Part shown: positions 1 to 64,000 of the stretch, in pieces
Layout: the number at the start of each line of letters is the position of its first letter
Position numbering within the stretch: position 1 is the stretch's first letter
Assembly (NCBI RefSeq): GCF_000005825.2
Contig: NC_013791.2
Span: forward strand, 1,488,001-1,552,000
Source of the DNA: Alkalihalophilus pseudofirmus OF4
Lineage (GTDB): Bacteria; Bacillota; Bacilli; Bacillales; Bacillaceae_D
Direction of reading: 5' to 3'
Length of the DNA: 64,000 bases
Translations under genes and position numbers: made by a program
The notes under the pieces: model-generated
What the model was told of the DNA's origin: nothing
Databases searched by the model: none
What the model saw: only the letters and a program-made list of their open reading frames with translations

Positions 1-504
1 GGGCAGAACTTAAGAGTCTATTTAAGAAGAATTAAACGTAAGACTGCTTTGTTAATTGCCGTAAGCTGTGAGCTGGGTGCATTAGCTGCAGATGCAGACC
101 CAGTCATTCAAAAGCATTTATATAACTTTGGATACAATGTGGGGATGTCTTTTCAAATTACAGATGATATCTTAGACTTTGTTGGTACAGAAAAGCAGTT
201 AGGCAAACCTGCAGGTGGTGATTTAAGGCAGGGGAATGTCACGCTTCCTGCACTCTATGCCATGCATCATGATGAAGAGATTTCCCATTTAATTAAAAAC
301 ATGCTTAAAAATGAATTTCCTGAAAATATTGATATGCAGCCCATCTTAAAAGCTGTTAAAGAATCAGGGGGGATCGATTATTCGATTAAGATGAGTGATC
401 GCTTCCTCCATAGAGCCTATGATTCATTAGAAAGACTGCCTGATTGTGAAGCAAAGAATTATTTAAAAGAGATTGCGGCCTATATCGGAAAACGGAAATT
501 TTAA
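1..504 (+). CDS. hepT: Heptaprenyl diphosphate synthase component II, 3' part (partial)
   Basis: Large catalytic subunit of heptaprenyl diphosphate synthase, which works with HepS to extend farnesyl-PP with isopentenyl-PP for the menaquinone side chain. The open frame runs in from the window edge, so about 167 C-terminal residues are visible. The second aspartate-rich motif of trans-prenyltransferases, DDILD, is near residue 55 of the fragment. The upstream YLRRIKRKTALL stretch resembles Bacillus HepT and is in frame, so the gene does not start inside the window. It is followed by ndk and cheR, as in B. subtilis. There mtrA-mtrB, hepS and a menaquinone methyltransferase gene precede hepT, so mtrB (TRAP) may lie just upstream of this window. 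A short hairpin follows the stop codon. Identification is confident. Confidence 0.93.
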   Translation, partial: GQNLRVYLRRIKRKTALLIAVSCELGALAADADPVIQKHLYNFGYNVGMSFQITDDILDFVGTEKQLGKPAGGDLRQGNVTLPALYAMHHDEEISHLIKNMLKNEFPENIDMQPILKAVKESGGIDYSIKMSDRFLHRAYDSLERLPDCEAKNYLKEIAAYIGKRKF

Positions 505-507
505 AAT

Positions 508-533
508 AGAGAGCCTGAGTGCTCTCTTTATTT
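508..533 (+). terminator. Weak intrinsic terminator after hepT
   Basis: A 7-bp stem (AGAGAGC at 508-514 with GCTCTCT at 521-527) is followed by a loose T-rich tail, immediately after the hepT stop codon. The U-run is imperfect, so termination may be partial. Confidence 0.6.
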
Positions 534-587
534 GTATATACAACTGGAAATGAATACGGTTTATTGAATATTTCTGTAAAATAATGA

Positions 588-616
588 TTGAGAGTGTTTA
601 GAATGTTTGCTATAAT
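588..616 (+). promoter_or_regulatory. SigA-type promoter of ndk
   Basis: TTGAGA at 588-593, a 17-bp spacer and a perfect TATAAT at 611-616, preceded by TGC, which gives an extended -10. It lies about 65 bp before the ndk start, with nothing else between. Confidence 0.75.
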
Positions 617-681
617 AAACAAGGTTAGTCGATTAGTTAATTAATACATAGTTTATGATTATGAGAGCGAGGGTGTTTTAA

Positions 682-1125
682 ATGGAACGTACATATTTAA
701 TGATTAAGCCTGATGGAGTACAACGTAATTTAATCGGAGAAGTTGTTTCGCGCTTTGAAAAGAAAGGGTTTACATTAGTGGGCGCTAAATTGATGACGGT
801 TACAAAAGATCTTGCAGAGACTCATTATGCAGAACATAAAGAACGTCCTTTCTTCGGAGAGCTAGTTGATTTCATTACTTCAGGTCCAGTTTTCGCAATG
901 GTTTGGGAAGGTGAAAATGTGATCTCGACTGCTCGTACAATGATGGGAGCAACAAACCCAGCTGAAGCTGCACCAGGAACAATCCGCGGTGATTATGGTG
1001 TACAAGTAGCTATGAATGTTATTCACGGTTCTGACTCTCCTGAGAGCGCGAAGCGTGAAATCGGAATCTTCTTTGAAGATGCAGAGTTAAACAACTATGA
1101 AAAAGTTGTAAATAAGTGGGTTTAA
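682..1125 (+). CDS. ndk: Nucleoside diphosphate kinase
   Basis: Transfers the gamma phosphate of ATP to nucleoside diphosphates through a phosphohistidine, balancing cytosolic NTP and dNTP pools. The 147-residue product is the usual bacterial length. It carries the family signature NVIHGSDS, with the catalytic histidine at residue 115, and the N-terminal [15 protein letters not shown] strand and nucleotide-contact region. The ATG at 682 follows a GAGCGAGGG ribosome binding site. It has its own SigA promoter and a strong terminator, so it is probably monocistronic between hepT and cheR, the same order as in B. subtilis. Nothing odd was seen. Confidence 0.98.
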
Positions 1126-1133
1126 GGATGATG

Positions 1134-1165
1134 AATACCTGTTCAGCTGAGCAGGTATTTTTTTG
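1134..1165 (+). terminator. Intrinsic terminator of ndk
   Basis: AATACCTG (1134-1141) pairs with CAGGTATT (1152-1159), and a run of T follows. It lies a few bases after the ndk stop codon. Confidence 0.9.
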
Positions 1166-1170
1166 TGTGT

Positions 1171-1229
1171 AAACGATCGGTTTAAATCAGCCGATATACC
1201 TAATGTGGAAAAAATGAAACCGATTGTTT
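1171..1229 (+). promoter_or_regulatory. Long inverted repeat in the cheR upstream region
   Basis: AAACGATCGGTTT (1171-1183) and AAACCGATTGTTT (1217-1229) are inverted repeats of 13 bp with one G-T mismatch, separated by 33 bp. The right arm ends about 8 bp before the cheR ribosome binding site (AAGGGG near 1234). It could be an operator pair or a leader hairpin; no regulator can be named from the sequence. Confidence 0.5.
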
Positions 1230-1249
1230 AAGGTAAGGGGACCTGACAG

Positions 1250-2026
1250 ATGACTGCAGACTATCAACAATTCATCATGCAAATTAAGAAAAAAACCGGT
1301 ATAGATCTAGCACTTTACAAAGAAGCACAGATGAAAAGAAGGTTAGAATCCCTTCGAGATAAAAGAGGGTACTCTACCTTTTTGAGCTACTACCAAGCTC
1401 TTGCTGCTGATTCATCGTTATTTCATGAGTTTTTAGAGCGTATGACGATAAATGTCTCGGAATTTTACCGTAATAAAAAGCGATGGGAGGTGTTAGAAGA
1501 AAAGATTTTGCCAAGGCTGCTAGCTGAAAACAGTAAGCCGAAGCTATGGAGTGCAGCTTGTTCAACAGGTGAAGAACCATATACTTTAGCGATGATTATG
1601 GCCTCTTTTATGCCTTTGTCTGAGGTGTCCATACTAGCAACAGATTTAGATAAAGAAATTCTGAAAAGAGCTCAAGTTGGTTTCTACACGGACCGCTCAT
1701 TAAAAGAAGTTCCTCCAGGAGTGCTTTCACGCTATTTTACGAAGGAGCTTATGGGCTACAAGGTTAGTGATCAAGTAAAAAGAGCGGTAACATTTAAACA
1801 GCAGAATCTTTTATCTGATTCATTTGGAACTCAGTACGATCTGATTATTTGCCGAAATGTCATGATTTATTTCACTGAAGAAGCAAAACATGAATTATAT
1901 CAAAAATTCAGCCAAGCGTTGCGTCCTGGCGGTGTATTATTTGTAGGAAGCACTGAGCAGATTTTTCATGCTGATCAATATCATTTTGAAACAGAAGACA
2001 CGTTTTTTTATAAGAAAAAAGGATAA
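1250..2026 (+). CDS. cheR: Chemotaxis protein methyltransferase CheR
   Basis: SAM-dependent methyltransferase that methylates glutamates on chemoreceptor signalling domains during adaptation. The 258-residue product has the two family parts: an N-terminal helical domain (about residues 1-70) and a Rossmann-type methyltransferase domain with the motif [15 protein letters not shown] near residue 105 and ICRNVMIYF near 200. The ATG at 1250 is preceded by an AAGGGG-type site. It stands alone between ndk and aroF, as in B. subtilis, away from the large che/fla operon. An inverted repeat lies just upstream, and its stop codon is inside the stem of a strong terminator. A second chemotaxis gene, cheV, is at 61079. 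Confidence 0.95.
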
Positions 2027-2057
2027 ACCGCTGTAATGGCTGGTTTATCCTTTTTGC
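2021..2057. terminator. Bidirectional terminator between cheR and a small minus-strand gene
   Basis: GGATAAACC (2021-2029) pairs with GGTTTATCC (2042-2050). It is flanked by T on the right and A on the left, so it can stop both cheR transcripts and transcripts of the convergent small gene at 2065-2208. The cheR stop codon TAA lies within the left arm. Confidence 0.88.
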
Positions 2058-2064
2058 ATTTGGA

Positions 2065-2208
2065 TCATGATTGATCTTCGCTCAATTGTTTCTTGATATA
2101 AGCATTTAACACCTTATCCTTCACTTCATTATAAGTAAGTCCTGATTTTGCGTTTAACTCTTTCACTTCATCAATATTTGTGCCGCTTTTTGTCGTTGAC
2201 TTCTTCAA
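2065..2208 (-). CDS. Small conserved-looking protein of 47 residues, function unknown
   Basis: A 47-codon frame on the minus strand with a TTG start at 2208, preceded by an AAAAGGGG ribosome binding site about 9 bases upstream. It ends with TGA next to the shared terminator after cheR. The product is lysine-rich and hydrophilic, with no signal peptide or membrane segment. It contains TNIDEVKELNAKSGLTYNEV, a repeated N-x-x-EVK pattern that faintly recalls short motifs in small spore proteins of Bacillus, but I cannot assign it to a family. Codon use looks like the neighbouring genes. A TATACT box lies upstream (about 2252-2257) without a clear -35. Support comes from the ribosome binding site, the terminator and the composition. 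Confidence 0.6.
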   Translation of the reverse strand: MKKSTTKSGTNIDEVKELNAKSGLTYNEVKDKVLNAYIKKQLSEDQS

Positions 2209-2385
2209 TGGTGAGCGCCCCTTTTACTAAGAAATTCCTATTTTAGTATAACCATTACCTGCATTCATTTATTCGATATCTCTAAACTTGCTGTTTTTGA
2301 AGAAGTAAAACGTTAAAATTCCTTAGACGCAAGCAGGTCTTTTTGATACAATGACTAATTAATAACGAAATGTTCCGATTTTATC

Positions 2386-2414
2386 GAGACATGAAAAGAA
2401 AGTCATGTTATAAT
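2386..2414 (+). promoter_or_regulatory. Probable promoter of the aromatic supraoperon
   Basis: GAGACA (2386-2391), a 17-bp spacer and TATAAT (2409-2414), with an upstream TG giving an extended -10. It lies about 50 bp before the aroF start. ACATGA/TCATGT form a small dyad within the spacer region. Confidence 0.6.
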
Positions 2415-2462
2415 TTAACGCATAAAAGCGATAAAGAGAGTGGATTTGGAGGAGGAGACGAG

Positions 2463-3635
2463 ATGAGATATATAACAGCAGGAGAGTCACATGGACCGCA
2501 ATTAACAACGATTATTGAAGGGGTGCCTGCTCAGCTTGAATTAGTAGCAGAAGACATCAATGTTGACTTGAAAAGGCGTCAAGGCGGTTATGGAAGAGGA
2601 CGCAGAATGCAGATTGAGAAAGACCAAGTTCAAATCCTAAGCGGAGTTCGACATGGAAGAACAACAGGTGCACCAATCGCACTAGTTGTAGAAAATAAGG
2701 ATTGGACTCATTGGACAAAGGTGATGGGGGCAGAGCCTTTATCTGAAGAAGAAGAAAAAGAAGTGAAAAGACAGGTGAGCCGTCCGCGTCCAGGCCATGC
2801 AGACCTTAACGGAGCAATTAAATATGGGCATCGCGATATGAGAAATGTTTTAGAACGTTCTTCAGCTCGTGAAACGACTGTGCGTGTAGCAGCAGGGGCT
2901 GTTGCGAAGAAAATTTTACATACATTTGGTATTCAAGTAGGCGGCCATGTTCTTGAAATTGGCGGTGTTAAGGCAAGTGCTATTCAGTATGATACAATCG
3001 ATGATCTTAGAGAACGCTCAGAGGCTTCTCCTGTTCGATGTTTAGATAAAGAAGCAGAAGCGAAAATGATTGAAGCCATTGATCAAGCGAAACAAGATGG
3101 GGATTCCATTGGCGGAATTGTAGAAGTAGTGATTGAAGGAGTTCCGATCGGTTTAGGCAGCCATGTTCATTATGATCGCAAGTTGGATGCGAAGTTAGCA
3201 GCAGCTATGATGAGCATTAATGCGTTTAAAGGGGTTGAGATCGGAATTGGTTTTGAAGCGGCCAGAAGACCAGGAAGCCAAGTGCATGATGAAATCACAT
3301 GGAATGAAGAAGACGGCTATTCAAGACAAACAAATAACCTTGGTGGTTTTGAAGGCGGGATGACTACCGGCATGCCGATTGTGATTCGTGGAGTTATGAA
3401 GCCGATTCCGACGTTATATAAACCTCTGCAAAGTGTAGATATTGATACAAAAGAGCCTTTTGCAGCTAGTATTGAACGTTCTGACAGCTGTGCTGTCCCT
3501 GCTGCAAGTGTAGTGGCTGAATCGGTCATTGCTTGGGAAGTAGCGAATGCTTTGCTTGAAACCTTCGGTGCTGATCGTGTGGAAGCGATTTCTGAAAATA
3601 TTGAGCGTCATAACGAGCATGCGAGGAAGTTTTAA
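2463..3635 (+). CDS. aroF: Chorismate synthase
   Basis: Catalyses the last shikimate-pathway step, EPSP to chorismate, using reduced FMN. The ATG at 2463 after GGAGGAGGAGACGAG gives 390 residues starting [11 protein letters not shown], the exact family start. The longer frame upstream has no support. Conserved features include the GRGRRM segment near residue 45, the [13 protein letters not shown] block near 115, RSSARETT near 140, and the C-terminal [15 protein letters not shown]. It is the first gene of the aroF-aroB-aroH group, with aroB starting 2 bases after its stop codon. Called aroF in B. subtilis and aroC elsewhere. Confidence 0.97.
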
Positions 3636-3637
3636 CA

Positions 3638-4744
3638 ATGTCTGTTGTTCATATTTCTACTAAAAGCAAATCATATGAGGTGAGAATTGAACCTGGTCTG
3701 AGGCATACTTTATATAATCTCATGCATGCTCATAAGATGAGTGATGCTTCCTCATTCTTAATTATTACAGATGAGCATGTACATGATCTTTATATAAATG
3801 ATGTTTTAGCTGGTTTCCCTAAGCAGTATCATGTTTATGTTGAGAAAGTAGCGAGCGGCGAATCATCTAAATCATTTGAGGTCTATCAAAAGCTGCAGGA
3901 ACGAGCATTAGAGATCGGTCTTGATCGTAAGTCGGTGATTATTGCTTTAGGCGGCGGAGTGATAGGCGACCTTGCTGGATTTGTTGCTGCGACCTATATG
4001 AGAGGGGTTCGCTTTGTGCAAGTGCCGACCACCTTGCTTGCTCATGACAGCAGTGTAGGCGGAAAAGTGGCGATTAATTTGCCTGGTGCAAAAAATATTG
4101 TTGGAGCTTTCTTTCAGCCAGAGCTGGTTATCTATGACACAGAAATGCTTCACAGTCTGCCAGAGCGTGAATGGCGTTCTGGTTTCGCTGAAGTAGTGAA
4201 GCATGGGTTTATCAGAGACCGTGAATTTTTAGATTGGCTGAAGGGGCAGGTAACCTCTTTTGATCAATTTAACGATGAGTTTCTAAAAGAAATGCTTGTG
4301 CAATCAATCGGTGTAAAAGCTGATATTGTCTCAGCGGATGAAACAGAGCAAGGCATACGAGCTTATTTAAACTTCGGACATACGTTAGGTCACGCGATAG
4401 AAGCGGAGCTTGGCTACGGGGAATTATCTCATGGTGAAGCAGTGGCGGTTGGAATGATCTTTGCCCTGCGTTTATCTGAGCGCATCTTTCAAGTTGAGCT
4501 TCCCGTTAAAGAGACGATTTCGTGGCTTGAAACATTAGGCTACAGTACAAACGTACCTAAGGGACTATCGGCTGAACAGCTGCTTGCTTCAATGAAAAAA
4601 GATAAGAAGACGACAGGCGGACTGATCCGCATGGTCCTACTTGAAGAATGCGGCAAAGCCGTATTAAAGGACGTAGCGGATGAACCATTGCTTGATTCAC
4701 TACATAAAGCTATAGAGGAGGGGTTTGATGATTCGTGGAATTAG
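3638..4744 (+). CDS. aroB: 3-dehydroquinate synthase
   Basis: NAD- and metal-dependent enzyme that cyclises DAHP to 3-dehydroquinate, the second shikimate step, in the cytosol. The 368-residue length is normal. The NAD-binding ALGGGVIGDLAGFVAATYMRG block is near residue 105, followed by VPTTLLAHDSSVGGK. Metal-ligand regions EVVKHG and FGHTLGHAIE follow. It starts 2 bases after aroF, with an AGGAAG site inside the end of aroF, and its last 17 bases overlap aroH, which indicates translational coupling in one operon. No irregularity was seen. Confidence 0.97.
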   Translation: MSVVHISTKSKSYEVRIEPGLRHTLYNLMHAHKMSDASSFLIITDEHVHDLYINDVLAGFPKQYHVYVEKVASGESSKSFEVYQKLQERALEIGLDRKSVIIALGGGVIGDLAGFVAATYMRGVRFVQVPTTLLAHDSSVGGKVAINLPGAKNIVGAFFQPELVIYDTEMLHSLPEREWRSGFAEVVKHGFIRDREFLDWLKGQVTSFDQFNDEFLKEMLVQSIGVKADIVSADETEQGIRAYLNFGHTLGHAIEAELGYGELSHGEAVAVGMIFALRLSERIFQVELPVKETISWLETLGYSTNVPKGLSAEQLLASMKKDKKTTGGLIRMVLLEECGKAVLKDVADEPLLDSLHKAIEEGFDDSWN

Positions 4745-5108
4745 AGGCGCAACCACTGTTGTTCGGGATGAAGAAGAAGAAATATTAGATGTGACAGAAG
4801 AACTGCTGCATGAAATGATTGCCCAAAACTCCTTTCAAGCAGAGGATGTGGCGCAGGTACTTATTACAGTAACGGAGGATTTATCAGCAGCCTTCCCTGC
4901 TAAGGCGCTACGCCGGTTTTCTGATTGGACGTATGTGCCGGTTGTTTGTGCAAGAGAAATTCCTGTTCCGGGAAGCTTAGAAAAATGTATTCGTCTCCTT
5001 GTCACGGTGAATACTTCTCTTGCTCAAGATAAAATAAATCATGTCTATCTTAGAGAAGCGACGAAGCTTCGCCCTGATCTTGCGAATGGGAACAAGCTAG
5101 CTAACTAA
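4728..5108 (+). CDS. aroH: Monofunctional chorismate mutase, AroH type
   Basis: Rearranges chorismate to prephenate at the branch to Phe and Tyr. AroH enzymes are trimers of pseudo-alpha/beta-barrel subunits of about 127 residues, and this one is 126. Motifs seen are MIRGIRGATTV at the N terminus, VPVVCAREIPVPGSLEKCIR near residue 65 and the HVYLREATKLRPD end, including the catalytic arginine region. The ATG at 4728 follows GAGGAGGGG at normal spacing; a TTG one codon earlier is less well placed. It overlaps aroB by 17 bases. About 370 bases follow before trpE, holding a new promoter and the trp leader. Confidence 0.95.
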   Translation: MIRGIRGATTVVRDEEEEILDVTEELLHEMIAQNSFQAEDVAQVLITVTEDLSAAFPAKALRRFSDWTYVPVVCAREIPVPGSLEKCIRLLVTVNTSLAQDKINHVYLREATKLRPDLANGNKLAN

Positions 5109-5162
5109 TAAGTTAGTTATGGCGATATTCTCATAATATTCTGGCAAACTATACTCTTTTCC

Positions 5163-5191
5163 TTGACTAGAGGATAGCTACACGTTACACT
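5163..5191 (+). promoter_or_regulatory. trp operon promoter
   Basis: TTGACT (5163-5168), a 17-bp spacer and TACACT (5186-5191). Transcription would start near 5198 and give a leader of about 280 bases before trpE. This matches the internal trp promoter of the B. subtilis supraoperon. Confidence 0.8.
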
Positions 5192-5198
5192 TAAAAAA

Positions 5199-5260
5199 AT
5201 GCGCATCTCATAGGAGTATGAGATGGCATAAGAGCTGAGAGGAGTCCGAATGTCGGGCTC
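5199..5260 (+). promoter_or_regulatory. 5' stem-loops of the trp leader RNA
   Basis: Right at the predicted RNA 5' end, CATCTCATA (5204-5212) pairs perfectly with TATGAGATG (5217-5225), extended by ATGC/GCAT across a bulge. A second hairpin pairs GAGTCCGA (5242-5249) with TCGGGCTC (5253-5260). In B. subtilis a 5' stem-loop of the trp leader is known to help TRAP binding; an equivalent role here is inferred. GAG triplets at 5232, 5237 and 5242 are spaced 5 bases apart. Confidence 0.65.
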
Positions 5261-5293
5261 ATGTAGATGATGTATATTTAATTATTTGTTTTA

Positions 5294-5359
5294 GAGTTTA
5301 ATAGTTGAGCAGAGAATGAGTTGAGCAGAGAAGAGCTGAGCTGAGTTGAGTTTATATAG
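5294..5359 (+). promoter_or_regulatory. TRAP (MtrB) binding site in the trp leader
   Basis: TAG at 5302 and GAG at 5307, 5312, 5318, 5323, 5328, 5333, 5338, 5343 and 5348 form ten triplets at 5-base spacing (6 once). Outliers are GAG at 5294 and TAG at 5357. This is the hallmark of RNA wrapped around the 11-subunit tryptophan-activated TRAP protein, and bound TRAP blocks the antiterminator. No T-box motif is present. Confidence 0.93.
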
Positions 5360-5405
5360 GGATTAGTCTAACACCCTTTGACTCATCGGTCTTAGGGTGT
5401 TTTTG
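5347..5405 (+). terminator. trp attenuator: terminator with competing antiterminator
   Basis: Terminator: AACACCCT (5370-5377) pairs with AGGGTGTT (5394-5401) and a T-run follows. Antiterminator: TGAGT (5347-5351) pairs with ACTCA (5381-5385), and AGGG (5358-5361) with CCCT (5374-5377). The two structures share CCCT, so they exclude each other, and the antiterminator uses the last GAG triplet of the TRAP site. Confidence 0.88.
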
Positions 5406-5439
5406 TTATACCCAAAAACCACTGTATCCTCTTTTATAC

Positions 5440-5477
5440 CTCTTCTCATTCATTCCATTACCTAGGAGTGAGTGAAT
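5440..5477 (+). promoter_or_regulatory. Helix that can mask the trpE ribosome binding site
   Basis: CTCATTC (5445-5451) can pair with GAGTGAG (5466-5472), which covers the trpE site AGGAG, or with GAATGAG (5314-5320) inside the TRAP site. CTCTTCTC (5440-5447) is the exact complement of GAGAAGAG (5328-5335), also in the TRAP site. TRAP binding would free the anti-ribosome-site strand. This matches the B. subtilis trpE translational control model. Confidence 0.75.
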
Positions 5478-7007
5478 ATGACCTACACAGATTTCACATC
5501 TTTTAAGCAAGCTGCAAAAACCTATGATACCGTACCTGTTGTGAAAAGGTATTTTGCAGATGGGCTGACGCCTATACAAATCGCCTATCAATTGCAAGAT
5601 CAATTAACGTTTCTTCTAGAAAGTAAGGACGCAGCCTCGCCTTGGTCAAGATATTCCTTCATCGGTTTAAATCCGATGTATCAACTAGTAGAAGAAAACG
5701 GAATCTTCCATACGTACTCTGAGGATGGAAGCCAAATCGCCCGAAGTCAAACCTTTGAAGATGCTTTTGATCAAACACTGCAGCATTTAAATGTTAAGCC
5801 GCTTGATCTGCCCATTCCTTTTAAAGGAGGGGCAGTAGGTTATATGAGTTTTGAGGCGATTCAATCGATTGAGCCTTCTTTGAAAAGGGCACCTTTATCT
5901 AAACAAGATCATAACAACGAGCAGCCAGCCTTTCATTTCCTATTTTGTGAAACGTTAATTGCCTATGATCATACAAAAAAAGAATTAATGATCATCATTC
6001 ATGTACCGACCAAACAGTCTACTTTTTTAAAAGAACGATATGATGCAGCATTTTCACAGATCGATGAATTATTTACCACATTAGAGCGATCTACTTCTGG
6101 TTTAATGGTGCCTGCAGCAATTGAGAATACCGAGGAAGTCTCCTTTGACGGGGTCCTGTCCTCTTACACAAAGCCTGATTTTATGAAAGATGTAGAGACG
6201 ATCCAAGAATACATTAGGGCTGGTGATATTTTTCAAGCCGTATTGTCCCAACGTTTTGAGATGCCTGTCACATCAAGTGCGTTTGATATTTATAGAGTGC
6301 TGAGAATGGTTAATCCTTCGCCTTACTTATTCTATTTGAAAATTGGAGACGTTGAGGTGGTAGGAAGTTCCCCTGAGCGGCTTGTCCAAGTAGCCGATAA
6401 GCACGTTGAGATCCATCCTATAGCAGGAACCAGGCCAAGAGGCGCTGATGAAGAGTTAGACAATCAGCTGGCCAAAGAGCTGCTAGCAGATGAAAAAGAA
6501 CGGGCTGAGCATTATATGCTCGTTGATCTCGCAAGAAATGATGTCGGAAGAGTTGCGGAGTACGGTTCAGTAAAAACACCAACGTTACTCGAGATTGGCC
6601 GCTTCTCTCATGTGATGCATATCATTTCAAAAGTAACAGGAGAGTTAAGAGAAGGGATCACACCATTAAACGCATTAATGTCAGCTTTTCCTGCTGGAAC
6701 AGTTTCAGGAGCACCTAAAATTCGTGCCATTGAAATATTAAATGAGCTGGAACCCGTAAAAAGAGGAATTTATTCTGGAGCAATCGGCTATTTAAGCTAT
6801 GACGGAAATATTGACTCTTGTATCGCGATCAGAACGATGATCATTAAAGATCAAAAAGCATATATTCAAGCCGGTGCCGGGGTTGTAGCGGATTCTATAC
6901 CTGAAAAAGAATTTGAAGAAACGCAAAATAAAGCAAAGGCATTGCTTCGTGCGGTGCAGCTTGCTGAGAAGATGTTTGGAGAAGGGGCGGTGGTGAACCA
7001 TGTTTAA
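5478..7007 (+). CDS. trpE: Anthranilate synthase component I
   Basis: Converts chorismate to anthranilate using ammonia supplied by a glutamine amidotransferase subunit. The ATG at 5478 lies 9 bases after AGGAG and gives 509 residues; a GTG two codons earlier is too close to the site. An N-terminal regulatory domain contains the Trp-site LLES motif near residue 45. The C-terminal chorismate-binding domain shows QAVLSQRFEMP, HPIAGTRPRG, VDLARNDVGR and AFPAGTVSGAPKIRA. There is no trpG in the operon; in B. subtilis the shared amidotransferase pabA in the folate operon serves both pathways, and the same is inferred here. Its expression is probably controlled by the TRAP leader at transcription and translation. 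It overlaps trpD by 8 bases. Confidence 0.97.
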   Translation: MTYTDFTSFKQAAKTYDTVPVVKRYFADGLTPIQIAYQLQDQLTFLLESKDAASPWSRYSFIGLNPMYQLVEENGIFHTYSEDGSQIARSQTFEDAFDQTLQHLNVKPLDLPIPFKGGAVGYMSFEAIQSIEPSLKRAPLSKQDHNNEQPAFHFLFCETLIAYDHTKKELMIIIHVPTKQSTFLKERYDAAFSQIDELFTTLERSTSGLMVPAAIENTEEVSFDGVLSSYTKPDFMKDVETIQEYIRAGDIFQAVLSQRFEMPVTSSAFDIYRVLRMVNPSPYLFYLKIGDVEVVGSSPERLVQVADKHVEIHPIAGTRPRGADEELDNQLAKELLADEKERAEHYMLVDLARNDVGRVAEYGSVKTPTLLEIGRFSHVMHIISKVTGELREGITPLNALMSAFPAGTVSGAPKIRAIEILNELEPVKRGIYSGAIGYLSYDGNIDSCIAIRTMIIKDQKAYIQAGAGVVADSIPEKEFEETQNKAKALLRAVQLAEKMFGEGAVVNHV

Positions 7008-8025
7008 GCAGCTATTACGTAAATGTATGGAAGGTGTCACTTTATCCGAGACGGAAGCGCAATTTGTAATGGATGAGATCATGGGTGGAAAAGCGACCCC
7101 AAGCCAAATTGCAAGCCTCTTAACGGTCCTTAGATTTAGAGGGGAAACGGTAGAGGAAATGATCGGTTTCGCAAAATCGATGCGATCTCATTCCGTTACT
7201 ATTCCACATACTCAACCAGGTGTTGTAGATACATGTGGAACAGGCGGAGATGACTTGTCTACATTTAATATTTCAACAGCTGTAGCTCTAGTTTTATCAG
7301 CTATGGGCGTACCTGTTGCTAAACATGGGAACCGAGCGGTATCTTCAAAAAGCGGCAGTGCTGATGTACTAGAGGAGCTCGGAATTGAGATTCAGAGTAC
7401 ACCAGAACTTGCAGCAGAGTCGTTAAAAAATAATCAATTATGTTTTCTATTTGCCCCTCTTTATCACCAATCGATGAAGCATGCGGTGGCACCTAGAAAA
7501 GAAATCGGATTCCGGACGATTTTTAATTTGCTCGGACCTATTACAAATCCTGCACGGGCAGAGCATCAGCTGGTTGGGGTTTATAACGAAGATTTTGCCT
7601 ATAAAATGGCCCAAACATTAAAGGAATTAGGTACCACGCATACTGTTTTTGCTACAGGTGGAGAAGGATTAGACGAGTGCTCGATCACTAGAGAGACCAC
7701 GCTTTATGATGTGATCGGTACAACGATTACAAAAATGACGATTACACCTGAGGATGTAGGCTTAACTAGAGGCAAGGTGGAAGATATTCAAGTCAATAAT
7801 GCACAAGAGAGCGCTGAAGTGATAAACCAAGTTGTGCGCGGAACGGCGAACCAATCTGCACAAGATATTGTGACTCTTAATGCAGCGGTCGCCCTCTATG
7901 CTGCAGACCGGTGCGATTCAATTAGTGACGGGGTAGACGAAGTCAAAAAAGCGATTCAATCAGGTATCGTTGATAAACATGTCACATCACTGCAAACGGA
8001 ACGGAGGCAATCACAACATGCTTAA
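7000..8025 (+). CDS. trpD: Anthranilate phosphoribosyltransferase
   Basis: Transfers phosphoribose from PRPP to anthranilate, the second Trp step. The 341-residue product starts with the helical N-terminal domain; the PRPP/Mg site DTCGTGGDDLSTFNIST is near residue 77, followed by AKHGNRAVSSKSGSADVLE and NLLGPITNPA. The start overlaps the end of trpE by 8 bases and its end overlaps trpC by 8 bases, so translation is coupled. The ribosome binding site GGAGAAGGGG lies inside trpE. It is a normal family member, the second gene of the trp block. Confidence 0.97.
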   Translation: MFKQLLRKCMEGVTLSETEAQFVMDEIMGGKATPSQIASLLTVLRFRGETVEEMIGFAKSMRSHSVTIPHTQPGVVDTCGTGGDDLSTFNISTAVALVLSAMGVPVAKHGNRAVSSKSGSADVLEELGIEIQSTPELAAESLKNNQLCFLFAPLYHQSMKHAVAPRKEIGFRTIFNLLGPITNPARAEHQLVGVYNEDFAYKMAQTLKELGTTHTVFATGGEGLDECSITRETTLYDVIGTTITKMTITPEDVGLTRGKVEDIQVNNAQESAEVINQVVRGTANQSAQDIVTLNAAVALYAADRCDSISDGVDEVKKAIQSGIVDKHVTSLQTERRQSQHA

Positions 8026-8791
8026 TCAAATTATTGAAACAAAACGAACGGAAATAAAAAACCTAGTACAGCCGTCTTTTGTAAATGTTCAAAAGAAATC
8101 ACTGTATCAAGCATTATCAAAACCAAATCGTTCGATCGGGCTAATTGCTGAAGTGAAAAAAGCCTCTCCTTCTAAAGGCATCATAAAGGAAGATTTCAAT
8201 CCTTTAGAAATTGCTCTAGGGTATGAAGTCGGAGGGGCAGATGCCCTTTCTGTGTTAACGGATCAACCCTATTTTAAAGGACACAGAGACTATCTATCTG
8301 CCATTAAGCAGCAAGTAAATCTGCCTGTTTTGCGTAAAGACTTTATTATCGATCCAGTGCAAATAGAAGAAAGTGTACGAATGGGTGCAGATGCGATTTT
8401 GTTGATTGCAGGTGTAGTGCCAAACATTGAGTTGAAAAAGTTATACGAGGAGGCAGTTGGTGCCGGTCTTGAATGTTTAGTTGAGGTGCATGCAAAAGAA
8501 GAGCTTGAGTCATTGCTTCACGAATTTACCCCTTCAATCATCGGGGTGAACAATCGAAATTTAAAAACATTTACAACCGACCTTTCTCAAACAGAAACGA
8601 TCGGGAGCCTCGTTCCACGTGACAGTTTATTTGTAAGCGAAAGCGGAATTCATGTAACCGAAGATTTAGAAAGAGTGAAAAACGCAGGAGCACATGCCGT
8701 TTTAGTAGGAGAATCTCTGATGAGAGCTGAATCTCCTGCCGAAGGAATTGATTCTTTATATGGCGGTGAGCACATTGCGGCCACTCGTTAA
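8018..8791 (+). CDS. trpC: Indole-3-glycerol phosphate synthase
   Basis: TIM-barrel enzyme that closes the indole ring with loss of CO2 and water. The ATG at 8018 after GGAGG gives 257 residues beginning MLNQIIETKRTEI; the longer open frame upstream lacks a site. Motifs seen are AEVKKASPSKG with the catalytic lysine near residue 50, VLRKDFIIDP near 108, VGVNNRNLKTF-like IGVNNRNLKTF near 180 and SESGI near 208. It is a separate protein from trpF, as in Bacillus and unlike the enteric fusion. It overlaps trpD by 8 bases and trpF by about 30. Confidence 0.96.
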   Translation: MLNQIIETKRTEIKNLVQPSFVNVQKKSLYQALSKPNRSIGLIAEVKKASPSKGIIKEDFNPLEIALGYEVGGADALSVLTDQPYFKGHRDYLSAIKQQVNLPVLRKDFIIDPVQIEESVRMGADAILLIAGVVPNIELKKLYEEAVGAGLECLVEVHAKEELESLLHEFTPSIIGVNNRNLKTFTTDLSQTETIGSLVPRDSLFVSESGIHVTEDLERVKNAGAHAVLVGESLMRAESPAEGIDSLYGGEHIAATR

Positions 8792-9437
8792 AATCTGCGG
8801 AAATTATCATCAAGAAGATGTCGCTTCGGTATCAGCAACTGATGTCGATTATATGGGATTTGTTTTTGTAGCGAGCAAGAGGCAAGTGACGATCGGTCAA
8901 GTGAAAAGCTGGCTTGATGCACCCGGAATGAATCAAAAAATCGTTGCGTTGTTTGTGAATGAATCCATCTCCGTCATCAAAGAAGTGTACAATGCATTGC
9001 CGGTTGAAGTGATTCAATGCCACGGGACGGAATCGATTGAATATATAAAAGAGCTGCGAGCAGAACTTGATTGTGAAATATGGAAAGTGATTCATGCTGA
9101 TGATCAAGCTCTTGCCGTGATGAGCAGCTTTGAAGGGCTAGTAGATGGCTATGTGGTTGATTGTAAAGTAAGCGGACAATGGGGGGGAACAGGACAGTCT
9201 TTTAACTGGGACCTTATTCCAAGCTTCTTAGAAGAAGGGAAACGACAGAGTGTGAAGGTGTTGATAGCTGGTGGAGTCGCGCCTCAAAACATTGATAAAC
9301 TAGTAAGCTACCAGCCTGACGGGATTGATATTTCAAGCGGAGTAGAAACGAACGGACATAAAGATCAAAATAAGATTGAATACATCATAGAAAGGGTGTC
9401 ACATCTTGCAAACAACAACGAGCGTGTATCCAGATAA
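8760..9437 (+). CDS. trpF: Phosphoribosylanthranilate isomerase
   Basis: Catalyses the Amadori rearrangement of phosphoribosylanthranilate, the third Trp step, on a TIM barrel. Visible motifs are VKICGN, with the catalytic cysteine, close to the N terminus; [10 protein letters not shown], where the family usually has SPR; and the phosphate-binding IAGGVAPQN and DISSGVET with the catalytic aspartate before it (VVDCKVSG). The start is uncertain: ATG 8760 (AAGGAA 13 bases upstream), GTG 8766 or TTG 8775 (GGTGAG upstream). The ATG gives about 225 residues. It overlaps trpC upstream and trpB by 32 bases downstream. Confidence 0.93.
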
Positions 9438-10614
9438 AAGAGGACGTTTTGGAGAGTTTGGCGGGAAGTACGTTCCGGAAACATTAATGAGTGCAATTGA
9501 GGAATTAGAACAAGCTCTTGATGAGGCTATGGCCAGTGATGAGTTTGAAAAAGAATACGTAGACCATCTGCGTGAGTTTGCTGGCAGACCAACTGCATTA
9601 ACCTATGCTAAAAATATTTCTGAAAAACTAGGCGGTGCGAAAATCTATCTAAAAAGAGAAGATTTAGTACATACCGGTGCTCATAAGTTAAATAATGCGA
9701 TTGGTCAAGCACTGCTTGCAAAACGAATGGGGAAAACAAAGATTGTAGCAGAAACGGGAGCAGGCCAGCATGGTGTTGCCACAGCTACGATTGCTGCAAG
9801 ATTCGGATTATCCTGTAAAGTTTTTATGGGAGCAGAGGATATGGAACGTCAAGCATTAAATGTATTCCGCATGGAGCTGCTTGGAGCAGAAGTCATTCCT
9901 GCTACATCCGGAAGCCAAACGTTAAAAGATGCGACAAATGAAGCAATCAGGTACTGGGTCACACATGCAGAAGATACCTTTTATTTGATTGGCTCGGTTG
10001 TTGGTCCGCATCCATATCCGAAGATGGTAAGAGATTTTCAGCGGATTATTGGAGACGAAGCGAAAGAGCAGTTTACCGCACGTGAGTCGAGACTTCCTGA
10101 TGAGATTATTGCCTGCGTCGGCGGAGGGAGTAATGCGATTGGCACATTTTACCCTTTTATTGAAGATGATGTGCGATTAATCGGGGTTGAAGCTGCTGGA
10201 AAAGGAGTGGATACCGATCAACATGCAGCCACGATTACACACGGGAAAAAAGGGGTTATTCACGGTTCACTAACGTATCTGCTTCAAGATGAAGCAGGGC
10301 AGATCACCGAGCCTTATTCGATTTCTGCAGGACTTGATTATCCTGGTGTAGGTCCTGAGCATGCGCATTTAGCAAGCACTGGCCGTGTTCAGTACGAAGC
10401 TGTAACCGATCAACAAGCGCTCGATGCCCTTAGACTCTTATCTGTTGAGGAAGGGATTATTCCGGCTGTTGAATCAGCACACGCCCTGGCAAAGGCGTTT
10501 GAGCGTGCGGGAAAATTAACACCAAATGATACGATTTTAGTTTGTTTATCAGGCAGAGGAGATAAAGATGTTCATACATTAATGAAGCATTTTAAAGGAG
10601 GGGATGAGTCATGA
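9406..10614 (+). CDS. trpB: Tryptophan synthase beta chain
   Basis: PLP enzyme that condenses indole, channelled from the alpha chain, with serine to give tryptophan. The 402-residue product uses a TTG start at 9406, 7 bases after AAAGGGTG; no ATG fits. The PLP lysine is in [13 protein letters not shown] at about residue 94, and the phosphate-binding loop is [10 protein letters not shown]. Other conserved blocks are [23 protein letters not shown] and SGRGDKD. It overlaps trpF by 32 bases and trpA by 4 (ATGA), so translational coupling is likely through the operon. Confidence 0.97.
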
Positions 10615-11411
10615 ACCAGCGGATGAATCAACTAAAAGAAAAAAATGACGGTCTCTTTATTCCCTTTATTACAGCAGGGGACCCAACTCCTGAAGCTACA
10701 ATTGATATCGCGTTGATGTTAGAAGAAGCAGGTGCTGACTTACTGGAACTCGGGATTCCTTACTCTGACCCGCTAGCAGATGGTCCGACGATCCAAGAGG
10801 CATCTAAGCGAGCATTAGCTGGCGGAATGACACTTGAAGGGGCGATGAAGCTTGTTCCTCTTATGAGAGAGCGAGGGTTAACGATTCCAGTTGTTGTGTT
10901 TACGTACTTTAACCCGCTTCTGCAATTTGGGGAAAAGCGCTTTACGGAGTTGGCAGGGGATATGGGGATTGATGGTATTTTGGTTCCGGATCTGCCTTAT
11001 GAAGAAAGTGACGATTTGAACACCCTTTGCAATAAGCAAGGTTTATCAATGATCTCACTTGTAGCACCTACATCCAATGCCAGAATTAAAAAAATTGCGA
11101 GCCGTGCAGAAGGGTTTTTATACTGTGTTTCTTCACTAGGCGTGACAGGTGAGAGAAAGAAAATTGATGATAGAGTATATGACTTTTTGGAAACAGTAAA
11201 ACAAGCAAGCCCGGTTCCGGTAGCCGTAGGTTTTGGAATTTCATCTAATGAACAAGTCAAAGAAATGCAGCAGCATGCTGATGGTGTCATTGTAGGGAGT
11301 GCTCTTGTACGTGAGATCGCGAAGCATGAAGACTTACTGAAAGATGAAAAAAACAGAAAAGATGGACTATTTCAATTAAAAACGTTTGTCACCTCGCTCA
11401 TTTCATCGTAA
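10611..11411 (+). CDS. trpA: Tryptophan synthase alpha chain
   Basis: Splits indole-3-glycerol phosphate into indole and glyceraldehyde 3-phosphate and passes indole to TrpB through a tunnel. The product has 266 residues, a normal length. Conserved blocks are [11 protein letters not shown] near residue 20, [18 protein letters not shown] near 48 with the catalytic Glu and Asp, [11 protein letters not shown] near 122 and VAVGFGISS near 205. The ATG at 10611 overlaps the trpB stop as ATGA after AAAGGAGGGG. It is the last trp gene; hisC follows after about 40 bases without a terminator, which keeps the supraoperon continuous. Confidence 0.97.
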
Positions 11412-11451
11412 CATAGAGAGATAAATACTTTCACAAGGTGGGGTGCTAAAG

Positions 11452-12558
11452 ATGCAACCTAAAGCTCAGTTATTAGGCCTGCCATCGTATCAGCCAGGTA
11501 AGCCGATAGAAGAAGTAAAAAAAGAATTAGGACTCACAAAAATTGTTAAATTAGCTTCAAATGAAAATCCATTCGGGGCGTCACCGAAAGCTAGTGAAGC
11601 GATCAAGAAAGCTGCTGGCGAAACGGCTGTTTACCCAGACGGTTATGCAAGGCAATTACGTGAATCTGTAGCTAAGCAGCTGCAAGTTGATGAAAATCAG
11701 CTCATTTTTGGCAATGGCTCAGATGAAGTAATTCAGTTTTTATGCCGTACGTTTCTAGAGAAGGGGACAAACACGGTAACCGCTCATCCAACATTCTCAC
11801 AATATAAGCTGAATGCAACGATTGAAGGAGCGGAAATTCGTGAGGTGGCACTAAAAGACGGAGTGCATGATCTTGATGCGATGCTTGATGCCATTGATGA
11901 AAACACTAAAATTGTCTGGGTATGTAATCCAAACAATCCAACAGGAACGTATGTAAAAGAGGAAGCTTTTGTTCGTTTTCTAGATCAAGTTCCTCCGCAT
12001 GTGATCGTCGTTTCTGATGAAGCGTATTATGAGTATGTAACGGCCAGTGACTACCCAGAAACTGTCCCTCTTATAGATCGCTATAAGCAGCTCGTTGTTT
12101 TACGGACATTTTCTAAAGCTTATGGCCTTGCTGCATTGAGAGTTGGTTTTGGTGTAGCAAGTAAAGAATTGATTTCGTATTTAGAGCCGGTAAGACCGCC
12201 GTTTAATAATGTGACGTTTGGCCAAATAGCTGCTGTTAGTGCGATAGAGGATCAAGCTTTTATTGCCGAATGTGTAGAGAAAAACAACGAAGGCATGAAG
12301 CAGTTTGAAGAGTTTTGCCAGAAGCATCAGTTACGCTATTTCCCTTCACAAACAAACTTTTTGCTTATTGAAGTAGGGCTGGATGGAGATGAAGTATTCC
12401 AAGCACTTCTTCGTGAAGGGTTTATCGTCCGGTCTGGCAACCCATTAGGCTATCCGAATTCGATCCGTATTACAATTGGCAAGAAAGAAGATAACGCGGC
12501 ATTATTTGAGGCGTTAGAACGCGTTCTAACACAAACATCACTGCCGCAGCATTCATAG
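11452..12558 (+). CDS. hisC: Histidinol-phosphate / aromatic amino acid aminotransferase
   Basis: Class I/II PLP aminotransferase. In Bacillus it transaminates imidazole acetol phosphate for histidine and also phenylpyruvate and hydroxyphenylpyruvate, which explains its place in the aromatic operon. The ATG at 11452, 10 bases after AAGGTGG, gives 368 residues. Motifs seen are [20 protein letters not shown] and the PLP lysine in [16 protein letters not shown] near residue 222, with VSDEAYYEY before it. It follows trpA closely; a 147-base gap separates it from tyrA. Confidence 0.95.
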
Positions 12559-12705
12559 TCAATGATCGTCTTTCCCATTGTATGGTTGATGTGCTTTTTT
12601 GCATTCATGCAACGGAAAGGCGGTTTTTGCTTATTTTTTTTATAGGAATAGAGAACATGAATACGGCTATTCCAGGTAGTGCTTTTTAAATAAGGAGAGA
12701 GAACT

Positions 12706-13803
12706 ATGAAGCGAACCGCATTTATTATTGGATTAGGTTTAATCGGGGGATCGATTGCATTAGCGATTAGAAAAGAACATGACGTTCGAATCCTTGGGTA
12801 TGACATACATGAAGAACAGCTAAAAATGGCTCAGTCATTAAAAGTCGTTGATGAGGCTTGTCATTCGATTGAAGAAGGTGTAAAGCAAGCTGACTTGATT
12901 GTTTTTGCTACCCCTGTTTCAATAACGACGGAGCTTTTAGCGGATTTAGTTCATTTTGAAATGAAATCCGGTGCTATTATTACCGATGTAGGCAGCACGA
13001 AACGAAAAATCTATAAACGAGCTGAATGCTTAAGTGAAAAAGGGATTACCTTTATTGGAGGTCATCCGATGGCAGGCTCTCATAAAAGCGGTGTAGAGGC
13101 TGCTAGAGCTCATCTTTTTGAAAATGCTTATTATATTATTACGCCTAGTCCAGATGCCGATGCGAGAGCTGTAATACAGCTGCAAAATTGGCTGAAAGGA
13201 ACGAAGGCCACATTTATTGAAATGTCTGCCGATCAACATGACCATCTTGCAGGAGCGATCAGTCATTTTCCTCATATCGTCGCGGCCAGCCTTGTTCATC
13301 AAGTCGCTAAGTTAGAAGAAAAAGACCCGCTCGTCTCAAAGCTTGCAGCAGGGGGATTTAGAGATATTACTCGTATTGCCTCAGCAAGCCCTGTCATGTG
13401 GAGGGATATTTTACTGCAAAATAAAGATAGTCTTCTACACCTCCTAGAAGCGTGGATGGAGGAAATGGGAGAAGTTAAATCACTAATAGAAGAAGAAAAT
13501 GAAGCCGATATCTATACATATTTTGAGGAAGCGAAAGCCTTTCGCGACGGACTGCCGGTCAAGAAAAAAGGAGCAATCCCGTCATTTTATGATTTATATG
13601 TTGATATCCCTGACCATCCCGGCGTGATTTCAGATGTGACAGGTATCCTGGCACAGCATAAAATCAGTATTACAAATATTCGTATTCTAGAAACAAGGGA
13701 AGACATCATGGGTGTTCTGAGGCTGACTTTCCGTTCAGAAGATGACTTAGAAGAAGCAAAGGTGCATTTAGGGCATCATATGTACGATACATACCGGATT
13801 TAA
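12706..13803 (+). CDS. tyrA: Prephenate dehydrogenase with ACT domain
   Basis: NAD-dependent oxidative decarboxylation of prephenate to 4-hydroxyphenylpyruvate for tyrosine. The 365 residues comprise an N-terminal Rossmann domain ([15 protein letters not shown] at the start), the conserved [12 protein letters not shown] near residue 118, a helical dimerisation domain, and a C-terminal ACT domain from about 295 ([18 protein letters not shown]) expected to bind an aromatic amino acid as feedback inhibitor. The ATG follows AAGGAGAGAGAACT. The 147-base gap before it shows T-rich stretches but no convincing terminator. aroE starts 10 bases after its stop. Confidence 0.95.
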
Positions 13804-13813
13804 GGAGGAGCAT

Positions 13814-15103
13814 ATGACAACAAATACGATTAATGCAGTAAAACAAGGTCTAAATGGAACGATACGTGTACCAGGAGATAAGTCGATCTCTCATCGTGCG
13901 GTCATGTTTGGTGCGATCGCTGATGGGGTGACAACGGTAGAAGGTTTCTTAAATGGGGAAGATTGTTTAAGTACAATTGCTTGCTTTAAAAAGCTTGGGG
14001 TCAACATTACACAAGACGAGGAACGTGTGAAGATTGAAGGAAAGGGCTGGGATGGTTTAGTTGAACCATCAAACATTTTGGATGTAGGAAATTCAGGAAC
14101 GACTACACGCTTAATGTTAGGCATCCTTGCCACAAGACCGTTTCATTCCGTAATGATTGGTGATGACTCGATTGCTAAGCGTCCGATGTCTAGAGTGGTA
14201 GATCCCCTTCGTGAAATGGGAGCAGAAATCGATGGACGTGCAAATGGTAATTTCACGCCTTTATCTGTCCGCGGCGGCAGCACAAAAGGAATTGATTTCA
14301 CTTCAAAAGTAGCAAGTGCGCAAGTGAAATCGGCTATTCTTTTAGCTGGTCTGCAAAGCGCAGGGACCACATCTGTCACAGAGCCTGCCCTCTCGCGGGA
14401 TCATACAGAAAGAATGCTTGAAGCGTATGGCGTTAAGGTTAAAAGGGAAGGTCTCAAGGTGAGTGTTAAAGGGGGACAATCTCTAAAGGCAAGCCACATT
14501 GTCGTTCCAGGAGACATCTCATCCGCAGCCTTTTTCCTTGTTGCAGGGGCCATTGTGCCAAATAGTCAGATCACATTGACTGGTGTAGGGCTCAATCCTA
14601 CCCGCTCAGGCATCATTGATGTCCTTCAAAAGATGGGCGCTTCTCTTACCGTTTCTAATGAAAAGGTGGTAAGCGGTGAGCCGATTGCTGATTTAACGAT
14701 TGAGACATCGAGTTTGAAGGGAATTGAGATTGGCGGAGATTTAATACCGAGACTGATTGATGAAATTCCAGTCATCGCTGTACTAGCTTCTCAAGCGGAA
14801 GGCAAAACAGTGATAAAAGATGCTGAAGAATTAAAGGTCAAAGAAACAAACCGAATCGATACAGTTGTCAGTGAACTGAAGAGATTAGGAGCATCGATTG
14901 AAGCAACGGAAGATGGAATGATTATTGAGGGCAGCGGGAGCCTTAAAGGTGCAACAGTTAACAGCTACGGAGATCATCGAATCGGAATGGCCATGGCGAT
15001 TGCTGGTCTTATAACAGAAGGCCAAGTTGATATTGAAAGAAGTGAAGCGATTGCTGTTTCCTATCCTTCATTTTTTGAACATATTGACAGGTTAACAAAA
15101 TAG
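13814..15103 (+). CDS. aroE: 3-phosphoshikimate 1-carboxyvinyltransferase (EPSP synthase)
   Basis: Joins PEP to shikimate 3-phosphate, the sixth shikimate step. Named aroE in B. subtilis and aroA elsewhere. The product has 429 residues, with the two-domain inside-out barrel motifs [19 protein letters not shown] near residue 20, [16 protein letters not shown] near 90, [13 protein letters not shown] near 172 and [11 protein letters not shown] near 345, DHRIGMAMA near 388. The ATG at 13814 follows TAAGGAGGAGCAT. It ends the supraoperon and is followed by a clear terminator. The NSGTTTR motif (rather than NAGTA) suggests a class II type enzyme as in other Bacillaceae. Confidence 0.96.
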
Positions 15104-15111
15104 AACTCGGA

Positions 15112-15146
15112 ACCTTGTGATAAAAAATCACGAGGTTTTTATTTTT
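15112..15146 (+). terminator. Terminator of the aromatic supraoperon
   Basis: ACCTTGTGAT (15112-15121) pairs with ATCACGAGGT (15127-15136), with one G-T pair, followed by TTTTATTTTT. It lies just after aroE. Confidence 0.93.
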
Positions 15147-15149
15147 AAC

Positions 15150-15248
15150 AAAAAAAAGTCCCTAATTCGAAAATGTAAGCGTTTTCGAATTAGGGTTTAG
15201 CAAAAGCTACATATAGTATGGATAGGAGTGGAGAGAAACCATACGCTA
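15150..15248 (-). ncRNA. Candidate small RNA of about 97 nt with a C/U-rich loop
   Basis: On the minus strand a near-consensus SigA promoter (15254-15281) would start transcription near 15247. The RNA would run to a perfect 14-bp hairpin terminator (15160-15195) ending in seven or more U. The 5' part folds as GTATGG/CCATAC around a 17-nt loop containing CUCUCC and CACUCCU, complementary to ribosome binding sites, as in known Gram-positive regulators such as FsrA and RoxS. No start codon with a site lies within it. It stands alone between aroE and an unrelated gene on the other strand. The existence of a short transcript is well supported; its function is inference. Confidence 0.72.
15160..15195 (-). 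terminator. Perfect 14-bp hairpin terminator on the minus strand
   Basis: CCCTAATTCGAAAA (15160-15173) and TTTTCGAATTAGGG (15182-15195) are exact inverted repeats around an 8-base loop. The A-tract at 15151-15157 becomes a U-run in minus-strand RNA. On the plus strand no T-run follows. Confidence 0.85.
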
Positions 15249-15253
15249 CTTTT

Positions 15254-15281
15254 ATTATAACCATTTGACCTATGAAGTCAA
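15254..15281 (-). promoter_or_regulatory. Strong promoter for the minus-strand small RNA, with operator-like dyad
   Basis: Read on the minus strand: TTGACT (15281-15276), a 16-bp spacer and TATAAT (15259-15254). TTGAC and GTCAA (15265-15281) form a dyad with a 7-base centre over the -35 box, which could bind a dimeric regulator. Confidence 0.78.
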
Positions 15282-15382
15282 CAGATAAATGAAAAAATTC
15301 CAAAAACTTTTTTAGGTTCTATGTTCAGGTTCTCATCTTTCCTTTCTTTTCATAGCTTGTCTATAAGGATAGGGAGGGGATC

Positions 15383-16339
15383 ATGTTGTATTTACTCAAT
15401 CATATTCACAAACATGATTGTCTAGAGAGGCCAGCTCGTTCGTATTTAATTAAAGAAGGAAAGATTACGTATATTAATACTTCAATGGCACGGTGGATCG
15501 GAAAAACATCAAATGGTACAGGGCTCACAATAGCCGAAGGAGCCATCTATACGATGACAAGCCCTTGTTCCTCAAAACAGTCTTTTTCAGCATTTAAAGA
15601 GCAACAGGTGAACCTTATTAAAAAAGGAGGCACAAGCTGCATTTCTTTTGCAGCCGTACAATATGAAAGAGAAATTGTAGCGGCTGTGAAAAAACAGAAG
15701 CATGCGATGGCGAACAGCACCCTTGATTATGTGCTTGGACTAGAGCTGCCGATCCATCTACTTAGACCGACCGTGGCGTCAATATGCAAGCGATTGCTTA
15801 TTCCCGTTATAAAGGTCCATATTAATTCCGTTGAGCAGTTGTATCAGGTCCAATGGGAGCATATTTCTTATTTACAGCTCACTTATCCGTTAGTACTTAT
15901 TCCTGTTTTTAAAACGACGGTTAAAGGAGAGCGCTCTCAGATGAAAGAGCTCTGGGATCAGTATTGTACACATTACCGATTGCAGACAGAAGATGATCCA
16001 GCGAATGAGAAGTGGAGCAAGACAGCTTTGCAAAAAATGGGTCTCTTTCCTGTCAAAGGGGAGCTGCTGGTGTCTAGTGATTTTGATTATCAGCTATTTA
16101 ATAACTACGAGAGGAAGAGTAATCAACCTCCGAAAAAGCAAGGTTTTTTTCTTGATGGAAAGACAGATCTTGATTATGATAAAAGAGAGCCAGCAATAGT
16201 GGCTCTACGTGATCGTGCATTAAAAGTAAATCTAGACACTTGTTTTTACCCGGGATATGGCAGGCAGATAGAAGTGACTACACCTAGGCGTTTTCTAACC
16301 ATTCATGCTGCTGCCCCGGTATCATCCGCTATACTCTAA
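15383..16339 (+). CDS. Unknown protein, faint amidohydrolase-like N terminus
   Basis: 318 residues, cytosolic by composition, with no signal peptide or membrane segment. The ATG at 15383 follows ATAGGGAGGGGATC, a very good site. The N terminus (RSYLIKEGKITYIN) looks like the small beta-sandwich start of amidohydrolases, and TPRRFLTIHAAAP at the end would fit their C-terminal strand, but no HxH metal motif or other ligands are visible. If related, it has lost the catalytic metal site. In B. subtilis aroE is followed directly by ypiA, so this gene is an insertion relative to that order. I do not recognise the family; function unknown. Confidence 0.75.
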   Translation: MLYLLNHIHKHDCLERPARSYLIKEGKITYINTSMARWIGKTSNGTGLTIAEGAIYTMTSPCSSKQSFSAFKEQQVNLIKKGGTSCISFAAVQYEREIVAAVKKQKHAMANSTLDYVLGLELPIHLLRPTVASICKRLLIPVIKVHINSVEQLYQVQWEHISYLQLTYPLVLIPVFKTTVKGERSQMKELWDQYCTHYRLQTEDDPANEKWSKTALQKMGLFPVKGELLVSSDFDYQLFNNYERKSNQPPKKQGFFLDGKTDLDYDKREPAIVALRDRALKVNLDTCFYPGYGRQIEVTTPRRFLTIHAAAPVSSAIL

Positions 16340-16510
16340 CAATATTGGATGCCGTCATTCATGTGGTGAGTCATATGGTCATTTTTTGATCATGAATTTT
16401 ATCATATACAGGAGTGATGGCATTATTCACTTATTCGGTCGTTAAGGAAGGTTTTTATACCGTAGAACCCGAATGAAGTAGCAAGGTATAAGAATCAGGA
16501 GGAATCAACG

Positions 16511-17770
16511 ATGGAATGGATAAAAAAAGCGCTTGAGCTAATCGAATCAGGTCAAGTAGAAGAAGGCCTCGCAGCACTTAGTAAATCTGAAAAATCAGCG
16601 GATCATGATCAAAAATTTGCAATAGCAGAGGTCTATTATGAACTTGGTCATTTAAAAGAGACAGAACGGATCGTTAACGAGTTATTAGCACTTTACCCCG
16701 ATGAAGGCAGTCTGATTATCTTCGCAGCCGAAGTAATGATTGATGGGGATAAGGAAGATGAAGCTATTGAATGGCTGCTTGAGATCAAAGAAGATGATCC
16801 GACTTACCTTCAAGCACAATTATTGCTTGCTGATCTTTATCAGATGCAATCTTTAGATGAAGTAGCTGAACAAAAGCTTCTTCAAGCAGCTAAAGCAGCA
16901 CCAGATGAAGTGATTATCTCTTATGGACTTGGGGAATTTTATTTAGAGCGTGGGGATTATAATAAAAGTATTCCTCATCTGAAAAAAGCTGTACACCGAG
17001 CTGAGGAGCTTCCAAATATCGAAGTGGATTTAAAAATGGCAGAAGCGTATAGTGCTAGCGGACAATTTGAAGAAGCGTTGGTTTATTATGAGAAAGGGTT
17101 AAAGGATCACCTTGAACCGCATGCCTTGTTCGGATATGGCTTTACCGCTTATCAAGTGGGGGATATGACTCTTGCGATCGAGCAATTAGAGGCATTAAAA
17201 GCACTTGATCCTGACTTCTCAAGTTTATATCCATATTTAGCAAAAGCACTCGAAGCTGAAAACCGGCTTGAAGAGGCAATGGATATTTTAAAAGATGGAA
17301 TGTCTGTTGATGAGTACAACGAGGAACTTTATATAATGGCAGGTAAGCTTTCGTTTAAACGTCAGCATCCAGATGAAGGGGAATTGTATTTACGCAAAGT
17401 CATTGCTTTGAACCCTTCTAATTTAGAAGCTGTTCAAACGCTTGCAGCTTACTTAAAGCATACCGAACAATTTGATCAGCTTGTTGAGTTAATGACTCAC
17501 ACTAAATCTTACGGTGAAATCGATCCTCTTCTCACATGGTATGAAGGAGCGGCTTTAAGAGAGCTTGAAGAATATGATGAGGCACTTCGCTGTTATCAGG
17601 AAGTGAGTGATCATTTTAATGAAGATGAAGATTTCTTATATGAATACGCAAGCTTCCTCCTTGAAGAAGGGCAGCGCGAAAAAGCAGCGGCAGCTTTTAA
17701 GCAGTTACTTCACATTAATCCAGATCGATCTGATGTGACTGAAATGATCAATCAATTAGAATTAGATTAA
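16511..17770 (+). CDS. ypiA: TPR repeat protein YpiA
   Basis: A 419-residue cytosolic helical-repeat protein. Tetratricopeptide-like repeats of about 34 residues run through it (for example from residues 28, 62, 130, 200 and 340, with the A-A-Y-P pattern), ending with a last helix around residue 415. B. subtilis YpiA is of nearly the same size and also lies between aroE and ypiB, so the name rests on repeats, length and synteny. It probably acts as a protein-protein scaffold; no partner can be read from the sequence. The ATG at 16511 follows CAGGAGGAATCAACG. About 170 bases separate it from ypiB. Confidence 0.88.
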   Translation: MEWIKKALELIESGQVEEGLAALSKSEKSADHDQKFAIAEVYYELGHLKETERIVNELLALYPDEGSLIIFAAEVMIDGDKEDEAIEWLLEIKEDDPTYLQAQLLLADLYQMQSLDEVAEQKLLQAAKAAPDEVIISYGLGEFYLERGDYNKSIPHLKKAVHRAEELPNIEVDLKMAEAYSASGQFEEALVYYEKGLKDHLEPHALFGYGFTAYQVGDMTLAIEQLEALKALDPDFSSLYPYLAKALEAENRLEEAMDILKDGMSVDEYNEELYIMAGKLSFKRQHPDEGELYLRKVIALNPSNLEAVQTLAAYLKHTEQFDQLVELMTHTKSYGEIDPLLTWYEGAALRELEEYDEALRCYQEVSDHFNEDEDFLYEYASFLLEEGQREKAAAAFKQLLHINPDRSDVTEMINQLELD

Positions 17771-17938
17771 TTTAGGAAGAAACAAGGATTTAACGACTCA
17801 AACAGCGAATGATTAGTTATAAAGATAAACCTTTTGTAGGTGAACCTTAGATTAAAAGGTTAAAAATAATATGAAGTGTTTTCATACAATTGGTTTGTAC
17901 CAATAGAACTGCTTATAAATCACGAAGGAGGATGGAGC

Positions 17939-18484
17939 ATGGGCAGCATCATTCCAGTAGTGGAGAAAAAAGAGTTTCTTCGAGGCTTTTTGCAGCATTA
18001 TGAGCTTAAGAGGCGTGAGTGTGCGTGGTTGTTAAATTACTTAATGAGTGATGATGAATTAATGGAGCGGGTTCACTTTGTAGAGCGGGCAGCATCTACA
18101 CCGAAAGCTTTAGTGATCTCTGCAACGGGTGTCGATACCGTCCCGTTTTCATTTCACAAATTTAAACATATCACCACAGATGCTGAAAAAGCATTTCATG
18201 ATATTCGTCTTAATCAAACAGAGGATATTTATATTGAACTCCATTTTGCCAACCCGAAGATGTACCCGCCCTATTTAGCGGTGCTTGAGGATAATCCATA
18301 CTTGCCAGAGAATGAAGAAATTGCTCAGGTCCACCAACGTTTAGCAGAAGATTTACTTGATGCATCTATTAAAACTTTCCGCAAAAAGGATCTGCAAACG
18401 AAAATTGACGAGGCATTAGATAATAAGGATTACGAACGTTTTATCGAATTGTCTACAGAGCTAAAACAATTAGAGACATATTAA
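17939..18484 (+). CDS. ypiB: UPF0302 family protein YpiB
   Basis: Conserved Bacillaceae protein of unknown biochemical function. The ATG at 17939 after AAGGAGGATGGAGC gives 181 residues, the length of B. subtilis YpiB. A longer frame reaching 17876 has no start context. The N-terminal half is charged and helical, including KKEFLRGFLQHYELKRRECAWLL (positions 11 to 33 approx.). The C-terminal part carries the idr-type acidic/basic helix found in the family. It lies between ypiA and ypiF, upstream of the qcr genes, as in B. subtilis, but here a 900-bp repeat-rich gap separates it from ypiF. Confidence 0.9.
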   Translation: MGSIIPVVEKKEFLRGFLQHYELKRRECAWLLNYLMSDDELMERVHFVERAASTPKALVISATGVDTVPFSFHKFKHITTDAEKAFHDIRLNQTEDIYIELHFANPKMYPPYLAVLEDNPYLPENEEIAQVHQRLAEDLLDASIKTFRKKDLQTKIDEALDNKDYERFIELSTELKQLETY

Positions 18485-18615
18485 AAAGCTTCTTTATAAA
18501 AGAGGCTTGGACATAATGCAAGTGTATTAACGAGAAGAGAATAATATGCAGGCTAATGTAGAGATTTTGAGGTTCTAGGATTTCCGCGGTGCCATAAGCC
18601 AACAAGGAATATGAA

Positions 18616-18655
18616 GGCGGCTCATTCATTGTGAAATGAAGAGGCGTCTTTTTTT
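18616..18655 (+). terminator. Probable terminator after ypiB
   Basis: GGCGGCTCATTCATT (18616-18630) pairs with AATGAAGAGGCGTC (18635-18648), with one mismatch and one unpaired base, followed by seven T. It lies about 130 bases after ypiB. Confidence 0.7.
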
Positions 18656-18736
18656 GTGTTAGTTAAAGCTCAACCTTGTTTCATCCTCGGTTGATTCGTG
18701 CAGACAGAAATTAAAACATGTGTTGGAGGAGAAACC

Positions 18737-18858
18737 GCCGCTCCTGAAATATACTACGCTTTCCGTGGTGAGCTAGTGAGCTTCCTCGGGCTGTTGCCCT
18801 GCGGGATCTCACTCCTGCTCTAGTCACCACTGGAGTCTCTGTATATTTCATCCGCTAG
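18737..18858. repeat. Intergenic palindromic repeat, copy 1
   Basis: A 122-bp imperfect palindrome bounded by GCCGCTCCTGAAATATAC and GTATATTTCATCCGCTAG. It contains CTTTCCG, CTTCCTCGGGC, CCTGCGGGATCTCAC and TGGAGTCT in order. The same order of blocks recurs at 49534 (split by the IS element) and, inverted, at 19000-19127. It is non-coding. Related GC-rich palindromes are common between genes in many Bacillaceae; that comparison is from memory. Confidence 0.8.
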
Positions 18859-18999
18859 GTTAGTACGTTTTCTAATTATAATGTGGAGCAATTTAGTTGC
18901 GGTTCAGTTCAAGTTTTAAAAATGCAGACATCCTTGGGTTCATCTGCTGAGATCAGTGTTCTGTTTATAAAAATGGGAGCAGCTTAACATCCTTCCTCC

Positions 19000-19127
19000 G
19001 TTGATTGGAGCGGAAGGTACTCGACTCCTGCGGGATATGCGTGACCAGGGAGACCCCACAGGGCGAAAGTCCGAGGAGGCTCCCGGACTTTCGCCCGCGG
19101 AAGCGAGTGCCTTTAGCGGAGATCAAC
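19000..19127. repeat. Intergenic palindromic repeat, copy 3 (inverted)
   Basis: Bounded by GTTGAT and ATCAAC, and rich in the blocks GACTCCTGCGGG, GAGACCCCACAGGGCGAAAG, GAGGAGGCTCCCGGACTTTC and CGGAAGCGAGTGCC. Read in reverse, these are the same blocks as copies 1 and 2. Outside it, GCAGCT...ACATCCT (18980-18993) and AGGATGT...AGCTGC (19140-19158) extend the palindrome. A decayed partial copy (GCGGAAAGCAAGTGC and GGAAATTAACC) follows at about 19195-19255. Confidence 0.8.
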
Positions 19128-19319
19128 ACCTATGGCAAGAGGATGTCTTTTCAGCTGCCTAATGTATGTGAACAACAAGACCGCATACGAGTGCAAAGAC
19201 GGGAGGCTTCTGGTCCGTCTGCGGAAAGCAAGTGCGTGCAGTGGAAATTAACCACTCTGGCAGGGGGCTTTTTCAGGATGTTGTGCTATTTGATTTATAG
19301 CTCTATAAATAGTGATTGA

Positions 19320-19348
19320 TTGTCTTATGACGTAGAAAAAGGTAGAAT
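19320..19348 (+). promoter_or_regulatory. Probable promoter of ypiF
   Basis: TTGTCT (19320-19325), a 17-bp spacer and TAGAAT (19343-19348), 35 bp before the ypiF start. Confidence 0.55.
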
Positions 19349-19383
19349 GACTAGGTAAACGAATTGGAAATAGAGGTGATTTT

Positions 19384-19845
19384 ATGAAGTGGCAATCGAG
19401 TGAAATGGATAAGTACTTGCAATCAAAAGAATATGTTGATACGGCAATTGTGCCGCTTATCCCAATCTCTTGGCAGAAGGAAATCAAATCGACGGTGGCA
19501 ATGGGAGAATTTATTTCTATCATCACCCAAGAGCTTGAAAGACAGTTCCAAGGGCGCGTCGTGTTATTCCCGGCTTTTACATACTTAGAAACAGAAAATG
19601 CCGAAGAGCGGACGCTGCGGCTTAAGCGCTGGTCTGAAGAACTGAAACTTGGCGGGATGGAGCATATCGTCTATGCAACCTCAGATGGATTTTGGAAAAC
19701 GGTAGAAGAGGAACTGGGAGAATGGCTGATATGGCTTCCATCCATTCCGCTTGAACATCTATCATCAGAAAATAGACGTGAAGTGATTGGCGGGCAAATT
19801 AAACAGTTAGTCCCGATTATGACAAACAAGTGGCAAAATCGATAA
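19384..19845 (+). CDS. ypiF: Conserved protein YpiF (DUF2487)
   Basis: A 153-residue cytosolic protein of unknown function, found next to the qcr genes in Bacillus. It starts MKWQSSEMDKYL and contains DTAIVPLIPISW near residue 20 and FPAFTYLE near 60, matching my recollection of YpiF in length, opening and place. There is no signal peptide or membrane helix. The ATG at 19384 follows AGAGGTGATTTT. It probably has its own promoter just upstream, and a strong promoter for qcrA follows its stop codon, so it may be transcribed separately from qcrABC. Confidence 0.88.
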   Translation: MKWQSSEMDKYLQSKEYVDTAIVPLIPISWQKEIKSTVAMGEFISIITQELERQFQGRVVLFPAFTYLETENAEERTLRLKRWSEELKLGGMEHIVYATSDGFWKTVEEELGEWLIWLPSIPLEHLSSENRREVIGGQIKQLVPIMTNKWQNR

Positions 19846-19882
19846 TCATGGCAAAATCGTGTCGTTTTACTTCTTGAAACAA

Positions 19883-19911
19883 TTGACACCGCTAGGTCAT
19901 TAAGCTATCAT
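19883..19911 (+). promoter_or_regulatory. qcrABC promoter
   Basis: A perfect TTGACA (19883-19888), a 17-bp spacer and TATCAT (19906-19911), about 75 bp before qcrA. Confidence 0.82.
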
Positions 19912-19987
19912 GGGTATGTCCTAGTATTATATGTGTTTAACTGTGCCCGTTATGGGTCTTATTTTATAGTGTAGGGGGGGAAAACTA

Positions 19988-20488
19988 GTGAGCGAAAAAG
20001 AGCACAAAGTTTCACGACGACAATTTTTAACGTACACGCTTACAGGTGTTGGCGGCTTCATGGCTGCGGGAATGCTGATGCCAATGGCACGCTTTGCCCT
20101 TGATCCTGCTTTGAAAGCTGGAACTGAATCTGAATATCAGCCTGTATGTTATCTTGAAGAATTGACAGAGGAACCACAAAAGTTTGCTTTCAGCTTTGAG
20201 CAGCAAGATGCGTGGTATGAATCGGAAGTAACACGTGAAGCGTATATCTTTATCCGTGGGGATGAGGTAACAGCGCTTTCACCAACATGTACGCATTTAG
20301 GCTGTACGGTATCATACGGTTCGAATGATGATCATCCTGAACGTTTCTATTGCCCATGTCACTTTGGTATGTTTGAAAAAGACGGTATCAATGTGCCTGG
20401 TACACCGCCTCAGCGTCCACTTGATGTGTATGATGTGATGGTAGAGGATGGAAAAGTATACTTAGGTCAAATTAATCAGCGAACATAA
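19988..20488 (+). CDS. qcrA: Menaquinol:cytochrome c reductase Rieske iron-sulfur subunit
   Basis: Carries electrons from menaquinol to the cytochrome c part of the bc-type complex at the outer face of the membrane. The product has 166 residues. The N terminus SRRQFLTYTLTGVGGFMAAG is a twin-arginine-type signal anchor, and a Rieske domain has the two cluster-binding motifs CTHLGC (near residue 98) and CPCHFG (near 120). The GTG start at 19988 is preceded by GTAGGGGGGG. qcrB starts 16 bases after its stop codon. In B. subtilis the three subunits form one operon under this kind of promoter. Confidence 0.96.
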   Translation: MSEKEHKVSRRQFLTYTLTGVGGFMAAGMLMPMARFALDPALKAGTESEYQPVCYLEELTEEPQKFAFSFEQQDAWYESEVTREAYIFIRGDEVTALSPTCTHLGCTVSYGSNDDHPERFYCPCHFGMFEKDGINVPGTPPQRPLDVYDVMVEDGKVYLGQINQRT

Positions 20489-20503
20489 GGAGGGGCGTAA
20501 TCG

Positions 20504-21175
20504 ATGCTTCAAAAAATTTACGACTATGTTGATGAGCGTCTTGATATTACGCCTATGTGGCGCGATATTGCTGACCACGAAGTGCCTGAGCATGTTAACC
20601 CTGCTCACCATTTCTCTGCGTTCGTATACTGTTTTGGTGGATTAACTTTCTTCGTTACAGTCATTCAGATTTTATCAGGTATGTTCCTAACGATGTATTA
20701 TGTACCAGATATTATCAACGCTTATCAATCAGTAGCTTACTTACAAAACGAAGTAGCTTTCGGTGTTATCGTACGTGGGATGCACCACTGGGGAGCTAGT
20801 TTGGTTATTGTTATGATGTTTTTACACACGTTGCGGGTATTCTTTACCGGTTCATATAAGAAGCCTCGTGAATTAAACTGGGTTGTCGGTGTACTTATTT
20901 TCTTCGTTATGCTTGGTTTAGGTTTCACAGGTTACTTATTACCATGGGATATGAAAGCATACTTTGCGACTGTTGTAGGTCTGCAAATTGCTGAGAGTGT
21001 TCCACTCATTGGTGGATTTGCGAAAACATTGCTTGCCGGCGGGGAAGTAATCGGGGCTGCTACACTAGCACGTTTCTTCGCGATTCACGTATTCTTCTTA
21101 CCAGGTGCCTTACTTGGTTTACTAGCGGCTCACTTCTACATGATCCGTAAACAAGGTATTTCTGGTCCATTGTAA
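20504..21175 (+). CDS. qcrB: Menaquinol:cytochrome c reductase cytochrome b subunit
   Basis: Membrane cytochrome b6-type subunit with four transmembrane helices that holds the two b haems and quinol sites. The product is 223 residues, the size of cytochrome b6 rather than full-length cytochrome b. Haem ligand histidines sit in the motifs RGMHHWGASLVIVMMFLH (near residue 90) and AIHVFFLPGALLGLLAAHFY (near 195). GYLLPWD marks the quinol-site region. RBS AAGGAGGGG precedes the ATG. An 82-base gap separates it from qcrC. Confidence 0.96.
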   Translation: MLQKIYDYVDERLDITPMWRDIADHEVPEHVNPAHHFSAFVYCFGGLTFFVTVIQILSGMFLTMYYVPDIINAYQSVAYLQNEVAFGVIVRGMHHWGASLVIVMMFLHTLRVFFTGSYKKPRELNWVVGVLIFFVMLGLGFTGYLLPWDMKAYFATVVGLQIAESVPLIGGFAKTLLAGGEVIGAATLARFFAIHVFFLPGALLGLLAAHFYMIRKQGISGPL

Positions 21176-21257
21176 GATTTAATGGAGTGTTTGAAAGCTT
21201 AATAATGATTGATCTTTTAGACACCCTCTAACTGAAAAATAAAAAGGAGGGAACGAG

Positions 21258-22037
21258 ATGGAACGTGGTAAAGGAATGCAGTTTGTCGGCGACTCTCGTG
21301 TCAAGGCAAACAACCGCAAACCGAATATTCCAAAAGACTACTCAGAGTATCCAGGTAAAACAGAAGCGTTCTGGCCGAACTTCCTCTTAAAAGAGTGGAT
21401 GGTTGGTGCGGTCTTCTTAATGGGTTATCTTTGTTTAACTGTTGCTCACCCGGCTCCTCTAGAGCGTATGGCTGACCCAACAGATGCTGGATATATTCCA
21501 TTACCTGACTGGTATTTCTTGTTCATGTATCAATTACTTAAATACCAATATGCTTCCGGGGACTTTAACGTAATCGGAGCAGTAGTAATTCCAGGTCTAG
21601 CGTTCGGTGCGTTATTAATCGCTCCGTGGTTAGATACTGGTAAAGAGCGTCGTCCATTAAAGCGTCCGATCGCTTCAGGTATGATGATGCTTGCAATCAT
21701 TGCAACAATCTACTTAACTTGGGAATCTGTTGACCAGCATGACTGGGAAGCAGCTGCTGAGCAAGGTGCGATTGCTGAAGAAGGAGATATCGACACAGAG
21801 GCTGAGGGGTATGCTATTTACTCCGCTCAAGCTTCATGTATTGGATGTCACGGGGATACAATGGCCGGAGGATCAGGCGGTCCTTCACTTCTAGAAACAG
21901 AGAAATCTGCTGAAGAAGTTATGGATGTTATCGTTAATGGTCAAGGTGCAATGCCTGGCGGACTATTCGAAGGAACGGATGAGGAGCTAGAAATTCTTGC
22001 TGAATACATAGCTGCTCACGGAAACCCTGAAGAATAA
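21258..22037 (+). CDS. qcrC: Menaquinol:cytochrome c reductase cytochrome b/c subunit
   Basis: A fusion typical of Bacillus: the N-terminal part resembles subunit IV of the b6f complex, with about three transmembrane helices (residues 50-165), and the C-terminal domain is a cytochrome c with one CIGCH haem-binding motif (near residue 197) and a methionine ligand region (GAMPGG). The cytochrome domain faces outwards and passes electrons to cytochrome c or the oxidase. The product has 259 residues. The ATG at 21258 follows AAAAAGGAGGGAACGAG. The cytochrome domain linker is acidic (EEGDIDTEAEG). A clear terminator ends the operon. Confidence 0.96.
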   Translation: MERGKGMQFVGDSRVKANNRKPNIPKDYSEYPGKTEAFWPNFLLKEWMVGAVFLMGYLCLTVAHPAPLERMADPTDAGYIPLPDWYFLFMYQLLKYQYASGDFNVIGAVVIPGLAFGALLIAPWLDTGKERRPLKRPIASGMMMLAIIATIYLTWESVDQHDWEAAAEQGAIAEEGDIDTEAEGYAIYSAQASCIGCHGDTMAGGSGGPSLLETEKSAEEVMDVIVNGQGAMPGGLFEGTDEELEILAEYIAAHGNPEE

Positions 22038-22053
22038 AACATACGTTTTTAGG

Positions 22054-22082
22054 AAAGCTGACTGTTACAGTCAGCTTTTTTC
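22054..22082 (+). terminator. qcr operon terminator
   Basis: AAAGCTGACTG (22054-22064) and CAGTCAGCTTT (22068-22078) form an 11-bp stem with a 3-base loop and a T-run. Confidence 0.95.
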
Positions 22083-22151
22083 TTACATATGATCTTTACT
22101 TAGAGATTTTTTCATCTTTTTATTAAAGAAATAGAGAAAGGACTACTAAAA

Positions 22152-22751
22152 GTGAAAACACAAATCCTTACTTTATTCGGTCACAGGCTTACAATCATTT
22201 TAATGTTGATTATTAATATACCTGGGACGATTTATGGGTATATGTGGTATGCCAATCAGCTTGAACGTACGCCTGCTCATTTTTTGCTGTTCGTACCTGA
22301 CAGTCCAACGGCGAGTCTATTTTTTGTAATTGTCTTGATTGCTTTTCTAATGAAAAAGAACCTCCCTTTAATAGAAGCATTAGCAGCGGTGACGTTAATT
22401 AAATACGGGATTTGGGCTGTTGTGATGAATCTTGCCTCGTTTGCAGTGGGAGCGACTCCTCATTGGACAAATTATATGCTGATTGCTTCACATGCTGGGA
22501 TGGCTCTTCAAGCAGTAATTTATGCCCCTTATTTTAGAATCAAGCCATGGCATCTAATTGTCGTTGCTCTCTGGACGCTTCACAATGATGTGATTGATTA
22601 TGTGTATATGATGCATCCAGGTCTGCATCCTTATTTAATGCCATATATTACAGAAGTCGGCTACTTTACGTTCTGGCTGAGCGTGTTTTCCCTCTTTACG
22701 GTATATGTGCTCTGCATTAGAAACAAGACGTATAAGCTGAATATCCTTTAG
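22152..22751 (+). CDS. ypjA: Membrane protein YpjA (DUF1405)
   Basis: A 199-residue integral membrane protein with five to six hydrophobic segments (around residues 12-30, 50-68, 72-95, 105-125, 135-150 and 168-190). It matches the DUF1405 family by position after qcrC, length and composition. The function of the family is not known. The start is the GTG at 22152, after AGAAAGGACTACTAAA; no ATG is better placed. The gene ends inside a strong terminator, so the following ypjB is transcribed separately or by read-through. Confidence 0.85.
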   Translation: MKTQILTLFGHRLTIILMLIINIPGTIYGYMWYANQLERTPAHFLLFVPDSPTASLFFVIVLIAFLMKKNLPLIEALAAVTLIKYGIWAVVMNLASFAVGATPHWTNYMLIASHAGMALQAVIYAPYFRIKPWHLIVVALWTLHNDVIDYVYMMHPGLHPYLMPYITEVGYFTFWLSVFSLFTVYVLCIRNKTYKLNIL

Positions 22752-22777
22752 AGAGACAATGAGTCTCTCTTTTTTTG
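22750..22777 (+). terminator. Terminator after ypjA
   Basis: AGAGAGAC (22750-22757) and GTCTCTCT (22763-22770) are followed by seven or more T; the stem overlaps the ypjA stop codon. Confidence 0.9.
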
Positions 22778-22830
22778 TGGTCTACTCTTGTCCTAGTCTT
22801 CATAAGATGAAAAAAGAAGGAGGGACAAAC

Positions 22831-23622
22831 ATGCGTCAGGTCTTTATATTTATCTTTTGTATTTGTTTATATATGTCAACGGCAGGATATGGGTATGCAA
22901 CGGAAGTGAATGGACAACATACATGGAAAGAGCTCAATCAAACGACAGATCACGTTTTGCAGCTAGTGAAGCAGGAGAAATTTGAAGAAGCGAAGCAGCT
23001 GCTTGATTACTTTTCCGACGGATTCATTCAGCTTGATTTTAAAGCAGAAGGATTTACGATGAATGAGATGCGTACGATCACGATGACGTTTGAACAATCG
23101 GTTGAAGCGGTGACTGCGGCAGAAAAGTCCCTTGATGAGAGAATTTATACGGTTACGACATTCAGGCTTGCAGTAGATGCGCTATCAAGTGAGCATCACC
23201 CTTTATGGCTTCAGTCTGAAGAAACGCTTCTAAATCAATTAGCTCTCATTAAACAAGATCACCAAAATGGACAGCCAGAGGCGATGCAGCATCGAATGAA
23301 CACGTTCTTAAGGCATTATCAAATGATTCGTCCGGCATTAACGATTGATCTTGAACCGCATTTGCTGCAGCAAGTTGAATCACAGGTTACGTATCTTGAT
23401 AACCTTCGAGTTGATGGCATAAACAGTGATAAGTTAACGGCACATATTGAAATGATGGAAGCGGATTTTGCTAAAGTATTTGAACGGGTAAAAGAAGACA
23501 GTGCCGATCCTTCCTTGCTATGGGTTATGATCACGATCGGCGGCATGATTGTGTTGTCCCTTTCGTATGTTGGAGTAAAGAAATACCGTGCGGAGAAGGG
23601 CAAAGTTCGAATGAAAGAATAA
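22831..23622 (+). CDS. ypjB: Sporulation-associated membrane protein YpjB
   Basis: 263 residues from the ATG at 22831, which follows AGAAGGAGGGACAAAC; the open frame extends further upstream but overlaps the ypjA terminator and lacks a site. A signal peptide (FIFIFCICLYMSTAGYGYA, residues 4-22) is followed by a helical extracytoplasmic domain and a C-terminal transmembrane helix (LLWVMITIGGMIVLSLSYVG, near residue 232) with a basic cytosolic tail. This architecture and its place between ypjA and the dapB region match YpjB, for which a sporulation role has been reported in B. subtilis. The biochemical role is unknown. Confidence 0.85.
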   Translation: MRQVFIFIFCICLYMSTAGYGYATEVNGQHTWKELNQTTDHVLQLVKQEKFEEAKQLLDYFSDGFIQLDFKAEGFTMNEMRTITMTFEQSVEAVTAAEKSLDERIYTVTTFRLAVDALSSEHHPLWLQSEETLLNQLALIKQDHQNGQPEAMQHRMNTFLRHYQMIRPALTIDLEPHLLQQVESQVTYLDNLRVDGINSDKLTAHIEMMEADFAKVFERVKEDSADPSLLWVMITIGGMIVLSLSYVGVKKYRAEKGKVRMKE

Positions 23623-23753
23623 TGTGTCAAAGCTGTGAAAATAATTTAAATTCGTTTCCCGCAAGCGGTTCGGATGGGTATTTTGTTTGACTTTGTTTGA
23701 TGTTTTACTTAGACTTAATGGTAACTAGACTAACGCAGAGGTGAGACATACGA

Positions 23754-24431
23754 ATGGGTTTTCTGATTTATTTTATTTTACTTCTGATCATTCCAATTTG
23801 GGCGCAGATGAAAGTAAAGAGTGCTTACAAAAAGTACTCTAAAGTTCAATCGTCTTCCGGGATGACTGGAGCACAGGTAGCAAGAAAAATTTTAGACGAT
23901 AATGGTTTGTATGATGTCCGTATCGAAGAAGTACGAGGTCAACTGACAGACCATTACGATCCTCGTTCAAAGGTCGTACGCTTATCTAGCGAAAACTATC
24001 ATGGCAATTCCGTTGCAGGAGCTGCCGTCGCTGCCCATGAGGTAGGTCATGCGATGCAGGATGCAGAGGATTATGCTTTCTTGCGTTTCCGTCATGCATT
24101 AGTTCCGATTGCTGGATTTGGATCAAACATTTCATTTTTCTTAATCCTAGCAGGTATCCTAATGGGTGCATCTAACCTGTTGCTGCTCGGGATCATCTTC
24201 ATGGCTGCTGCTGTTTTATTCCAAGTGGTTACATTGCCAGTTGAATTTAACGCATCAAGCCGTGCGATGGAACAAGTGGTATCAGTTGGCGTGATTCGTA
24301 ATGACGAAGAGCGCGAAACACGTAAAGTGTTAAATGCTGCTGCATTAACGTATGTAGCTGGTGCACTTGTTGCCCTTCTTGAGCTTGCTCGTTTTATTTT
24401 AATGTACATTGGAATGAACAACGACGATTAA
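23754..24431 (+). CDS. Neutral zinc metallopeptidase, YugP type
   Basis: 225 residues, the length of B. subtilis YugP. An N-terminal membrane helix (LIYFILLLIIPIWAQ, residues 3-17), then a zincin core with HEVGH (near residue 96; in AVAAHEVGHAMQDAEDYA), and further hydrophobic segments around residues 115-165 and 205-220. PF04298-type peptidases bind zinc through the two histidines and a later glutamate. The substrate is unknown; it is expected at the membrane. The ATG at 23754 follows GAGGTGAGACATACG. In B. subtilis yugP lies elsewhere, so the location differs. A bidirectional terminator separates it from the convergent gene downstream. Confidence 0.88.
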   Translation: MGFLIYFILLLIIPIWAQMKVKSAYKKYSKVQSSSGMTGAQVARKILDDNGLYDVRIEEVRGQLTDHYDPRSKVVRLSSENYHGNSVAGAAVAAHEVGHAMQDAEDYAFLRFRHALVPIAGFGSNISFFLILAGILMGASNLLLLGIIFMAAAVLFQVVTLPVEFNASSRAMEQVVSVGVIRNDEERETRKVLNAAALTYVAGALVALLELARFILMYIGMNNDD

Positions 24432-24437
24432 TAAAGG

Positions 24438-24474
24438 AAACCTCCGGGATTTAAAATATCCCGGAGGTTTTTTA
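24438..24474. terminator. Bidirectional terminator
   Basis: AAACCTCCGGGAT (24438-24450) and ATCCCGGAGGTTT (24458-24470) form a perfect 13-bp stem flanked by A and T, serving both convergent genes. Confidence 0.95.
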
Positions 24475-25344
24475 TATGCCGATTGGTTTTTTATTCTCAT
24501 CTAAGGTGAAGCCTTCACCAATCACATCCTGGACGTCATTTACCGTTACAAAGGCATGCGGGTCAATTTTCTCTACTAAGGTTTTGAGACGAATTAATTC
24601 ATTTCGTCCGACAACGCAGTAGAGTACTTCGCGCTCCGTTCTAGTAAAACTTCCCTGTCCTTTTAGTAACGTCGCCCCGCGGTCCATTTCCTTCATAATG
24701 GCATCCGCAATCTCGCTTGTTGAATCAGAAATAATAAAGCATGCTTTAGCAGAATATGCTCCTTGCTGGATGAAATCGATCACTTTCGCTGCCACAAATA
24801 CAGCAAGCAGTGTGTACATAGCTTCTCGGTAATTTAAATAAATGAGAGAAGAGGCAATAACGACAGCATCGAACATAAACATTGTTTTCCCCATACTCCA
24901 GCCTAAATACTTAAACCCGAGCTTTGCGATAATATCAACTCCGCCTGTAGTCCCGCCGTATCTGAACACAATTCCAAGCCCGACTCCAATAAAAACACCT
25001 GCAAATAAAGCAGCGAGTGTCATATCATCATGCAGGGGAATATAAACAACAGTATATCGTTGAAAAATCTCTAAAAAGATCGAGACTCCGACGGTTCCGA
25101 TGATTGTATAAATGAACGTCGTCTTACCTAGAATCTTCCACCCGATAAAAAAGAGCGGAATATTGAGCAGCAAATTAGAGATCGCCGGATTGAAAGCAAA
25201 AATAAAGTACAAAATTAAGGTGATCCCCGTAAATCCGCCATCTGCCAAGTTATTTTCCATATTAAAATAAACAAGTCCAAAAGATAAGATCGCACTTCCA
25301 AGTAAAATAAGGAGCACATTTTTAAATTTAACACGATAAGGCAA
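24472..25344 (-). CDS. ypjC: YitT family membrane protein with DUF2179 domain (YpjC-like)
   Basis: 290 residues with five to six transmembrane helices in the N-terminal two thirds (YitT_membrane region, residues 8-185) and a C-terminal soluble DUF2179 domain (FIISDSTSEIADAIMKEMDRG, then VVGRNELIRLK and the ending FTLDENKKPIGI). The start is TTG at 25344, 6 bases after GGGAGGA. In B. subtilis ypjC occupies the same place next to the MazG-like ypjD gene. The role is unknown; YitT proteins are predicted membrane transporters or sensors. A minus-strand promoter lies upstream. A second, shorter YitT protein without DUF2179 is at 62291. Confidence 0.87.
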   Translation of the reverse strand: MPYRVKFKNVLLILLGSAILSFGLVYFNMENNLADGGFTGITLILYFIFAFNPAISNLLLNIPLFFIGWKILGKTTFIYTIIGTVGVSIFLEIFQRYTVVYIPLHDDMTLAALFAGVFIGVGLGIVFRYGGTTGGVDIIAKLGFKYLGWSMGKTMFMFDAVVIASSLIYLNYREAMYTLLAVFVAAKVIDFIQQGAYSAKACFIISDSTSEIADAIMKEMDRGATLLKGQGSFTRTEREVLYCVVGRNELIRLKTLVEKIDPHAFVTVNDVQDVIGEGFTLDENKKPIGI

Positions 25345-25399
25345 TTAAAATCCTCCCTTCAGCTTTCTTCCTATATTTTGATGAAATCAATGCATGATT

Positions 25400-25428
25400 A
25401 TTATATAGAAGCGAACAAAGAAGAGCAA
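25400..25428 (-). promoter_or_regulatory. Promoter of the YitT-family gene (minus strand)
   Basis: On the minus strand TTGCTC (25428-25423), a 17-bp spacer and TATAAT (25405-25400), about 55 bp before the start codon. Confidence 0.65.
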
Positions 25429-25443
25429 TGAAGCGAATAAGAT

Positions 25444-25472
25444 TTGTCAAATCGTTCTAGATTCGCTAACAT
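25444..25472 (+). promoter_or_regulatory. Promoter of the MazG-dapB operon
   Basis: TTGTCA (25444-25449), a 17-bp spacer and TAACAT (25467-25472), 30 bp before the start codon. It is divergent from the minus-strand promoter at 25400-25428. Confidence 0.6.
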
Positions 25473-25501
25473 GGATAGTGGAAGACTGTGAGGTGGGAAA
25501 A

Positions 25502-25873
25502 ATGGACAGAGAACAACGCCTGGAGGCTGGTCAAACAGACCGTAACTCTCATAAATCGATGAAAGACATGCAAGAAGAAGTTGATCAATTTATCGGACAG
25601 TTTAAAGAAGGCTACTTCAGCCCGCTTGCCATGCTTGCACGGATGACAGAAGAAGTAGGTGAGCTCTCACGTGAGGTCAATCATTATTACGGTGAGAAAC
25701 CCAAAAAATCAGATGAAGAAGAAAAAACAATGGAACAAGAAATGGGTGACATTTTATTTGTGCTCATTTGTTTTGCAAATTCCTTACATATTGATTTAGA
25801 AGAAGCGTTTCATTTAGTGATGGATAAGTTCGAAAGCCGGGATAAAGACCGCTGGACAAAGATAGACGATTAA
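25502..25873 (+). CDS. ypjD: MazG-like nucleotide pyrophosphohydrolase YpjD
   Basis: All-alpha NTP pyrophosphohydrolase of the MazG/dUTPase-2 fold. The core has the metal-binding motif EEVGELSREVN (EExxE, near residue 55) and the second EMGDILFVLICFANS (ExxD, near 83). The ATG at 25502 follows AGGTGGGAAA, giving 123 residues; the sequence MKDMQEEVDQFIGQFKEGYF aligns with YpjD from about residue 20, so the N terminus here is some 15-20 residues longer, charged and perhaps disordered. dapB follows after about 60 bases, as in B. subtilis. Likely housecleaning of abnormal nucleotides; the substrate is not known. Confidence 0.9.
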   Translation: MDREQRLEAGQTDRNSHKSMKDMQEEVDQFIGQFKEGYFSPLAMLARMTEEVGELSREVNHYYGEKPKKSDEEEKTMEQEMGDILFVLICFANSLHIDLEEAFHLVMDKFESRDKDRWTKIDD

Positions 25874-25936
25874 AGCTGAAACCAAAACCAACAAAATGAC
25901 AACCTATTAAATAGAAAAAACGGAGTGGATAAAAAG

Positions 25937-26749
25937 ATGAATAACACAAACGAAAATGTAAATATTGTGATTGCAGGACCGAGAGGAAACATGGGACGTG
26001 AAGCCGTTCGCATGGTGACTGATACAGATCATTTTACGTTAAAGGCCGTTGTCGATTCTAAGCATGATGGGATGAGAGTGGCTGATCTAGATGGTATGCC
26101 GGCCTTAGATATTCCGGTTTATACAGATATGGACCGCTGTTTTAGCGAGCATGAGGTGGATGTGTTAATTGATTTAACATCACCGGCATTTGGTCGTAAG
26201 CATATGGAAATCGCTTTTAATCACGGTGTTAGACCAGTTGTTGGGACAACAGGATTTTCTGATGAGGATATTGAAACACTTAGAACCATCGCAGAGAACA
26301 AAAACTTAGGTGCGATCATTGCTCCTAACTTTGCAATTGGTGCAATTCTAATGATGAAATTTTCACAAATGGCAGCTAAATTCCTTCCCGATGTTGAAAT
26401 TATCGAACGTCATCACGACCGTAAATTGGATGCGCCGTCTGGTACAGCGATTAAAACGGCACAATTGATTTCTGAGGTGCGAGAAGCAAAAGTACAAGGG
26501 CACCCTGATGAACACGAGGAACTAAAAGGCGCACGCGGGGCTGATTTTGAAGGCATGAAAATTCATAGTGTCCGCCTTCCTGGCCTAGTTGCCCACCAAG
26601 AGGTGATTTTTGGAGGAGAAGGGCAGACCTTAACCATTCGTCATGACTCTATGAACAGAGCATCCTTTATGCCAGGTGTCAGACTAGCAGTTGAAACCGT
26701 TCTATCGATTGATACGCTAGTGTATGGCCTTGAAAACATTATCGAATAA
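25937..26749 (+). CDS. dapB: 4-hydroxy-tetrahydrodipicolinate reductase
   Basis: NAD(P)H-dependent reductase of the diaminopimelate/lysine pathway, also needed upstream of spore dipicolinate. The ATG at 25937 gives 270 residues; a GTG four codons earlier is possible. The nucleotide-binding motif [17 protein letters not shown] is at residue 9. The substrate loop [15 protein letters not shown] is near residue 157, with the catalytic histidines and lysine, and VVGTTGFS near 103. GPRGNMG instead of the usual GxxGRMG is a small variation. It heads a tight run dapB-mgsA-bshB1-bshA-cca-birA. Confidence 0.96.
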
Positions 26750-26761
26750 GGAGTGAGGAAG

Positions 26762-27178
26762 ATGAGGATTGCTTTAATTGCCCATGATAAAAAGAAAGAT
26801 CAAATGGTACAGTTTGCGATTGCTTTTGAACAAATTTTATCTAAGCATGAACTTTACGGGACAGGTACAACTGGCACACGAATTATGGAAGCAACAGACT
26901 TATCTGTCACTCGTTTTAAATCTGGACCGCTTGGCGGCGATCAACAGATTGGTGCTCTTGTCGCTGAGAATAAATTTGATTTAATCGTCTTCTTCCGTGA
27001 TCCTTTGACTGCACAGCCTCACGAACCAGATGTTTCTGCGCTAGTGCGATTATGTGATGTACAAAATGTTCCGCTGGCAACGAATCTTGGTACGGCAGAA
27101 GTGTTGATAAAAGGGTTAGAGCGCGGGGACCTGAAGTGGAGAGAAGTGTTCCACCAAAAGGGATCAGATCATGAGTAA
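26762..27178 (+). CDS. mgsA: Methylglyoxal synthase
   Basis: Converts dihydroxyacetone phosphate to methylglyoxal and phosphate, a bypass of lower glycolysis under phosphate limitation. The ATG at 26762 after AAGGAGTG gives 138 residues, the standard length. The signature [31 protein letters not shown] (from about residue 42) includes the phosphate-binding and catalytic aspartate region, followed by IVFFRDPL and the ATN motif (LATNLGTAE). It overlaps bshB1 by 8 bases. Linked to bacillithiol genes, which detoxify methylglyoxal; the same gene order exists in B. subtilis. Confidence 0.96.
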
Positions 27179-27875
27179 GTTAGATCTATTAGCATTCGGA
27201 GCGCATCCTGATGACGTTGAAATCGGGATGGCCGGCACCATCGCTCTATATGCAAAACAAGGCTTTAAAATCGGGATCTGCAATTTGACAAGAGCGGAAC
27301 TATCATCAAATGGCACTCCCGCCATTAGGCAAGAGGAAGCAGAGAGAGCGGCAGCTATTCTTGGTGTTTCAGAACGGTATCAGCTTGATTTGCCAGATAG
27401 AGGGCTTTCTTTTTATACGAGCGATCAGCTTAGGGAAGTGGTATCTCTCATAAGAAGAACAAAACCAAGGCTTGTCTTTGCACCTTATCCTATCGATCGG
27501 CACCCTGATCACGGCATGGCGAAAACGCTGATTCAAGAAGCGTTATTTAACAGCGGAATCAGAAACTATAAGTGTGCAGAAGGTCACCTGGCTCATAAAG
27601 TAGAAGAGTTTCACCTCTATATGATTAATGCGTACGTGAAACCGGATTTTATCATTGATGTATCTTCTGTCATAAAAGAAAAGCAAGAAGCGTTATCAGC
27701 TTATAGAAGTCAGTTTGAAAAAGGAACTGATTCAGTAGATACTCCTTTAACAAATGGATACATAACAAGAGTAGCTGCACGTGAACAGTTATATGGCAGT
27801 GAAGCCGGTGTGGAGTATGCAGAAGGCTTTAAAACAACGAAACCTCTGCTTGTCAAACAATTACTTGACGGATAA
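27171..27875 (+). CDS. bshB1: N-acetylglucosaminyl-malate deacetylase, bacillithiol synthesis
   Basis: Zinc LmbE-family deacetylase that removes acetate from GlcNAc-malate, the second bacillithiol step. The product has 234 residues with the zinc motif AHPDD (residues 11-15) and the later HPDHG (near residue 112) giving the third ligand. The C-terminal part ends EYAEGFKT, typical of BshB. The ATG at 27171 overlaps mgsA by 8 bases with GGGATCAGATC before it, so translation is probably coupled. bshA, the next gene, supplies its substrate. In B. subtilis it is ypjG in the same place. Confidence 0.95.
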
Positions 27876-27926
27876 TGAGTAAACTAGATTGAGTAAACAG
27901 AGATTAAACAAACGGAGAAAAAAAAT

Positions 27927-29072
27927 ATGAAACTAAAAATAGGAATCAGCTGTTACCCTACCGTAGGGGGGTCAGGCGTCATTGCGACTGAGCTTGGCAA
28001 GTTGCTTGCCGAAAGAGGACATGAAGTTCATTTTATTACGTCTAGTGTTCCTTTTCGCTTAGATCGAGTGTATCCGAATATTTACTATCATGAAGTCGAA
28101 GTGAACCAGTATTCTGTTTTTCAATACCCTCCTTACGACCTCACTCTAGCAAGTAAGATGGCTGAAGTAGCTAAACGACAAAAACTTGATTTGATTCATG
28201 TTCATTATGCGGTTCCCCACGCGATCTGCGCGATTTTAGCAAGACAAATGAGCGATCATGATTTTAAGATTGTGACGACACTTCATGGAACGGATATAAC
28301 CGTCTTAGGGTACGATCCATCTTTGCGTGAATTGATTCGTTTTGGGATTGAACAATCAGATCGAGTAACAGCGGTATCAAATGATTTAGCCAAACAAACA
28401 CATGAATTAGTCCATACGTCTAAACCGATTGACACCGTTTATAATTTTATTGATGAAAGAGTATACAGAAAGTCAGATGTCAGCGGGCTTCGTTCTCATT
28501 ACGGAATAACGGATGAGGAGAAAGTATTAATCCACATTTCTAATTTTCGCGGAGTGAAGCGCGTTTGTGATGTGGTGAGAAGCTTTTCTCTGATTCAAAA
28601 AGAAGTACCTTCAAAGCTCATGCTGATCGGAAATGGTCCCGAACTAACGGTTGCGCGTGAACTTGTTAGAGATCTTGATTTAGAAGATCGTGTGTTGTTT
28701 TTAGGGAACCAAAAGCATATCGCCGAATTATTATCGATGAGTGATCTTAAATTATTACTAAGTGAAAAAGAAAGCTTCGGATTAGTCGCACTTGAAGCAA
28801 TGGCCTGCGGGGTACCTGTCATCGGTACAAACATTGGCGGTATTCCTGAAGTTATCACAGACGGGGAGAACGGCTATCTATGTGAAGTTGGAAATGTTGA
28901 GTGCGTAGCGCAGGCAGCCATTCATCTATTAAAAGATGATAAGCTCCATGCACGTTTAGCTAGAGGTGCCGAAGAGACTGTACGTACAACGTTTCACTCG
29001 CACGGTATTGTCGAGCAGTATGAGGCGATTTATCGTGAGGTATTGGAGCAGGATATTGATGAAGACAGTTGA
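27927..29072 (+). CDS. bshA: N-acetyl-alpha-D-glucosaminyl L-malate synthase
   Basis: GT4 glycosyltransferase that joins UDP-GlcNAc to L-malate, the first bacillithiol step, in the cytosol. The 381-residue product has a GT-B fold. The N-terminal loop is [16 protein letters not shown], and the donor-binding C-terminal domain has the E-x7-E motif in [22 protein letters not shown] (near residue 281). The ATG at 27927 follows GGAGAAAAAAAT. The end overlaps cca by 14 bases. Same order as ypjH-cca in B. subtilis. Confidence 0.95.
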
Positions 29073-30228
29073 AGTAGAACGCCATAATCAGAAAATGATT
29101 GATGGGGCGGAGCCTGTCCTCTCTCAATTACACGAGCGGGGGTTTCTGGCTTATATAGTTGGAGGAGCCGTTCGTGATTTGTTATGCAAAAGGCCGATAA
29201 CGGATATTGATATTGTCACTGAAGCTACTCCAGAAGAGATAAGTACGGTATTTTCCAAAACATTTTCAATGAACAATCAGCACCAAACCGTGATTGTTCG
29301 TCACTCAGGCTGCTTGTTTGAAGTGACTACCCAAAGAGGGAAAAGCATAGAAGAGGATCTCTTGATGAGGGATTTTACAATCAATAGCATAGCACTTGAT
29401 AAGAAAGGGCAGTTATTCGATCCATTAGATGGACAATCTGATATTAAAAATCAGGTTATTCGCTCACATAATCCTGCAGCAAGAATGTCTGAGGATCCTC
29501 TTCGGATGCTAAGAGCCTATCGTTTTTCAAGTGATTTAGGGTTTAAGGTTGCAGAGAACCTTGGTGAGATCATTAGGTATCAAGCAGAAACGTTAAGCCG
29601 AGTAGCAATGGAGCGGATTTCTAAGGAATTTTATAAGCTCGTTTCTGGTCCATTTAAACATACAGCACTTAAAGAACTTGCATCATCAGGACTCTACAAA
29701 CATTGCGGTCTTCCTCAATTAGATAAAAAGGCGATTGATTTTTTAAGAGAACTTCCTGTTTTAAAGAATGAAAAAGAAGAAGTAATTTGGACCTTCATTT
29801 GCCTAAGCATGAATCTAACGAGCGAAAGTCATTTGAAGGGGTTCTTATTTTCAAATCAATTAACAAAAGATGTACGAAATCGTCTGGCTGCTTTTTCTTA
29901 TAGAAACAATCATTCATGGGAAGTTCTATCCCTTTATCGTGCGTCGATTGAAGTTGCATTAGATGTGGAGCGTGTGAGGGAGCTTACCAATGAATCCTAT
30001 ATAGCTAAAGAGAAGATTTTAACTATTTGGGAGCAGCTTCCTATTCAAACGAAAAATGATTTAGCGGTTACAGGTACTGATCTGCTTCGACATTTTAAGC
30101 GTGAAGCAGGTCCATGGCTGGGCGAAGCTCTTTTATGGGTAGAAGAACAGGTCGTAACAGGATACCTTCCTAACGAAAAAGATACGTTGTTACAAGCAAT
30201 TGTTACAAGTAATACAGGAGAGGGGTGA
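29059..30228 (+). CDS. cca: CCA-adding tRNA nucleotidyltransferase
   Basis: Class II nucleotidyltransferase that builds or repairs the CCA end of tRNAs without a template. The ATG at 29059, inside the end of bshA after GGAGCAGGA, gives 389 residues; the longer frame upstream overlaps bshA and is not credible. Catalytic head: [10 protein letters not shown] near residue 29 with DIDIVTEA, the two carboxylates binding metal; [20 protein letters not shown] near 85 and the [15 protein letters not shown] block near 145. The C-terminal body and tail follow. It is part of the dapB-birA run. Confidence 0.95.
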
Positions 30229-30234
30229 GCAAAT

Positions 30235-31224
30235 ATGAAAGAACAATTATTGAAAATATTTCAAGATCACCAAGGCGAATATATTTCGGGCGAGAAAATT
30301 AGTCAAGAGCTTGGTTGTTCACGTACAGCAGTTTGGAAGCATATCGAAGAACTTAGAAAAAATGGCTATCAGCTTGATTCGGCACCACGAAAAGGGTACC
30401 GGATGGTGATGAGGGCAAATGGTATTCATACTCATGAAATTAAGCAGTATTTAACGACCAAGTTTTTAGGCCGTGAGCTCACTTATTTTGATGCAACAGA
30501 GTCAACTCAGCAAATTGCACATAAATTGGCTCAAGACGGGGCTGAAGAAGGACATGTTGTTGTAGCGAATGAGCAGACAAAAGGAAAAGGTCGGTTAGGA
30601 AGGGTTTGGCATTCAAGAAGCAACACAAGCATTTCAATGAGTATGATTTTAAGGCCGCCCCTTCCGCCTCAAAAAACACCGCAGTTAACATTGCTTGCCG
30701 CTGTCGCAGTTGTACAGGCAATCAAGAAAAATACAGGTCTGCAATGCGAAATCAAATGGCCGAATGATATTTTATTAAAGGGGAAAAAACTTGTAGGAAT
30801 TTTAACAGAAATGCAAGCTGATCCTGATCTTGTTCATTCAGTTATTATCGGCATTGGTCTTAATGTCAACCAAACGTCAGAAGATTTCGGGGAGGACATT
30901 GCTCATCTTGCTACTTCATTGCACCTTGAAAAAGACGGTGCATCCGGTGAGCCTGTTGATCGAGCTCGTTTGATTGCAGATATCCTCTTGGAATTTGAAG
31001 AGCTGTACGAAGAATATTTAGAAAATGGATTTCAATCGATTCGTCCGTTATGGGAATCTTACTCCATTAGTGTAGGTACATATATTTATGCCAGGATGAT
31101 AAAAGACGTCATTTACGGCTATGCGAAAGGCATTACAGATGACGGTGTACTGCTTGTGGAGGATGAATCCGGCAAAACTCATCATATCTATTCAGCTGAT
31201 ATTGAAATTGATCCCTCTAAGTAA
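30235..31224 (+). CDS. birA: Biotin protein ligase and biotin repressor
   Basis: Activates biotin to biotinyl-AMP and attaches it to carboxylase carrier proteins; in Bacillus it also represses biotin genes. The 329 residues contain an N-terminal winged helix (residues 1-65, GEKISQELGCSRTAVWKHIEELR), a catalytic domain with the ATP/biotin loop KGKGRLGRVWHS (near residue 118) and KWPNDILLKGKKLVGIL (near 175), and a C-terminal SH3-like part. The ATG at 30235 is 7 bases after cca, after AGGAGAGGGGTGAGC. It ends this operon; the following 260 bases hold a separate leader. Confidence 0.95.
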   Translation: MKEQLLKIFQDHQGEYISGEKISQELGCSRTAVWKHIEELRKNGYQLDSAPRKGYRMVMRANGIHTHEIKQYLTTKFLGRELTYFDATESTQQIAHKLAQDGAEEGHVVVANEQTKGKGRLGRVWHSRSNTSISMSMILRPPLPPQKTPQLTLLAAVAVVQAIKKNTGLQCEIKWPNDILLKGKKLVGILTEMQADPDLVHSVIIGIGLNVNQTSEDFGEDIAHLATSLHLEKDGASGEPVDRARLIADILLEFEELYEEYLENGFQSIRPLWESYSISVGTYIYARMIKDVIYGYAKGITDDGVLLVEDESGKTHHIYSADIEIDPSK

Positions 31225-31230
31225 CAAATT

Positions 31231-31435
31231 TCTGCTATACTCAACATACGGGCTGTATCTTAGGAACAGCACCTTTAAAAGTGAAAGTAGAAAAAATTAG
31301 TTCTGCCTTGATCCCAAAAGGACTAGGACAGAGGGATTGATATGCAATATGTGTACATCGCTTGTTTTTCATAGCTTTGTGTGCATTATTTCCTGTGAGC
31401 AAAATCCTTCTTCCATAAATGGGAGAAGGATTTTT
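31231..31435 (+). promoter_or_regulatory. Leader or short RNA upstream of panB
   Basis: An extended -10 (TGCTATACT, 31233-31241) would start RNA near 31248. It runs through small hairpins (GCTGT/ACAGC, 31252-31270; CTGCC..GGACAG around 31304-31329) to a strong terminator at 31402-31435, about 50 bases before panB. It could be an attenuated panBCD leader or a separate short RNA. I recognise no known riboswitch class. The -35 is not evident. Confidence 0.45.
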
Positions 31436-31437
31436 TT
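31402..31437 (+). terminator. Strong intrinsic terminator upstream of panB
   Basis: AAATCCTTCTTCC (31402-31414) pairs with GGGAGAAGGATTT (31421-31433), a 13-bp stem with one G-T pair and a 6-base loop, followed by T. It may end birA transcripts or attenuate panBCD. Confidence 0.9.
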
Positions 31438-31487
31438 GTGGAAATTCATTGCTTAACATCCCTCCTCTATTAAAAAGGAGGAAGATG

Positions 31488-32324
31488 ATGAAAACGACAG
31501 CAACATTTAAGAAAATGAAGCGGGAAAAAGAAAAAATAACGATGATGACGGCTTACGATGCTCCTTCTGCTAAGCATCTAGAACAAGCAGAAGTGGACAT
31601 GATTTTAGTCGGAGACTCGCTTGGAATGGTGGTTCTAGGTTACGATTCAACGATTCCAGTGACTGTAGATGATATGGTTCTGCATACAAAAGCCGTAAAG
31701 CGCGGGGCAAGAAATACGTTTGTCGTTACTGATCTACCGTATTTATCCTATCATGCAGATCTCACTGAAACGTTTGCCAATGCAAAGCGCCTAATGCAAG
31801 AAGCTGGGGCAAATGCAATTAAGCTTGAAGGGGCAGGAGAAGTGATTGAGACGATCGCTAAATTAACGACCGCTGGAGTCCCGGTTGTGGGTCATTTAGG
31901 GTTAACACCTCAATCGGTGGCTGTGATGGGTGGATACAAGGTGCAAGGAAAAGAGCTAGAAGATGCCCGTGCTCTTAGAGAGGATGCTCATGCGCTAGAA
32001 GCTGCTGGTGCGTTTGCTTTGGTCCTTGAGTGTGTACCAGATTCACTTGCAGCCCTTATTTCAGAAGAACTATCGATTCCTGTGATTGGCATAGGTGCTG
32101 GTGTGGATACAGACGGACAGGTTCTTGTGTATCATGATGTAATTGGCTATGGTTCGGCTCATGTCCCAAAATTTGTGAAAACGTATGCAAATGTATCTGA
32201 CGTTATTCAAGAAGCAGTGGACCGGTATGTGCATGATGTGAAGTCCAGACAGTTCCCTGAAGATACACATCGATTTACAATGAATGAAGAAGTGCTGGCA
32301 GGATTGTATGGTGGAAGAGAATGA
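31488..32324 (+). CDS. panB: 3-methyl-2-oxobutanoate hydroxymethyltransferase
   Basis: First committed step to pantothenate: transfers a hydroxymethyl from methylene-tetrahydrofolate to ketoisovalerate. The product is 278 residues from the ATG at 31488, six bases after AAGGAGG; another ATG lies one codon earlier. Motifs are MTAYDAPSA near residue 19, [19 protein letters not shown] near 44, [12 protein letters not shown] near 112 and [18 protein letters not shown] near 200, on a TIM barrel. The ribosome binding site can pair with CCTCCT at 31461. It overlaps panC by 4 bases. Confidence 0.97.
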
Positions 32325-33172
32325 GAGTTGTTAAGACAATTAATGCGTTAAGAGAAGAAATAACAGCTGTCAAACGTAAGCAGCAGTCCATTGGATTTGT
32401 TCCAACGATGGGTTATTTGCATGAAGGTCATATGAGCTTGATCGAAGAAGCTAGACGTCAACATGATATTGTCGTGCTGAGTATCTTTGTGAATCCGCTG
32501 CAGTTTGGACCGAATGAGGACTTAGAGCGTTACCCTAGAGATTTTGTCCGTGATGAAAACATAGCAAAAGAGCTCGGTGTGGATCTTTTATTTTATCCTG
32601 ACACAAAGGAAATGTACCCGGCAGATCCATCAATGACCATTCACGTGACAGAAGGAGTGAATGTGTTATGCGGTAAAAGCCGTCCGGGTCATTTTGACGG
32701 GGTGACGACTGTTGTGATGAAGCTGTTCATGCTTGTTCAGCCTGATCAAGCTTATTTCGGGCAAAAGGATGCTCAGCAAGTCGCGATTATCACTAATATG
32801 GTGGATATGTTTAATATTCCGGTTGAAGTAATCCCATGTCCTACTGTCAGAGAAGAAGACGGCCTTGCTAAAAGTTCTCGAAATGTTTATTTAACAGACG
32901 AAGAGAGGCAAGAAGCACCTCTTATCTATCAGGTGCTTACACAGGCGCGCAGTCTCATAAAAGAAGGCGAGCTGAGTCCAAATGAGATCGTTCAATTTGT
33001 CAAAAAGGAATTAAACTCCCTACAGCATGCGGAAATGGACTATGTCGAATTGCTGACGTATCCGAAACTTATGCCTGTTACTGAAAAAGATAAGACGATC
33101 CTATTGGCTGTCGCCTATACATTTAAACATGCACGTTTAATCGATAATATTATTGTATCAAAAGGAGAATAA
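32321..33172 (+). CDS. panC: Pantothenate synthetase
   Basis: ATP-dependent ligation of pantoate and beta-alanine. The product has 283 residues. Nucleotidyltransferase-fold motifs: [19 protein letters not shown] with the HxGH signature (near residue 29), [20 protein letters not shown] near 52, and [15 protein letters not shown] near 146, with SSRNVYL (KMSK-like loop) near 185. The ATG overlaps the panB stop as ATGA, so translation is coupled. panD follows after 3 bases, giving all three Bacillus pantothenate genes in one operon. Confidence 0.97.
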
Positions 33173-33175
33173 ACC

Positions 33176-33559
33176 ATGTACCGTACGATGATGAAAGCAA
33201 AAATTCACCGAGCTCGTGTGACAGAATCTAATTTGAATTATGTAGGAAGCATTACCATTGATGAGGACATTATGGATGCTGTGGATATTCTTGAAAATGA
33301 AAAAGTACAAATTGTTAATAATAATAATGGAGCCAGATTTGAAACTTATGTCATTAAAGGCCCTCGCGGCAGTAAAGTCATTTGCCTGAACGGTGCCGCG
33401 GCTAGACTCGTTCAAAAAGATGATGTCGTTATTATTTTATCTTATGTGATGGTGGAAGAATCAAAAGCTGCCACACATACGCCAAGAGTGGCGATAATGG
33501 ATGAGACTAATCAAATTGTTGAAATGTTAGGGACAGAACCAGCTTCTACCGTTATGTAG
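33176..33559 (+). CDS. panD: Aspartate 1-decarboxylase
   Basis: Makes beta-alanine from aspartate, using a pyruvoyl cofactor generated by self-cleavage. The 127-residue proenzyme is the normal length. The cleavage site is Gly24-Ser25 in YVGSITID. Other conserved features are the N-terminal [12 protein letters not shown] and the segment [26 protein letters not shown]. The ATG at 33176 is 3 bases after the panC stop and preceded by AAGGAG. A terminator follows whose right arm contains the site of the next gene. Confidence 0.97.
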
Positions 33560-33569
33560 ATCGCATATT

Positions 33570-33628
33570 CCCCTCCTATTCGTTGAACACTGAGCAAGAG
33601 GAGTGACAACGAGAGGAGGGGTTTTTTT
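33570..33628 (+). terminator. panBCD terminator containing the ribosome binding site of the next gene
   Basis: CCCCTCCT (33570-33577) pairs with AGGAGGGG (33614-33621), and inside it CGTTG (33581-33585) pairs with CAACG (33607-33611). Seven T follow and run straight into the ATG at 33629. The right arm is the only good ribosome binding site for that gene. Confidence 0.85.
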
Positions 33629-34627
33629 ATGAGTGAATTTATTCACCAGTGGGATCAGCTGTATACGGCCGCGCATAAAAACTGGCATTTATTTTCAGCT
33701 AAAGAAAAAGAAGAGCAGCTGCATTTCCTAGAAGAAGCAGCGCAGTCATTATTAGAATCATGGAGTGACATGGAGGAAAAATTAATTGACCTCAAACAAA
33801 AAAAAGAGGGTGCAGCAGAAGTTCCAAGTTATGAAAGCCGAGGAACAAGCTTTTTCACATTAGAAATGTTTGAACAAGCAAGCGCGGCATTTTTAACTGA
33901 AGAGGCAAGCGGTGAAGCGAATGATGTGAGACTGCTTTATTTAGGATACTCCTTTTTATATACAGAGGCATACACAAAGGCGATTGAAACGTTTTTGTAT
34001 TTGATTCAATCAAAAGCACCTGCTGTCATTTCACATTTTGCGTATGTAGGTTTAGGGTGTCTGTACACTCAGCTTGAGGATTTTGACCAAGCTATTTACT
34101 CCTTTGAAAAAGCGAATGAACTTACAACGAGTATAGATGTTGTGTATAATTTAGGAGTATGTCATTATGTGAAGAAAGAGTATAGTCAGGCCGCTCATTA
34201 TTTTAAAGAAACGATTAAAGAATTAGAAGAAGACGGTGAAGCTTATTTCTTCTTAGGGTGCTGCTTGATTGAATCGGGATATAAAAGAGAAGCTTGGAAC
34301 TGTTTTTTAAGTGCCTTATGCTTACTTTACACAGATGAGGCTCTTCTTGCTTTTGCTAAAGTGAGTGAGTGGCATGGTCATCATCAAATGGCGATTCACT
34401 GTTATAAGCGTCTCGAATCGTTAGGCAGACGTACAATTGAAACAAGGCATGGGCTAGCGTGGAATTATGCTCTTATCGAGGAGTATGAACATGCGATTGA
34501 ATTATTTACAGAACTTAACCAATCAGGAAATGATGATGAGTCGATCGCTCAATCAGTTCGCTGGCTGATTGCACACTGGCCGCATGCACAATCAGAGGAA
34601 CTATCAACTCACTTTCAACTTAATTGA
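33629..34627 (+). CDS. TPR repeat protein of unknown function
   Basis: 332 residues, cytosolic, with a charged helical N-terminal part and then TPR-like repeats from about residue 75 to 320 (LLYLGYSFLYTEAYTKAIE, YVGLGCLYTQLEDFDQAIY, YNLGVCHYVKKEYSQAAHY and similar). Probably a scaffold; I do not recognise a specific ortholog and B. subtilis has no equivalent here that I know of. The ATG at 33629 lies 7 bases after GGAGGGG, which is buried in the panBCD terminator stem, so read-through RNA would have its site masked. Six cysteines, two adjacent in a short FFLGCCL segment, are unusual for a cytosolic Bacillus protein. Confidence 0.8.
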   Translation: MSEFIHQWDQLYTAAHKNWHLFSAKEKEEQLHFLEEAAQSLLESWSDMEEKLIDLKQKKEGAAEVPSYESRGTSFFTLEMFEQASAAFLTEEASGEANDVRLLYLGYSFLYTEAYTKAIETFLYLIQSKAPAVISHFAYVGLGCLYTQLEDFDQAIYSFEKANELTTSIDVVYNLGVCHYVKKEYSQAAHYFKETIKELEEDGEAYFFLGCCLIESGYKREAWNCFLSALCLLYTDEALLAFAKVSEWHGHHQMAIHCYKRLESLGRRTIETRHGLAWNYALIEEYEHAIELFTELNQSGNDDESIAQSVRWLIAHWPHAQSEELSTHFQLN

Positions 34628-34731
34628 AATAATTCGATTGAATCGCCTTAATTGAAATAAAGCAAAATGAATAAACCAAAATGAAAAAACAATTAGAGAT
34701 GTGAGATGTTAGGTAAGGTTAGAGGTGAAAC

Positions 34732-37554
34732 ATGAACGATCGCTTTATAGTCGTAGATGTAGAAACAACAGGTCATTCAGTAGCAAAGGGTGATCGCATC
34801 ATTCAAATAGGAGCAGTGGTCATCGAAAACGGGGAAATCATAGAACGTTTTGCTTCTTTTGTTAATCCAGAAGTGGAGATTCCTCCTTTTATCGAGGAAT
34901 TAACAGGTATTAATCAAGCGATGGTTGAACATGCACCAACGTTTAAGGAATTGGCTGTAGAGCTGCTTCCTTTATTTGAAAATGTTGGATTTGTGGCGCA
35001 TAATGTTCCGTTTGATTTATCCTTTTTAAAAAATCAATTTGAATTAATTGGTGAGAAGTTCCCAAAAATGAAATGCTACGACACAGTGGAACTGTCTCGA
35101 ATGTTATTGCCTAAAGAAGAAAGTTATAAGCTCGGACATTTAGCGTTCAGCTTAGGGCTTTCGCATGATCGTCCTCATCAAGCCGATAGTGATGCGGAAG
35201 TAACAGCAGAAATTTTTCTATATTTATTAAATAAACTAAAAGGTCTTCCTCTCTTAACCCTTGAGCAGCTCATTCCTATTGTCAGGTATTTTAGAAGCAG
35301 CTTAGAGCCGATGATTTCAGCTTTTATTCAAGAGAAGGTCATGTTGGGCGTGAATGATGCGCAAGAGTTTGACTGCTATCGTCAGCTTGCCCTAAAAAAG
35401 CAGCCTGAGCATGATAATGAACCAGCACCTGAATCATTTAAAGGCACGTTTAGTGAATTTAGGTCTGAACTTTTTTCTGCGGATAAAGGACTTAAAGAAG
35501 CTTTTACAAAATATGAAACAAGAGAAGGTCAAGTAAGGATGATGGACAAGGTTGACCATGCGTTTCATCATAATGAGCATGTGTTAATTGAAGCAGGAAC
35601 GGGAACAGGAAAATCCCTTGCTTATTTACTGCCGGCTGTATTGTATGCACATGAGACAGATCAGGCGGTCGTCATCTCGACCCAAACCATCCCGCTTCAA
35701 GATCAGCTGCTCATGCGTGATTTGCCGCTGCTTGAGCGCCTACTTCCATTTCCAGTAGACGTAGCTTTACTAAAAGGGCGCAGTCACTACCTTTGTTTAC
35801 GTAAGTTTGAGCAGTCTCTTAGAACGATCTCTGATGATACGTATGATGTCAGGCTGATGAAGGCTCAAATTCTTGTTTGGCTGACTGAGACGGATTACGG
35901 GGATGTAGAGGAGCTTAACTTATCATCTGGCGGCAGAGGATTTTGGTTTGAAGTGCAAAGCGATGCGAAGTCTGACTTAGGAAAGTTCAGTCCGTGGTTT
36001 TCGCGATGCTTCTATCACCGGGCTAGAAGAAGAGCGAGAGAGGCTCACCTTGTTATTACCAATCATGCTCTGCTCTTAACTGACCTTGTTCATGACCAAG
36101 CTTTACTGCCAAGTTATTCCCATGCGGTTATAGATGAAGCCCATCATTTAGTAGAAGCTGCAAGCGAACATTTAGGGATGAAAGCAGATTATGTGACCTT
36201 TTCTTATTTACTTCAGCGAATAGGACTCGATCACGACCATGGCATTCAACCGCATCTATGCCGAATTTCAGAGGAATACGGAATAAGCAGCAAACAACTT
36301 CATGATGAATTAATAATTTCACTTACCGCAATTAAAGATGAAATAGATGAATTGTTTCGAATGCTGAATGACTATGTAACATATAAAAGAAAGACTGGCG
36401 CCTCAGATATAGGGCGTATAAGTTACAGATATAGGAGCTTTGATGAATCTGGAAGTTCATGGAATGCCATTTTAGAATGTACGATGCGTGTTCATATGTT
36501 CGCTAAAGATATCCGAATTCGTTTTGATACATTAATAAAGCAATTTCTTGATATAAAGGATCAGATAAGCTATGTTGACCATGGGCTAGTGACCGATTCG
36601 CAACGACTAGTAGATGCATTAATGGAAGAAGAGCAGTACTTGTACGAGTTATTACTCGAAGCAGACCCGGAATTTGTTTATTGGATTGAAATAGAACCTA
36701 GAGGAGCTAGGAATGCTACATTTATTTACAGTAAACCAATCCAAGTAGCCGACAGACTGGCAGATCAGTTTTTTGCAAAGAAAAAAAGCGTTGTATTAAC
36801 ATCGGCTACCTTATCAATAAACGGATCGTTTGATTATCAGCTCGAACAGCTTGGATTAGAAGATTTCGGTGCGAAAGTGTATACGATTGAATCGCCTTTT
36901 TCTTATAAAGATCAAGCGAGACTGTTGATTCCAAAAGATATGCCTGCAATTAAAGAGGTAGGAGAAAAGCAATTTGCCATGGATGCAGCAATCAAAGTAT
37001 GGCGGATTGCTGAGAGAAAGCGGGGTAAAATGCTTGTTTTATTTACCTCCTATGAGATGTTAAAGATGGTGTATGACTATATTAAAGATTTAAGTGAGTA
37101 TGAACCGATGCCTTTAATTGGTCAGGGGATCACCAGCGGATCTCGCGCTAAACTGATTAAAAGCTTCAAACAGGCTGAGGAAGCCATTCTTTTTGGGACG
37201 AGCAGTTTCTGGGAAGGGATTGACTTACCGGGAGATGAACTAACAAGTCTTGTGATCGTTCGCCTGCCGTTCTCGCCGCCTGATCAACCTTTGCTGCAAG
37301 CACAGCTTGAACGGGCAAAAGAAGCGGGGAAAAGCCCTTTTATGGATGTATCTTTGCCGCAAGCTATTATTCGATTTAAACAAGGGTTCGGCCGTTTAAT
37401 TCGTACGAAAGAAGACAAAGGATGCGTATTCGTGCTGGACCGCCGAATTTCAACGACAAGATATGGAAGTCAATTTATTAAATCACTGCCTGATGTTCCA
37501 GTAGACGAGCATAAACTCGAAGTGTTACTCGATCGTTACGAAGATTTCTTATAG
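34732..37554 (+). CDS. dinG: DinG-type exonuclease-helicase
   Basis: A 940-residue fusion of an N-terminal DEDD 3'-5' exonuclease (VDVETTG at residue 6; HNVPFDLSFL near 88; HQADSDAEV near 148) and a C-terminal XPD/DinG superfamily 2 helicase. Walker A is EAGTGTGKS (near 287), the DEAH box is DEAHH (near 466) and the last motif is the QGFGRLIRTKEDKG region near 890. The cysteine spacing of a Fe-S cluster, typical of enteric DinG, is not apparent, as for Firmicutes DinG, which acts mainly as an exonuclease. B. subtilis DinG has nearly the same length. The ATG at 34732 follows AGAGGTGAAAC. DNA repair role. Confidence 0.94.
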   Translation: MNDRFIVVDVETTGHSVAKGDRIIQIGAVVIENGEIIERFASFVNPEVEIPPFIEELTGINQAMVEHAPTFKELAVELLPLFENVGFVAHNVPFDLSFLKNQFELIGEKFPKMKCYDTVELSRMLLPKEESYKLGHLAFSLGLSHDRPHQADSDAEVTAEIFLYLLNKLKGLPLLTLEQLIPIVRYFRSSLEPMISAFIQEKVMLGVNDAQEFDCYRQLALKKQPEHDNEPAPESFKGTFSEFRSELFSADKGLKEAFTKYETREGQVRMMDKVDHAFHHNEHVLIEAGTGTGKSLAYLLPAVLYAHETDQAVVISTQTIPLQDQLLMRDLPLLERLLPFPVDVALLKGRSHYLCLRKFEQSLRTISDDTYDVRLMKAQILVWLTETDYGDVEELNLSSGGRGFWFEVQSDAKSDLGKFSPWFSRCFYHRARRRAREAHLVITNHALLLTDLVHDQALLPSYSHAVIDEAHHLVEAASEHLGMKADYVTFSYLLQRIGLDHDHGIQPHLCRISEEYGISSKQLHDELIISLTAIKDEIDELFRMLNDYVTYKRKTGASDIGRISYRYRSFDESGSSWNAILECTMRVHMFAKDIRIRFDTLIKQFLDIKDQISYVDHGLVTDSQRLVDALMEEEQYLYELLLEADPEFVYWIEIEPRGARNATFIYSKPIQVADRLADQFFAKKKSVVLTSATLSINGSFDYQLEQLGLEDFGAKVYTIESPFSYKDQARLLIPKDMPAIKEVGEKQFAMDAAIKVWRIAERKRGKMLVLFTSYEMLKMVYDYIKDLSEYEPMPLIGQGITSGSRAKLIKSFKQAEEAILFGTSSFWEGIDLPGDELTSLVIVRLPFSPPDQPLLQAQLERAKEAGKSPFMDVSLPQAIIRFKQGFGRLIRTKEDKGCVFVLDRRISTTRYGSQFIKSLPDVPVDEHKLEVLLDRYEDFL

Positions 37555-37724
37555 CGCCTGCACACAGGTAATACATCGGCTTTTGAGCATTTTTACACAG
37601 TTTAAGTCAATTGAACAAGCACCTTATATCTTCTCCCTGACCTTCGCATACTATTCAGGCGGAGTTTAGTTACAGCCATTTAATTTTGTCGTTTTTAGTA
37701 TACTGATGGTGGAGGTAGATCAAG

Positions 37725-38570
37725 GTGCATAAATGGAAAGTGCTTATAGCTGCAATAATCTTGGTAGTGGTTTTTGGGTCAAGTCCGTTGTTCATTAGGG
37801 CTTCTTCTGATATAGATATTCGAACCATTCTTAAAGAGGAAGAAGATGACGTGTCGATTTTATTCTTTGATCTTCCAGAAGGGGAATCGGCGCTTTTTCA
37901 TACGAATGATGAATTTACTGTGTTAATAGGGACGGGCAGTGAAGCGTCATTTGATGAACTGTCCGAGAGATTAACGCGTTTAGGCATTACAGTCATTAAC
38001 CAGCTTATATTGCCCAAGTTAGAGGATACATATATGGGCGGAGTGAGCAGGCTGCTTGATGAGAGGAAGGTAGAACAAATCATCGTTCCTGATCAAGGGT
38101 TAAAATGGTTCTCTGAGTCTTATCAAGAGTATAAAATTGATATCATCAGCTGGGAGGAAGAAGGACTATATCAGCCTCATCCAGCCTTACAATTTTCTGT
38201 CATGAAAAGTACGAGCTCTATGATGCCTGCTTTAAACTTAGATGTAGATATTGGCTGCGGGCACCGATTATTTTTAGCGAATGAAGCCTCCCTTGAATTA
38301 GAAAAAGAATGGATGACTAAAGACTTATCAACGGTGAATGTGTTAAAGGTAGCCGAGTATGGGACGGAGAAAGGGACGGGGGAAGATTTCCTTGTCTCAT
38401 CAGATCCTGAGGTAGCGGTTATTTTTAATTTGCATGATCATACCGTTAGTGCCAGTGTTCGTGAGAGACTGCAGGAAACATGGATCGACACATACGAGAC
38501 AAAACAGCATGGCACAATTCTAATCAAAGTAAATGAAACTGATTATGAGCTGTTAACAATACGCTTTTAA
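37725..38570 (+). CDS. Exported ComEC-like metallo-beta-lactamase fold protein lacking metal ligands
   Basis: 281 residues with a signal peptide or anchor (residues 3-26, VLIAAIILVVVFGSSPLF). The rest resembles the C-terminal metallo-beta-lactamase part of ComEC-type proteins: VSILFFDLPEGESALF, where active relatives have DVGQGD, and ILPKLEDTYMGGVSRLLD, where the HxHxDHxGG metal motif would stand. Only D and GG remain, so metal binding is unlikely. The end (VRERLQETWIDTYETKQHGTI) fits the family's final YRTDxxGxI strand. The GTG at 37725 follows GGTGGAGGTAGATCAAG. It is 24-48 bases before mtaD. Role unknown; possibly a non-catalytic descendant. Confidence 0.7.
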   Translation: MHKWKVLIAAIILVVVFGSSPLFIRASSDIDIRTILKEEEDDVSILFFDLPEGESALFHTNDEFTVLIGTGSEASFDELSERLTRLGITVINQLILPKLEDTYMGGVSRLLDERKVEQIIVPDQGLKWFSESYQEYKIDIISWEEEGLYQPHPALQFSVMKSTSSMMPALNLDVDIGCGHRLFLANEASLELEKEWMTKDLSTVNVLKVAEYGTEKGTGEDFLVSSDPEVAVIFNLHDHTVSASVRERLQETWIDTYETKQHGTILIKVNETDYELLTIRF

Positions 38571-38618
38571 AAAAATAATCGTAAGACATTTCCAGTGAAA
38601 AGGAAGGTGGGTGAGATC

Positions 38619-39932
38619 ATGTCGATTTTAATACATACTGTTTCGATTAGAACCGACGAGAAAAGTTCTAATTGGATTGAAGATGGCTATATCATCATAA
38701 ATGAGGGAGTATTTAAGAAAATTGCAGACGGTAAACCGAGTGAAAAAGAATTAACTGAGGCAGGTGAAGTGATTAACGGCCGCGGTAAGTGGGTGTGTCC
38801 GGGGTTAGTCAATACCCACGGGCATGCCGGAATGTCCCTTTTGCGGGGATATTCAGATGACCTGCCGCTTGATCAGTGGCTAAAAGAAAAAATGTGGCCT
38901 TTTGAGGGGAAGCTGGACCTGGAGGCAACAAAAGCAGCACGTGGCTTAGCAATGGTTGAGATGATTCGATCCGGAACAACGACATTTCTTGAGATGTATC
39001 ACTTATTTATGCATGAATTTGCCCAAGATATAACCGATGCAGGCATGCGCGCAACATTAATGCGCTCAATGATTGGTTTGTGTTCTAAAGAGGAACAGAA
39101 AGAAAAGCTTTTAGAGGCAGTTGAATTTGCAAAGACGTGGCACAAAGGAGCAGATTCTCGCATCCAAACGATGCTTGCTCCTCATGCTCCCTACACCTGC
39201 CCGCCGGAATTTATCGAAATGATTGTTGAAGAAGCTATAAAGCTGGATCTTCCAATACATATGCATTTGGCAGAGACGAGAAAAGAGGTCCGAGAACATA
39301 TTCAACAGTATCATCATCACCCGCTTGAACACTTAGAGAAGCTGGGCTTCTTAAATGAGGCTAGATGGTTATTTGCCCACGGCGTACATCTAAACGAGGA
39401 ACATATCGACCTATTAGCCGAATATAAAGCCGGTATCAGCCACAACCCGATTTCTAATTTGAAGCTGGGGTCAGGTGTAGCACCTATTGCAGAAATGCTG
39501 CAAAAAGGGGTGGAAATAGGGATTGGCACCGATAGTGTTGCTTCAAATAACACACTTGATATGATCGAAGAAATGAGAATGGCTGCATTTATTCATAAAG
39601 GAATTGCCGAGGATCCAATTTTAATACCTGCTGAGGTGGCGATTAAGATGGCGACTAAAAACGGGGCACAATTATTGGAGCATGATAAGACAGGCGAAAT
39701 TAAAACAGGATATAAAGCTGATTTTATGATCATCGATTCACATGGAGCCCACATGCAGCCTGCGTCTAACCGTGATTCGCATATCGTGTATGCAGCAAAA
39801 AGCTCAGATATCACGGATGTATACGTGGATGGCTTGCCTTTAATGAGAAACAAAGAGCTGCTAACGTTAGATGAAGAAAAGATTAAATTTGAAGCGAATG
39901 AGCATTATCAAAGGGTTAGATCATACATTTAA
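38619..39932 (+). CDS. mtaD: 5-methylthioadenosine / S-adenosylhomocysteine deaminase
   Basis: Amidohydrolase of the ATZ/TRZ-MtaD group that deaminates MTA/SAH or a related adenosine. The 437 residues from the ATG at 38619 (after AAGGTGGGTGAG) hold the metal motif NTHGHAGMSLLRG (HxH, near residue 66), HMHLAET (near 210), FAHGVHL (near 250) and IGTDSVASNN (near 300), all four ligand blocks present. The product opens with a small beta domain (residues 1-60) that closes at the C terminus. The substrate assignment comes from overall similarity; guanine or related deaminases are alternatives. It may be co-transcribed with the upstream ComEC-like gene. Confidence 0.85.
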   Translation: MSILIHTVSIRTDEKSSNWIEDGYIIINEGVFKKIADGKPSEKELTEAGEVINGRGKWVCPGLVNTHGHAGMSLLRGYSDDLPLDQWLKEKMWPFEGKLDLEATKAARGLAMVEMIRSGTTTFLEMYHLFMHEFAQDITDAGMRATLMRSMIGLCSKEEQKEKLLEAVEFAKTWHKGADSRIQTMLAPHAPYTCPPEFIEMIVEEAIKLDLPIHMHLAETRKEVREHIQQYHHHPLEHLEKLGFLNEARWLFAHGVHLNEEHIDLLAEYKAGISHNPISNLKLGSGVAPIAEMLQKGVEIGIGTDSVASNNTLDMIEEMRMAAFIHKGIAEDPILIPAEVAIKMATKNGAQLLEHDKTGEIKTGYKADFMIIDSHGAHMQPASNRDSHIVYAAKSSDITDVYVDGLPLMRNKELLTLDEEKIKFEANEHYQRVRSYI

Positions 39933-40296
39933 AATCCTGCACTATTTGAGCGCAGGATCGTGAGGTGTGAACTAGATAAAATTGTATTTTTGTTTTCTAG
40001 CTTTCGTGTTATTCTTTGGTTGTCTGCTTTTTTTCGAAAAAGGCAGGGAATTCAGTTTGACGAATCGAAATGGGAAACAGCTGATGCCAATCAAGTCCGC
40101 TGCGTCCAACAAAAGAAATGCTTTCCTTTTGCTTTTGAAATGAAGAGGCGGTCTTTGATGGTTGGTGCATCATCTATGCGCCCCCTTTCTTTAGCTTACT
40201 TATAGTATGGCAGAACAGAACATGCTTATGACTAGTAAAAGTTGAGCAAAAAGGATGTCATTTGAGAAAAAGGATTTAAAAATTGGAGGAGAAAGA
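39933..40296. other. Gap of 360 bases between mtaD and ypmA with hairpins only
   Basis: A stem ATCCTGC/GCAGGAT (39938-39958 region) follows mtaD but has no T-run. CTGCTTTTT and AAAAAGGCAG (about 40026-40048) form a second hairpin with a TTCG-type loop. The frame 39960-40205 lacks a ribosome binding site and normal composition, so I do not call it. Nothing else is recognised. Confidence 0.5.
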
Positions 40297-40467
40297 ATGG
40301 ATAAAAAAATGGAAGTATTATCCACGGTCAGAGTGCAAAAAGCGAGTGATTTATACAAAATTGTCGATTCTCTCAATCGCACGCTGAAAGAACAGGATTT
40401 AATGTTTGGTTTATCATTAGATGATAAAAATGAAGAGCAAATGGTGTTCACAATTTATAGAACGTAG
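40297..40467 (+). CDS. ypmA: Small conserved protein YpmA
   Basis: 56 residues from the ATG at 40297 after TTGGAGGAGAAAGA; the upstream in-frame extension lacks a site. It is hydrophilic, with the pattern STVRVQKASDLYKIVDSLN, LKEQDLMFGLSLD and a final FTIYRT. B. subtilis YpmA is of similar size and lies, as here, just before ypmB and aspB. Function unknown; no signal peptide or membrane helix. Confidence 0.88.
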   Translation: MDKKMEVLSTVRVQKASDLYKIVDSLNRTLKEQDLMFGLSLDDKNEEQMVFTIYRT

Positions 40468-40495
40468 GCAAGCTTAATGAAATAGGTGAATTTTA

Positions 40496-40984
40496 ATGAA
40501 AAAGATTATATTTACGGGACTGGTTGTAGGCTTTTTAGCTCTTGTTGGTACAAGTGCATATGCCTATCACATTATCCGCGCACCGCTCGTTGAAAGCTAC
40601 AATGAAGCGAAAGATTTGGCGCTCTCTAATCAGCATCTTCAAACAGTTGAAGGAGCCCACTACTACCATGGTACAGAAGCATATTATGTTTTGACCGGTA
40701 CTAATGATGACAATGACGAAATGATCGTTTTTGTTGGTGATGACCTAGAAACTGTTCATGAGCTGAAACGAGCGGATGGAATTTCTTATGATCAAGCGAT
40801 GGAGATTGCCCAACGCGAATTACCAGATAGGAAAATTGAGAAAATTCGTCTCGGCTATACACGAGGGGTTCCTGTGTATGAAGTGATGTACAATGACCAA
40901 AATGCTCGAACAGGGTATTATTATCTAACGTTTGAAGACGGGTCCTTTCTAAAAAGATACAGCATTCGAAATATAAATAGATAA
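40496..40984 (+). CDS. ypmB: Membrane-anchored PepSY-like protein YpmB
   Basis: 162 residues with an N-terminal membrane anchor (IIFTGLVVGFLALVGTSAYAY, about residues 4-24) and an extracytoplasmic domain of the PepSY-like/DUF5590 type (ISYDQAMEIAQRELPDRKIEKIRLG near residue 98, then VYEVMYND). Such domains are thought to inhibit or bind peptidases or bind metal; the role is unknown. The ATG at 40496 follows AATAGGTGAATTTTA. It lies between ypmA and aspB as in B. subtilis, with a separate promoter for aspB after it. Confidence 0.88.
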   Translation: MKKIIFTGLVVGFLALVGTSAYAYHIIRAPLVESYNEAKDLALSNQHLQTVEGAHYYHGTEAYYVLTGTNDDNDEMIVFVGDDLETVHELKRADGISYDQAMEIAQRELPDRKIEKIRLGYTRGVPVYEVMYNDQNARTGYYYLTFEDGSFLKRYSIRNINR

Positions 40985-41037
40985 TATATTAAAGATAAAT
41001 AAATTTCTTTAATCGTTTGTCTTTTCTGAATCTACAC

Positions 41038-41066
41038 TTGATTCAACTGAGTGTACACACTATAGT
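41038..41066 (+). promoter_or_regulatory. Probable promoter of aspB
   Basis: TTGATT (41038-41043), a 17-bp spacer and TATAGT (41061-41066). The spacer contains the palindrome GTGTACAC. Confidence 0.6.
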
Positions 41067-41103
41067 TATATATAGTCATGATAAGGGAGTTGACATTAAG
41101 AAC

Positions 41104-42288
41104 ATGAAATTAGCACAAAGAGTTTCTGCATTAACACCATCGACAACACTAGCCATTACTGCAAAAGCAAAAGAACTAAAAGAACAAGGACATGATGTCA
41201 TTGGTCTAGGAGCGGGTGAGCCTGACTTTAATACGCCACAGTACATAATCGATGCAGCGGTTCGCTCCATGGAAGAAGGGCACACAAAATATACGCCATC
41301 AGGCGGTCTGCCTGCTTTAAAAAAAGCTGTTATTGAAAAGTTTAAAGAAGACCAAGGCTTAGATTATGCACCGAGTGAAATTATTGTAGGAACTGGTGCT
41401 AAACATATTCTTTACACGTTGTTCCAGGCACTTTTAGACGAAGCGGATGAAGTTATTATTCCTACACCTTATTGGGTGAGCTATCCTGAACAAGTGAAAC
41501 TTGCAGGCGGTGAACCAGTCTATGTAGAGGGACTTGAAAGTAATGATTTTAAAATAACGGCAGAGCAGTTAGAAGCAGTTATTACACCGAAAACAAAAGC
41601 GGTTATTATTAACTCTCCATCAAACCCAACAGGCTCTCTTTATTCAAAAGAGGAATTAAAGCAGCTTGGAGATGTTTGCTTAAAGCATGACATTCTAATT
41701 GTATCTGATGAAATTTATGAGAAGCTTGTTTATGGTGAAGTAACTCATACATCGATTGCTGAAGTTTCTGATGAGTTGAAGAGACAAACGGTTGTTGTAA
41801 ATGGGGTTTCTAAATCACATTCTATGACAGGGTGGAGAATTGGCTATGCAGCAGGTCCTGCAGAACTTATTAAAGCGATGACGAACCTAGCAAGCCATAG
41901 CACATCAAATCCTACAACAAGTGCACAATACGGTGCGATCGCGGCTTACACAGAGGATGATGGTTCTGTAGAAGTGATGCGTTCTGCTTTTGAAGACCGT
42001 TTAAACAAAGTGTATGAAAAGCTTGTTGCCATCCCTGGAGTGTCTTGTGTGAAACCTAAAGGAGCATTTTACCTCTTTCCAAATGTAAGCGAGGCGGCTA
42101 AGTTAAATGGGTATGACGATGTCGATAAGTGGGTAGAAGCCTTATTAGCAGAAGAAAAAGTAGCATTAGTTCCTGGTTCTGGCTTTGGAGCACCACATAA
42201 TGTCCGCTTATCGTATGCGACCTCACTTGAAGCTTTAGAAGAAGCATTAATTCGTATTGAGCGATTTGTTCGCGCAAAAACAAAATAA
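41104..42288 (+). CDS. aspB: Aspartate aminotransferase
   Basis: PLP aminotransferase interconverting aspartate/2-oxoglutarate and oxaloacetate/glutamate. The ATG at 41104 gives 394 residues starting MKLAQRVSALTPS, the family start. The only site, AAGGGAG, is about 15 bases away, unusually far. Motifs: GLGAGEPDFNTP near residue 34, INSPSNPTGSLYS near 172, VSDEIYEKLVY near 203 and the PLP lysine in VNGVSKSHSMTGWRIGYA near 238. An upstream promoter and a strong downstream terminator suggest a single-gene unit. asnS follows as in B. subtilis. Confidence 0.95.
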   Translation: MKLAQRVSALTPSTTLAITAKAKELKEQGHDVIGLGAGEPDFNTPQYIIDAAVRSMEEGHTKYTPSGGLPALKKAVIEKFKEDQGLDYAPSEIIVGTGAKHILYTLFQALLDEADEVIIPTPYWVSYPEQVKLAGGEPVYVEGLESNDFKITAEQLEAVITPKTKAVIINSPSNPTGSLYSKEELKQLGDVCLKHDILIVSDEIYEKLVYGEVTHTSIAEVSDELKRQTVVVNGVSKSHSMTGWRIGYAAGPAELIKAMTNLASHSTSNPTTSAQYGAIAAYTEDDGSVEVMRSAFEDRLNKVYEKLVAIPGVSCVKPKGAFYLFPNVSEAAKLNGYDDVDKWVEALLAEEKVALVPGSGFGAPHNVRLSYATSLEALEEALIRIERFVRAKTK

Positions 42289-42305
42289 ACGCAGTTCTTC
42301 ATTCG

Positions 42306-42340
42306 GCCCTCTTGTATTCAAAGCAAGAGGGCTTAACTTT
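42306..42340 (+). terminator. Terminator after aspB
   Basis: GCCCTCTTG (42306-42314) and CAAGAGGGC (42324-42332), then TTAACTTTT. Confidence 0.85.
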
Positions 42341-42374
42341 TACATATGAAGTACAGCTTACGGTCGCTTAGTCG

Positions 42375-42404
42375 TTGACTTCAAATTTCTAAGAAGGGTA
42401 TAAT
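42375..42404 (+). promoter_or_regulatory. asnS promoter
   Basis: TTGACT (42375-42380), an 18-bp spacer and TATAAT (42399-42404). Confidence 0.78.
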
Positions 42405-42450
42405 GAGGATTGATGTCTCAATAGCATTTGTTAGTGATGGAGGGAATAAT

Positions 42451-43743
42451 GTGAAAACAACAATCGCCAAGGTTGGAAATTATGTCGAGCAAGAAGTAAC
42501 AATCGGTGCTTGGCTGGCTAATAAACGTTCAAGCGGTAAGATTGCTTTTTTACAACTGCGTGATGGAACTGGTTTTATTCAAGGTGTTGTCGTCAAAGCG
42601 GAAGTAGGAGAAGAAGCATTTCAAGCTGCTAAGAACTTAACGCAGGAAAGCTCATTATATGTAACGGGAACGGTACGCGCTGATGATCGTGCTCCGTCTG
42701 GTTATGAATTAACAGTCACGAAAGTAGAAGTGATTCACGAAGCTACTGATTACCCAATTACGCCAAAAGAGCATGGCACAGAATTTTTAATGGACCACCG
42801 CCATCTATGGCTTCGTTCAAAGCGCCAGCATGCAGTAATGAAGGTGCGTAATGAAATTATTCGTGCTACATATGAATTCTTCAATCAAAATGATTTTGCA
42901 AAAGTCGATCCGCCGATTTTAACAGGAAGCGCTCCTGAGGGTACAACGGAATTGTTTGCAACGAAATATTTTGATGAAGATGCTTATTTATCTCAAAGCG
43001 GTCAATTATATATGGAAGCTGCCGCTATGGCACTTGGACGTGTCTTTTCATTTGGCCCGACATTCCGAGCTGAAAAATCAAAAACACGTCGTCATCTGAT
43101 TGAATTTTGGATGATTGAGCCTGAGATGGCATTTGTTGAATTTGATGAAAGTCTTGAAATTCAAGAACAATATGTTTCATACTTAGCTAAGTCAGTACTG
43201 GAAAACTGCCAGCTTGAGCTTAAGACATTAGGACGAGATACAGAAAAACTTGAAAAAGTACAAGCTCCTTTCCCACGTATCTCTTATGATGATGCGATTA
43301 CGTTCTTACATGAAAAAGGATTTGATGATATTAAATGGGGAGATGACTTTGGCGCACCGCATGAAACGGCCATTGCAGAACATTATGATAAGCCAGTGTT
43401 CATCACGCATTACCCGACATCGTTGAAACCTTTCTACATGCAGCCAGATGCGAATCGCGAGGATGTCGTTTTGTGTGCAGACTTGATCGCTCCTGAAGGA
43501 TACGGTGAAATTATCGGAGGATCAGAGCGTATTCACTCATATGAATTACTAGAACAGCGTATTAACGAGCACAACTTGTCACTTGATACGTATCAATGGT
43601 ATTTAGATTTACGTAAATACGGTTCCGTTCCACATTCAGGATTTGGTCTTGGATTAGAGCGTACGGTAGCGTGGCTCTCTGGAGTAGAACACGTTCGTGA
43701 GTCGATTCCATTCCCGCGTTTGTTAAATCGTTTGTATCCTTAA
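42451..43743 (+). CDS. asnS: Asparaginyl-tRNA synthetase
   Basis: Class IIb synthetase charging tRNA-Asn. The start is GTG at 42451 after GGAGGGAATAAT, giving 430 residues, the same length as B. subtilis AsnS. An N-terminal OB-fold anticodon-binding domain (residues 1-110, [21 protein letters not shown]) is followed by the catalytic core with motif 2 [21 protein letters not shown] near residue 208 and motif 3 [15 protein letters not shown] near 400. It has its own promoter and terminator. Confidence 0.97.
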
Positions 43744-43750
43744 TGGGCAA

Positions 43751-43802
43751 AACCAAAAAAAGTCTCTTTAGGTGGTTACCTAAATAGAGGCTTTTTTTGG
43801 TT
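43751..43802. terminator. Long bidirectional terminator after asnS
   Basis: AACCAAAAAAAGTCTCTTTAGG is mirrored by CCTAAATAGAGGC and T7GGTT; the stem is more than 20 bp with one mismatch. Confidence 0.92.
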
Positions 43803-43886
43803 TTATGCGCTTAACTATTTTCCATGGCGAGTTCTTAGCACTCTAGAAGATCAGGAATGATTAGGCAACGACGGAGCAGGTAATGC

Positions 43887-43896
43887 GTGTTATAAT
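43887..43896 (+). promoter_or_regulatory. Possible extended -10 promoter of dnaD
   Basis: TGTTATAAT (TATAAT at 43891-43896 with an upstream TG) sits 20 bp before the dnaD start. No good -35 is visible. Confidence 0.4.
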
Positions 43897-43915
43897 AATG
43901 GGCAGAGGTGTTTTT

Positions 43916-44617
43916 ATGAATCAGAATTTTTTACTGCAATGGATGAAGCAAAAGCAGGTCATTATTCCTGCCTTGCTTATTGAGCATTATTCAAAGCTTG
44001 GTCTAAATGAGCAAGAATTTGCTGGAATTATTCACGTACAAGCTTTTATTGAACAAGGAGAACCTTTTCCAACTCCCGATCGACTAAGCGAGCGTATGAG
44101 TCTGACAACGGCTGAATGCGCCAAGCTGATGGGCGGACTTGTTAAGAAAGGGTTTTTATCATTAGATAAGCATTGGGATAACGAAGGGATCTTATTTGAA
44201 TTTTATTCATTAGAGCCTTTATACGAAAAGTTATGCACATTCCTTCAATCAAAAGAAATTGAGGGTCAAGAAAAAAGAGAAGAAGAAACAGCAGGTAACC
44301 TATATCAAGTTTTTGAAAAAGAATTCTGCCGGCCATTATCACCTATTGAAGCGGAAACGTTATCGATGTGGATTGATCAAGACCAGCATTCCTCAGAACT
44401 AATAATCGGGGCCCTCAGAGAAGCAGTCATATCAGGGAAGCTGAATTTTAGGTATATTGATCGGATTTTATTTGAATGGAAACGAAATGGAGTCAAAACG
44501 GTGGCTCAAGCAAGAGCTCACGGAGAAAAGTTCAGAGCGCACCAAAAACCGAAGAAAACCGAAAAAGAACGTGTAAGAGCAGACGCGTACCCAAGCTTTA
44601 ATTGGCTAGAAAAATAG
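43916..44617 (+). CDS. dnaD: DNA replication initiation protein DnaD
   Basis: Helps remodel DNA and load helicase at oriC and at stalled forks with DnaB and DnaI. The ATG at 43916 after AGAGGTG gives 233 residues (B. subtilis 232). The longer open frame has no site. N-terminal winged-helix oligomerisation domain (DDBH1, residues 10-110, including LSERMSLTTAECAKLMGGLVKKGFL) and C-terminal DDBH2 domain (residues 133-200, FCRPLSPIEAETL and ALREAVISGKLNFRYIDRILFEW), then a basic tail. nth and ypoC follow within one apparent operon. Confidence 0.95.
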   Translation: MNQNFLLQWMKQKQVIIPALLIEHYSKLGLNEQEFAGIIHVQAFIEQGEPFPTPDRLSERMSLTTAECAKLMGGLVKKGFLSLDKHWDNEGILFEFYSLEPLYEKLCTFLQSKEIEGQEKREEETAGNLYQVFEKEFCRPLSPIEAETLSMWIDQDQHSSELIIGALREAVISGKLNFRYIDRILFEWKRNGVKTVAQARAHGEKFRAHQKPKKTEKERVRADAYPSFNWLEK

Positions 44618-44649
44618 ATCTAAATAACAAATAAGGTAGGAATAGAATC

Positions 44650-45306
44650 GTGTTATCAAAAAAGCAAACAATAGAAGTGTTAGATATTATTGCAGAAATG
44701 TATCCAGATGCAGAATGTGAATTAACCCATTCTAATCCGTTTGAATTGTTAATTGCGGTTGTACTATCAGCTCAATGTACAGATGCTCTTGTTAATAAAG
44801 TGACACCAGGTTTATTTGCTAAATACAAGCAGCCTGAAGATTATATTGCTGCTCCTCTTGAAGAGCTTGAAGAAGATATTCGCAGAATCGGTTTATTTAG
44901 AAGTAAAGCAAAAAATATAAAAAAATTATCACAATCACTAGTTGAACAATATAATGGAGAAGTACCTAAAGATAGAGATGAACTAGTGAAGCTGGCAGGC
45001 GTGGGCCGTAAAACTGCGAATGTCGTTACATCTGTCGCATTTGGAGTTCCTGCTATTGCAGTAGATACTCATGTAGAAAGAGTATCAAAACGGCTAGGAA
45101 TATGCAGATGGAAAGATAATGTCAATGTAGTAGAACAGACGTTAATGAAGAAAATCCCAATCGAATTATGGTCTGATTCACATCACAGACTTATTTTCTT
45201 TGGTCGTTATCATTGTAAGGCTCAATCACCTAAATGTGAAACCTGTCCGTTACTAGACAGGTGCCGAGAAGGGAAAAAGAGAATGAAAGCAAAAGGACTG
45301 CTCTAA
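44650..45306 (+). CDS. nth: Endonuclease III
   Basis: Bifunctional DNA glycosylase/AP lyase for oxidised pyrimidines. The 218 residues include the helix-hairpin-helix with the catalytic lysine (LAGVGRKTANVV, near residue 118), the catalytic aspartate in VDTHVERVSKRLG (near 138) and a C-terminal four-cysteine 4Fe-4S motif (HCKAQSPKCETCPLLDRC, near 190). The GTG at 44650 follows AAGGTAGGAATAGAATC. It ends 1 base into ypoC (TAATG). The dnaD-nth-ypoC order is that of B. subtilis. Confidence 0.97.
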   Translation: MLSKKQTIEVLDIIAEMYPDAECELTHSNPFELLIAVVLSAQCTDALVNKVTPGLFAKYKQPEDYIAAPLEELEEDIRRIGLFRSKAKNIKKLSQSLVEQYNGEVPKDRDELVKLAGVGRKTANVVTSVAFGVPAIAVDTHVERVSKRLGICRWKDNVNVVEQTLMKKIPIELWSDSHHRLIFFGRYHCKAQSPKCETCPLLDRCREGKKRMKAKGLL

Positions 45307-45806
45307 TGAAGTACTCACTTCCTTCCAATTTTAGGTGCGAGCCGTTTTATAATCGTTCTCAAAGTATAGTCATCTGTTCGGATGATAAACCATTTGAGCG
45401 AAGGCTCTTATCGAGTTATTTTTACTATGACATTACAGAAGAAGAGAGACCGTGGGAAAATCCCGCTTCCTTTTTACCCCAGATGTTTGTATTATGGAGA
45501 GAAAGAGAAGCAGAGTTACGATCTTTCTTTCAAAAGAGAGACGGAAAAAACGGCAGAATGCTAATGATCGCGATGACTGCAGTGTTTATAGATGCCTTAT
45601 TTTGGCTCAACAAAAAGAAGGTTGGTCAGCTTCAGGATATTGAAGCTGCAGCAGCTCGGTTAAAGCATAAACCCGTTAATATTGAAGAAAGACTTCGCTT
45701 TATTTTAATCAAACCAGAAAGTTATCACAGCTTTACTCAACTGCGAGCATTAATGAATGAGCTTGAAAAACTAACTGCACGAAGTAAAGCCATGGGGGAA
45801 TTGTAA
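45306..45806 (+). CDS. ypoC: Conserved protein YpoC
   Basis: 166 residues from the ATG at 45306, which overlaps the nth stop codon. It is cytosolic, helical and basic, with ITEEERPWENPASFLPQMFVLWRER near residue 40 and FIDALFWLNKKKVGQL near 98. It matches the family found after nth in Bacillus by length and position; function unknown. In B. subtilis ponA follows on the other strand; here dynA and an IS element lie between. Confidence 0.85.
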   Translation: MKYSLPSNFRCEPFYNRSQSIVICSDDKPFERRLLSSYFYYDITEEERPWENPASFLPQMFVLWREREAELRSFFQKRDGKNGRMLMIAMTAVFIDALFWLNKKKVGQLQDIEAAAARLKHKPVNIEERLRFILIKPESYHSFTQLRALMNELEKLTARSKAMGEL

Positions 45807-45867
45807 CTCCGTGGCCATGTGTGCAACAAACCTTCAGAATACATAAAAAAGTAAGGGATTACATGGA

Positions 45868-48800
45868 GTGGGGGAGAAATGGATGAGAGTAGATGTCAGC
45901 CAACGCGTATTAACGGAGCCTGAAATTCAACGACAAGCAATGATCAAAGATAAAGAGGTTGATGAACGATTTGAGGTGGCATTTTGCGGGCATTTTTCTG
46001 CCGGAAAATCAACAATTTTAAATCAATTATTAGGTGCTGAAGTGCTGCCTACAAGTCCAATCCCAACCAGTGCTAATATTATCGGCATTAAAAATGGGGA
46101 GCTTGGACTTTTAGTTGAACGGATGGATGATACCGAAAAAGAGTGGACGGGCGAAATTCCATGGGAAAGTGTCAGAGAATGGGGGATGAATGGATCTGAT
46201 ATCCGCCATATGACTATTTTCGCACCGCTTCCTTTTATGCACCCTCAAAGCGTCGTTTATGATACGCCGGGGGTGGATTCTACAGATCCAACCCATCAAG
46301 CCGTTACCATGGAAGCCCTGTACACAACAGACTTGATCGTCTATGTGATGGATTATAATCATATTCAATCTGAAACCAACTTATATTTTTTAAAGCAGTT
46401 AACAGATGAAAACAAACCGCTTTACATTGTGATCAATCAAGTGGATAAACATGATGAGTCAGAGTTGTCTTTCGATTCTTTTAAGCAGTCGGTGTTAGAC
46501 GGATTTAAAGAATGGGGCATCGAGCCTCTCGATTTATATTTTACGAGCATGAAAGTACATGATCATCCATTAAATCAATTCACTGAATTTAAACAAAAAA
46601 TTAAAGCGATCTTGCACTACAGTCATGAGTTAATTCCAGCTTCAAAAAAGCGATTAAACGAAAGCTTTTATTTGAGTGTAGCTTCTAGAATAGAAGATGA
46701 GAAGCAAGAAAAAATGGAAGAGGTTATTGAGGAGCTTTCTGAAAATGGCTTTGATAAAGAAGATTTAGGGCGGAAGCAATCTATTCAAGAAGAATTAAAA
46801 GAAAATGTTCAGGCCGAAAAAATGATCCGTGAAACGTTTGAAGACGAGTGGGCAAAACTGACAAAAGATGTCACCTTGTTTCCTTACGAAACAACTGAGC
46901 TAAGCCGTGAATGGATTGAGTCGATGCAGCCTCAATTTAAAGTTGGCTTGTTTTTCGCTAAGAAGAAAACAGAAGAAGAAAGAGAGCTTCGTTTAAAGAA
47001 ATTAATCGAAAGCACGCAAGATAAGGTAAAAGGTCAGCTCGAGTTTCATGTGCACCGTCTTTTCGAAAAGTATGACCGTACTCATTTATCAAATAAAGAA
47101 GCGTTTGAAGATGCAATTCGTCAGGTGCATGTAAACGTGGAACCAGAGCACTTTGAAAAAGCACTTAAAACGGGTCCTCATGACCGTGAGTATGTGTTTA
47201 CGTTTACCAAAGATCGTACCGCTTATTTTGTAAAGGAGTTAAAAAGACTTGCTGAAGCAGTGATTGAAACCTATATTTCGGGGCTAAGAAGTCATTGGGA
47301 AGGTGAAAGGCTGCAATTAGAAGCAGAATTAACTCGCTTTAAAGAAATTGAAACATTTACAACCCAACTAGACGATATTGAAGCAGAATTTAACATGGAA
47401 AAAGAAGAGTACTTTGAGCTTGCAGCCTCATACTCCGATCAAGGTCACTATGAAAGTCAGCTTGAGGCAATGAGTGAACGTGAGGTTCCGCAAGATGTAG
47501 ACCAATCAGTCTTTCACCATGTTTCCTTACCTGAAGAAAGTGTCATTGAAACAAACTGGGATGAGGATGCTAGTGAGAAAAGAGCTCGTTTTGATGAGGA
47601 AGAAGCGAACAGCTGGCTAACAAAGCTTACTACGATTACACAATCGCATGAAGCACCTGAAATAGTGGATCGTGAAAAGCGAAAGCTCTTAGATCGAGTG
47701 AAAAGATATCACAACCGTTCCTTCATCATCTCATTATTTGGAGCATTTAGTGCGGGTAAATCAAGCTTTGCTAATGCTTTATTAGGCGATGCCATATTAC
47801 CGGTTTCCCCGCATCCTACGACAGCTACTGTTACCACCGTTAAGCAGTCAAACAGTGAACATAAAAACTTGAGTGCAAGCGTCGAGATAAAAACGCCCGA
47901 GCAGCTGAATCAAGAGATTAAATCGGTAGCGAAGCAGTTAGATGAATCACTGACTCTTGACAGCTTAGTAAAATGGCGTCCTAAAGATACACAACAAACA
48001 ACAAGCTGGCAAAGAACATATGTCTCTTATTTATTAACATTAAAAGAAAGCTTAAAAAAGACTGAGTGGACGCTAGGAGAGACGTTATCTGTTTCCCATG
48101 AACAGCTCACGCAATACGTGGCAGATGAAAAGTATGCCTGTTTGATTCACCATGTGACAATATACTATGACTGCCCGTTGACAAAAGAGGGGATCGTTTT
48201 AGTCGATACGCCTGGAGTAAACTCCATTCACGGTCGTCATACAAATGTAGCTTTTACTCAATTAAGAGAGTCTGATGCGATTTTTTATGTTACGTATTAT
48301 AATCATGCGTTCTCGAAGTCAGATCAGCATTTCCTTACACAAATGGCTAAAGTCAATGATCGCTTCAGTACGGATAAATTGTATTTTATTTTAAATGCAG
48401 CAGACCTTGCGAGCAGTCCGGCAGAGTTAAACGGAGTTAGAAAGCACATTCATGATCAGCTTGTAAATATTGGTATTGATCAACCTCGACTATATCCTTT
48501 ATCAAGTAAGAAAGGGTTAGAGGCGAAACGCAGCACCTCTTCTCATGATGAAATGTTTGAACGGTTTGAGAATGCATTTTATACAGAGACGATTCAAGAA
48601 TTAAAGCAGTTAAGCTACTCATTAATTCAAGAAGAAACAAGAACTTATACAGAGCAGTTAAATGAAACGCTGAATTATATGAATGCGAGCAAGGAAGAGC
48701 GTCTAGCTAAACAAGAAAAGAAAAAAGCGCAAGTCACTAAGTGGAAGAAACATGTGGAGGACGTTGAACCGATCTCAGCAAAAAGAAGAACGACCCAAGA

Positions 48801-49449
48801 AATTAACGAGCTATTCCTATATCTGCGTGAACGCGTTCAATATGTATTAAATGATCAGTACACAGATGCAGTTAATGTAGTCACTGTTACTGGCAAATCC
48901 AAAAAAGCTCAACATCAAAGCCTTGCTGCTGCTATCAAAGAGTGGAGAAACTCAGGTGAATACTTCTTAGTACAAGAATTAGGAGCAACGATATTGCGAG
49001 TAGAAACCTCTATGAAGCAGGCTCTAATTACGTGGATGAGAGAGACTGAGGAGTCCATTAGAAATGAATTTACGCATTTTATGTTAGATGCTGAAGAGTT
49101 GAACGTACAATTTGATCATCAAAGAGAACATCATATTTTCACTATAAATCCTAATGACTATCTTTCATTTTTATCTTCGTTAAAGAGCTTTTTTGAAGAA
49201 GGGGGAAGTCGTAAGCTAAAAGACCAGCTCGTATCTGACGGTACAGAAATGGCTAAAGCGTATTTGAGTCAGCTAGAAAAAGAAGTAGACAGTGAAGCAG
49301 TAGATCTTTTTGATACTCTTGAAGAAGAGATGAAAAAACAAATTTTAGACAGTCTTGACCGTGAGTATGAACGGTTAACTGTTGATATGTCAGAGCAAGA
49401 AAAGCAAGTGATTGAGACAGAGTGGAAAGAGCTGGAGGCTATCGTTTGA
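45868..49449 (+). CDS. dynA: Bacterial dynamin-like protein with two GTPase units
   Basis: Membrane-remodelling GTPase that in B. subtilis (DynA) acts in one polypeptide with two dynamin units, tethering and fusing membranes and protecting against phage and pore damage. The 1193 residues equal the B. subtilis protein. Unit 1: P-loop GHFSAGKST (residues 41-49), DTPGVDST (near 132), NQVDKHD (near 191). Unit 2: P-loop GAFSAGKSS (625-633), DTPGVNSI (near 780), NAADLASS (near 846). Long coiled-coil stalks lie between. The start may be GTG 45868 or ATG 45883; GGAG and GGGGGAG precede them. The gene is placed away from the ypb/recQ area of B. subtilis, next to ypoC. Confidence 0.93.
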   Translation: MGEKWMRVDVSQRVLTEPEIQRQAMIKDKEVDERFEVAFCGHFSAGKSTILNQLLGAEVLPTSPIPTSANIIGIKNGELGLLVERMDDTEKEWTGEIPWESVREWGMNGSDIRHMTIFAPLPFMHPQSVVYDTPGVDSTDPTHQAVTMEALYTTDLIVYVMDYNHIQSETNLYFLKQLTDENKPLYIVINQVDKHDESELSFDSFKQSVLDGFKEWGIEPLDLYFTSMKVHDHPLNQFTEFKQKIKAILHYSHELIPASKKRLNESFYLSVASRIEDEKQEKMEEVIEELSENGFDKEDLGRKQSIQEELKENVQAEKMIRETFEDEWAKLTKDVTLFPYETTELSREWIESMQPQFKVGLFFAKKKTEEERELRLKKLIESTQDKVKGQLEFHVHRLFEKYDRTHLSNKEAFEDAIRQVHVNVEPEHFEKALKTGPHDREYVFTFTKDRTAYFVKELKRLAEAVIETYISGLRSHWEGERLQLEAELTRFKEIETFTTQLDDIEAEFNMEKEEYFELAASYSDQGHYESQLEAMSEREVPQDVDQSVFHHVSLPEESVIETNWDEDASEKRARFDEEEANSWLTKLTTITQSHEAPEIVDREKRKLLDRVKRYHNRSFIISLFGAFSAGKSSFANALLGDAILPVSPHPTTATVTTVKQSNSEHKNLSASVEIKTPEQLNQEIKSVAKQLDESLTLDSLVKWRPKDTQQTTSWQRTYVSYLLTLKESLKKTEWTLGETLSVSHEQLTQYVADEKYACLIHHVTIYYDCPLTKEGIVLVDTPGVNSIHGRHTNVAFTQLRESDAIFYVTYYNHAFSKSDQHFLTQMAKVNDRFSTDKLYFILNAADLASSPAELNGVRKHIHDQLVNIGIDQPRLYPLSSKKGLEAKRSTSSHDEMFERFENAFYTETIQELKQLSYSLIQEETRTYTEQLNETLNYMNASKEERLAKQEKKKAQVTKWKKHVEDVEPISAKRRTTQEINELFLYLRERVQYVLNDQYTDAVNVVTVTGKSKKAQHQSLAAAIKEWRNSGEYFLVQELGATILRVETSMKQALITWMRETEESIRNEFTHFMLDAEELNVQFDHQREHHIFTINPNDYLSFLSSLKSFFEEGGSRKLKDQLVSDGTEMAKAYLSQLEKEVDSEAVDLFDTLEEEMKKQILDSLDREYERLTVDMSEQEKQVIETEWKELEAIV

Positions 49450-49533
49450 TTGTGAATAGCTATTCGTTACCATTATCTCAAGAGAGTAATCTTGTAAAGG
49501 TACGTTAAATCGATCGGCATAAGTAGGATGTTT

Positions 49534-49632
49534 GCCGCTCCTGAAATATACTTCGCTTTCCGCAGGAAGCTGCTGAGCCTCCTCGTGCTCTTGCACTGTA
49601 GGGTCTCAGCCCTGCTTTACATCCTGCAGGAG
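49534..49632. repeat. Intergenic palindromic repeat copy 2, left part (interrupted by the IS)
   Basis: GCCGCTCCTGAAATATAC, CTTTCCG, GAGCCTCCTCG and ATCCTGCAGGAG follow the order of copy 1 (18737-18858). The right part, GGAGTCTACGTATATTTCATCCGCTAG-like, resumes at 51388. The IS is inserted exactly at GGAG. Confidence 0.85.
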
Positions 49633-49659
49633 CATTCCTGTCAGATGAGTTTTAACCTA

Positions 49660-49688
49660 TTGAAAAGAAAAGGATCCTCCGATATGAT
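49660..49688 (+). promoter_or_regulatory. Transposase promoter
   Basis: TTGAAA (49660-49665), a 17-bp spacer and TATGAT (49683-49688), inside the left end of the IS. Start near 49695. Confidence 0.7.
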
Positions 49689-49727
49689 GCTTGTGTCTCA
49701 AAACAAACATTAAAAAAGGAGGATCCT
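49671..49727 (+). promoter_or_regulatory. Inverted repeat masking the transposase ribosome binding site in read-through RNA
   Basis: AGGATCCTCC (49671-49680) and GGAGGATCCT (49718-49727) are exact 10-bp inverted repeats; the right arm contains the transposase site GGAGG. The left arm lies upstream of the transposase transcription start, so only transcripts entering from outside would form the hairpin. Confidence 0.7.
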
Positions 49728-49730
49728 CAC

Positions 49731-51011
49731 ATGAAGGATAATCGAACGAAACGAATTAATCAAGTTCAAGAAAGCACTCTTGTCATTGGAATTGATATCG
49801 CAAAGGAGAACCACTATGCCTGCGCGATTGATAGCCGCGGTCGAGAATTAGCTAAAGTGTGGAGGATTCATCAATCTAGAGAAGGCTTTATCCAGTTTGA
49901 AGAGTACATTCACATGTTAATGAACCAACATCAAAAGACAGATGTTCTGATTGGTTTTGAGGCAACCGGTCATTACTGGATGAACCTAGCTCATTTCTTA
50001 AAGGCAATTGACTTTCCATTCGTCTTAGTGAACCCACTACACGTGAAAAATTCGAAGGAAATGGATGATAACCTTCAAACAAAGAATGATGCCAAAGATG
50101 CCCGAGTCATTGCGAAATTACTTCCAAACGGCTACTTTAGTGTACCAAGAGACATGACCCCGGTAGATCATTCTTTGCGTCAAGGATCAGCCATTCGAGA
50201 ACGTCTACGAAAAGACATTGGGGCAGTAAAAAATAGAATACAGCGTTGGATTGCCCTTTATTTTCCGGAATTTCGACAAGCCTTTAAGAATTTTGGAAAA
50301 CAAGAACTGACGGTTCTAAAGCTTACTCCCCTTCCAGAAGATATCAAAGAAGCCTCTGCAGAGGAGTTAGTCATCAAACAGAAAGAGGCTGGAGCTAAGT
50401 ACGCGGGTAAACCTAAAATGGCGAAGCTCATTAATTTGGCCCGTCATTCGATTGGACTAACAGAAGGAGCGCAAATGGCGCGGTTAGAAATCCAAAGCTT
50501 GGTTCATCAATTAGAGCTATTAGATGCTCAACTCGAAGAAGTCACGACTCAAATGGTTGAACAGGCAAGATACTTACCGGAGTTTGAATACCTTGTTTCT
50601 GTTAAAGGAATTAGTGAAAACACGGTCAGTGAGCTGTTAGCTGAGACGGGTTCTCTTCAGAACTACGAACACCCACGCCAAATTATTAAACTAGCGGGGT
50701 TAACATTAAGAGAGAATAGCTCAGGGAACCATCAAGGAACCAAGAGAATTTCTAAGCGTGGCAGAAGAAGATTAAGGGCACTTCTTTACAAAGCCATCCT
50801 TCCGCTGATTCATAATAATGAGGCGTTCAACAGCGTGTATACCTATTATCACTCGCGCCAGTATAACCCATTGAAGAAGAAAGAAGCGATGGTCGTATTA
50901 TGCAGAAAGCTCATTCAAGTGTTTCATGGACTGAGTAGGAATCAAGCAAGCTTCAATCCTGAAAGGATGTTAGCGGACCTCTCCTATATCACAGAGAGTA
51001 GAGCAGCGTAA
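49731..51011 (+). CDS. IS110-family RNA-guided DEDD transposase (recombinase)
   Basis: 426 residues. N-terminal RuvC-like DEDD domain: VIGIDIAKENHYACA (D near residue 21), IGFEATGHYW (E near 72), and NDAKDARVIAK (two D near 120-123). The C-terminal Tnp domain carries the conserved serine region LTLRENSSGNHQGTKRISKRGRRRLR near residue 330. A coiled coil of about 60 residues separates them. The ATG at 49731 lies 8 bases after GGAGG. IS110 enzymes recombine through core dinucleotides using a bridge RNA; here the RNA lies downstream. Full length with no frameshift, so it may be active. Codon use is slightly unlike the neighbours. Confidence 0.94.
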   Translation: MKDNRTKRINQVQESTLVIGIDIAKENHYACAIDSRGRELAKVWRIHQSREGFIQFEEYIHMLMNQHQKTDVLIGFEATGHYWMNLAHFLKAIDFPFVLVNPLHVKNSKEMDDNLQTKNDAKDARVIAKLLPNGYFSVPRDMTPVDHSLRQGSAIRERLRKDIGAVKNRIQRWIALYFPEFRQAFKNFGKQELTVLKLTPLPEDIKEASAEELVIKQKEAGAKYAGKPKMAKLINLARHSIGLTEGAQMARLEIQSLVHQLELLDAQLEEVTTQMVEQARYLPEFEYLVSVKGISENTVSELLAETGSLQNYEHPRQIIKLAGLTLRENSSGNHQGTKRISKRGRRRLRALLYKAILPLIHNNEAFNSVYTYYHSRQYNPLKKKEAMVVLCRKLIQVFHGLSRNQASFNPERMLADLSYITESRAA

Positions 51012-51039
51012 GTGTTAAGCTTTCTTCGTTTTAACAACA

Positions 51040-51192
51040 TATGCACAGAGACTCGGCAAGCGTAGACTTAAGACCGCCTAGGATAGGTGAGTCCATGCAG
51101 GAGTAGAAGCCGAGCTCTGCGTCAGGAAAGACCCAACGAAGGAATGTAGGCACTTGATGCCAGGAGATATGGGAGGGTACGTCCCCTGAAGC
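51040..51192 (+). ncRNA. Bridge (seeker) RNA of the IS110 element
   Basis: Two stem-loops. Loop 1 is closed by CAGAG-a-CTCGGC (51046-51057) with GCCGAG-CTCTG (51109-51119). Its 5' side holds CGTAGACT (51061-51068), equal to the bottom strand over the right junction; its 3' side holds TGCAGGAG (51096-51103), equal to the top strand over the left junction (49625-49632). Loop 2 is closed by TCAGG (51122-51126) and CCTGA (51185-51189), with an apical hairpin GGCA/TGCC. Its 5' side has AGGAATG (51140-51146), the complement of the first 7 bases of the IS; its 3' side has GGGAG, equal to the right end. This is the target and donor loop layout of IS110 guide RNAs. Transcript limits are not visible. 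Confidence 0.85.
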
Positions 51193-51387
51193 AGCAGAGA
51201 TCACTCGTGCAAATACCATTTGAATTGGTAGTAGTTTACAAACTGCCAACGCCACGCGTAAGCATAACAGCCATATCCTTCTTAATCTTCCGTAATGTGT
51301 ATATGGATATCGGAGTATAGTCTTAAAAAATTTTTTTTAGTAGTGTTAAAAACCAAAGAAACCCCCGTCAGATTAACTTTTCCTGAG

Positions 51388-51414
51388 GGAGTCTACGTAT
51401 ATTTCATCCGCTAG
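51388..51414. repeat. Intergenic palindromic repeat copy 2, right part
   Basis: GGAGTCTACGTATATTTC and ATCCGCTAG continue the repeat interrupted at 49632 and match copy 1 at 18832-18858 with two changes. A weaker similarity continues to about 51475 (GTGGAG..ATTTAGT..TTCA), also seen after copy 1. Confidence 0.85.
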
Positions 51415-51497
51415 TTATTGCTTTGGCTTTCTTTTTGTGGAGTGATTTAGTAATGATTCACCTCATTTAAAGAACAATAAAAATTTTACCCCTGAGC

Positions 51498-51532
51498 AGC
51501 ACCGCACACTCTTGTGTGGTGCTGTTCTTTTG
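51498..51532 (+). terminator. Terminator downstream of the IS element
   Basis: CAGCAC-CG-CACAC (51498-51510, two bases bulged) pairs with GTGTGGTGCTG (51515-51525), followed by TTCTTTTG. It probably ends dynA and IS transcripts. Confidence 0.75.
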
Positions 51533-51580
51533 TATCCGTATATCTGTAATAACTCATTAAAGAAGGGATCTAATCATAAG

Positions 51581-51622
51581 AAAGGACACCCAACCATTGA
51601 TAATGGTGGGTGTCCTTTTCTG
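51581..51622. terminator. Bidirectional terminator downstream of ponA
   Basis: AAAGGACACCC, one bulged A and ACCATT (51581-51598) pair with AATGGTGGGTGTCCTTT (51602-51618) around a GAT loop. It is 9 bases beyond the ponA stop codon on the minus strand. Confidence 0.9.
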
Positions 51623-51626
51623 TTGC

Positions 51627-54299
51627 TTATTCGTCTTCTTCTTCTCTTGTCGAACTGCTGTTTGTTTCAACTTCTTCATCATCACCTGGTTCTTCAGGAG
51701 CAGGTGGGGTTTCTTCGTTCCCGGAACCATCGTTGTTATTCCCATTTCCATTGCCGTTTCCATTTCCGTTATTGCCATTGTTTCCGTTGTTATTTCCGTT
51801 ATTGTTTCCTTCGTCTTCCTGATTGTTATCTTCTTCGTTTTCACCATCAGGATTTTGAGGCTCTTCTGTTTCTTCTTCCTCAATCGGTTCTTCCTCTAAT
51901 TCCTCTTCCTCTTCCTCTTCAGCGCCGTTAATTGTCACTTCAGCACTTGCAGGATCACTGCGTAAGCTTGAATTATCGTTAGACACGGCAGTTACTGTGA
52001 ATCGGTACGTAGCACCTGGTTCGACATCTGATAAAATAAATTGCATATCAGATCCTTGTGCGACCGTTTGCGGGCTTGAACCGTTCACACTGAGTTGCAG
52101 ATCAAATGTAACTGCATCACGTTGATTGCTCGGATAATCCCAGCTGACAATGACTTGATTTGAGCCTTCATCATAGCCTGCAGTCATATTTGATGGAGCT
52201 TGCAGGCGAATGAACTCCTCTGATACTCGAGTCGGCTCATTTCCTCGAACGAATAGTTCTTCTACAATTTCACTCCGTGGAGTAAATTCACTAGGAAGAA
52301 GTCCGGTAGAACGCTCAACTCCAATCCGCACCACTGAGTTAGGCTGTGTGAAGTCTGGTGTTTCTACGTTGCTTGACACCTCTTCCATAACTGCTTTGAA
52401 AATACGCTGTGCTAAGCGGCGGTCTTCTTGGGATTGAAGATAATTTCCTTCATCATACTTTGTAAAACCAGCCCATACGGCTGCGGTATAGTTCGTTGTG
52501 TAGCCAGAGAACCATACATCAGGAACCCCGTCACGCGGGATGTTGTGCTTAGTACGTGTGTCTTGTGCAAAGTTTGTGGTTCCTGTTTTACCTGCCATTG
52601 GAAGGCCAGGGATATTTGCTGTTGTTCCTGTCCCATCAGTTACGGCCGTTTTCAACATATCTGTCACCATATATGCTGTGTAATCACTCATCGCTGCAGT
52701 TGGCTCAGGAGATGTATTGATCTCTCGGCCGTCAGGGAAAACAATTTTGCGCACTGTATGCGGCTTATTGTACGTCCCATTATTACCGAACGCTGCATAC
52801 GCTCCTGCTAGATCCATTGTGGAAAATCCAGTATTAAAACCACCTAATCCATATGATTCTGGCATTGGGTCTTGATCAATTGGAATTCCTAGGCCTTGAG
52901 CAAAGTTAGCCGCACGATCCACTCCAACTTCCTGCAACGCTTTAACTGCTGGAACATTACGTGAGCGAGCCAGCGCACGTCGCATAGACATGGCACCTTC
53001 GTATGTACCGCCAAAGTTGCCAAATTCTGTTCCATTACTGTACGTGTGCGCCTCATCTACTAGAACTTTTGCTGTTGACCATTGCAGGTATTCAATAGCC
53101 GGGCCGTAATCAAGGATCGGCTTAATTGTAGAGCCGGGCTGTCTCTCAATTTCTGTGGCATAGTTCAAGCCGCGCTGAATACCTGTATCTTCTAGGCCGC
53201 TTCCTATAGCTCGGATTTCACCAGTTTTTGTATCAAGCAGGGTAATCCCTGCTTGGAAAAATTCATTATCAGGATAATTTGCAATAAAGTCGTTTGTTTG
53301 AAGTACCCGTTCTACATGCTCTTGTGCTTCAACATCTAAAGTTGTGTAAACTCGTAATCCTGAATGGTATAAATCGTGAATCGAAATCCCATCCATAGCT
53401 TCAATTTCAGAAACGATCTGATTGTAGAAGGCTTCATATGGATAGGCTTCACGCTTTCCCGAAGGATTTAGTTGGTCTTCAATTGGAATAGCTTTAGCTT
53501 GAGCTGCTTCCTCACTTGTGACTTTGCCGTGCTGCTCCATTAAAGAAATAACTAAGTTTCTGCGGCTTTCTGCAGCTTCAGGGTTTTGAGTGGGATCATA
53601 GAAGCTTGGACGTCTTGGGATCCCTGCTAATAATGCAGCATCTGCTAAAGTTAAATCTTGAATCGATTTATTGAAGTAGCTTTGAGATGCAGCCTCAACA
53701 CCCCAGCCTCCAGAGCCGAGATAGATTTGGTTCATGTACATTTCAAGAATTTGATCTTTTGAATATTTTTGTTCAAGTTTAACAGCTAAATACTGTTCTT
53801 GGACTTTTCGTGTTAATTGCTTCTGCTCATTTAAGAATAAATTCTTAACAAGCTGCTGGGTAATGGTACTAGCTCCTTCAGCTCCGAAACCGTCTGTTAC
53901 ATTGGCTGCAAGGGCTCCAAACATACGTCTGACATCAATACCAAAATGATCATAAAAGCGAATATCTTCTACGGCAATAAAGGCATCTTCTAGTACTTGT
54001 GGTGCATCTTGAATACTAATATTGATTCTTCGTTCTGAGGAATCAAGCTGTGAAACAAATTCATCATTTTTATCATGAATGATTAATGCTTGGGATAACT
54101 GCAAACGTTCTTCATCAAGCGGCGGGGCCCCTTGAATCATGACAAATGCTGTAATTCCTCCGCCAAGAATCGCTAGAATCCCTAGCGTCATAATCGCAAT
54201 TACAATTTTTTTAAACAAACCTTTTCTAGGCTTTTTATCTTTTTTCTTTGTTTGACGTGCTTGACGACGGCCAGCTCGTGTGTTTTGTTCTTCTGACAT
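51627..54299 (-). CDS. ponA: Class A penicillin-binding protein 1
   Basis: Bifunctional peptidoglycan glycosyltransferase and transpeptidase. The 890-residue product has a basic cytosolic N terminus (residues 1-30), a membrane helix (31-55), GT51 domain with EDIRFYDHFG (111-120), a transpeptidase domain with the active serine in GSTIKP (near 387), SRN (near 440) and KTGT (near 560), then a fibronectin-type III-like domain (about 695-785). The end is a long acidic and Asn/Gly-rich low-complexity tail (EEEEEE, NNNGNNNGNNGN). The ATG at 54299 follows AAAGGAAGATTGCG. recU is upstream in the same direction, as in B. subtilis. A run of three 15-bp repeats lies in its leader. Confidence 0.96.
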   Translation of the reverse strand: MSEEQNTRAGRRQARQTKKKDKKPRKGLFKKIVIAIMTLGILAILGGGITAFVMIQGAPPLDEERLQLSQALIIHDKNDEFVSQLDSSERRINISIQDAPQVLEDAFIAVEDIRFYDHFGIDVRRMFGALAANVTDGFGAEGASTITQQLVKNLFLNEQKQLTRKVQEQYLAVKLEQKYSKDQILEMYMNQIYLGSGGWGVEAASQSYFNKSIQDLTLADAALLAGIPRRPSFYDPTQNPEAAESRRNLVISLMEQHGKVTSEEAAQAKAIPIEDQLNPSGKREAYPYEAFYNQIVSEIEAMDGISIHDLYHSGLRVYTTLDVEAQEHVERVLQTNDFIANYPDNEFFQAGITLLDTKTGEIRAIGSGLEDTGIQRGLNYATEIERQPGSTIKPILDYGPAIEYLQWSTAKVLVDEAHTYSNGTEFGNFGGTYEGAMSMRRALARSRNVPAVKALQEVGVDRAANFAQGLGIPIDQDPMPESYGLGGFNTGFSTMDLAGAYAAFGNNGTYNKPHTVRKIVFPDGREINTSPEPTAAMSDYTAYMVTDMLKTAVTDGTGTTANIPGLPMAGKTGTTNFAQDTRTKHNIPRDGVPDVWFSGYTTNYTAAVWAGFTKYDEGNYLQSQEDRRLAQRIFKAVMEEVSSNVETPDFTQPNSVVRIGVERSTGLLPSEFTPRSEIVEELFVRGNEPTRVSEEFIRLQAPSNMTAGYDEGSNQVIVSWDYPSNQRDAVTFDLQLSVNGSSPQTVAQGSDMQFILSDVEPGATYRFTVTAVSNDNSSLRSDPASAEVTINGAEEEEEEELEEEPIEEEETEEPQNPDGENEEDNNQEDEGNNNGNNNGNNGNNGNGNGNGNGNNNDGSGNEETPPAPEEPGDDEEVETNSSSTREEEDE

Positions 54300-54315
54300 C
54301 GCAATCTTCCTTTCT

Positions 54316-54360
54316 ATGCATGTTAACCTTATGCATGCTAACCTTATGCAACTTAACTTT
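54316..54360 (-). repeat. Three 15-bp tandem repeats in the ponA leader
   Basis: Plus strand: ATGCATGTTAACCTT, ATGCATGCTAACCTT and ATGCAACTTAACTTT. On the mRNA strand each unit holds AAGGTTARC-ATG-like words, i.e. a ribosome-site-like AAGG and a start codon. They end 16 bases before the ponA start. Confidence 0.75.
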
Positions 54361-54393
54361 TTTTACTTAAACCAGTATTGCACTCGCTGCTTT

Positions 54394-55005
54394 TTACGAG
54401 AAGTAAACTTCATCAACGATTGGCAGGTAATCAATGCGTGGATGATATCCTATTTTAATCAAATGTCCATATCTTTCAACATCGGACTTTCGTATTGATT
54501 TTCTTGAATCAGCCATTTGTTCATAAAATTGAATTAAATGCGTGGCATCTAGTAAATACACTTCATCTGTAGTTGAAAAGCGTAATAATATGAAACAGAT
54601 GCCTTGTTGTATTAACACTTCTTTCATATGTTTCACTTGGTGATCGTGAAAATTTTTCAAAGGAAATGACGTTTTGTTTTTTGTTTCCTTTGCTTCAAAA
54701 TCAATATATCTACCTTTGTATACGCCGTTATAGTCAGTAGTAGAGGCTTGCTTAAAATATGCTTCCTTTATGACAGCTGCACTTCTTTTTGGATAATCTA
54801 CTTTTACGATCTGAACGGGAGTAGGTTTCTTATGAATGACAGCTTTACCTGTCTCTAGATACCATTCATTTGTTGTATTTATATCCTCCTCTAAAGTCAT
54901 CCCTCGATTACTGTAGGTTATTTCGTTCGTTTTCTTTGGCAGCTTCCTGCTCTTTGGCGAAGTCTCAAATCGTTTTCCATTTGGATACCTGATTGTCATC
55001 TTCAT
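54394..55005 (-). CDS. recU: Holliday junction resolvase RecU
   Basis: Resolves Holliday junctions in recombination and modulates RecA; functional counterpart of RuvC in Firmicutes. The start is ATG 55005 (GTG 55008 and ATG 54999 are alternatives) after AAAGG, giving 203 residues. Conserved: [19 protein letters not shown] near residue 33, the metal site [19 protein letters not shown] (D, E and K near 90-106) and [10 protein letters not shown] near 116. ponA follows after 94 bases in the same direction; the two are usually co-transcribed in Bacillus. Two interleaved inverted repeats lie upstream (55040-55099). Confidence 0.96.
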
Positions 55006-55039
55006 CACAACCTTTGTTCATCATCATGTAAGAACATGC

Positions 55040-55099
55040 ATGGAATCAAAAATATGGTAAAAGCTAGTAGGGAGATTCCATCACACAATCTTACCATAT
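55040..55099. promoter_or_regulatory. Interleaved inverted repeats upstream of recU
   Basis: ATGGAATC (55040-55047) pairs with GATTCCAT (55074-55081), and ATATGGTAA (55052-55060) pairs with TTACCATAT (55091-55099). The order A-B-A'-B' means RNA from either strand could form a pseudoknot, or the DNA holds two overlapping operators, in the recU/yppC divergent region. Confidence 0.65.
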
Positions 55100-55206
55100 C
55101 TTCTAATGAACTGGGTAGATAGTAATTTTGGATGTTATGTGACAAATAAAATGTACAATACCAAGATGAAAAGATCCTATGAAATCGAAAGCAGGATAAA
55201 AAATTT

Positions 55207-56160
55207 ATGACTATATCTCCGAATGAACTTCAATTAATAAAGAAGACTGTTGAAAAGCATAACAAAGATAATATTAGCCGAACAAAAGCTTATGAACGCT
55301 TTTATGAGAGAAACCCAGAGATCAGATGGGCAATGCTTGCGGGAATTGTTTCTAGGAATGCCGGCTGGAATATGACGGATTTATCGAGTAAATGGTTTCA
55401 AGGTATTCTTGACAAAAACTCTCGTGCTACTATTTTTGCCATGTACGAGCGAGCAAATTGGATCATTTTTCAAGACGCTTACCCACAACTTCTACTATAT
55501 GAATGGGCGAAGAAAAAACAACTACCCGTTTTTGAACAATTAAAGACATTTCACGTTTCCGAATTTATGAGACAGGAATGGGAATTTTTTTGGGAAGCAA
55601 GGGATGAAGTGAGGTTATGTACTTCCTTAATTATTAATGAGCAACAATTATTAGAGTTAGAAGTAATGAGCAGCGGTCTTTTTCAAAAAAATGTGTTCCA
55701 TACATTGCGCTATCAATTGGAGGAATATGCGCATTTCAGCTATGTTCTTCTGCCCACGATGAACGGATCCATTTATGGTCAGTATGTCCGGAACTTTACT
55801 CATGTTAATCAACGAATTGAACTGGGAAAAAGGCTGGCGATGATTTTATTTCACCCTGTAGTTCATAAAGATATCTTACAATTCACGCGAAAAGTTGAAC
55901 ATACTGGTTCAAGAAGAGACTATGAGCGAGTATGTGATATCACATCACCTAATACAAGCCCTATGCTGCGCGTTTTACATCCGGTCTATCATCATAAGCC
56001 TCCTAAAGGATTAGATTGGTTTTACTCCCGGAAGCCGCTAACTCCTTTATTTAAGCGGGTAAAAGAAACAAGACCTGAGGAAATCAGGGAATGGGTCCAT
56101 ACGAAGAGGGTAGAACTTTATTGGATTTATAAGTGGGGACAAAAATTTATGCATAAATAA
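55207..56160 (+). CDS. yppC: DUF2515 family protein YppC
   Basis: 317 residues, cytosolic and basic, of unknown function. Conserved-looking features: SRTKAYERFYERNPEIRWAMLAG near residue 25, NAGWNMTDL near 54, MYERANWIIFQDAYPQLLLYE near 85, and the end VHTKRVELYWIYKWGQKFMHK. Length and place next to recU match B. subtilis YppC. Divergent from recU-ponA. The ATG at 55207 follows GCAGGATAAAAAATTT, a moderate site. A bidirectional terminator lies at its stop codon. Confidence 0.88.
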   Translation: MTISPNELQLIKKTVEKHNKDNISRTKAYERFYERNPEIRWAMLAGIVSRNAGWNMTDLSSKWFQGILDKNSRATIFAMYERANWIIFQDAYPQLLLYEWAKKKQLPVFEQLKTFHVSEFMRQEWEFFWEARDEVRLCTSLIINEQQLLELEVMSSGLFQKNVFHTLRYQLEEYAHFSYVLLPTMNGSIYGQYVRNFTHVNQRIELGKRLAMILFHPVVHKDILQFTRKVEHTGSRRDYERVCDITSPNTSPMLRVLHPVYHHKPPKGLDWFYSRKPLTPLFKRVKETRPEEIREWVHTKRVELYWIYKWGQKFMHK

Positions 56161-56195
56161 AAGCCGAGTTCGCTTATGGGAGCTCGGCTTTTGTC
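56160..56195. terminator. Bidirectional terminator after yppC
   Basis: AAAGCCGAG (56160-56168) and CTCGGCTTT (56183-56191) form a 9-bp stem, A-rich before and T-rich after. It serves yppC and the small convergent gene. Confidence 0.88.
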
Positions 56196-56199
56196 TTGC

Positions 56200-56325
56200 T
56201 TACTCGGCAGGACGATTAGGTCCTCCTAATTTTTTATCTCCAGTATAACCAGAATCTTTTTGGTGTTCTCTTTTTGGTGCTTGGTCTTTTTGGTTCAGTT
56301 TTTTATTCGTGTTATTTTGCTGCAT
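56200..56325 (-). CDS. Small hydrophilic protein of 41 residues
   Basis: A minus-strand frame with ATG at 56325, 7 bases after TAAGGAGGG, and stop next to a shared terminator. The product is rich in Lys, Gln and Asn (QNNTNKKLNQKDQ), then HQKDSGYTGDKKLGGPNRPA. The YTGDKKL-GPNRP ending is a pattern I recall from short uncharacterised Bacillus proteins, possibly spore-related, but I cannot name it. No signal peptide or membrane helix. The very good ribosome binding site and the terminator make it a real gene. Confidence 0.75.
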   Translation of the reverse strand: MQQNNTNKKLNQKDQAPKREHQKDSGYTGDKKLGGPNRPAE

Positions 56326-56543
56326 GTTAATCCCTCCTTAAAAATAGTATGCCTATGATAAATAATTAGATGTACAGCCCGCATAAAGTTTTACACGTAT
56401 CGTCAAAATTAGACGGCTATAATCTCGACGTGTATTTTTTTAACCTTCTTTGCCGAATGGATTCTAGTTTTGTCATCATGCAGGTTTAGAGAAGATAAAG
56501 AACGAATTTTCAACTTAGAACATTAAACGGGAGGGGACGTCTT

Positions 56544-57104
56544 ATGGAAATGACGATGAAAACAAAAGAGGTTTCAGAGCAGTTAGGGGTAAATCCGACA
56601 ACCATCCAACGCTGGATGAAGTTTTTTAATATTCACTGTGAAACAAATGAACATGGTCACTACTTTTTTACCGATGAACAGCTTGTTGTATTAAAAACAA
56701 TCCAAGCGCAGCTTCAAGAAGGCAAAAAAATGAAAGAAGTGGACTTAAGTGAATACTCATCGATCATTTCTAAGAGTCCATCAACGGATACAAATATCAG
56801 AAAGCAAACTAAAGCAGTAAGCGTCCGTGCTGGGGTATATGAAGAAAAGCTTGAGAATGTGCTGAAACGAGTAGAGGATCTTGAGGCTGAACTTTCTAAA
56901 AAAGCAGATGAAGTGGTAAGTTATCAATTATTAAAGCACCGTTCGGAAATTGAGAATATGATGAAAATGCTTCAAAAGCTAGAGGCTAGGATTGATAAAA
57001 TGGAGGAAAAAGTGACACCAGAAGAGGAAGTGGAATTGCCGGTTGCAGCTGGGGCAGAACCGAAAAGAAAGTGGAGGTCGTTTAAGCAGATGTTTTCCTT
57101 TTAA
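56544..57104 (+). CDS. racA: Chromosome-anchoring protein RacA
   Basis: In B. subtilis RacA binds near oriC, interacts with DivIVA at the pole and helps trap the chromosome in the forespore. The 186 residues have a MerR-like winged helix at the N terminus (KTKEVSEQLGVNPTTIQRWMKFFNI, residues 6-30; HYFFTDEQLVVLKTIQ), a central coiled coil (about residues 95-160, EKLENVLKRVEDLEAEL and EIENMMKMLQKLEARIDKMEEK) and a short basic amphipathic tail (PKRKWRSFKQMFSF). This layout and the length match RacA (184). The ATG at 56544 follows GGGAGGGGACGTCTT. B. subtilis has racA elsewhere on the chromosome. Confidence 0.85.
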   Translation: MEMTMKTKEVSEQLGVNPTTIQRWMKFFNIHCETNEHGHYFFTDEQLVVLKTIQAQLQEGKKMKEVDLSEYSSIISKSPSTDTNIRKQTKAVSVRAGVYEEKLENVLKRVEDLEAELSKKADEVVSYQLLKHRSEIENMMKMLQKLEARIDKMEEKVTPEEEVELPVAAGAEPKRKWRSFKQMFSF

Positions 57105-57146
57105 CCCTTATCGTCATTTGCTATGATAAGGGAGAGGTGAAGAAGA

Positions 57147-57539
57147 ATGCTTTCCAAAGAAAATTTAGATTTAAAAACATACAACGAAAAGCTTCTTCGT
57201 CTAAATGAAGAAGCAGAATCTTATTATATAAATCAGGTTCGAAAAGAAGGATATGAACCTGATTTTTTTGGTGTGGTAAAGCCATTCGCTGATCGCGTTA
57301 AAGAGACAAGCGAAAATTGGAAGCCGCTTGCAGAAGCTTTTGTATTGAAAACAAAGCCTAAGCATTTATATCCGATCCAAATCACTCACACGTTCGATAA
57401 CTTAGAAGTGGTGGCGATTAAATCCTTTTATCCAAAAACAGGGTTGAAAAAGCAAATTGAAACCTTTAAATCGGTTGCTTTTGTCCTCAATCAGTTAAAT
57501 CAATTGCTCGATGAAGAACAGGATACAACCCATCATTAA
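57147..57539 (+). CDS. yppE: DUF1798 family protein YppE
   Basis: 130 residues, cytosolic, predicted all-helical. The family has a four-helix bundle and no known function. Visible features are YYINQVRKEGYEPDFFGVVKPFADRV near residue 28 and LYPIQITHTFDNLEVVAIKSFYPKTGLKKQ near 75, which match the family. The ATG at 57147 follows GGGAGAGGTGAAGAAGA. A rhodanese follows after 25 bases. In B. subtilis yppE is near yppC in the recU region. Confidence 0.85.
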   Translation: MLSKENLDLKTYNEKLLRLNEEAESYYINQVRKEGYEPDFFGVVKPFADRVKETSENWKPLAEAFVLKTKPKHLYPIQITHTFDNLEVVAIKSFYPKTGLKKQIETFKSVAFVLNQLNQLLDEEQDTTHH

Positions 57540-57564
57540 AAAAACGGTAAGGAGCTGGATACAG

Positions 57565-58413
57565 ATGAATCAAAACCTGCCATTTATAAAAACAGCTAAA
57601 GAGGTCAAAAACTTATTAGAGAATGGGGCTTCGCTCCGTTTAATTGATTGCAGAACAAAGCTTGGTGACCCAAGTGATGGTCTCAGCAGGTATGAAGAAA
57701 GTCATCTTCCTAATGCGGCTTACTTAGACCTTGAAGGGGATCTGACTGGCGAGAAAGGAGAGCATGGCGGCAGACATCCATTGCCAACGCCTGAAGCACT
57801 AGAGGAGTTGTTCAGCCACTTAGGAATTGACCAAGAAACAATGGTCGTTGCGTATGATGATGAGGGCGGTGCATTTGCTTCTAGACTGTGGTGGATGTTA
57901 TCTTATGTCGGACATGAAAACGTCTATGTATTAAATGGCGGATTTAAAGAGTGGACGGAGCACGGCTTTCCTGTTACAAAAGAAATACCTGTTTTCACAA
58001 AGAAGGACTTTTCTGCAAATGTACAGCCGCATATGACGATTTCAAAAGAAGAAGTAGCCGCATCACTTAATGAGGCGATTCTGATTGACTCTAGGGAGCT
58101 TGCTAGGTATCAAGGGATTTCAGAGCCTGTTGATAAAAAAGCGGGCCGGATTCCAGGGGCGGTTCATGGCTTCTGGAAGGAAAACTTAGATGAATCTGGA
58201 ATGTGGAAAGATGAACATCGTTTAAGAGAACGTTTTGCTGATCTGCATTTTGATGAAGAAATTATCGTCTACTGTGGTTCTGGCGTCACGGCTTGCCCGA
58301 ATATTCTAGCTCTAAAGGGCTTAGGTTATCAAAACGTAAAACTATACCCAGGCAGCTGGAGTGATTGGATCACCTATCCGGATGCCCCGATAGAAAAAGA
58401 ACCGCAATCATAA
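57565..58413 (+). CDS. Sulfurtransferase with two rhodanese domains
   Basis: 282 residues with two rhodanese domains. The first (residues 5-130) is inactive and the second (about 155-275) carries the active cysteine in CGSGVTACPN near residue 240. The CGSGVTA loop suggests 3-mercaptopyruvate or thiosulfate as sulfur donor; the acceptor is unknown. The domain interface has the usual LIDCRTKLGDPSDG and AYLDLEGDLTG. The ATG at 57565 follows AAGGAGCTGG; the longer frame to 57511 overlaps yppE. It is followed by a terminator shared with a convergent gene. Confidence 0.88.
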   Translation: MNQNLPFIKTAKEVKNLLENGASLRLIDCRTKLGDPSDGLSRYEESHLPNAAYLDLEGDLTGEKGEHGGRHPLPTPEALEELFSHLGIDQETMVVAYDDEGGAFASRLWWMLSYVGHENVYVLNGGFKEWTEHGFPVTKEIPVFTKKDFSANVQPHMTISKEEVAASLNEAILIDSRELARYQGISEPVDKKAGRIPGAVHGFWKENLDESGMWKDEHRLRERFADLHFDEEIIVYCGSGVTACPNILALKGLGYQNVKLYPGSWSDWITYPDAPIEKEPQS

Positions 58414-58428
58414 ATTGCGGTTCTTTTT
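58394..58428. terminator. Bidirectional terminator after the rhodanese gene
   Basis: AAAAAGAACCGCAAT (58394-58408) and ATTGCGGTTCTTTTT (58414-58428) form a 15-bp perfect stem. Confidence 0.93.
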
Positions 58429-59039
58429 TAATTTGCTGGCTGTTCAATTTTGCGGTGTGGAAGCTGCCACTGATAGTGGACGGATAACATTCTAAGTACA
58501 ACCATTACAATAAATACCAGCCACAGCCCGATTGTTCCGGTTACTAAATTAAGACCGATCGCGAGACCCGCAATCAATGTCCAGCCAATATAAATTTCTT
58601 TTCGCAAGAATAATGGTTTTCTGCCTGCTAATACATCTCTAATCATGCCGCCCCCTGTTCCTGTGAGCGCTGCAGCGACAAGAACGGCACTAAGCGGATG
58701 TCCCATTTCTGTGGCATACATGGCCCCTTGAATGGCAAAAGCAGCAAGGCCCATCGCATCAAACAGGATACCGAACTTCAGCCATCTGTTAATCCAAAGG
58801 GAAGGGAAAATAAAAGCAACAGTCATAACAATAATAGCAATTGTGAATAAAGTCCCTTGATCCCAAAGTGCTGACACTGGCACCCCGATAAGCAGGTTTC
58901 GAATTGCACCGCCGCCAAAAGCGGTGACAAGGCCGAGGATATATACACCCATTAAGTCGTAATCTTCCTCCATTGCGACAATGACGCCACTCAGTGCAAA
59001 GGCGACGGTCCCAATAACATTTAACACATCAAACGTCAT
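58428..59039 (-). CDS. TRIC / UPF0126-type membrane protein
   Basis: 203 residues, seven hydrophobic segments, with the duplicated glycine-rich motifs of the family: GLVTAFGGGAIRNLLIG near residue 37 and AALTGTGGGMIRDVLAGRKP near 120, each a GGG-x-IRDxL box after a helix. Family members related to trimeric intracellular cation channels may conduct cations; the bacterial function is not settled. The start is ATG 59039; GGGGGC lies about 12 bases upstream, a weak site, and longer frames to 59093 are possible. Terminators flank it on both sides. Confidence 0.85.
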   Translation of the reverse strand: MTFDVLNVIGTVAFALSGVIVAMEEDYDLMGVYILGLVTAFGGGAIRNLLIGVPVSALWDQGTLFTIAIIVMTVAFIFPSLWINRWLKFGILFDAMGLAAFAIQGAMYATEMGHPLSAVLVAAALTGTGGGMIRDVLAGRKPLFLRKEIYIGWTLIAGLAIGLNLVTGTIGLWLVFIVMVVLRMLSVHYQWQLPHRKIEQPAN

Positions 59040-59116
59040 AGTAATGCCCCCATAATAAAGCTCCTTTGTGTGAATTCTCGGTGTAGTATGCATGTCTTTA
59101 TTGCATCACATAAATC

Positions 59117-59148
59117 AAGGGTTTGGTTCATTACCGAACCAAACCCTT
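59117..59148 (-). terminator. Perfect 13-bp hairpin between two minus-strand genes
   Basis: AAGGGTTTGGTTC (59117-59129) and GAACCAAACCCTT (59136-59148) form a perfect stem. The tail on the minus strand (GATTTATG) is not a strong U-run, so it may be a weak terminator or a processing site after the 67-residue gene. Confidence 0.55.
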
Positions 59149-59172
59149 AAATCAAACTTTCGTGCGTTCTTA

Positions 59173-59376
59173 TTAGCCGTTATCACGGAATGATAGAAAG
59201 ATCATGAAAGCAAGAGTTACAATTGAAAGTGCAGTTAGCGCCCCAGTGATTAAACCAGATGGTTCAGCATGTGCTGCATCTTCTGCAGCACCGCCGCCTG
59301 CTGCTAAAATAGCTTGCGCTCCCATGAATAATGATGTTAATAAGATCGTTGTCATTAGTGCTAGTTTTTTAAACAT
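59173..59376 (-). CDS. Small exported or membrane protein of 67 residues
   Basis: The ATG at 59376 follows GAGGAGGGTCGAAT, a strong site, giving 67 residues. A signal peptide-like N terminus (FKKLALMTTILLTSLFMGAQA) is followed by an Ala/Gly/Glu-rich linker (AAGGGAAEDAAHAE) and a second hydrophobic helix (LITGALTALSIVTLAFMIFLSF) ending in RDNG. It could be a lipoprotein-free membrane subunit with two helices or a secreted peptide retained by its C-terminal helix. The two-helix shape is vaguely like small subunits of respiratory or ion-transport complexes, but I do not recognise it. Function unknown. Confidence 0.75.
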   Translation of the reverse strand: MFKKLALMTTILLTSLFMGAQAILAAGGGAAEDAAHAEPSGLITGALTALSIVTLAFMIFLSFRDNG

Positions 59377-59654
59377 ATTCGACCCTCCTCTAATAGATAA
59401 ACCATAGTAGAAACACATATATCGATCTATGTATGACAAATAGGTCATACTCGTTCGTCCACTTTATTATAGTGGCGCTCTAAAAAATAATCAACAAGCA
59501 ATCGCTTACCAAAGCTGTATGCAAAGGATGAATGTTACTGAGGGTGCTGAAAGAAATAGAAAGATGATTGTTCGCTACATATAGGGGTTCGCAAAAATAA
59601 GAGCATATGGTAAGATGATGAAGATATTAATGTATGTATGTGCGTTTTAAAGAG

Positions 59655-59683
59655 TTGTTTAAATGTTATTGAATGTGTTATAT
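59655..59683 (+). promoter_or_regulatory. ilvA promoter overlapped by a 17-bp palindrome
   Basis: TTGTTT (59655-59660), a 17-bp spacer and TTATAT (59678-59683). TGTGTT-ATATA-AACACA (59674-59690) is a perfect dyad covering the -10. Its spacing resembles the TnrA/GlnR class but the A/T positions differ, so the regulator is not identified. No CodY-like box was seen. Confidence 0.6.
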
Positions 59684-59751
59684 AAACACAATCTTTTAGA
59701 GGAATTAGGCTATACCTTAGCAAAACGAAAGCAAACGAGGGGATTACACAC

Positions 59752-60999
59752 ATGGGAACCTTACACATTGAAGATATCATCATTGCCAATCAACAATTAA
59801 AGGATGTCGTTACACACACGCCGCTTCAAAAAAATCAAGTGTTATCTGAACGCTATCAATGTAATGTCTATTTGAAACGTGAAGACTTGCAAGTTGTTCG
59901 TTCATTTAAAATCCGAGGTGCTTTCCACCAAATATCAAGCTTGCCTGTAGAAGAATTAAACAATGGGGTCGTATGTGCGAGTGCTGGTAATCATGCTCAA
60001 GGTGTTGCTTATTCTTGCCATACCCTAAAGATCACTGGCAAGATCTTTATGCCTTCAACTACACCTAGGCAGAAAGTAGATCAAGTGAAATTCTTTGGTA
60101 AGGAATATGTGGAAGTTATTTTAATTGGTGATACATTTGACGATTCTTTTAATGAAGCAATGAAATATTGCGAAGAGCATCAAATGGCATTTATTCACCC
60201 CTTTGACCAAGAAAAAATTGTAGCCGGTCAAGGAACAGTAGGTATGGAAATTATGAATGATATTGAAGAAAATATAGACTACTTATTTTCATCTATTGGC
60301 GGCGGCGGATTAATCAGCGGAACTGGAACATATATTAAGAGTATTTCACCACGCACAAAGATCATCGGATGTGAGCCTTCAGGCGCACCGGCGATGAAAG
60401 AATCGATCGAACAAGGAAAAGTTATTGAACTTGAAAAGATTGATAAATTTGTGGACGGTGCCGCTGTAAAAAAAGTAGGTGATCTTCCATTTGAGATTTG
60501 TCAAAAGATCCTTGATGATATCGTGTTAGTACCTGAAGGGAAAATTTGTACAACCATCCTGGAGTTGTACAACCAGAATGCGATTGTCGCAGAACCTGCA
60601 GGGGCTATGCCGATCTCTGCCCTCGACTTCTATAAAGATGAAATTAAAGGGAAAACGGTTGTTTGTGTTGTTAGTGGAGGTAACAACGATATTGGACGTA
60701 TGCAGGAAATGAGGGAACGTTCGTTGATCTATGAAGGGCTGCAACATTATTTTATTGTTCAATTCCCACAGCGTGCCGGGGCATTAAGAGAATTTATCTC
60801 AGATGTGCTTGGGCCGGATGATGATATTACACGTTTTGAGTATACAAAGAAAAATAATAAGGCAAATGGACCTGTCCTGATTGGAATCGAACTTAAATGT
60901 GATGAAGATTACGATCACTTAATAGATCGATTGGAGAAAAAAGGATTCGGTTATCATGAAATCAACAAAAATGAAAGTTTATTCAACTTATTAATTTGA
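59752..60999 (+). CDS. ilvA: Threonine dehydratase (biosynthetic)
   Basis: PLP enzyme converting threonine to 2-oxobutanoate, the entry to isoleucine. The 415 residues have a catalytic domain with the PLP lysine in VRSFKIRGAFHQI (near residue 56), ASAGNHAQGVAYS and SIGGGGLISGTG, and a single C-terminal regulatory ACT-like domain (residues 330-415). One regulatory domain and this length match Bacillus IlvA. The ATG at 59752 follows AACGAGGGGATTACACAC. It is preceded by a promoter with an operator-like palindrome and followed by a terminator, so it is a single-gene unit. Confidence 0.95.
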   Translation: MGTLHIEDIIIANQQLKDVVTHTPLQKNQVLSERYQCNVYLKREDLQVVRSFKIRGAFHQISSLPVEELNNGVVCASAGNHAQGVAYSCHTLKITGKIFMPSTTPRQKVDQVKFFGKEYVEVILIGDTFDDSFNEAMKYCEEHQMAFIHPFDQEKIVAGQGTVGMEIMNDIEENIDYLFSSIGGGGLISGTGTYIKSISPRTKIIGCEPSGAPAMKESIEQGKVIELEKIDKFVDGAAVKKVGDLPFEICQKILDDIVLVPEGKICTTILELYNQNAIVAEPAGAMPISALDFYKDEIKGKTVVCVVSGGNNDIGRMQEMRERSLIYEGLQHYFIVQFPQRAGALREFISDVLGPDDDITRFEYTKKNNKANGPVLIGIELKCDEDYDHLIDRLEKKGFGYHEINKNESLFNLLI

Positions 61000-61014
61000 T
61001 GTCCTTTTATAAAT

Positions 61015-61046
61015 AGCTCGTTCTCATTGCGAACGAGCTTTCTTTT
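61015..61046 (+). terminator. ilvA terminator
   Basis: AGCTCGTTC (61015-61023) pairs with GAACGAGCT (61031-61039), followed by TTCTTTT. Confidence 0.9.
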
Positions 61047-61078
61047 AATCTAAAACTAGTTCAAAAGGTGTGAGTATA

Positions 61079-61987
61079 ATGGCGTTAAATCAAGAGGGGA
61101 TTTTGCTTGATTCGGGAACGAATGAGCTTGAAGTCATAGTGTTTAATGTTGGCAATGGTACGTATGGGATAAATGTGATGAAAGTTCGTGAGATTGTTCA
61201 GGCGCAAACCGTAACCCATATTCCTAATAGTCACCCGCATATTGAAGGAATGATTCGTCTGCGTGATGAGGTGTTAACAGTTGTTAACTTAAAAGAAGTA
61301 TTAGGGTGTGTGAGCGAGGGAGACGACAGTCAAGATAAGTTTATCGTTTCTGAGTTAAATAAAATGAAAGTTGCTTTCCGTGTCAGCGGCGTTTCGAGAA
61401 TTCATCGTATTTCTTGGGAACAAATTGAAAAGCCGACTGAATTATCTCAAGGGCTCCAAAGTGCAACAACAGGGGTCATTAAACTTGACGGACAAATGAT
61501 TCTGCTTCTTGACTTTGAGAAAATTGTAGTAGATATTAATCCATCAAAAGGAATCAATGTGGAACAAGTTAGAAAGCTCGGGAGAAGAGAGCGCAGTCAT
61601 AAAAAGATTGTCGTAGCGGAAGATTCAGCTATGTTGCGTAAGCTGCTTCATCAGACTTTAGCTGAGGCGGGGTATGAACAAGTAACCTTCTTTGAAAATG
61701 GGAAAGAGGCGCTTGATTATCTTGAATATCTTCAAACGTCAGATGAGCATACGGTTGAAGAAGAGGTACAGCTCGTTATAACAGATCTTGAGATGCCGAA
61801 AATGGATGGACTCCATTTAACAAGACGGATAAAAGAAGATGATGATTTTAAACGAATTCCCGTTATTATCTTTTCCTCTTTAATTACGGATGACTTATAT
61901 CATAAGGGGATTACAGTTGGTGCAGACAGGCAGGTTAGTAAACCTGAAATCGTAAAATTAATAGAAGAGATTGATCTTTTAATATAG
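61079..61987 (+). CDS. cheV: Chemotaxis coupling protein CheV
   Basis: A CheW-like domain fused to a response-regulator receiver domain; couples chemoreceptors to CheA and takes part in adaptation through phosphorylation by CheA. The 302 residues start with a CheW domain (residues 15-150, IVFNVGNGTYGINVMKVREIV) and end with a receiver domain (about 170-300) with the acidic pocket EDSAMLRK, phospho-aspartate in VITDLEMPKMDG (near 237) and KP near 290. The ATG at 61079 is 8 bases after AAAGGTG; the GTG at 61070 is less likely. It stands alone, as in B. subtilis, apart from the cheR gene at 1250. Confidence 0.95.
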   Translation: MALNQEGILLDSGTNELEVIVFNVGNGTYGINVMKVREIVQAQTVTHIPNSHPHIEGMIRLRDEVLTVVNLKEVLGCVSEGDDSQDKFIVSELNKMKVAFRVSGVSRIHRISWEQIEKPTELSQGLQSATTGVIKLDGQMILLLDFEKIVVDINPSKGINVEQVRKLGRRERSHKKIVVAEDSAMLRKLLHQTLAEAGYEQVTFFENGKEALDYLEYLQTSDEHTVEEEVQLVITDLEMPKMDGLHLTRRIKEDDDFKRIPVIIFSSLITDDLYHKGITVGADRQVSKPEIVKLIEEIDLLI

Positions 61988-61991
61988 AACA

Positions 61992-62022
61992 AAACCTCCC
62001 CTAATGTAGTGGGAGGTTTCTT
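61992..62022 (+). terminator. cheV terminator
   Basis: AAACCTCCC (61992-62000) and GGGAGGTTT (62011-62019) form a 9-bp stem with a short T-rich tail. Confidence 0.75.
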
Positions 62023-62290
62023 CGTGTACCTATAAAAATGTATAAAAAATGTATAGAGAAAAAGACAAAGACGTATGTAAAACTAATAAATAAGGTTATC
62101 TGATAATTCTGATGAATAAAAATTCAATGAGATACATTGACGGTTTCCTCAAATTGGATTAAGGTTAAATAAGATAATAGAGATGATTACAACATTATAC
62201 ATAGGGATGGATTTGATGATGAGAATAAATAGAGAGAAATAAAATCCATTCTAGATAAGAGAGAAAGTGTGGATAGGAGAGTGTTTGGTA
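62023..62290. other. AT-rich gap upstream of the second YitT gene
   Basis: No gene is supportable. GGATGGATTT (62208-62217) and AAATCCATTC (62242-62251) can pair around a short AUG-rich segment. TTGACG at 62137 has no convincing -10 at the right distance. Nothing else was recognised. Confidence 0.45.
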
Positions 62291-62923
62291 GTGGAGAGGT
62301 ATAAAGGTATAGGCCTTGTTTTGGCAGGGCTGTTATTGACTTCTTTTGGTCTGCGGTTTTTAGCAATGCATGATTTGACGTTCGGCGGTACGGCAGGACT
62401 TGCTACAGTGTTAACATATATGAGTCCGTGGAGCTGGGGTTTATTATTTTTCTTAGTGAATTTACCTTTCTTTATCATTTCATGGACGAAGCTAGGTAAA
62501 TGGTTTACTTTATCAAGTTTACTTTCCATCACTGCTATTTCAGTGATCAGAGATCTCCTTGATGTGATGCCTTTTTTCAATGTTCCTTTATGGCTTGCAA
62601 CGGCATTAGCTGGGATTTTCATTGGGATAGGTGTAACACTTGTCTTGAATAATGGTTCATCTCTTGGGGGCATTCATATTTTAGCTCTGTATATGGATCA
62701 AAAATGGGGAATTAATCGAGGGGTTACAATTTTTGTTAGTGATTTCTTAATTATTTTATTTGCTGCCATGTTAGTAGGCTTCCAACAAGCCTTGTTATCT
62801 GTTCTTGTAATTTTTGTGGCAAGTACCATTATCGGGCGTTACAAGAAGTCCCCGATTCCAAAAGAAGCAGAAAATGGCGAAGGCGCTTATGTATCTATGC
62901 CTGCTAAAAGCATTCATGAATAA
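62291..62923 (+). CDS. YitT family membrane protein without DUF2179
   Basis: About 210 residues from GTG 62291 (or TTG 62285), after AGGAGAG. Five transmembrane helices: around residues 6-24, 40-60, 68-88, 98-118 and 148-178, with the family blocks GGTAGLATVLTYM, FIGIGVTLVLNNGSSLGGIHILAL and the end RYKKSPIPKE. It lacks the soluble DUF2179 domain of the minus-strand YitT gene at 24472. Function unknown, probably a membrane transporter or sensor. An upstream start at 62267 is possible but has no site. A terminator follows. Confidence 0.85.
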   Translation: MERYKGIGLVLAGLLLTSFGLRFLAMHDLTFGGTAGLATVLTYMSPWSWGLLFFLVNLPFFIISWTKLGKWFTLSSLLSITAISVIRDLLDVMPFFNVPLWLATALAGIFIGIGVTLVLNNGSSLGGIHILALYMDQKWGINRGVTIFVSDFLIILFAAMLVGFQQALLSVLVIFVASTIIGRYKKSPIPKEAENGEGAYVSMPAKSIHE

Positions 62924-62929
62924 TCAGGT

Positions 62930-62962
62930 AACGAACAATCCTTCAGGGTTGTTCGTTTTTTA
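62930..62962 (+). terminator. Terminator upstream of rnz
   Basis: AACGAACAATCC (62930-62941) pairs with GGGTTGTTCGTT (62946-62957), one G-T pair, with a T-run. Confidence 0.92.
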
Positions 62963-62984
62963 GTGAATTAGTTAAAGAGAAAAT

Positions 62985-62993
62985 GCTATACTT
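62985..62993 (+). promoter_or_regulatory. Possible extended -10 promoter of rnz
   Basis: TGCTATACT lies about 30 bp before rnz, the same 9-base word as upstream of panB (31233-31241). No good -35 is visible. Confidence 0.4.
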
Positions 62994-63022
62994 CAACTAA
63001 TACATACTGGCGGAGGGGTACT

Positions 63023-63940
63023 ATGGAATTTCATTTTTTAGGAACTGGTTCAGGAGTTCCAGCTATTGAGAGAAATGTAAGTGCGATGGCGATACGTTTT
63101 TTGCAGCAAAAAGGCACTCAATGGTTGTTTGACTGCGGAGAAGCAACTCAGCATCAATTATTGCATTCACCCATCACTTTAACAAAAATTGACCGGATTT
63201 TTATCACACATCTACACGGCGATCATATTTTTGGCCTGCCTGGATTAATGGGTTCAAGGTCTTTTCAGGGTGCGCTGAATCCTCTAATCATTTATGGACC
63301 GAGAGGCTTAGCTCCGTTTATTGAGACGTCTCTAGCTGTATCAAAAACTCATCTCCGGTATCCATATGAAGTGATTGAGCTTGAAGAAGGCTTGATGTTT
63401 GAAACGGAACATCTTTCAGTGGAAGCATTGGCACTAAATCATGTGATGCCTAGCTTTGCGTTTAAGCTGACCGAAAAAGATAAGCCAGGTACATTGGATA
63501 TTAAGAAACTAGAAGAGTACAATATCCCAAAAGGTCCACATTATCAATTGTTAAAAGAGGGAAAAACGATCACTTTAGAAGATGGTCGCAAAATCAATGG
63601 ACAGGAGTTTGTCGGTCCCCCAAAAAATGGCCGGATTGTGGTGATTGCAGGAGATACAAGGCCTACTAAAGAAATGATTAAATTCAGCAGGGATGCAGAT
63701 ATTTTGATTCATGAGGCCACATTTAGAGCGGATAAAGCAGATCATGCTGTTCAATTTGGTCACAGCACAACACTAGAAGCGGCCTCCCTTGCAAAAGAAG
63801 CAAAAGTTAAGACTCTGCTGCTCACTCATATCAGCTCAAGGTATACAGGTGAGGAAGAGGCGTTTCTCAATGAGGCTAAAACGATTTTTGAAAACACGCA
63901 TCTTGCTCATGATTTGATGGTGTATACGCTGAGTTCATGA
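63023..63940 (+). CDS. rnz: Ribonuclease Z
   Basis: Zinc-dependent endonuclease of the ELAC/metallo-beta-lactamase family that trims 3' ends of tRNA precursors lacking encoded CCA; with cca at 29059 it completes tRNA 3' maturation. The 305 residues include the metal motif THLHGDHIFGLPGL (near residue 61), GDTRPT (near 212), HEATF (near 236) and the HSTTLEAASLAKEA region near 250. Length matches B. subtilis RNase Z (307). The ATG at 63023 follows GGCGGAGGGGTACT. About 60 bases of sequence follow without a visible terminator, ending in GGGGGAG. Confidence 0.96.
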   Translation: MEFHFLGTGSGVPAIERNVSAMAIRFLQQKGTQWLFDCGEATQHQLLHSPITLTKIDRIFITHLHGDHIFGLPGLMGSRSFQGALNPLIIYGPRGLAPFIETSLAVSKTHLRYPYEVIELEEGLMFETEHLSVEALALNHVMPSFAFKLTEKDKPGTLDIKKLEEYNIPKGPHYQLLKEGKTITLEDGRKINGQEFVGPPKNGRIVVIAGDTRPTKEMIKFSRDADILIHEATFRADKADHAVQFGHSTTLEAASLAKEAKVKTLLLTHISSRYTGEEEAFLNEAKTIFENTHLAHDLMVYTLSS

Positions 63941-64000
63941 ATAAATTCGTAAACAAAAAGGCATAGTAACATCATTCACTATACCAATTTACTGGGGGAG

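Follow-up and report, generated by a model that had tools for sequence, protein, structure and literature searches.

The window, a 64,000-nucleotide stretch of Alkalihalophilus pseudofirmus OF4 DNA, holds a transposase gene followed by a non-coding region, the two lying together inside a dispersed palindromic repeat. The features of the locus are as follows.

49545-49632, + strand: left part of the dispersed palindromic target repeat, start approximate
49625-49632, + strand: left target TGCAGGAG, with the core AG at 49631-49632
49633-51389, + strand: insertion sequence of 1757 bp, two-base core AG counted outside; 4 genome copies, empty orthologous site in two close genomes
49731-51011, + strand: transposase gene, 426 aa, with PF01548 (DEDD_Tnp_IS110) and PF02371 (Transposase_20)
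51043-51046, + strand: basal stem of the predicted three-way junction, GCAC, partner GTGC at 51207-51210
51047-51214, + strand: putative guide (bridge/seek) RNA, match to covariance model R1 at 117.8 bits; the basal stem begins a few bases earlier
51052-51057, + strand: target stem, 5' strand CTCGGC, partner GCCGAG at 51109-51114
51061-51068, + strand: 5' target guide CGTAGACT, reverse complement of 51390-51397
51096-51103, + strand: 3' target guide TGCAGGAG, equal to 49625-49632
51115-51120, + strand: donor stem, 5' strand CTCTGC, partner GCAGAG at 51194-51199
51140-51146, + strand: 5' donor guide AGGAATG, complement of the left end CATTCCT (49633-49639); no covariation seen on the left side
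51171-51175, + strand: 3' donor guide GGGAG, equal to the right end plus core AG (51387-51391); covaries in relatives
51390-51397, + strand: right target AGTCTACG
51390-51429, + strand: right part of the target repeat, end approximate

The transposase has an N-terminal DEDD/RuvC domain (PF01548, 117.2 bits) and a C-terminal PF02371 domain (74 bits), both above cut-off, a domain content that points to the IS110 family in its broad sense. The transposases of IS621 and ISCro4 were the sole solved structures to match it by sequence at an E-value of 0.001, the likeness lying in the C-terminal part. A search of the genome returned four copies of the element and one 112-base remnant (L005). A single base separates each of two copies, L002 and L003, from the window copy. 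The fourth (L004, G000:C1:383631-385364) has stop codons in its transposase gene and a full-length guide RNA match, and could thus act only with help in trans. A scan of genome contigs for relatives yielded four loci, one of them partial; the majority of the relatives considered below came from a search across genomes.

The orthologous locus is present without the element in two close genomes. In one, of the same genus, the empty site is exact (TGCAGGAGTCTACG) and is fitted by the two target guides across all 14 bases; in the other, of the same species, it carries one change, from core AG to GG (TGCAGGGGTCTACG). These empty sites fix the ends of the element and make AG common to both junctions. 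All four genomic copies are inserted precisely at one point of the repeat, between CAGGAG and AGTCTACG. The first-pass annotation had taken copies at unrelated sites as the outcome that would speak against guided insertion, and no such copy was seen. Its question whether every site matches the same two 8-mers was answered yes for the point of insertion in 4 of 4 copies and, for the full length of the left word, in two of them: the two bases 5' of CAGGAG are TG in two copies, CA in one and CG in one, so that two copies match the 3' guide over 6-7 bases, not 8.

The target repeat is roughly 110-120 bp long. Uninterrupted CAGGAGTCTACG occurs at nine further places in the genome, and a search with one repeat copy as query listed 45 matches, three of which are half-sites beside copies of the element; this number is rough, as 40 of 50 candidates were scored. 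The target bases differ among repeats, and the four insertions sit in copies with the exact 12 bases, an outcome with a chance of 0.004 when 13 exact copies among 46 are assumed, which is again a rough figure. A further repeat copy lies near 18796-18860 of the window. The repeat had no Rfam match in the window scan, and a literature search by its letters found none. Sequence aligning to it (67-76% identity over 82-121 columns) also surrounds the elements L006, L008, L020, L050, L074 and L078; the alignment is weak or partial at L032, L041 and L047, and none was obtained at L057, L062, L023 and L028. Several relatives outside this species also appear to target the repeat.

Guide words and predicted fold of the downstream RNA

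The region 3' of the transposase gene had been annotated as a guide RNA, with two 8-mers on opposite sides of a first loop matching the insertion site and two shorter words, AGGAATG and GGGAG, in a second loop matching the element's own ends. The words and coordinates all proved correct, and the RNA does lie in the downstream non-coding right end. The further assertion that two such 8-mers are hard to get by chance also stood: among 20,000 first-order Markov sequences modelled on the 378-nt non-coding region, the first 8-mer occurred in 72, the second in 136 and both in 1. A looser test, in which any 8-mer of the 14-nt flanks on either strand was accepted, gave one match in 1624 of 20,000 versions and matches to both flanks in 30. 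Bridge RNAs and seekRNAs are recognised by guides complementary to both target strands around the core and by a second loop matching the element's own joined ends; judged by its words, the candidate RNA has both.

The RNA is predicted to fold as a three-way junction, with a basal stem, a target stem-loop and a donor stem-loop. In an alignment of 38 RNAs, the same on which the consensus structure was predicted, 21 of the 26 consensus pairs show compensatory changes, and 96.6% of 980 cells are paired, as against 81.5% in shuffled alignments and 30-46% with partners slid. Four of five measures of covariation lay above all 500 shuffles; the fifth, the number of pair types, did not (198/500). The 5' arm is misplaced in alignment A2 for the window RNA and its nearest relatives, so that some of their helix 1 and 2 cells count as unpaired. 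A lack of conserved structure in homologues had been named as grounds for abandoning the guide RNA reading, and the fold turned out to be both conserved and covarying. The stem proposed for the first loop was right in its CTCGGC/GCCGAG closure and wrong in its CAGAG/CTCTG extension, which competes with CTCTGC/GCAGAG. This latter helix, whose strands are about 80 bases apart, is present in the window's minimum-energy fold, and its inner four pairs covary (helix 3; 98.7% of cells paired, 38 RNAs). The fold energy of the window RNA itself is mildly better than that of shuffles (z -1.65). In its minimum-energy fold the two target guides are partly base-paired to one another, and the open target loop is therefore a reading of the consensus.

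Model R1 gave 117.8 bits on the window RNA (L001), which is one of its 30 training sequences, and found four relatives outside the training set at 97-104 bits. Scanned against the whole genome, it found the four element copies; it also matched 59 of the 299 genomes sampled from the window's phylum, which is Bacillota judging by the named relatives; the window's own genome is one of the 59. With E up to 1, there was no match in the remnant L005, in the partial relative L009 or in the genome's four other PF02371 loci (L163-L166, on the second contig, G000:C2), nor in four other IS110-family plasmid loci. The 4227 families of Rfam gave a single match in the window at gathering thresholds, elsewhere than the guide RNA, and three sub-threshold matches in 49400-51600 with E up to 5, none of them a bridge RNA. 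A pan motif RNA (RF01749) is found at 31249-31335 of the window (66.3 bits). Altogether, we consider it very probable that the locus is an IS110-family insertion sequence with a bridge RNA or seekRNA in its downstream non-coding end.

Placement between the IS110 and IS1111 groups

The element shares with the IS1111-group seekRNA elements (ISEc11, ISPa11, ISKpn4 and IS4321) an RNA downstream of the transposase gene, a top-strand-complementary segment 5' of the bottom-strand-complementary one, and matches that overlap in the target. Insertion into repeats is a further likeness, ISPa11 being found in REPs (PMC11187229, PMC1525189). Siddiquee et al. describe the present guide order in IS1111 elements and the reverse order in ISEc21 (PMC11187229).

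An ordinary member of the IS1111 group that has simply lost its subterminal inverted repeats by decay would have its RNA downstream of the gene and the top-strand guide first, as PMC11187229 describes for IS1111. We think this rather unlikely, since the repeats are 7-17 bp long in IS1111 elements (PMC11208160) and no trace of one was detected in this clade in an ungapped comparison of the outer 40 bases. The best score in the window element was 5, reached by 663 of 1000 shuffles, and ten relatives likewise had no such repeat, none of the 11 clade elements beating 142/1000, whereas the IS4321 control gave 11 perfect bp (0/1000). The transposase is also longer, at 426 aa versus the 330-350 aa stated for IS1111 (PMC11187229). 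R1 with E up to 1 had no match in the control stretch of R751 that holds two IS4321 copies.

IS621 and the IS110-group bridge RNAs are alike in having the target loop before the donor loop, a guide on each side and a two-base core. The window RNA differs in lying downstream and not upstream of the gene, with the guide order relative to the gene reversed in both loops; its left non-coding end (98 bp) had no RNA-model match, and no upstream RNA of the narrow-sense IS110 (IS621-like) kind was found there. The core of IS621 reads CT. Viewed from the RNA's own strand, where the core of the window element likewise reads CT, the pairing geometry appears to be the same in the two elements, and in both the RNA gene seems to lie in the end read by its 3' donor guide. 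For IS621, pairing is described between the 5' guides and the left bottom strand, and between the 3' guides and the right top strand (PMC11208160). The window element suggests that the change of guide order reported between the IS110 and IS1111 groups depends on the location and arrangement of the RNA gene, not on the inverted repeats.

Some IS110-type elements also have a downstream non-coding region (PMC11187229). The 'green' group in Fig. 1b of that paper, compared here by position only and as described there, is alike in where this region lies and in having subterminal repeats that are absent or short and imperfect. A tree of 20 transposases, including one IS1111 member, had weak deep forks and long branches. 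We call the window element a variant between the IS110 and IS1111 groups that appears to fit neither cleanly, because it has the RNA position and guide order of IS1111, but lacks subterminal inverted repeats and has a longer transposase.

Guides, flanks and element ends among relatives

Both flanks were available for 118 of the 142 locus rows. After exclusion of three with a right flank of <12 bases and of two duplicates, 113 element-site pairs remained, among them the window's four copies, and these fell into 31 classes of 3' guide. At the level of these classes, own left flanks were matched at 5.01 of 8 bases, compared to 2.71 for swapped flanks, and own right flanks at 5.82 versus 4.83; with guide classes that are related by descent, 0 of 10,000 permutations reached the observed value on either side. 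The null is high on the right because the best position in the loop was taken and the first member's 5' guide stood for its class. The own flank ranked first, ties included, in 15 of the 31 classes on the left and 9 of the 31 on the right. Classes with the Shine-Dalgarno-like guides described below have near-identical targets and therefore cannot outrank one another. Matches were weaker on the right side than on the left; the guides of L125 fit neither side, and the L109 and L147 classes rank 22 and 24 on the right.

Individual pairs can be followed by eye. In Evansella halocellulosilytica (L006), guide CGGCGACT faces the right flank AGTCGCCG and guide TGCTGGAG the left flank CGCTGGAG, while the guide of L008 fits AGTCTTCG using two G-U pairs. 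The right side of the repeat varies among relatives (TCTACG, TCGCCG, TCTTCG, TCGGCA). The guides of L006, L008 and the window's element mirror this variation; past AGTC, the right guide of L020-type elements is a poor fit (class rank 4). That guide and target change together in many relatives strongly supports RNA-guided insertion.

Two side observations were made in these flanks. Guides and flanks close to AAGAAAG recur in elements of different branches (L075, L115, L146, L155 and L156, with L114 as a looser case), and L075, L146, L155 and L156 have TATAAAA in common on the right, which looks like convergence on one target. At L132, a second left end seems to begin directly past the right core (CATTCCTG), as would be expected of a tandem insertion.

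Recognition of the repeat by a protein surface of the transposase, the RNA words being a by-product such as captured flanking DNA, would be compatible with the insertion of 4 of 4 copies into one repeat family, since within this genome alone site choice could be protein-driven. It is nonetheless highly improbable, given that the guide words shift with the site in 31 classes whose transposases are related and whose RNAs have a common scaffold, that they occupy fixed places of a conserved structure and that the two words, on opposite sides of the loop, match opposite strands.

The claim that the second loop reads the element's own ends gained from a comparison of right ends, which were set by copy-against-copy comparison and obtained for 11 of 15 copy groups. 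The dinucleotide preceding AG is identical in RNA and right end in 11 of 11 groups. It is GG in eight groups; AG in two from a single genus, which have ATGAGAG in the RNA and GAGAGAG at the end; and AT in one, with ATGATAG in the RNA and GAGATAG at the end. Eight single loci with GATAG or AATAG in the RNA have GAGATAG downstream; the distance from the RNA match is 253 bases in L254 and 124-188 bases in the other seven, and these ends were found by looking for listed motifs. A joint switch of end and guide from GGGAG to GAGAG or GATAG is seen at L246-L253, L259-L262, L269-L270, L272, L274-L276, L279, L282 and L283. The motif scan gave no such end at L255, L271 and L281 (GATAG word) or at L256 and L257 (GAGAG word), and L267 disagrees (RNA GAGAAG, end GAGAGAG). 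A position-free tally over 130 distinct RNAs found a matching candidate end for 101 of 104 of the GG type, 10 of 10 of the AG type and 7 of 13 of the AT type; it is noisy, with rival candidates beside some ends, 3 RNAs misparsed and 9 of 231 loci lacking a parse, and we therefore relied on the copy-against-copy ends. The left end, AG followed by CATTCCT, is nearly invariant across relatives and does not covary with the 5' donor guide, which reads AGGAAAG in L074, AGGAAGG in L109 and AGGAATT in L286 and others while the end stays CATTCCT.

That the RNA is mainly a regulatory leader or terminator of the element, with matches arising by chance, can be set aside almost completely: structured RNA beside genes is common and the single-sequence folding is unremarkable, but both target words occurred in 1 of 20,000 Markov sequences, and the words covary with the flanks and with the right end.

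For the RNA-guided insertion that we favour, the following sequence of events can be proposed. The RNA would be transcribed and bound by the transposase as a three-way junction, target loop first and donor loop next. In the target loop, the top strand on the right of the core would be bound by the 5' guide CGTAGACT, and the bottom strand on its left by the 3' guide TGCAGGAG, so that the 14 bases TGCAGG-AG-TCTACG of the site are read jointly. The donor-loop words AGGAATG and GGGAG would read, with the same geometry, the joined ends of an excised circle, GAGGG-AG-CATTCCT. One RNA would thus hold this target and this donor side by side, and an active RNA-protein complex would catalyse strand exchange at the common AG, giving TGCAGG-AG-CATTCCT and GAGGG-AG-TCTACG, which are the junctions observed.

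Shine-Dalgarno-like targets

A guide ending in AAGGAG, TAGGAG or GAGGAG, accompanied by a suitable 5' guide, is found in 54 of the 113 element-site pairs (L021-L154), under a broad definition that was set after the words were seen. The left flanks of this set end in AGGAG, each base in 96-100%, and G follows the core in 85%. Since these guides resemble the Shine-Dalgarno sequence of Bacillus and spell such a region (AAAGGAG then GGTGAAAA), the elements may home on ribosome-binding sites. In 28 of the 54, a start codon (ATG, GTG or TTG) that opens a frame of 50 codons or more is found at 3-12 bases from the right core, compared to 10 of the 59 pairs with other guides (Fisher p 8e-5, in counts where copies inside one genome are non-independent). 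Neighbouring intervals of the flank held start codons in 4-11 of the 54, and there were 22 occurrences of ATG at offsets 9-12 among the 54 pairs and 7 among the 59.

For IS900-type elements, insertion close to ribosome-binding sites is known. Among the literature matches listed, in the text available for them, no paper was found on bridge-RNA targeting of Shine-Dalgarno sequences or ribosome-binding sites. On the sequence evidence, we lean slightly towards regarding the clade as a branch of its own among bridge-RNA elements, spread through the phylum, with a three-way-junction RNA at the right end, no subterminal repeats and a large set homing on ribosome-binding sites. If this is true, the right end GAGGGAG would leave a Shine-Dalgarno-like sequence before the downstream gene.

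Among the relatives, RNA scaffold and most of the donor are fixed and the target guides have been rewritten many times, a series made by nature that also includes variants of one donor guide. From such a series, the rules of guide pairing and the bases that count can be read off directly. If relatives do aim at ribosome-binding sites, this would be a simple strategy for finding gene-start sites across many hosts.
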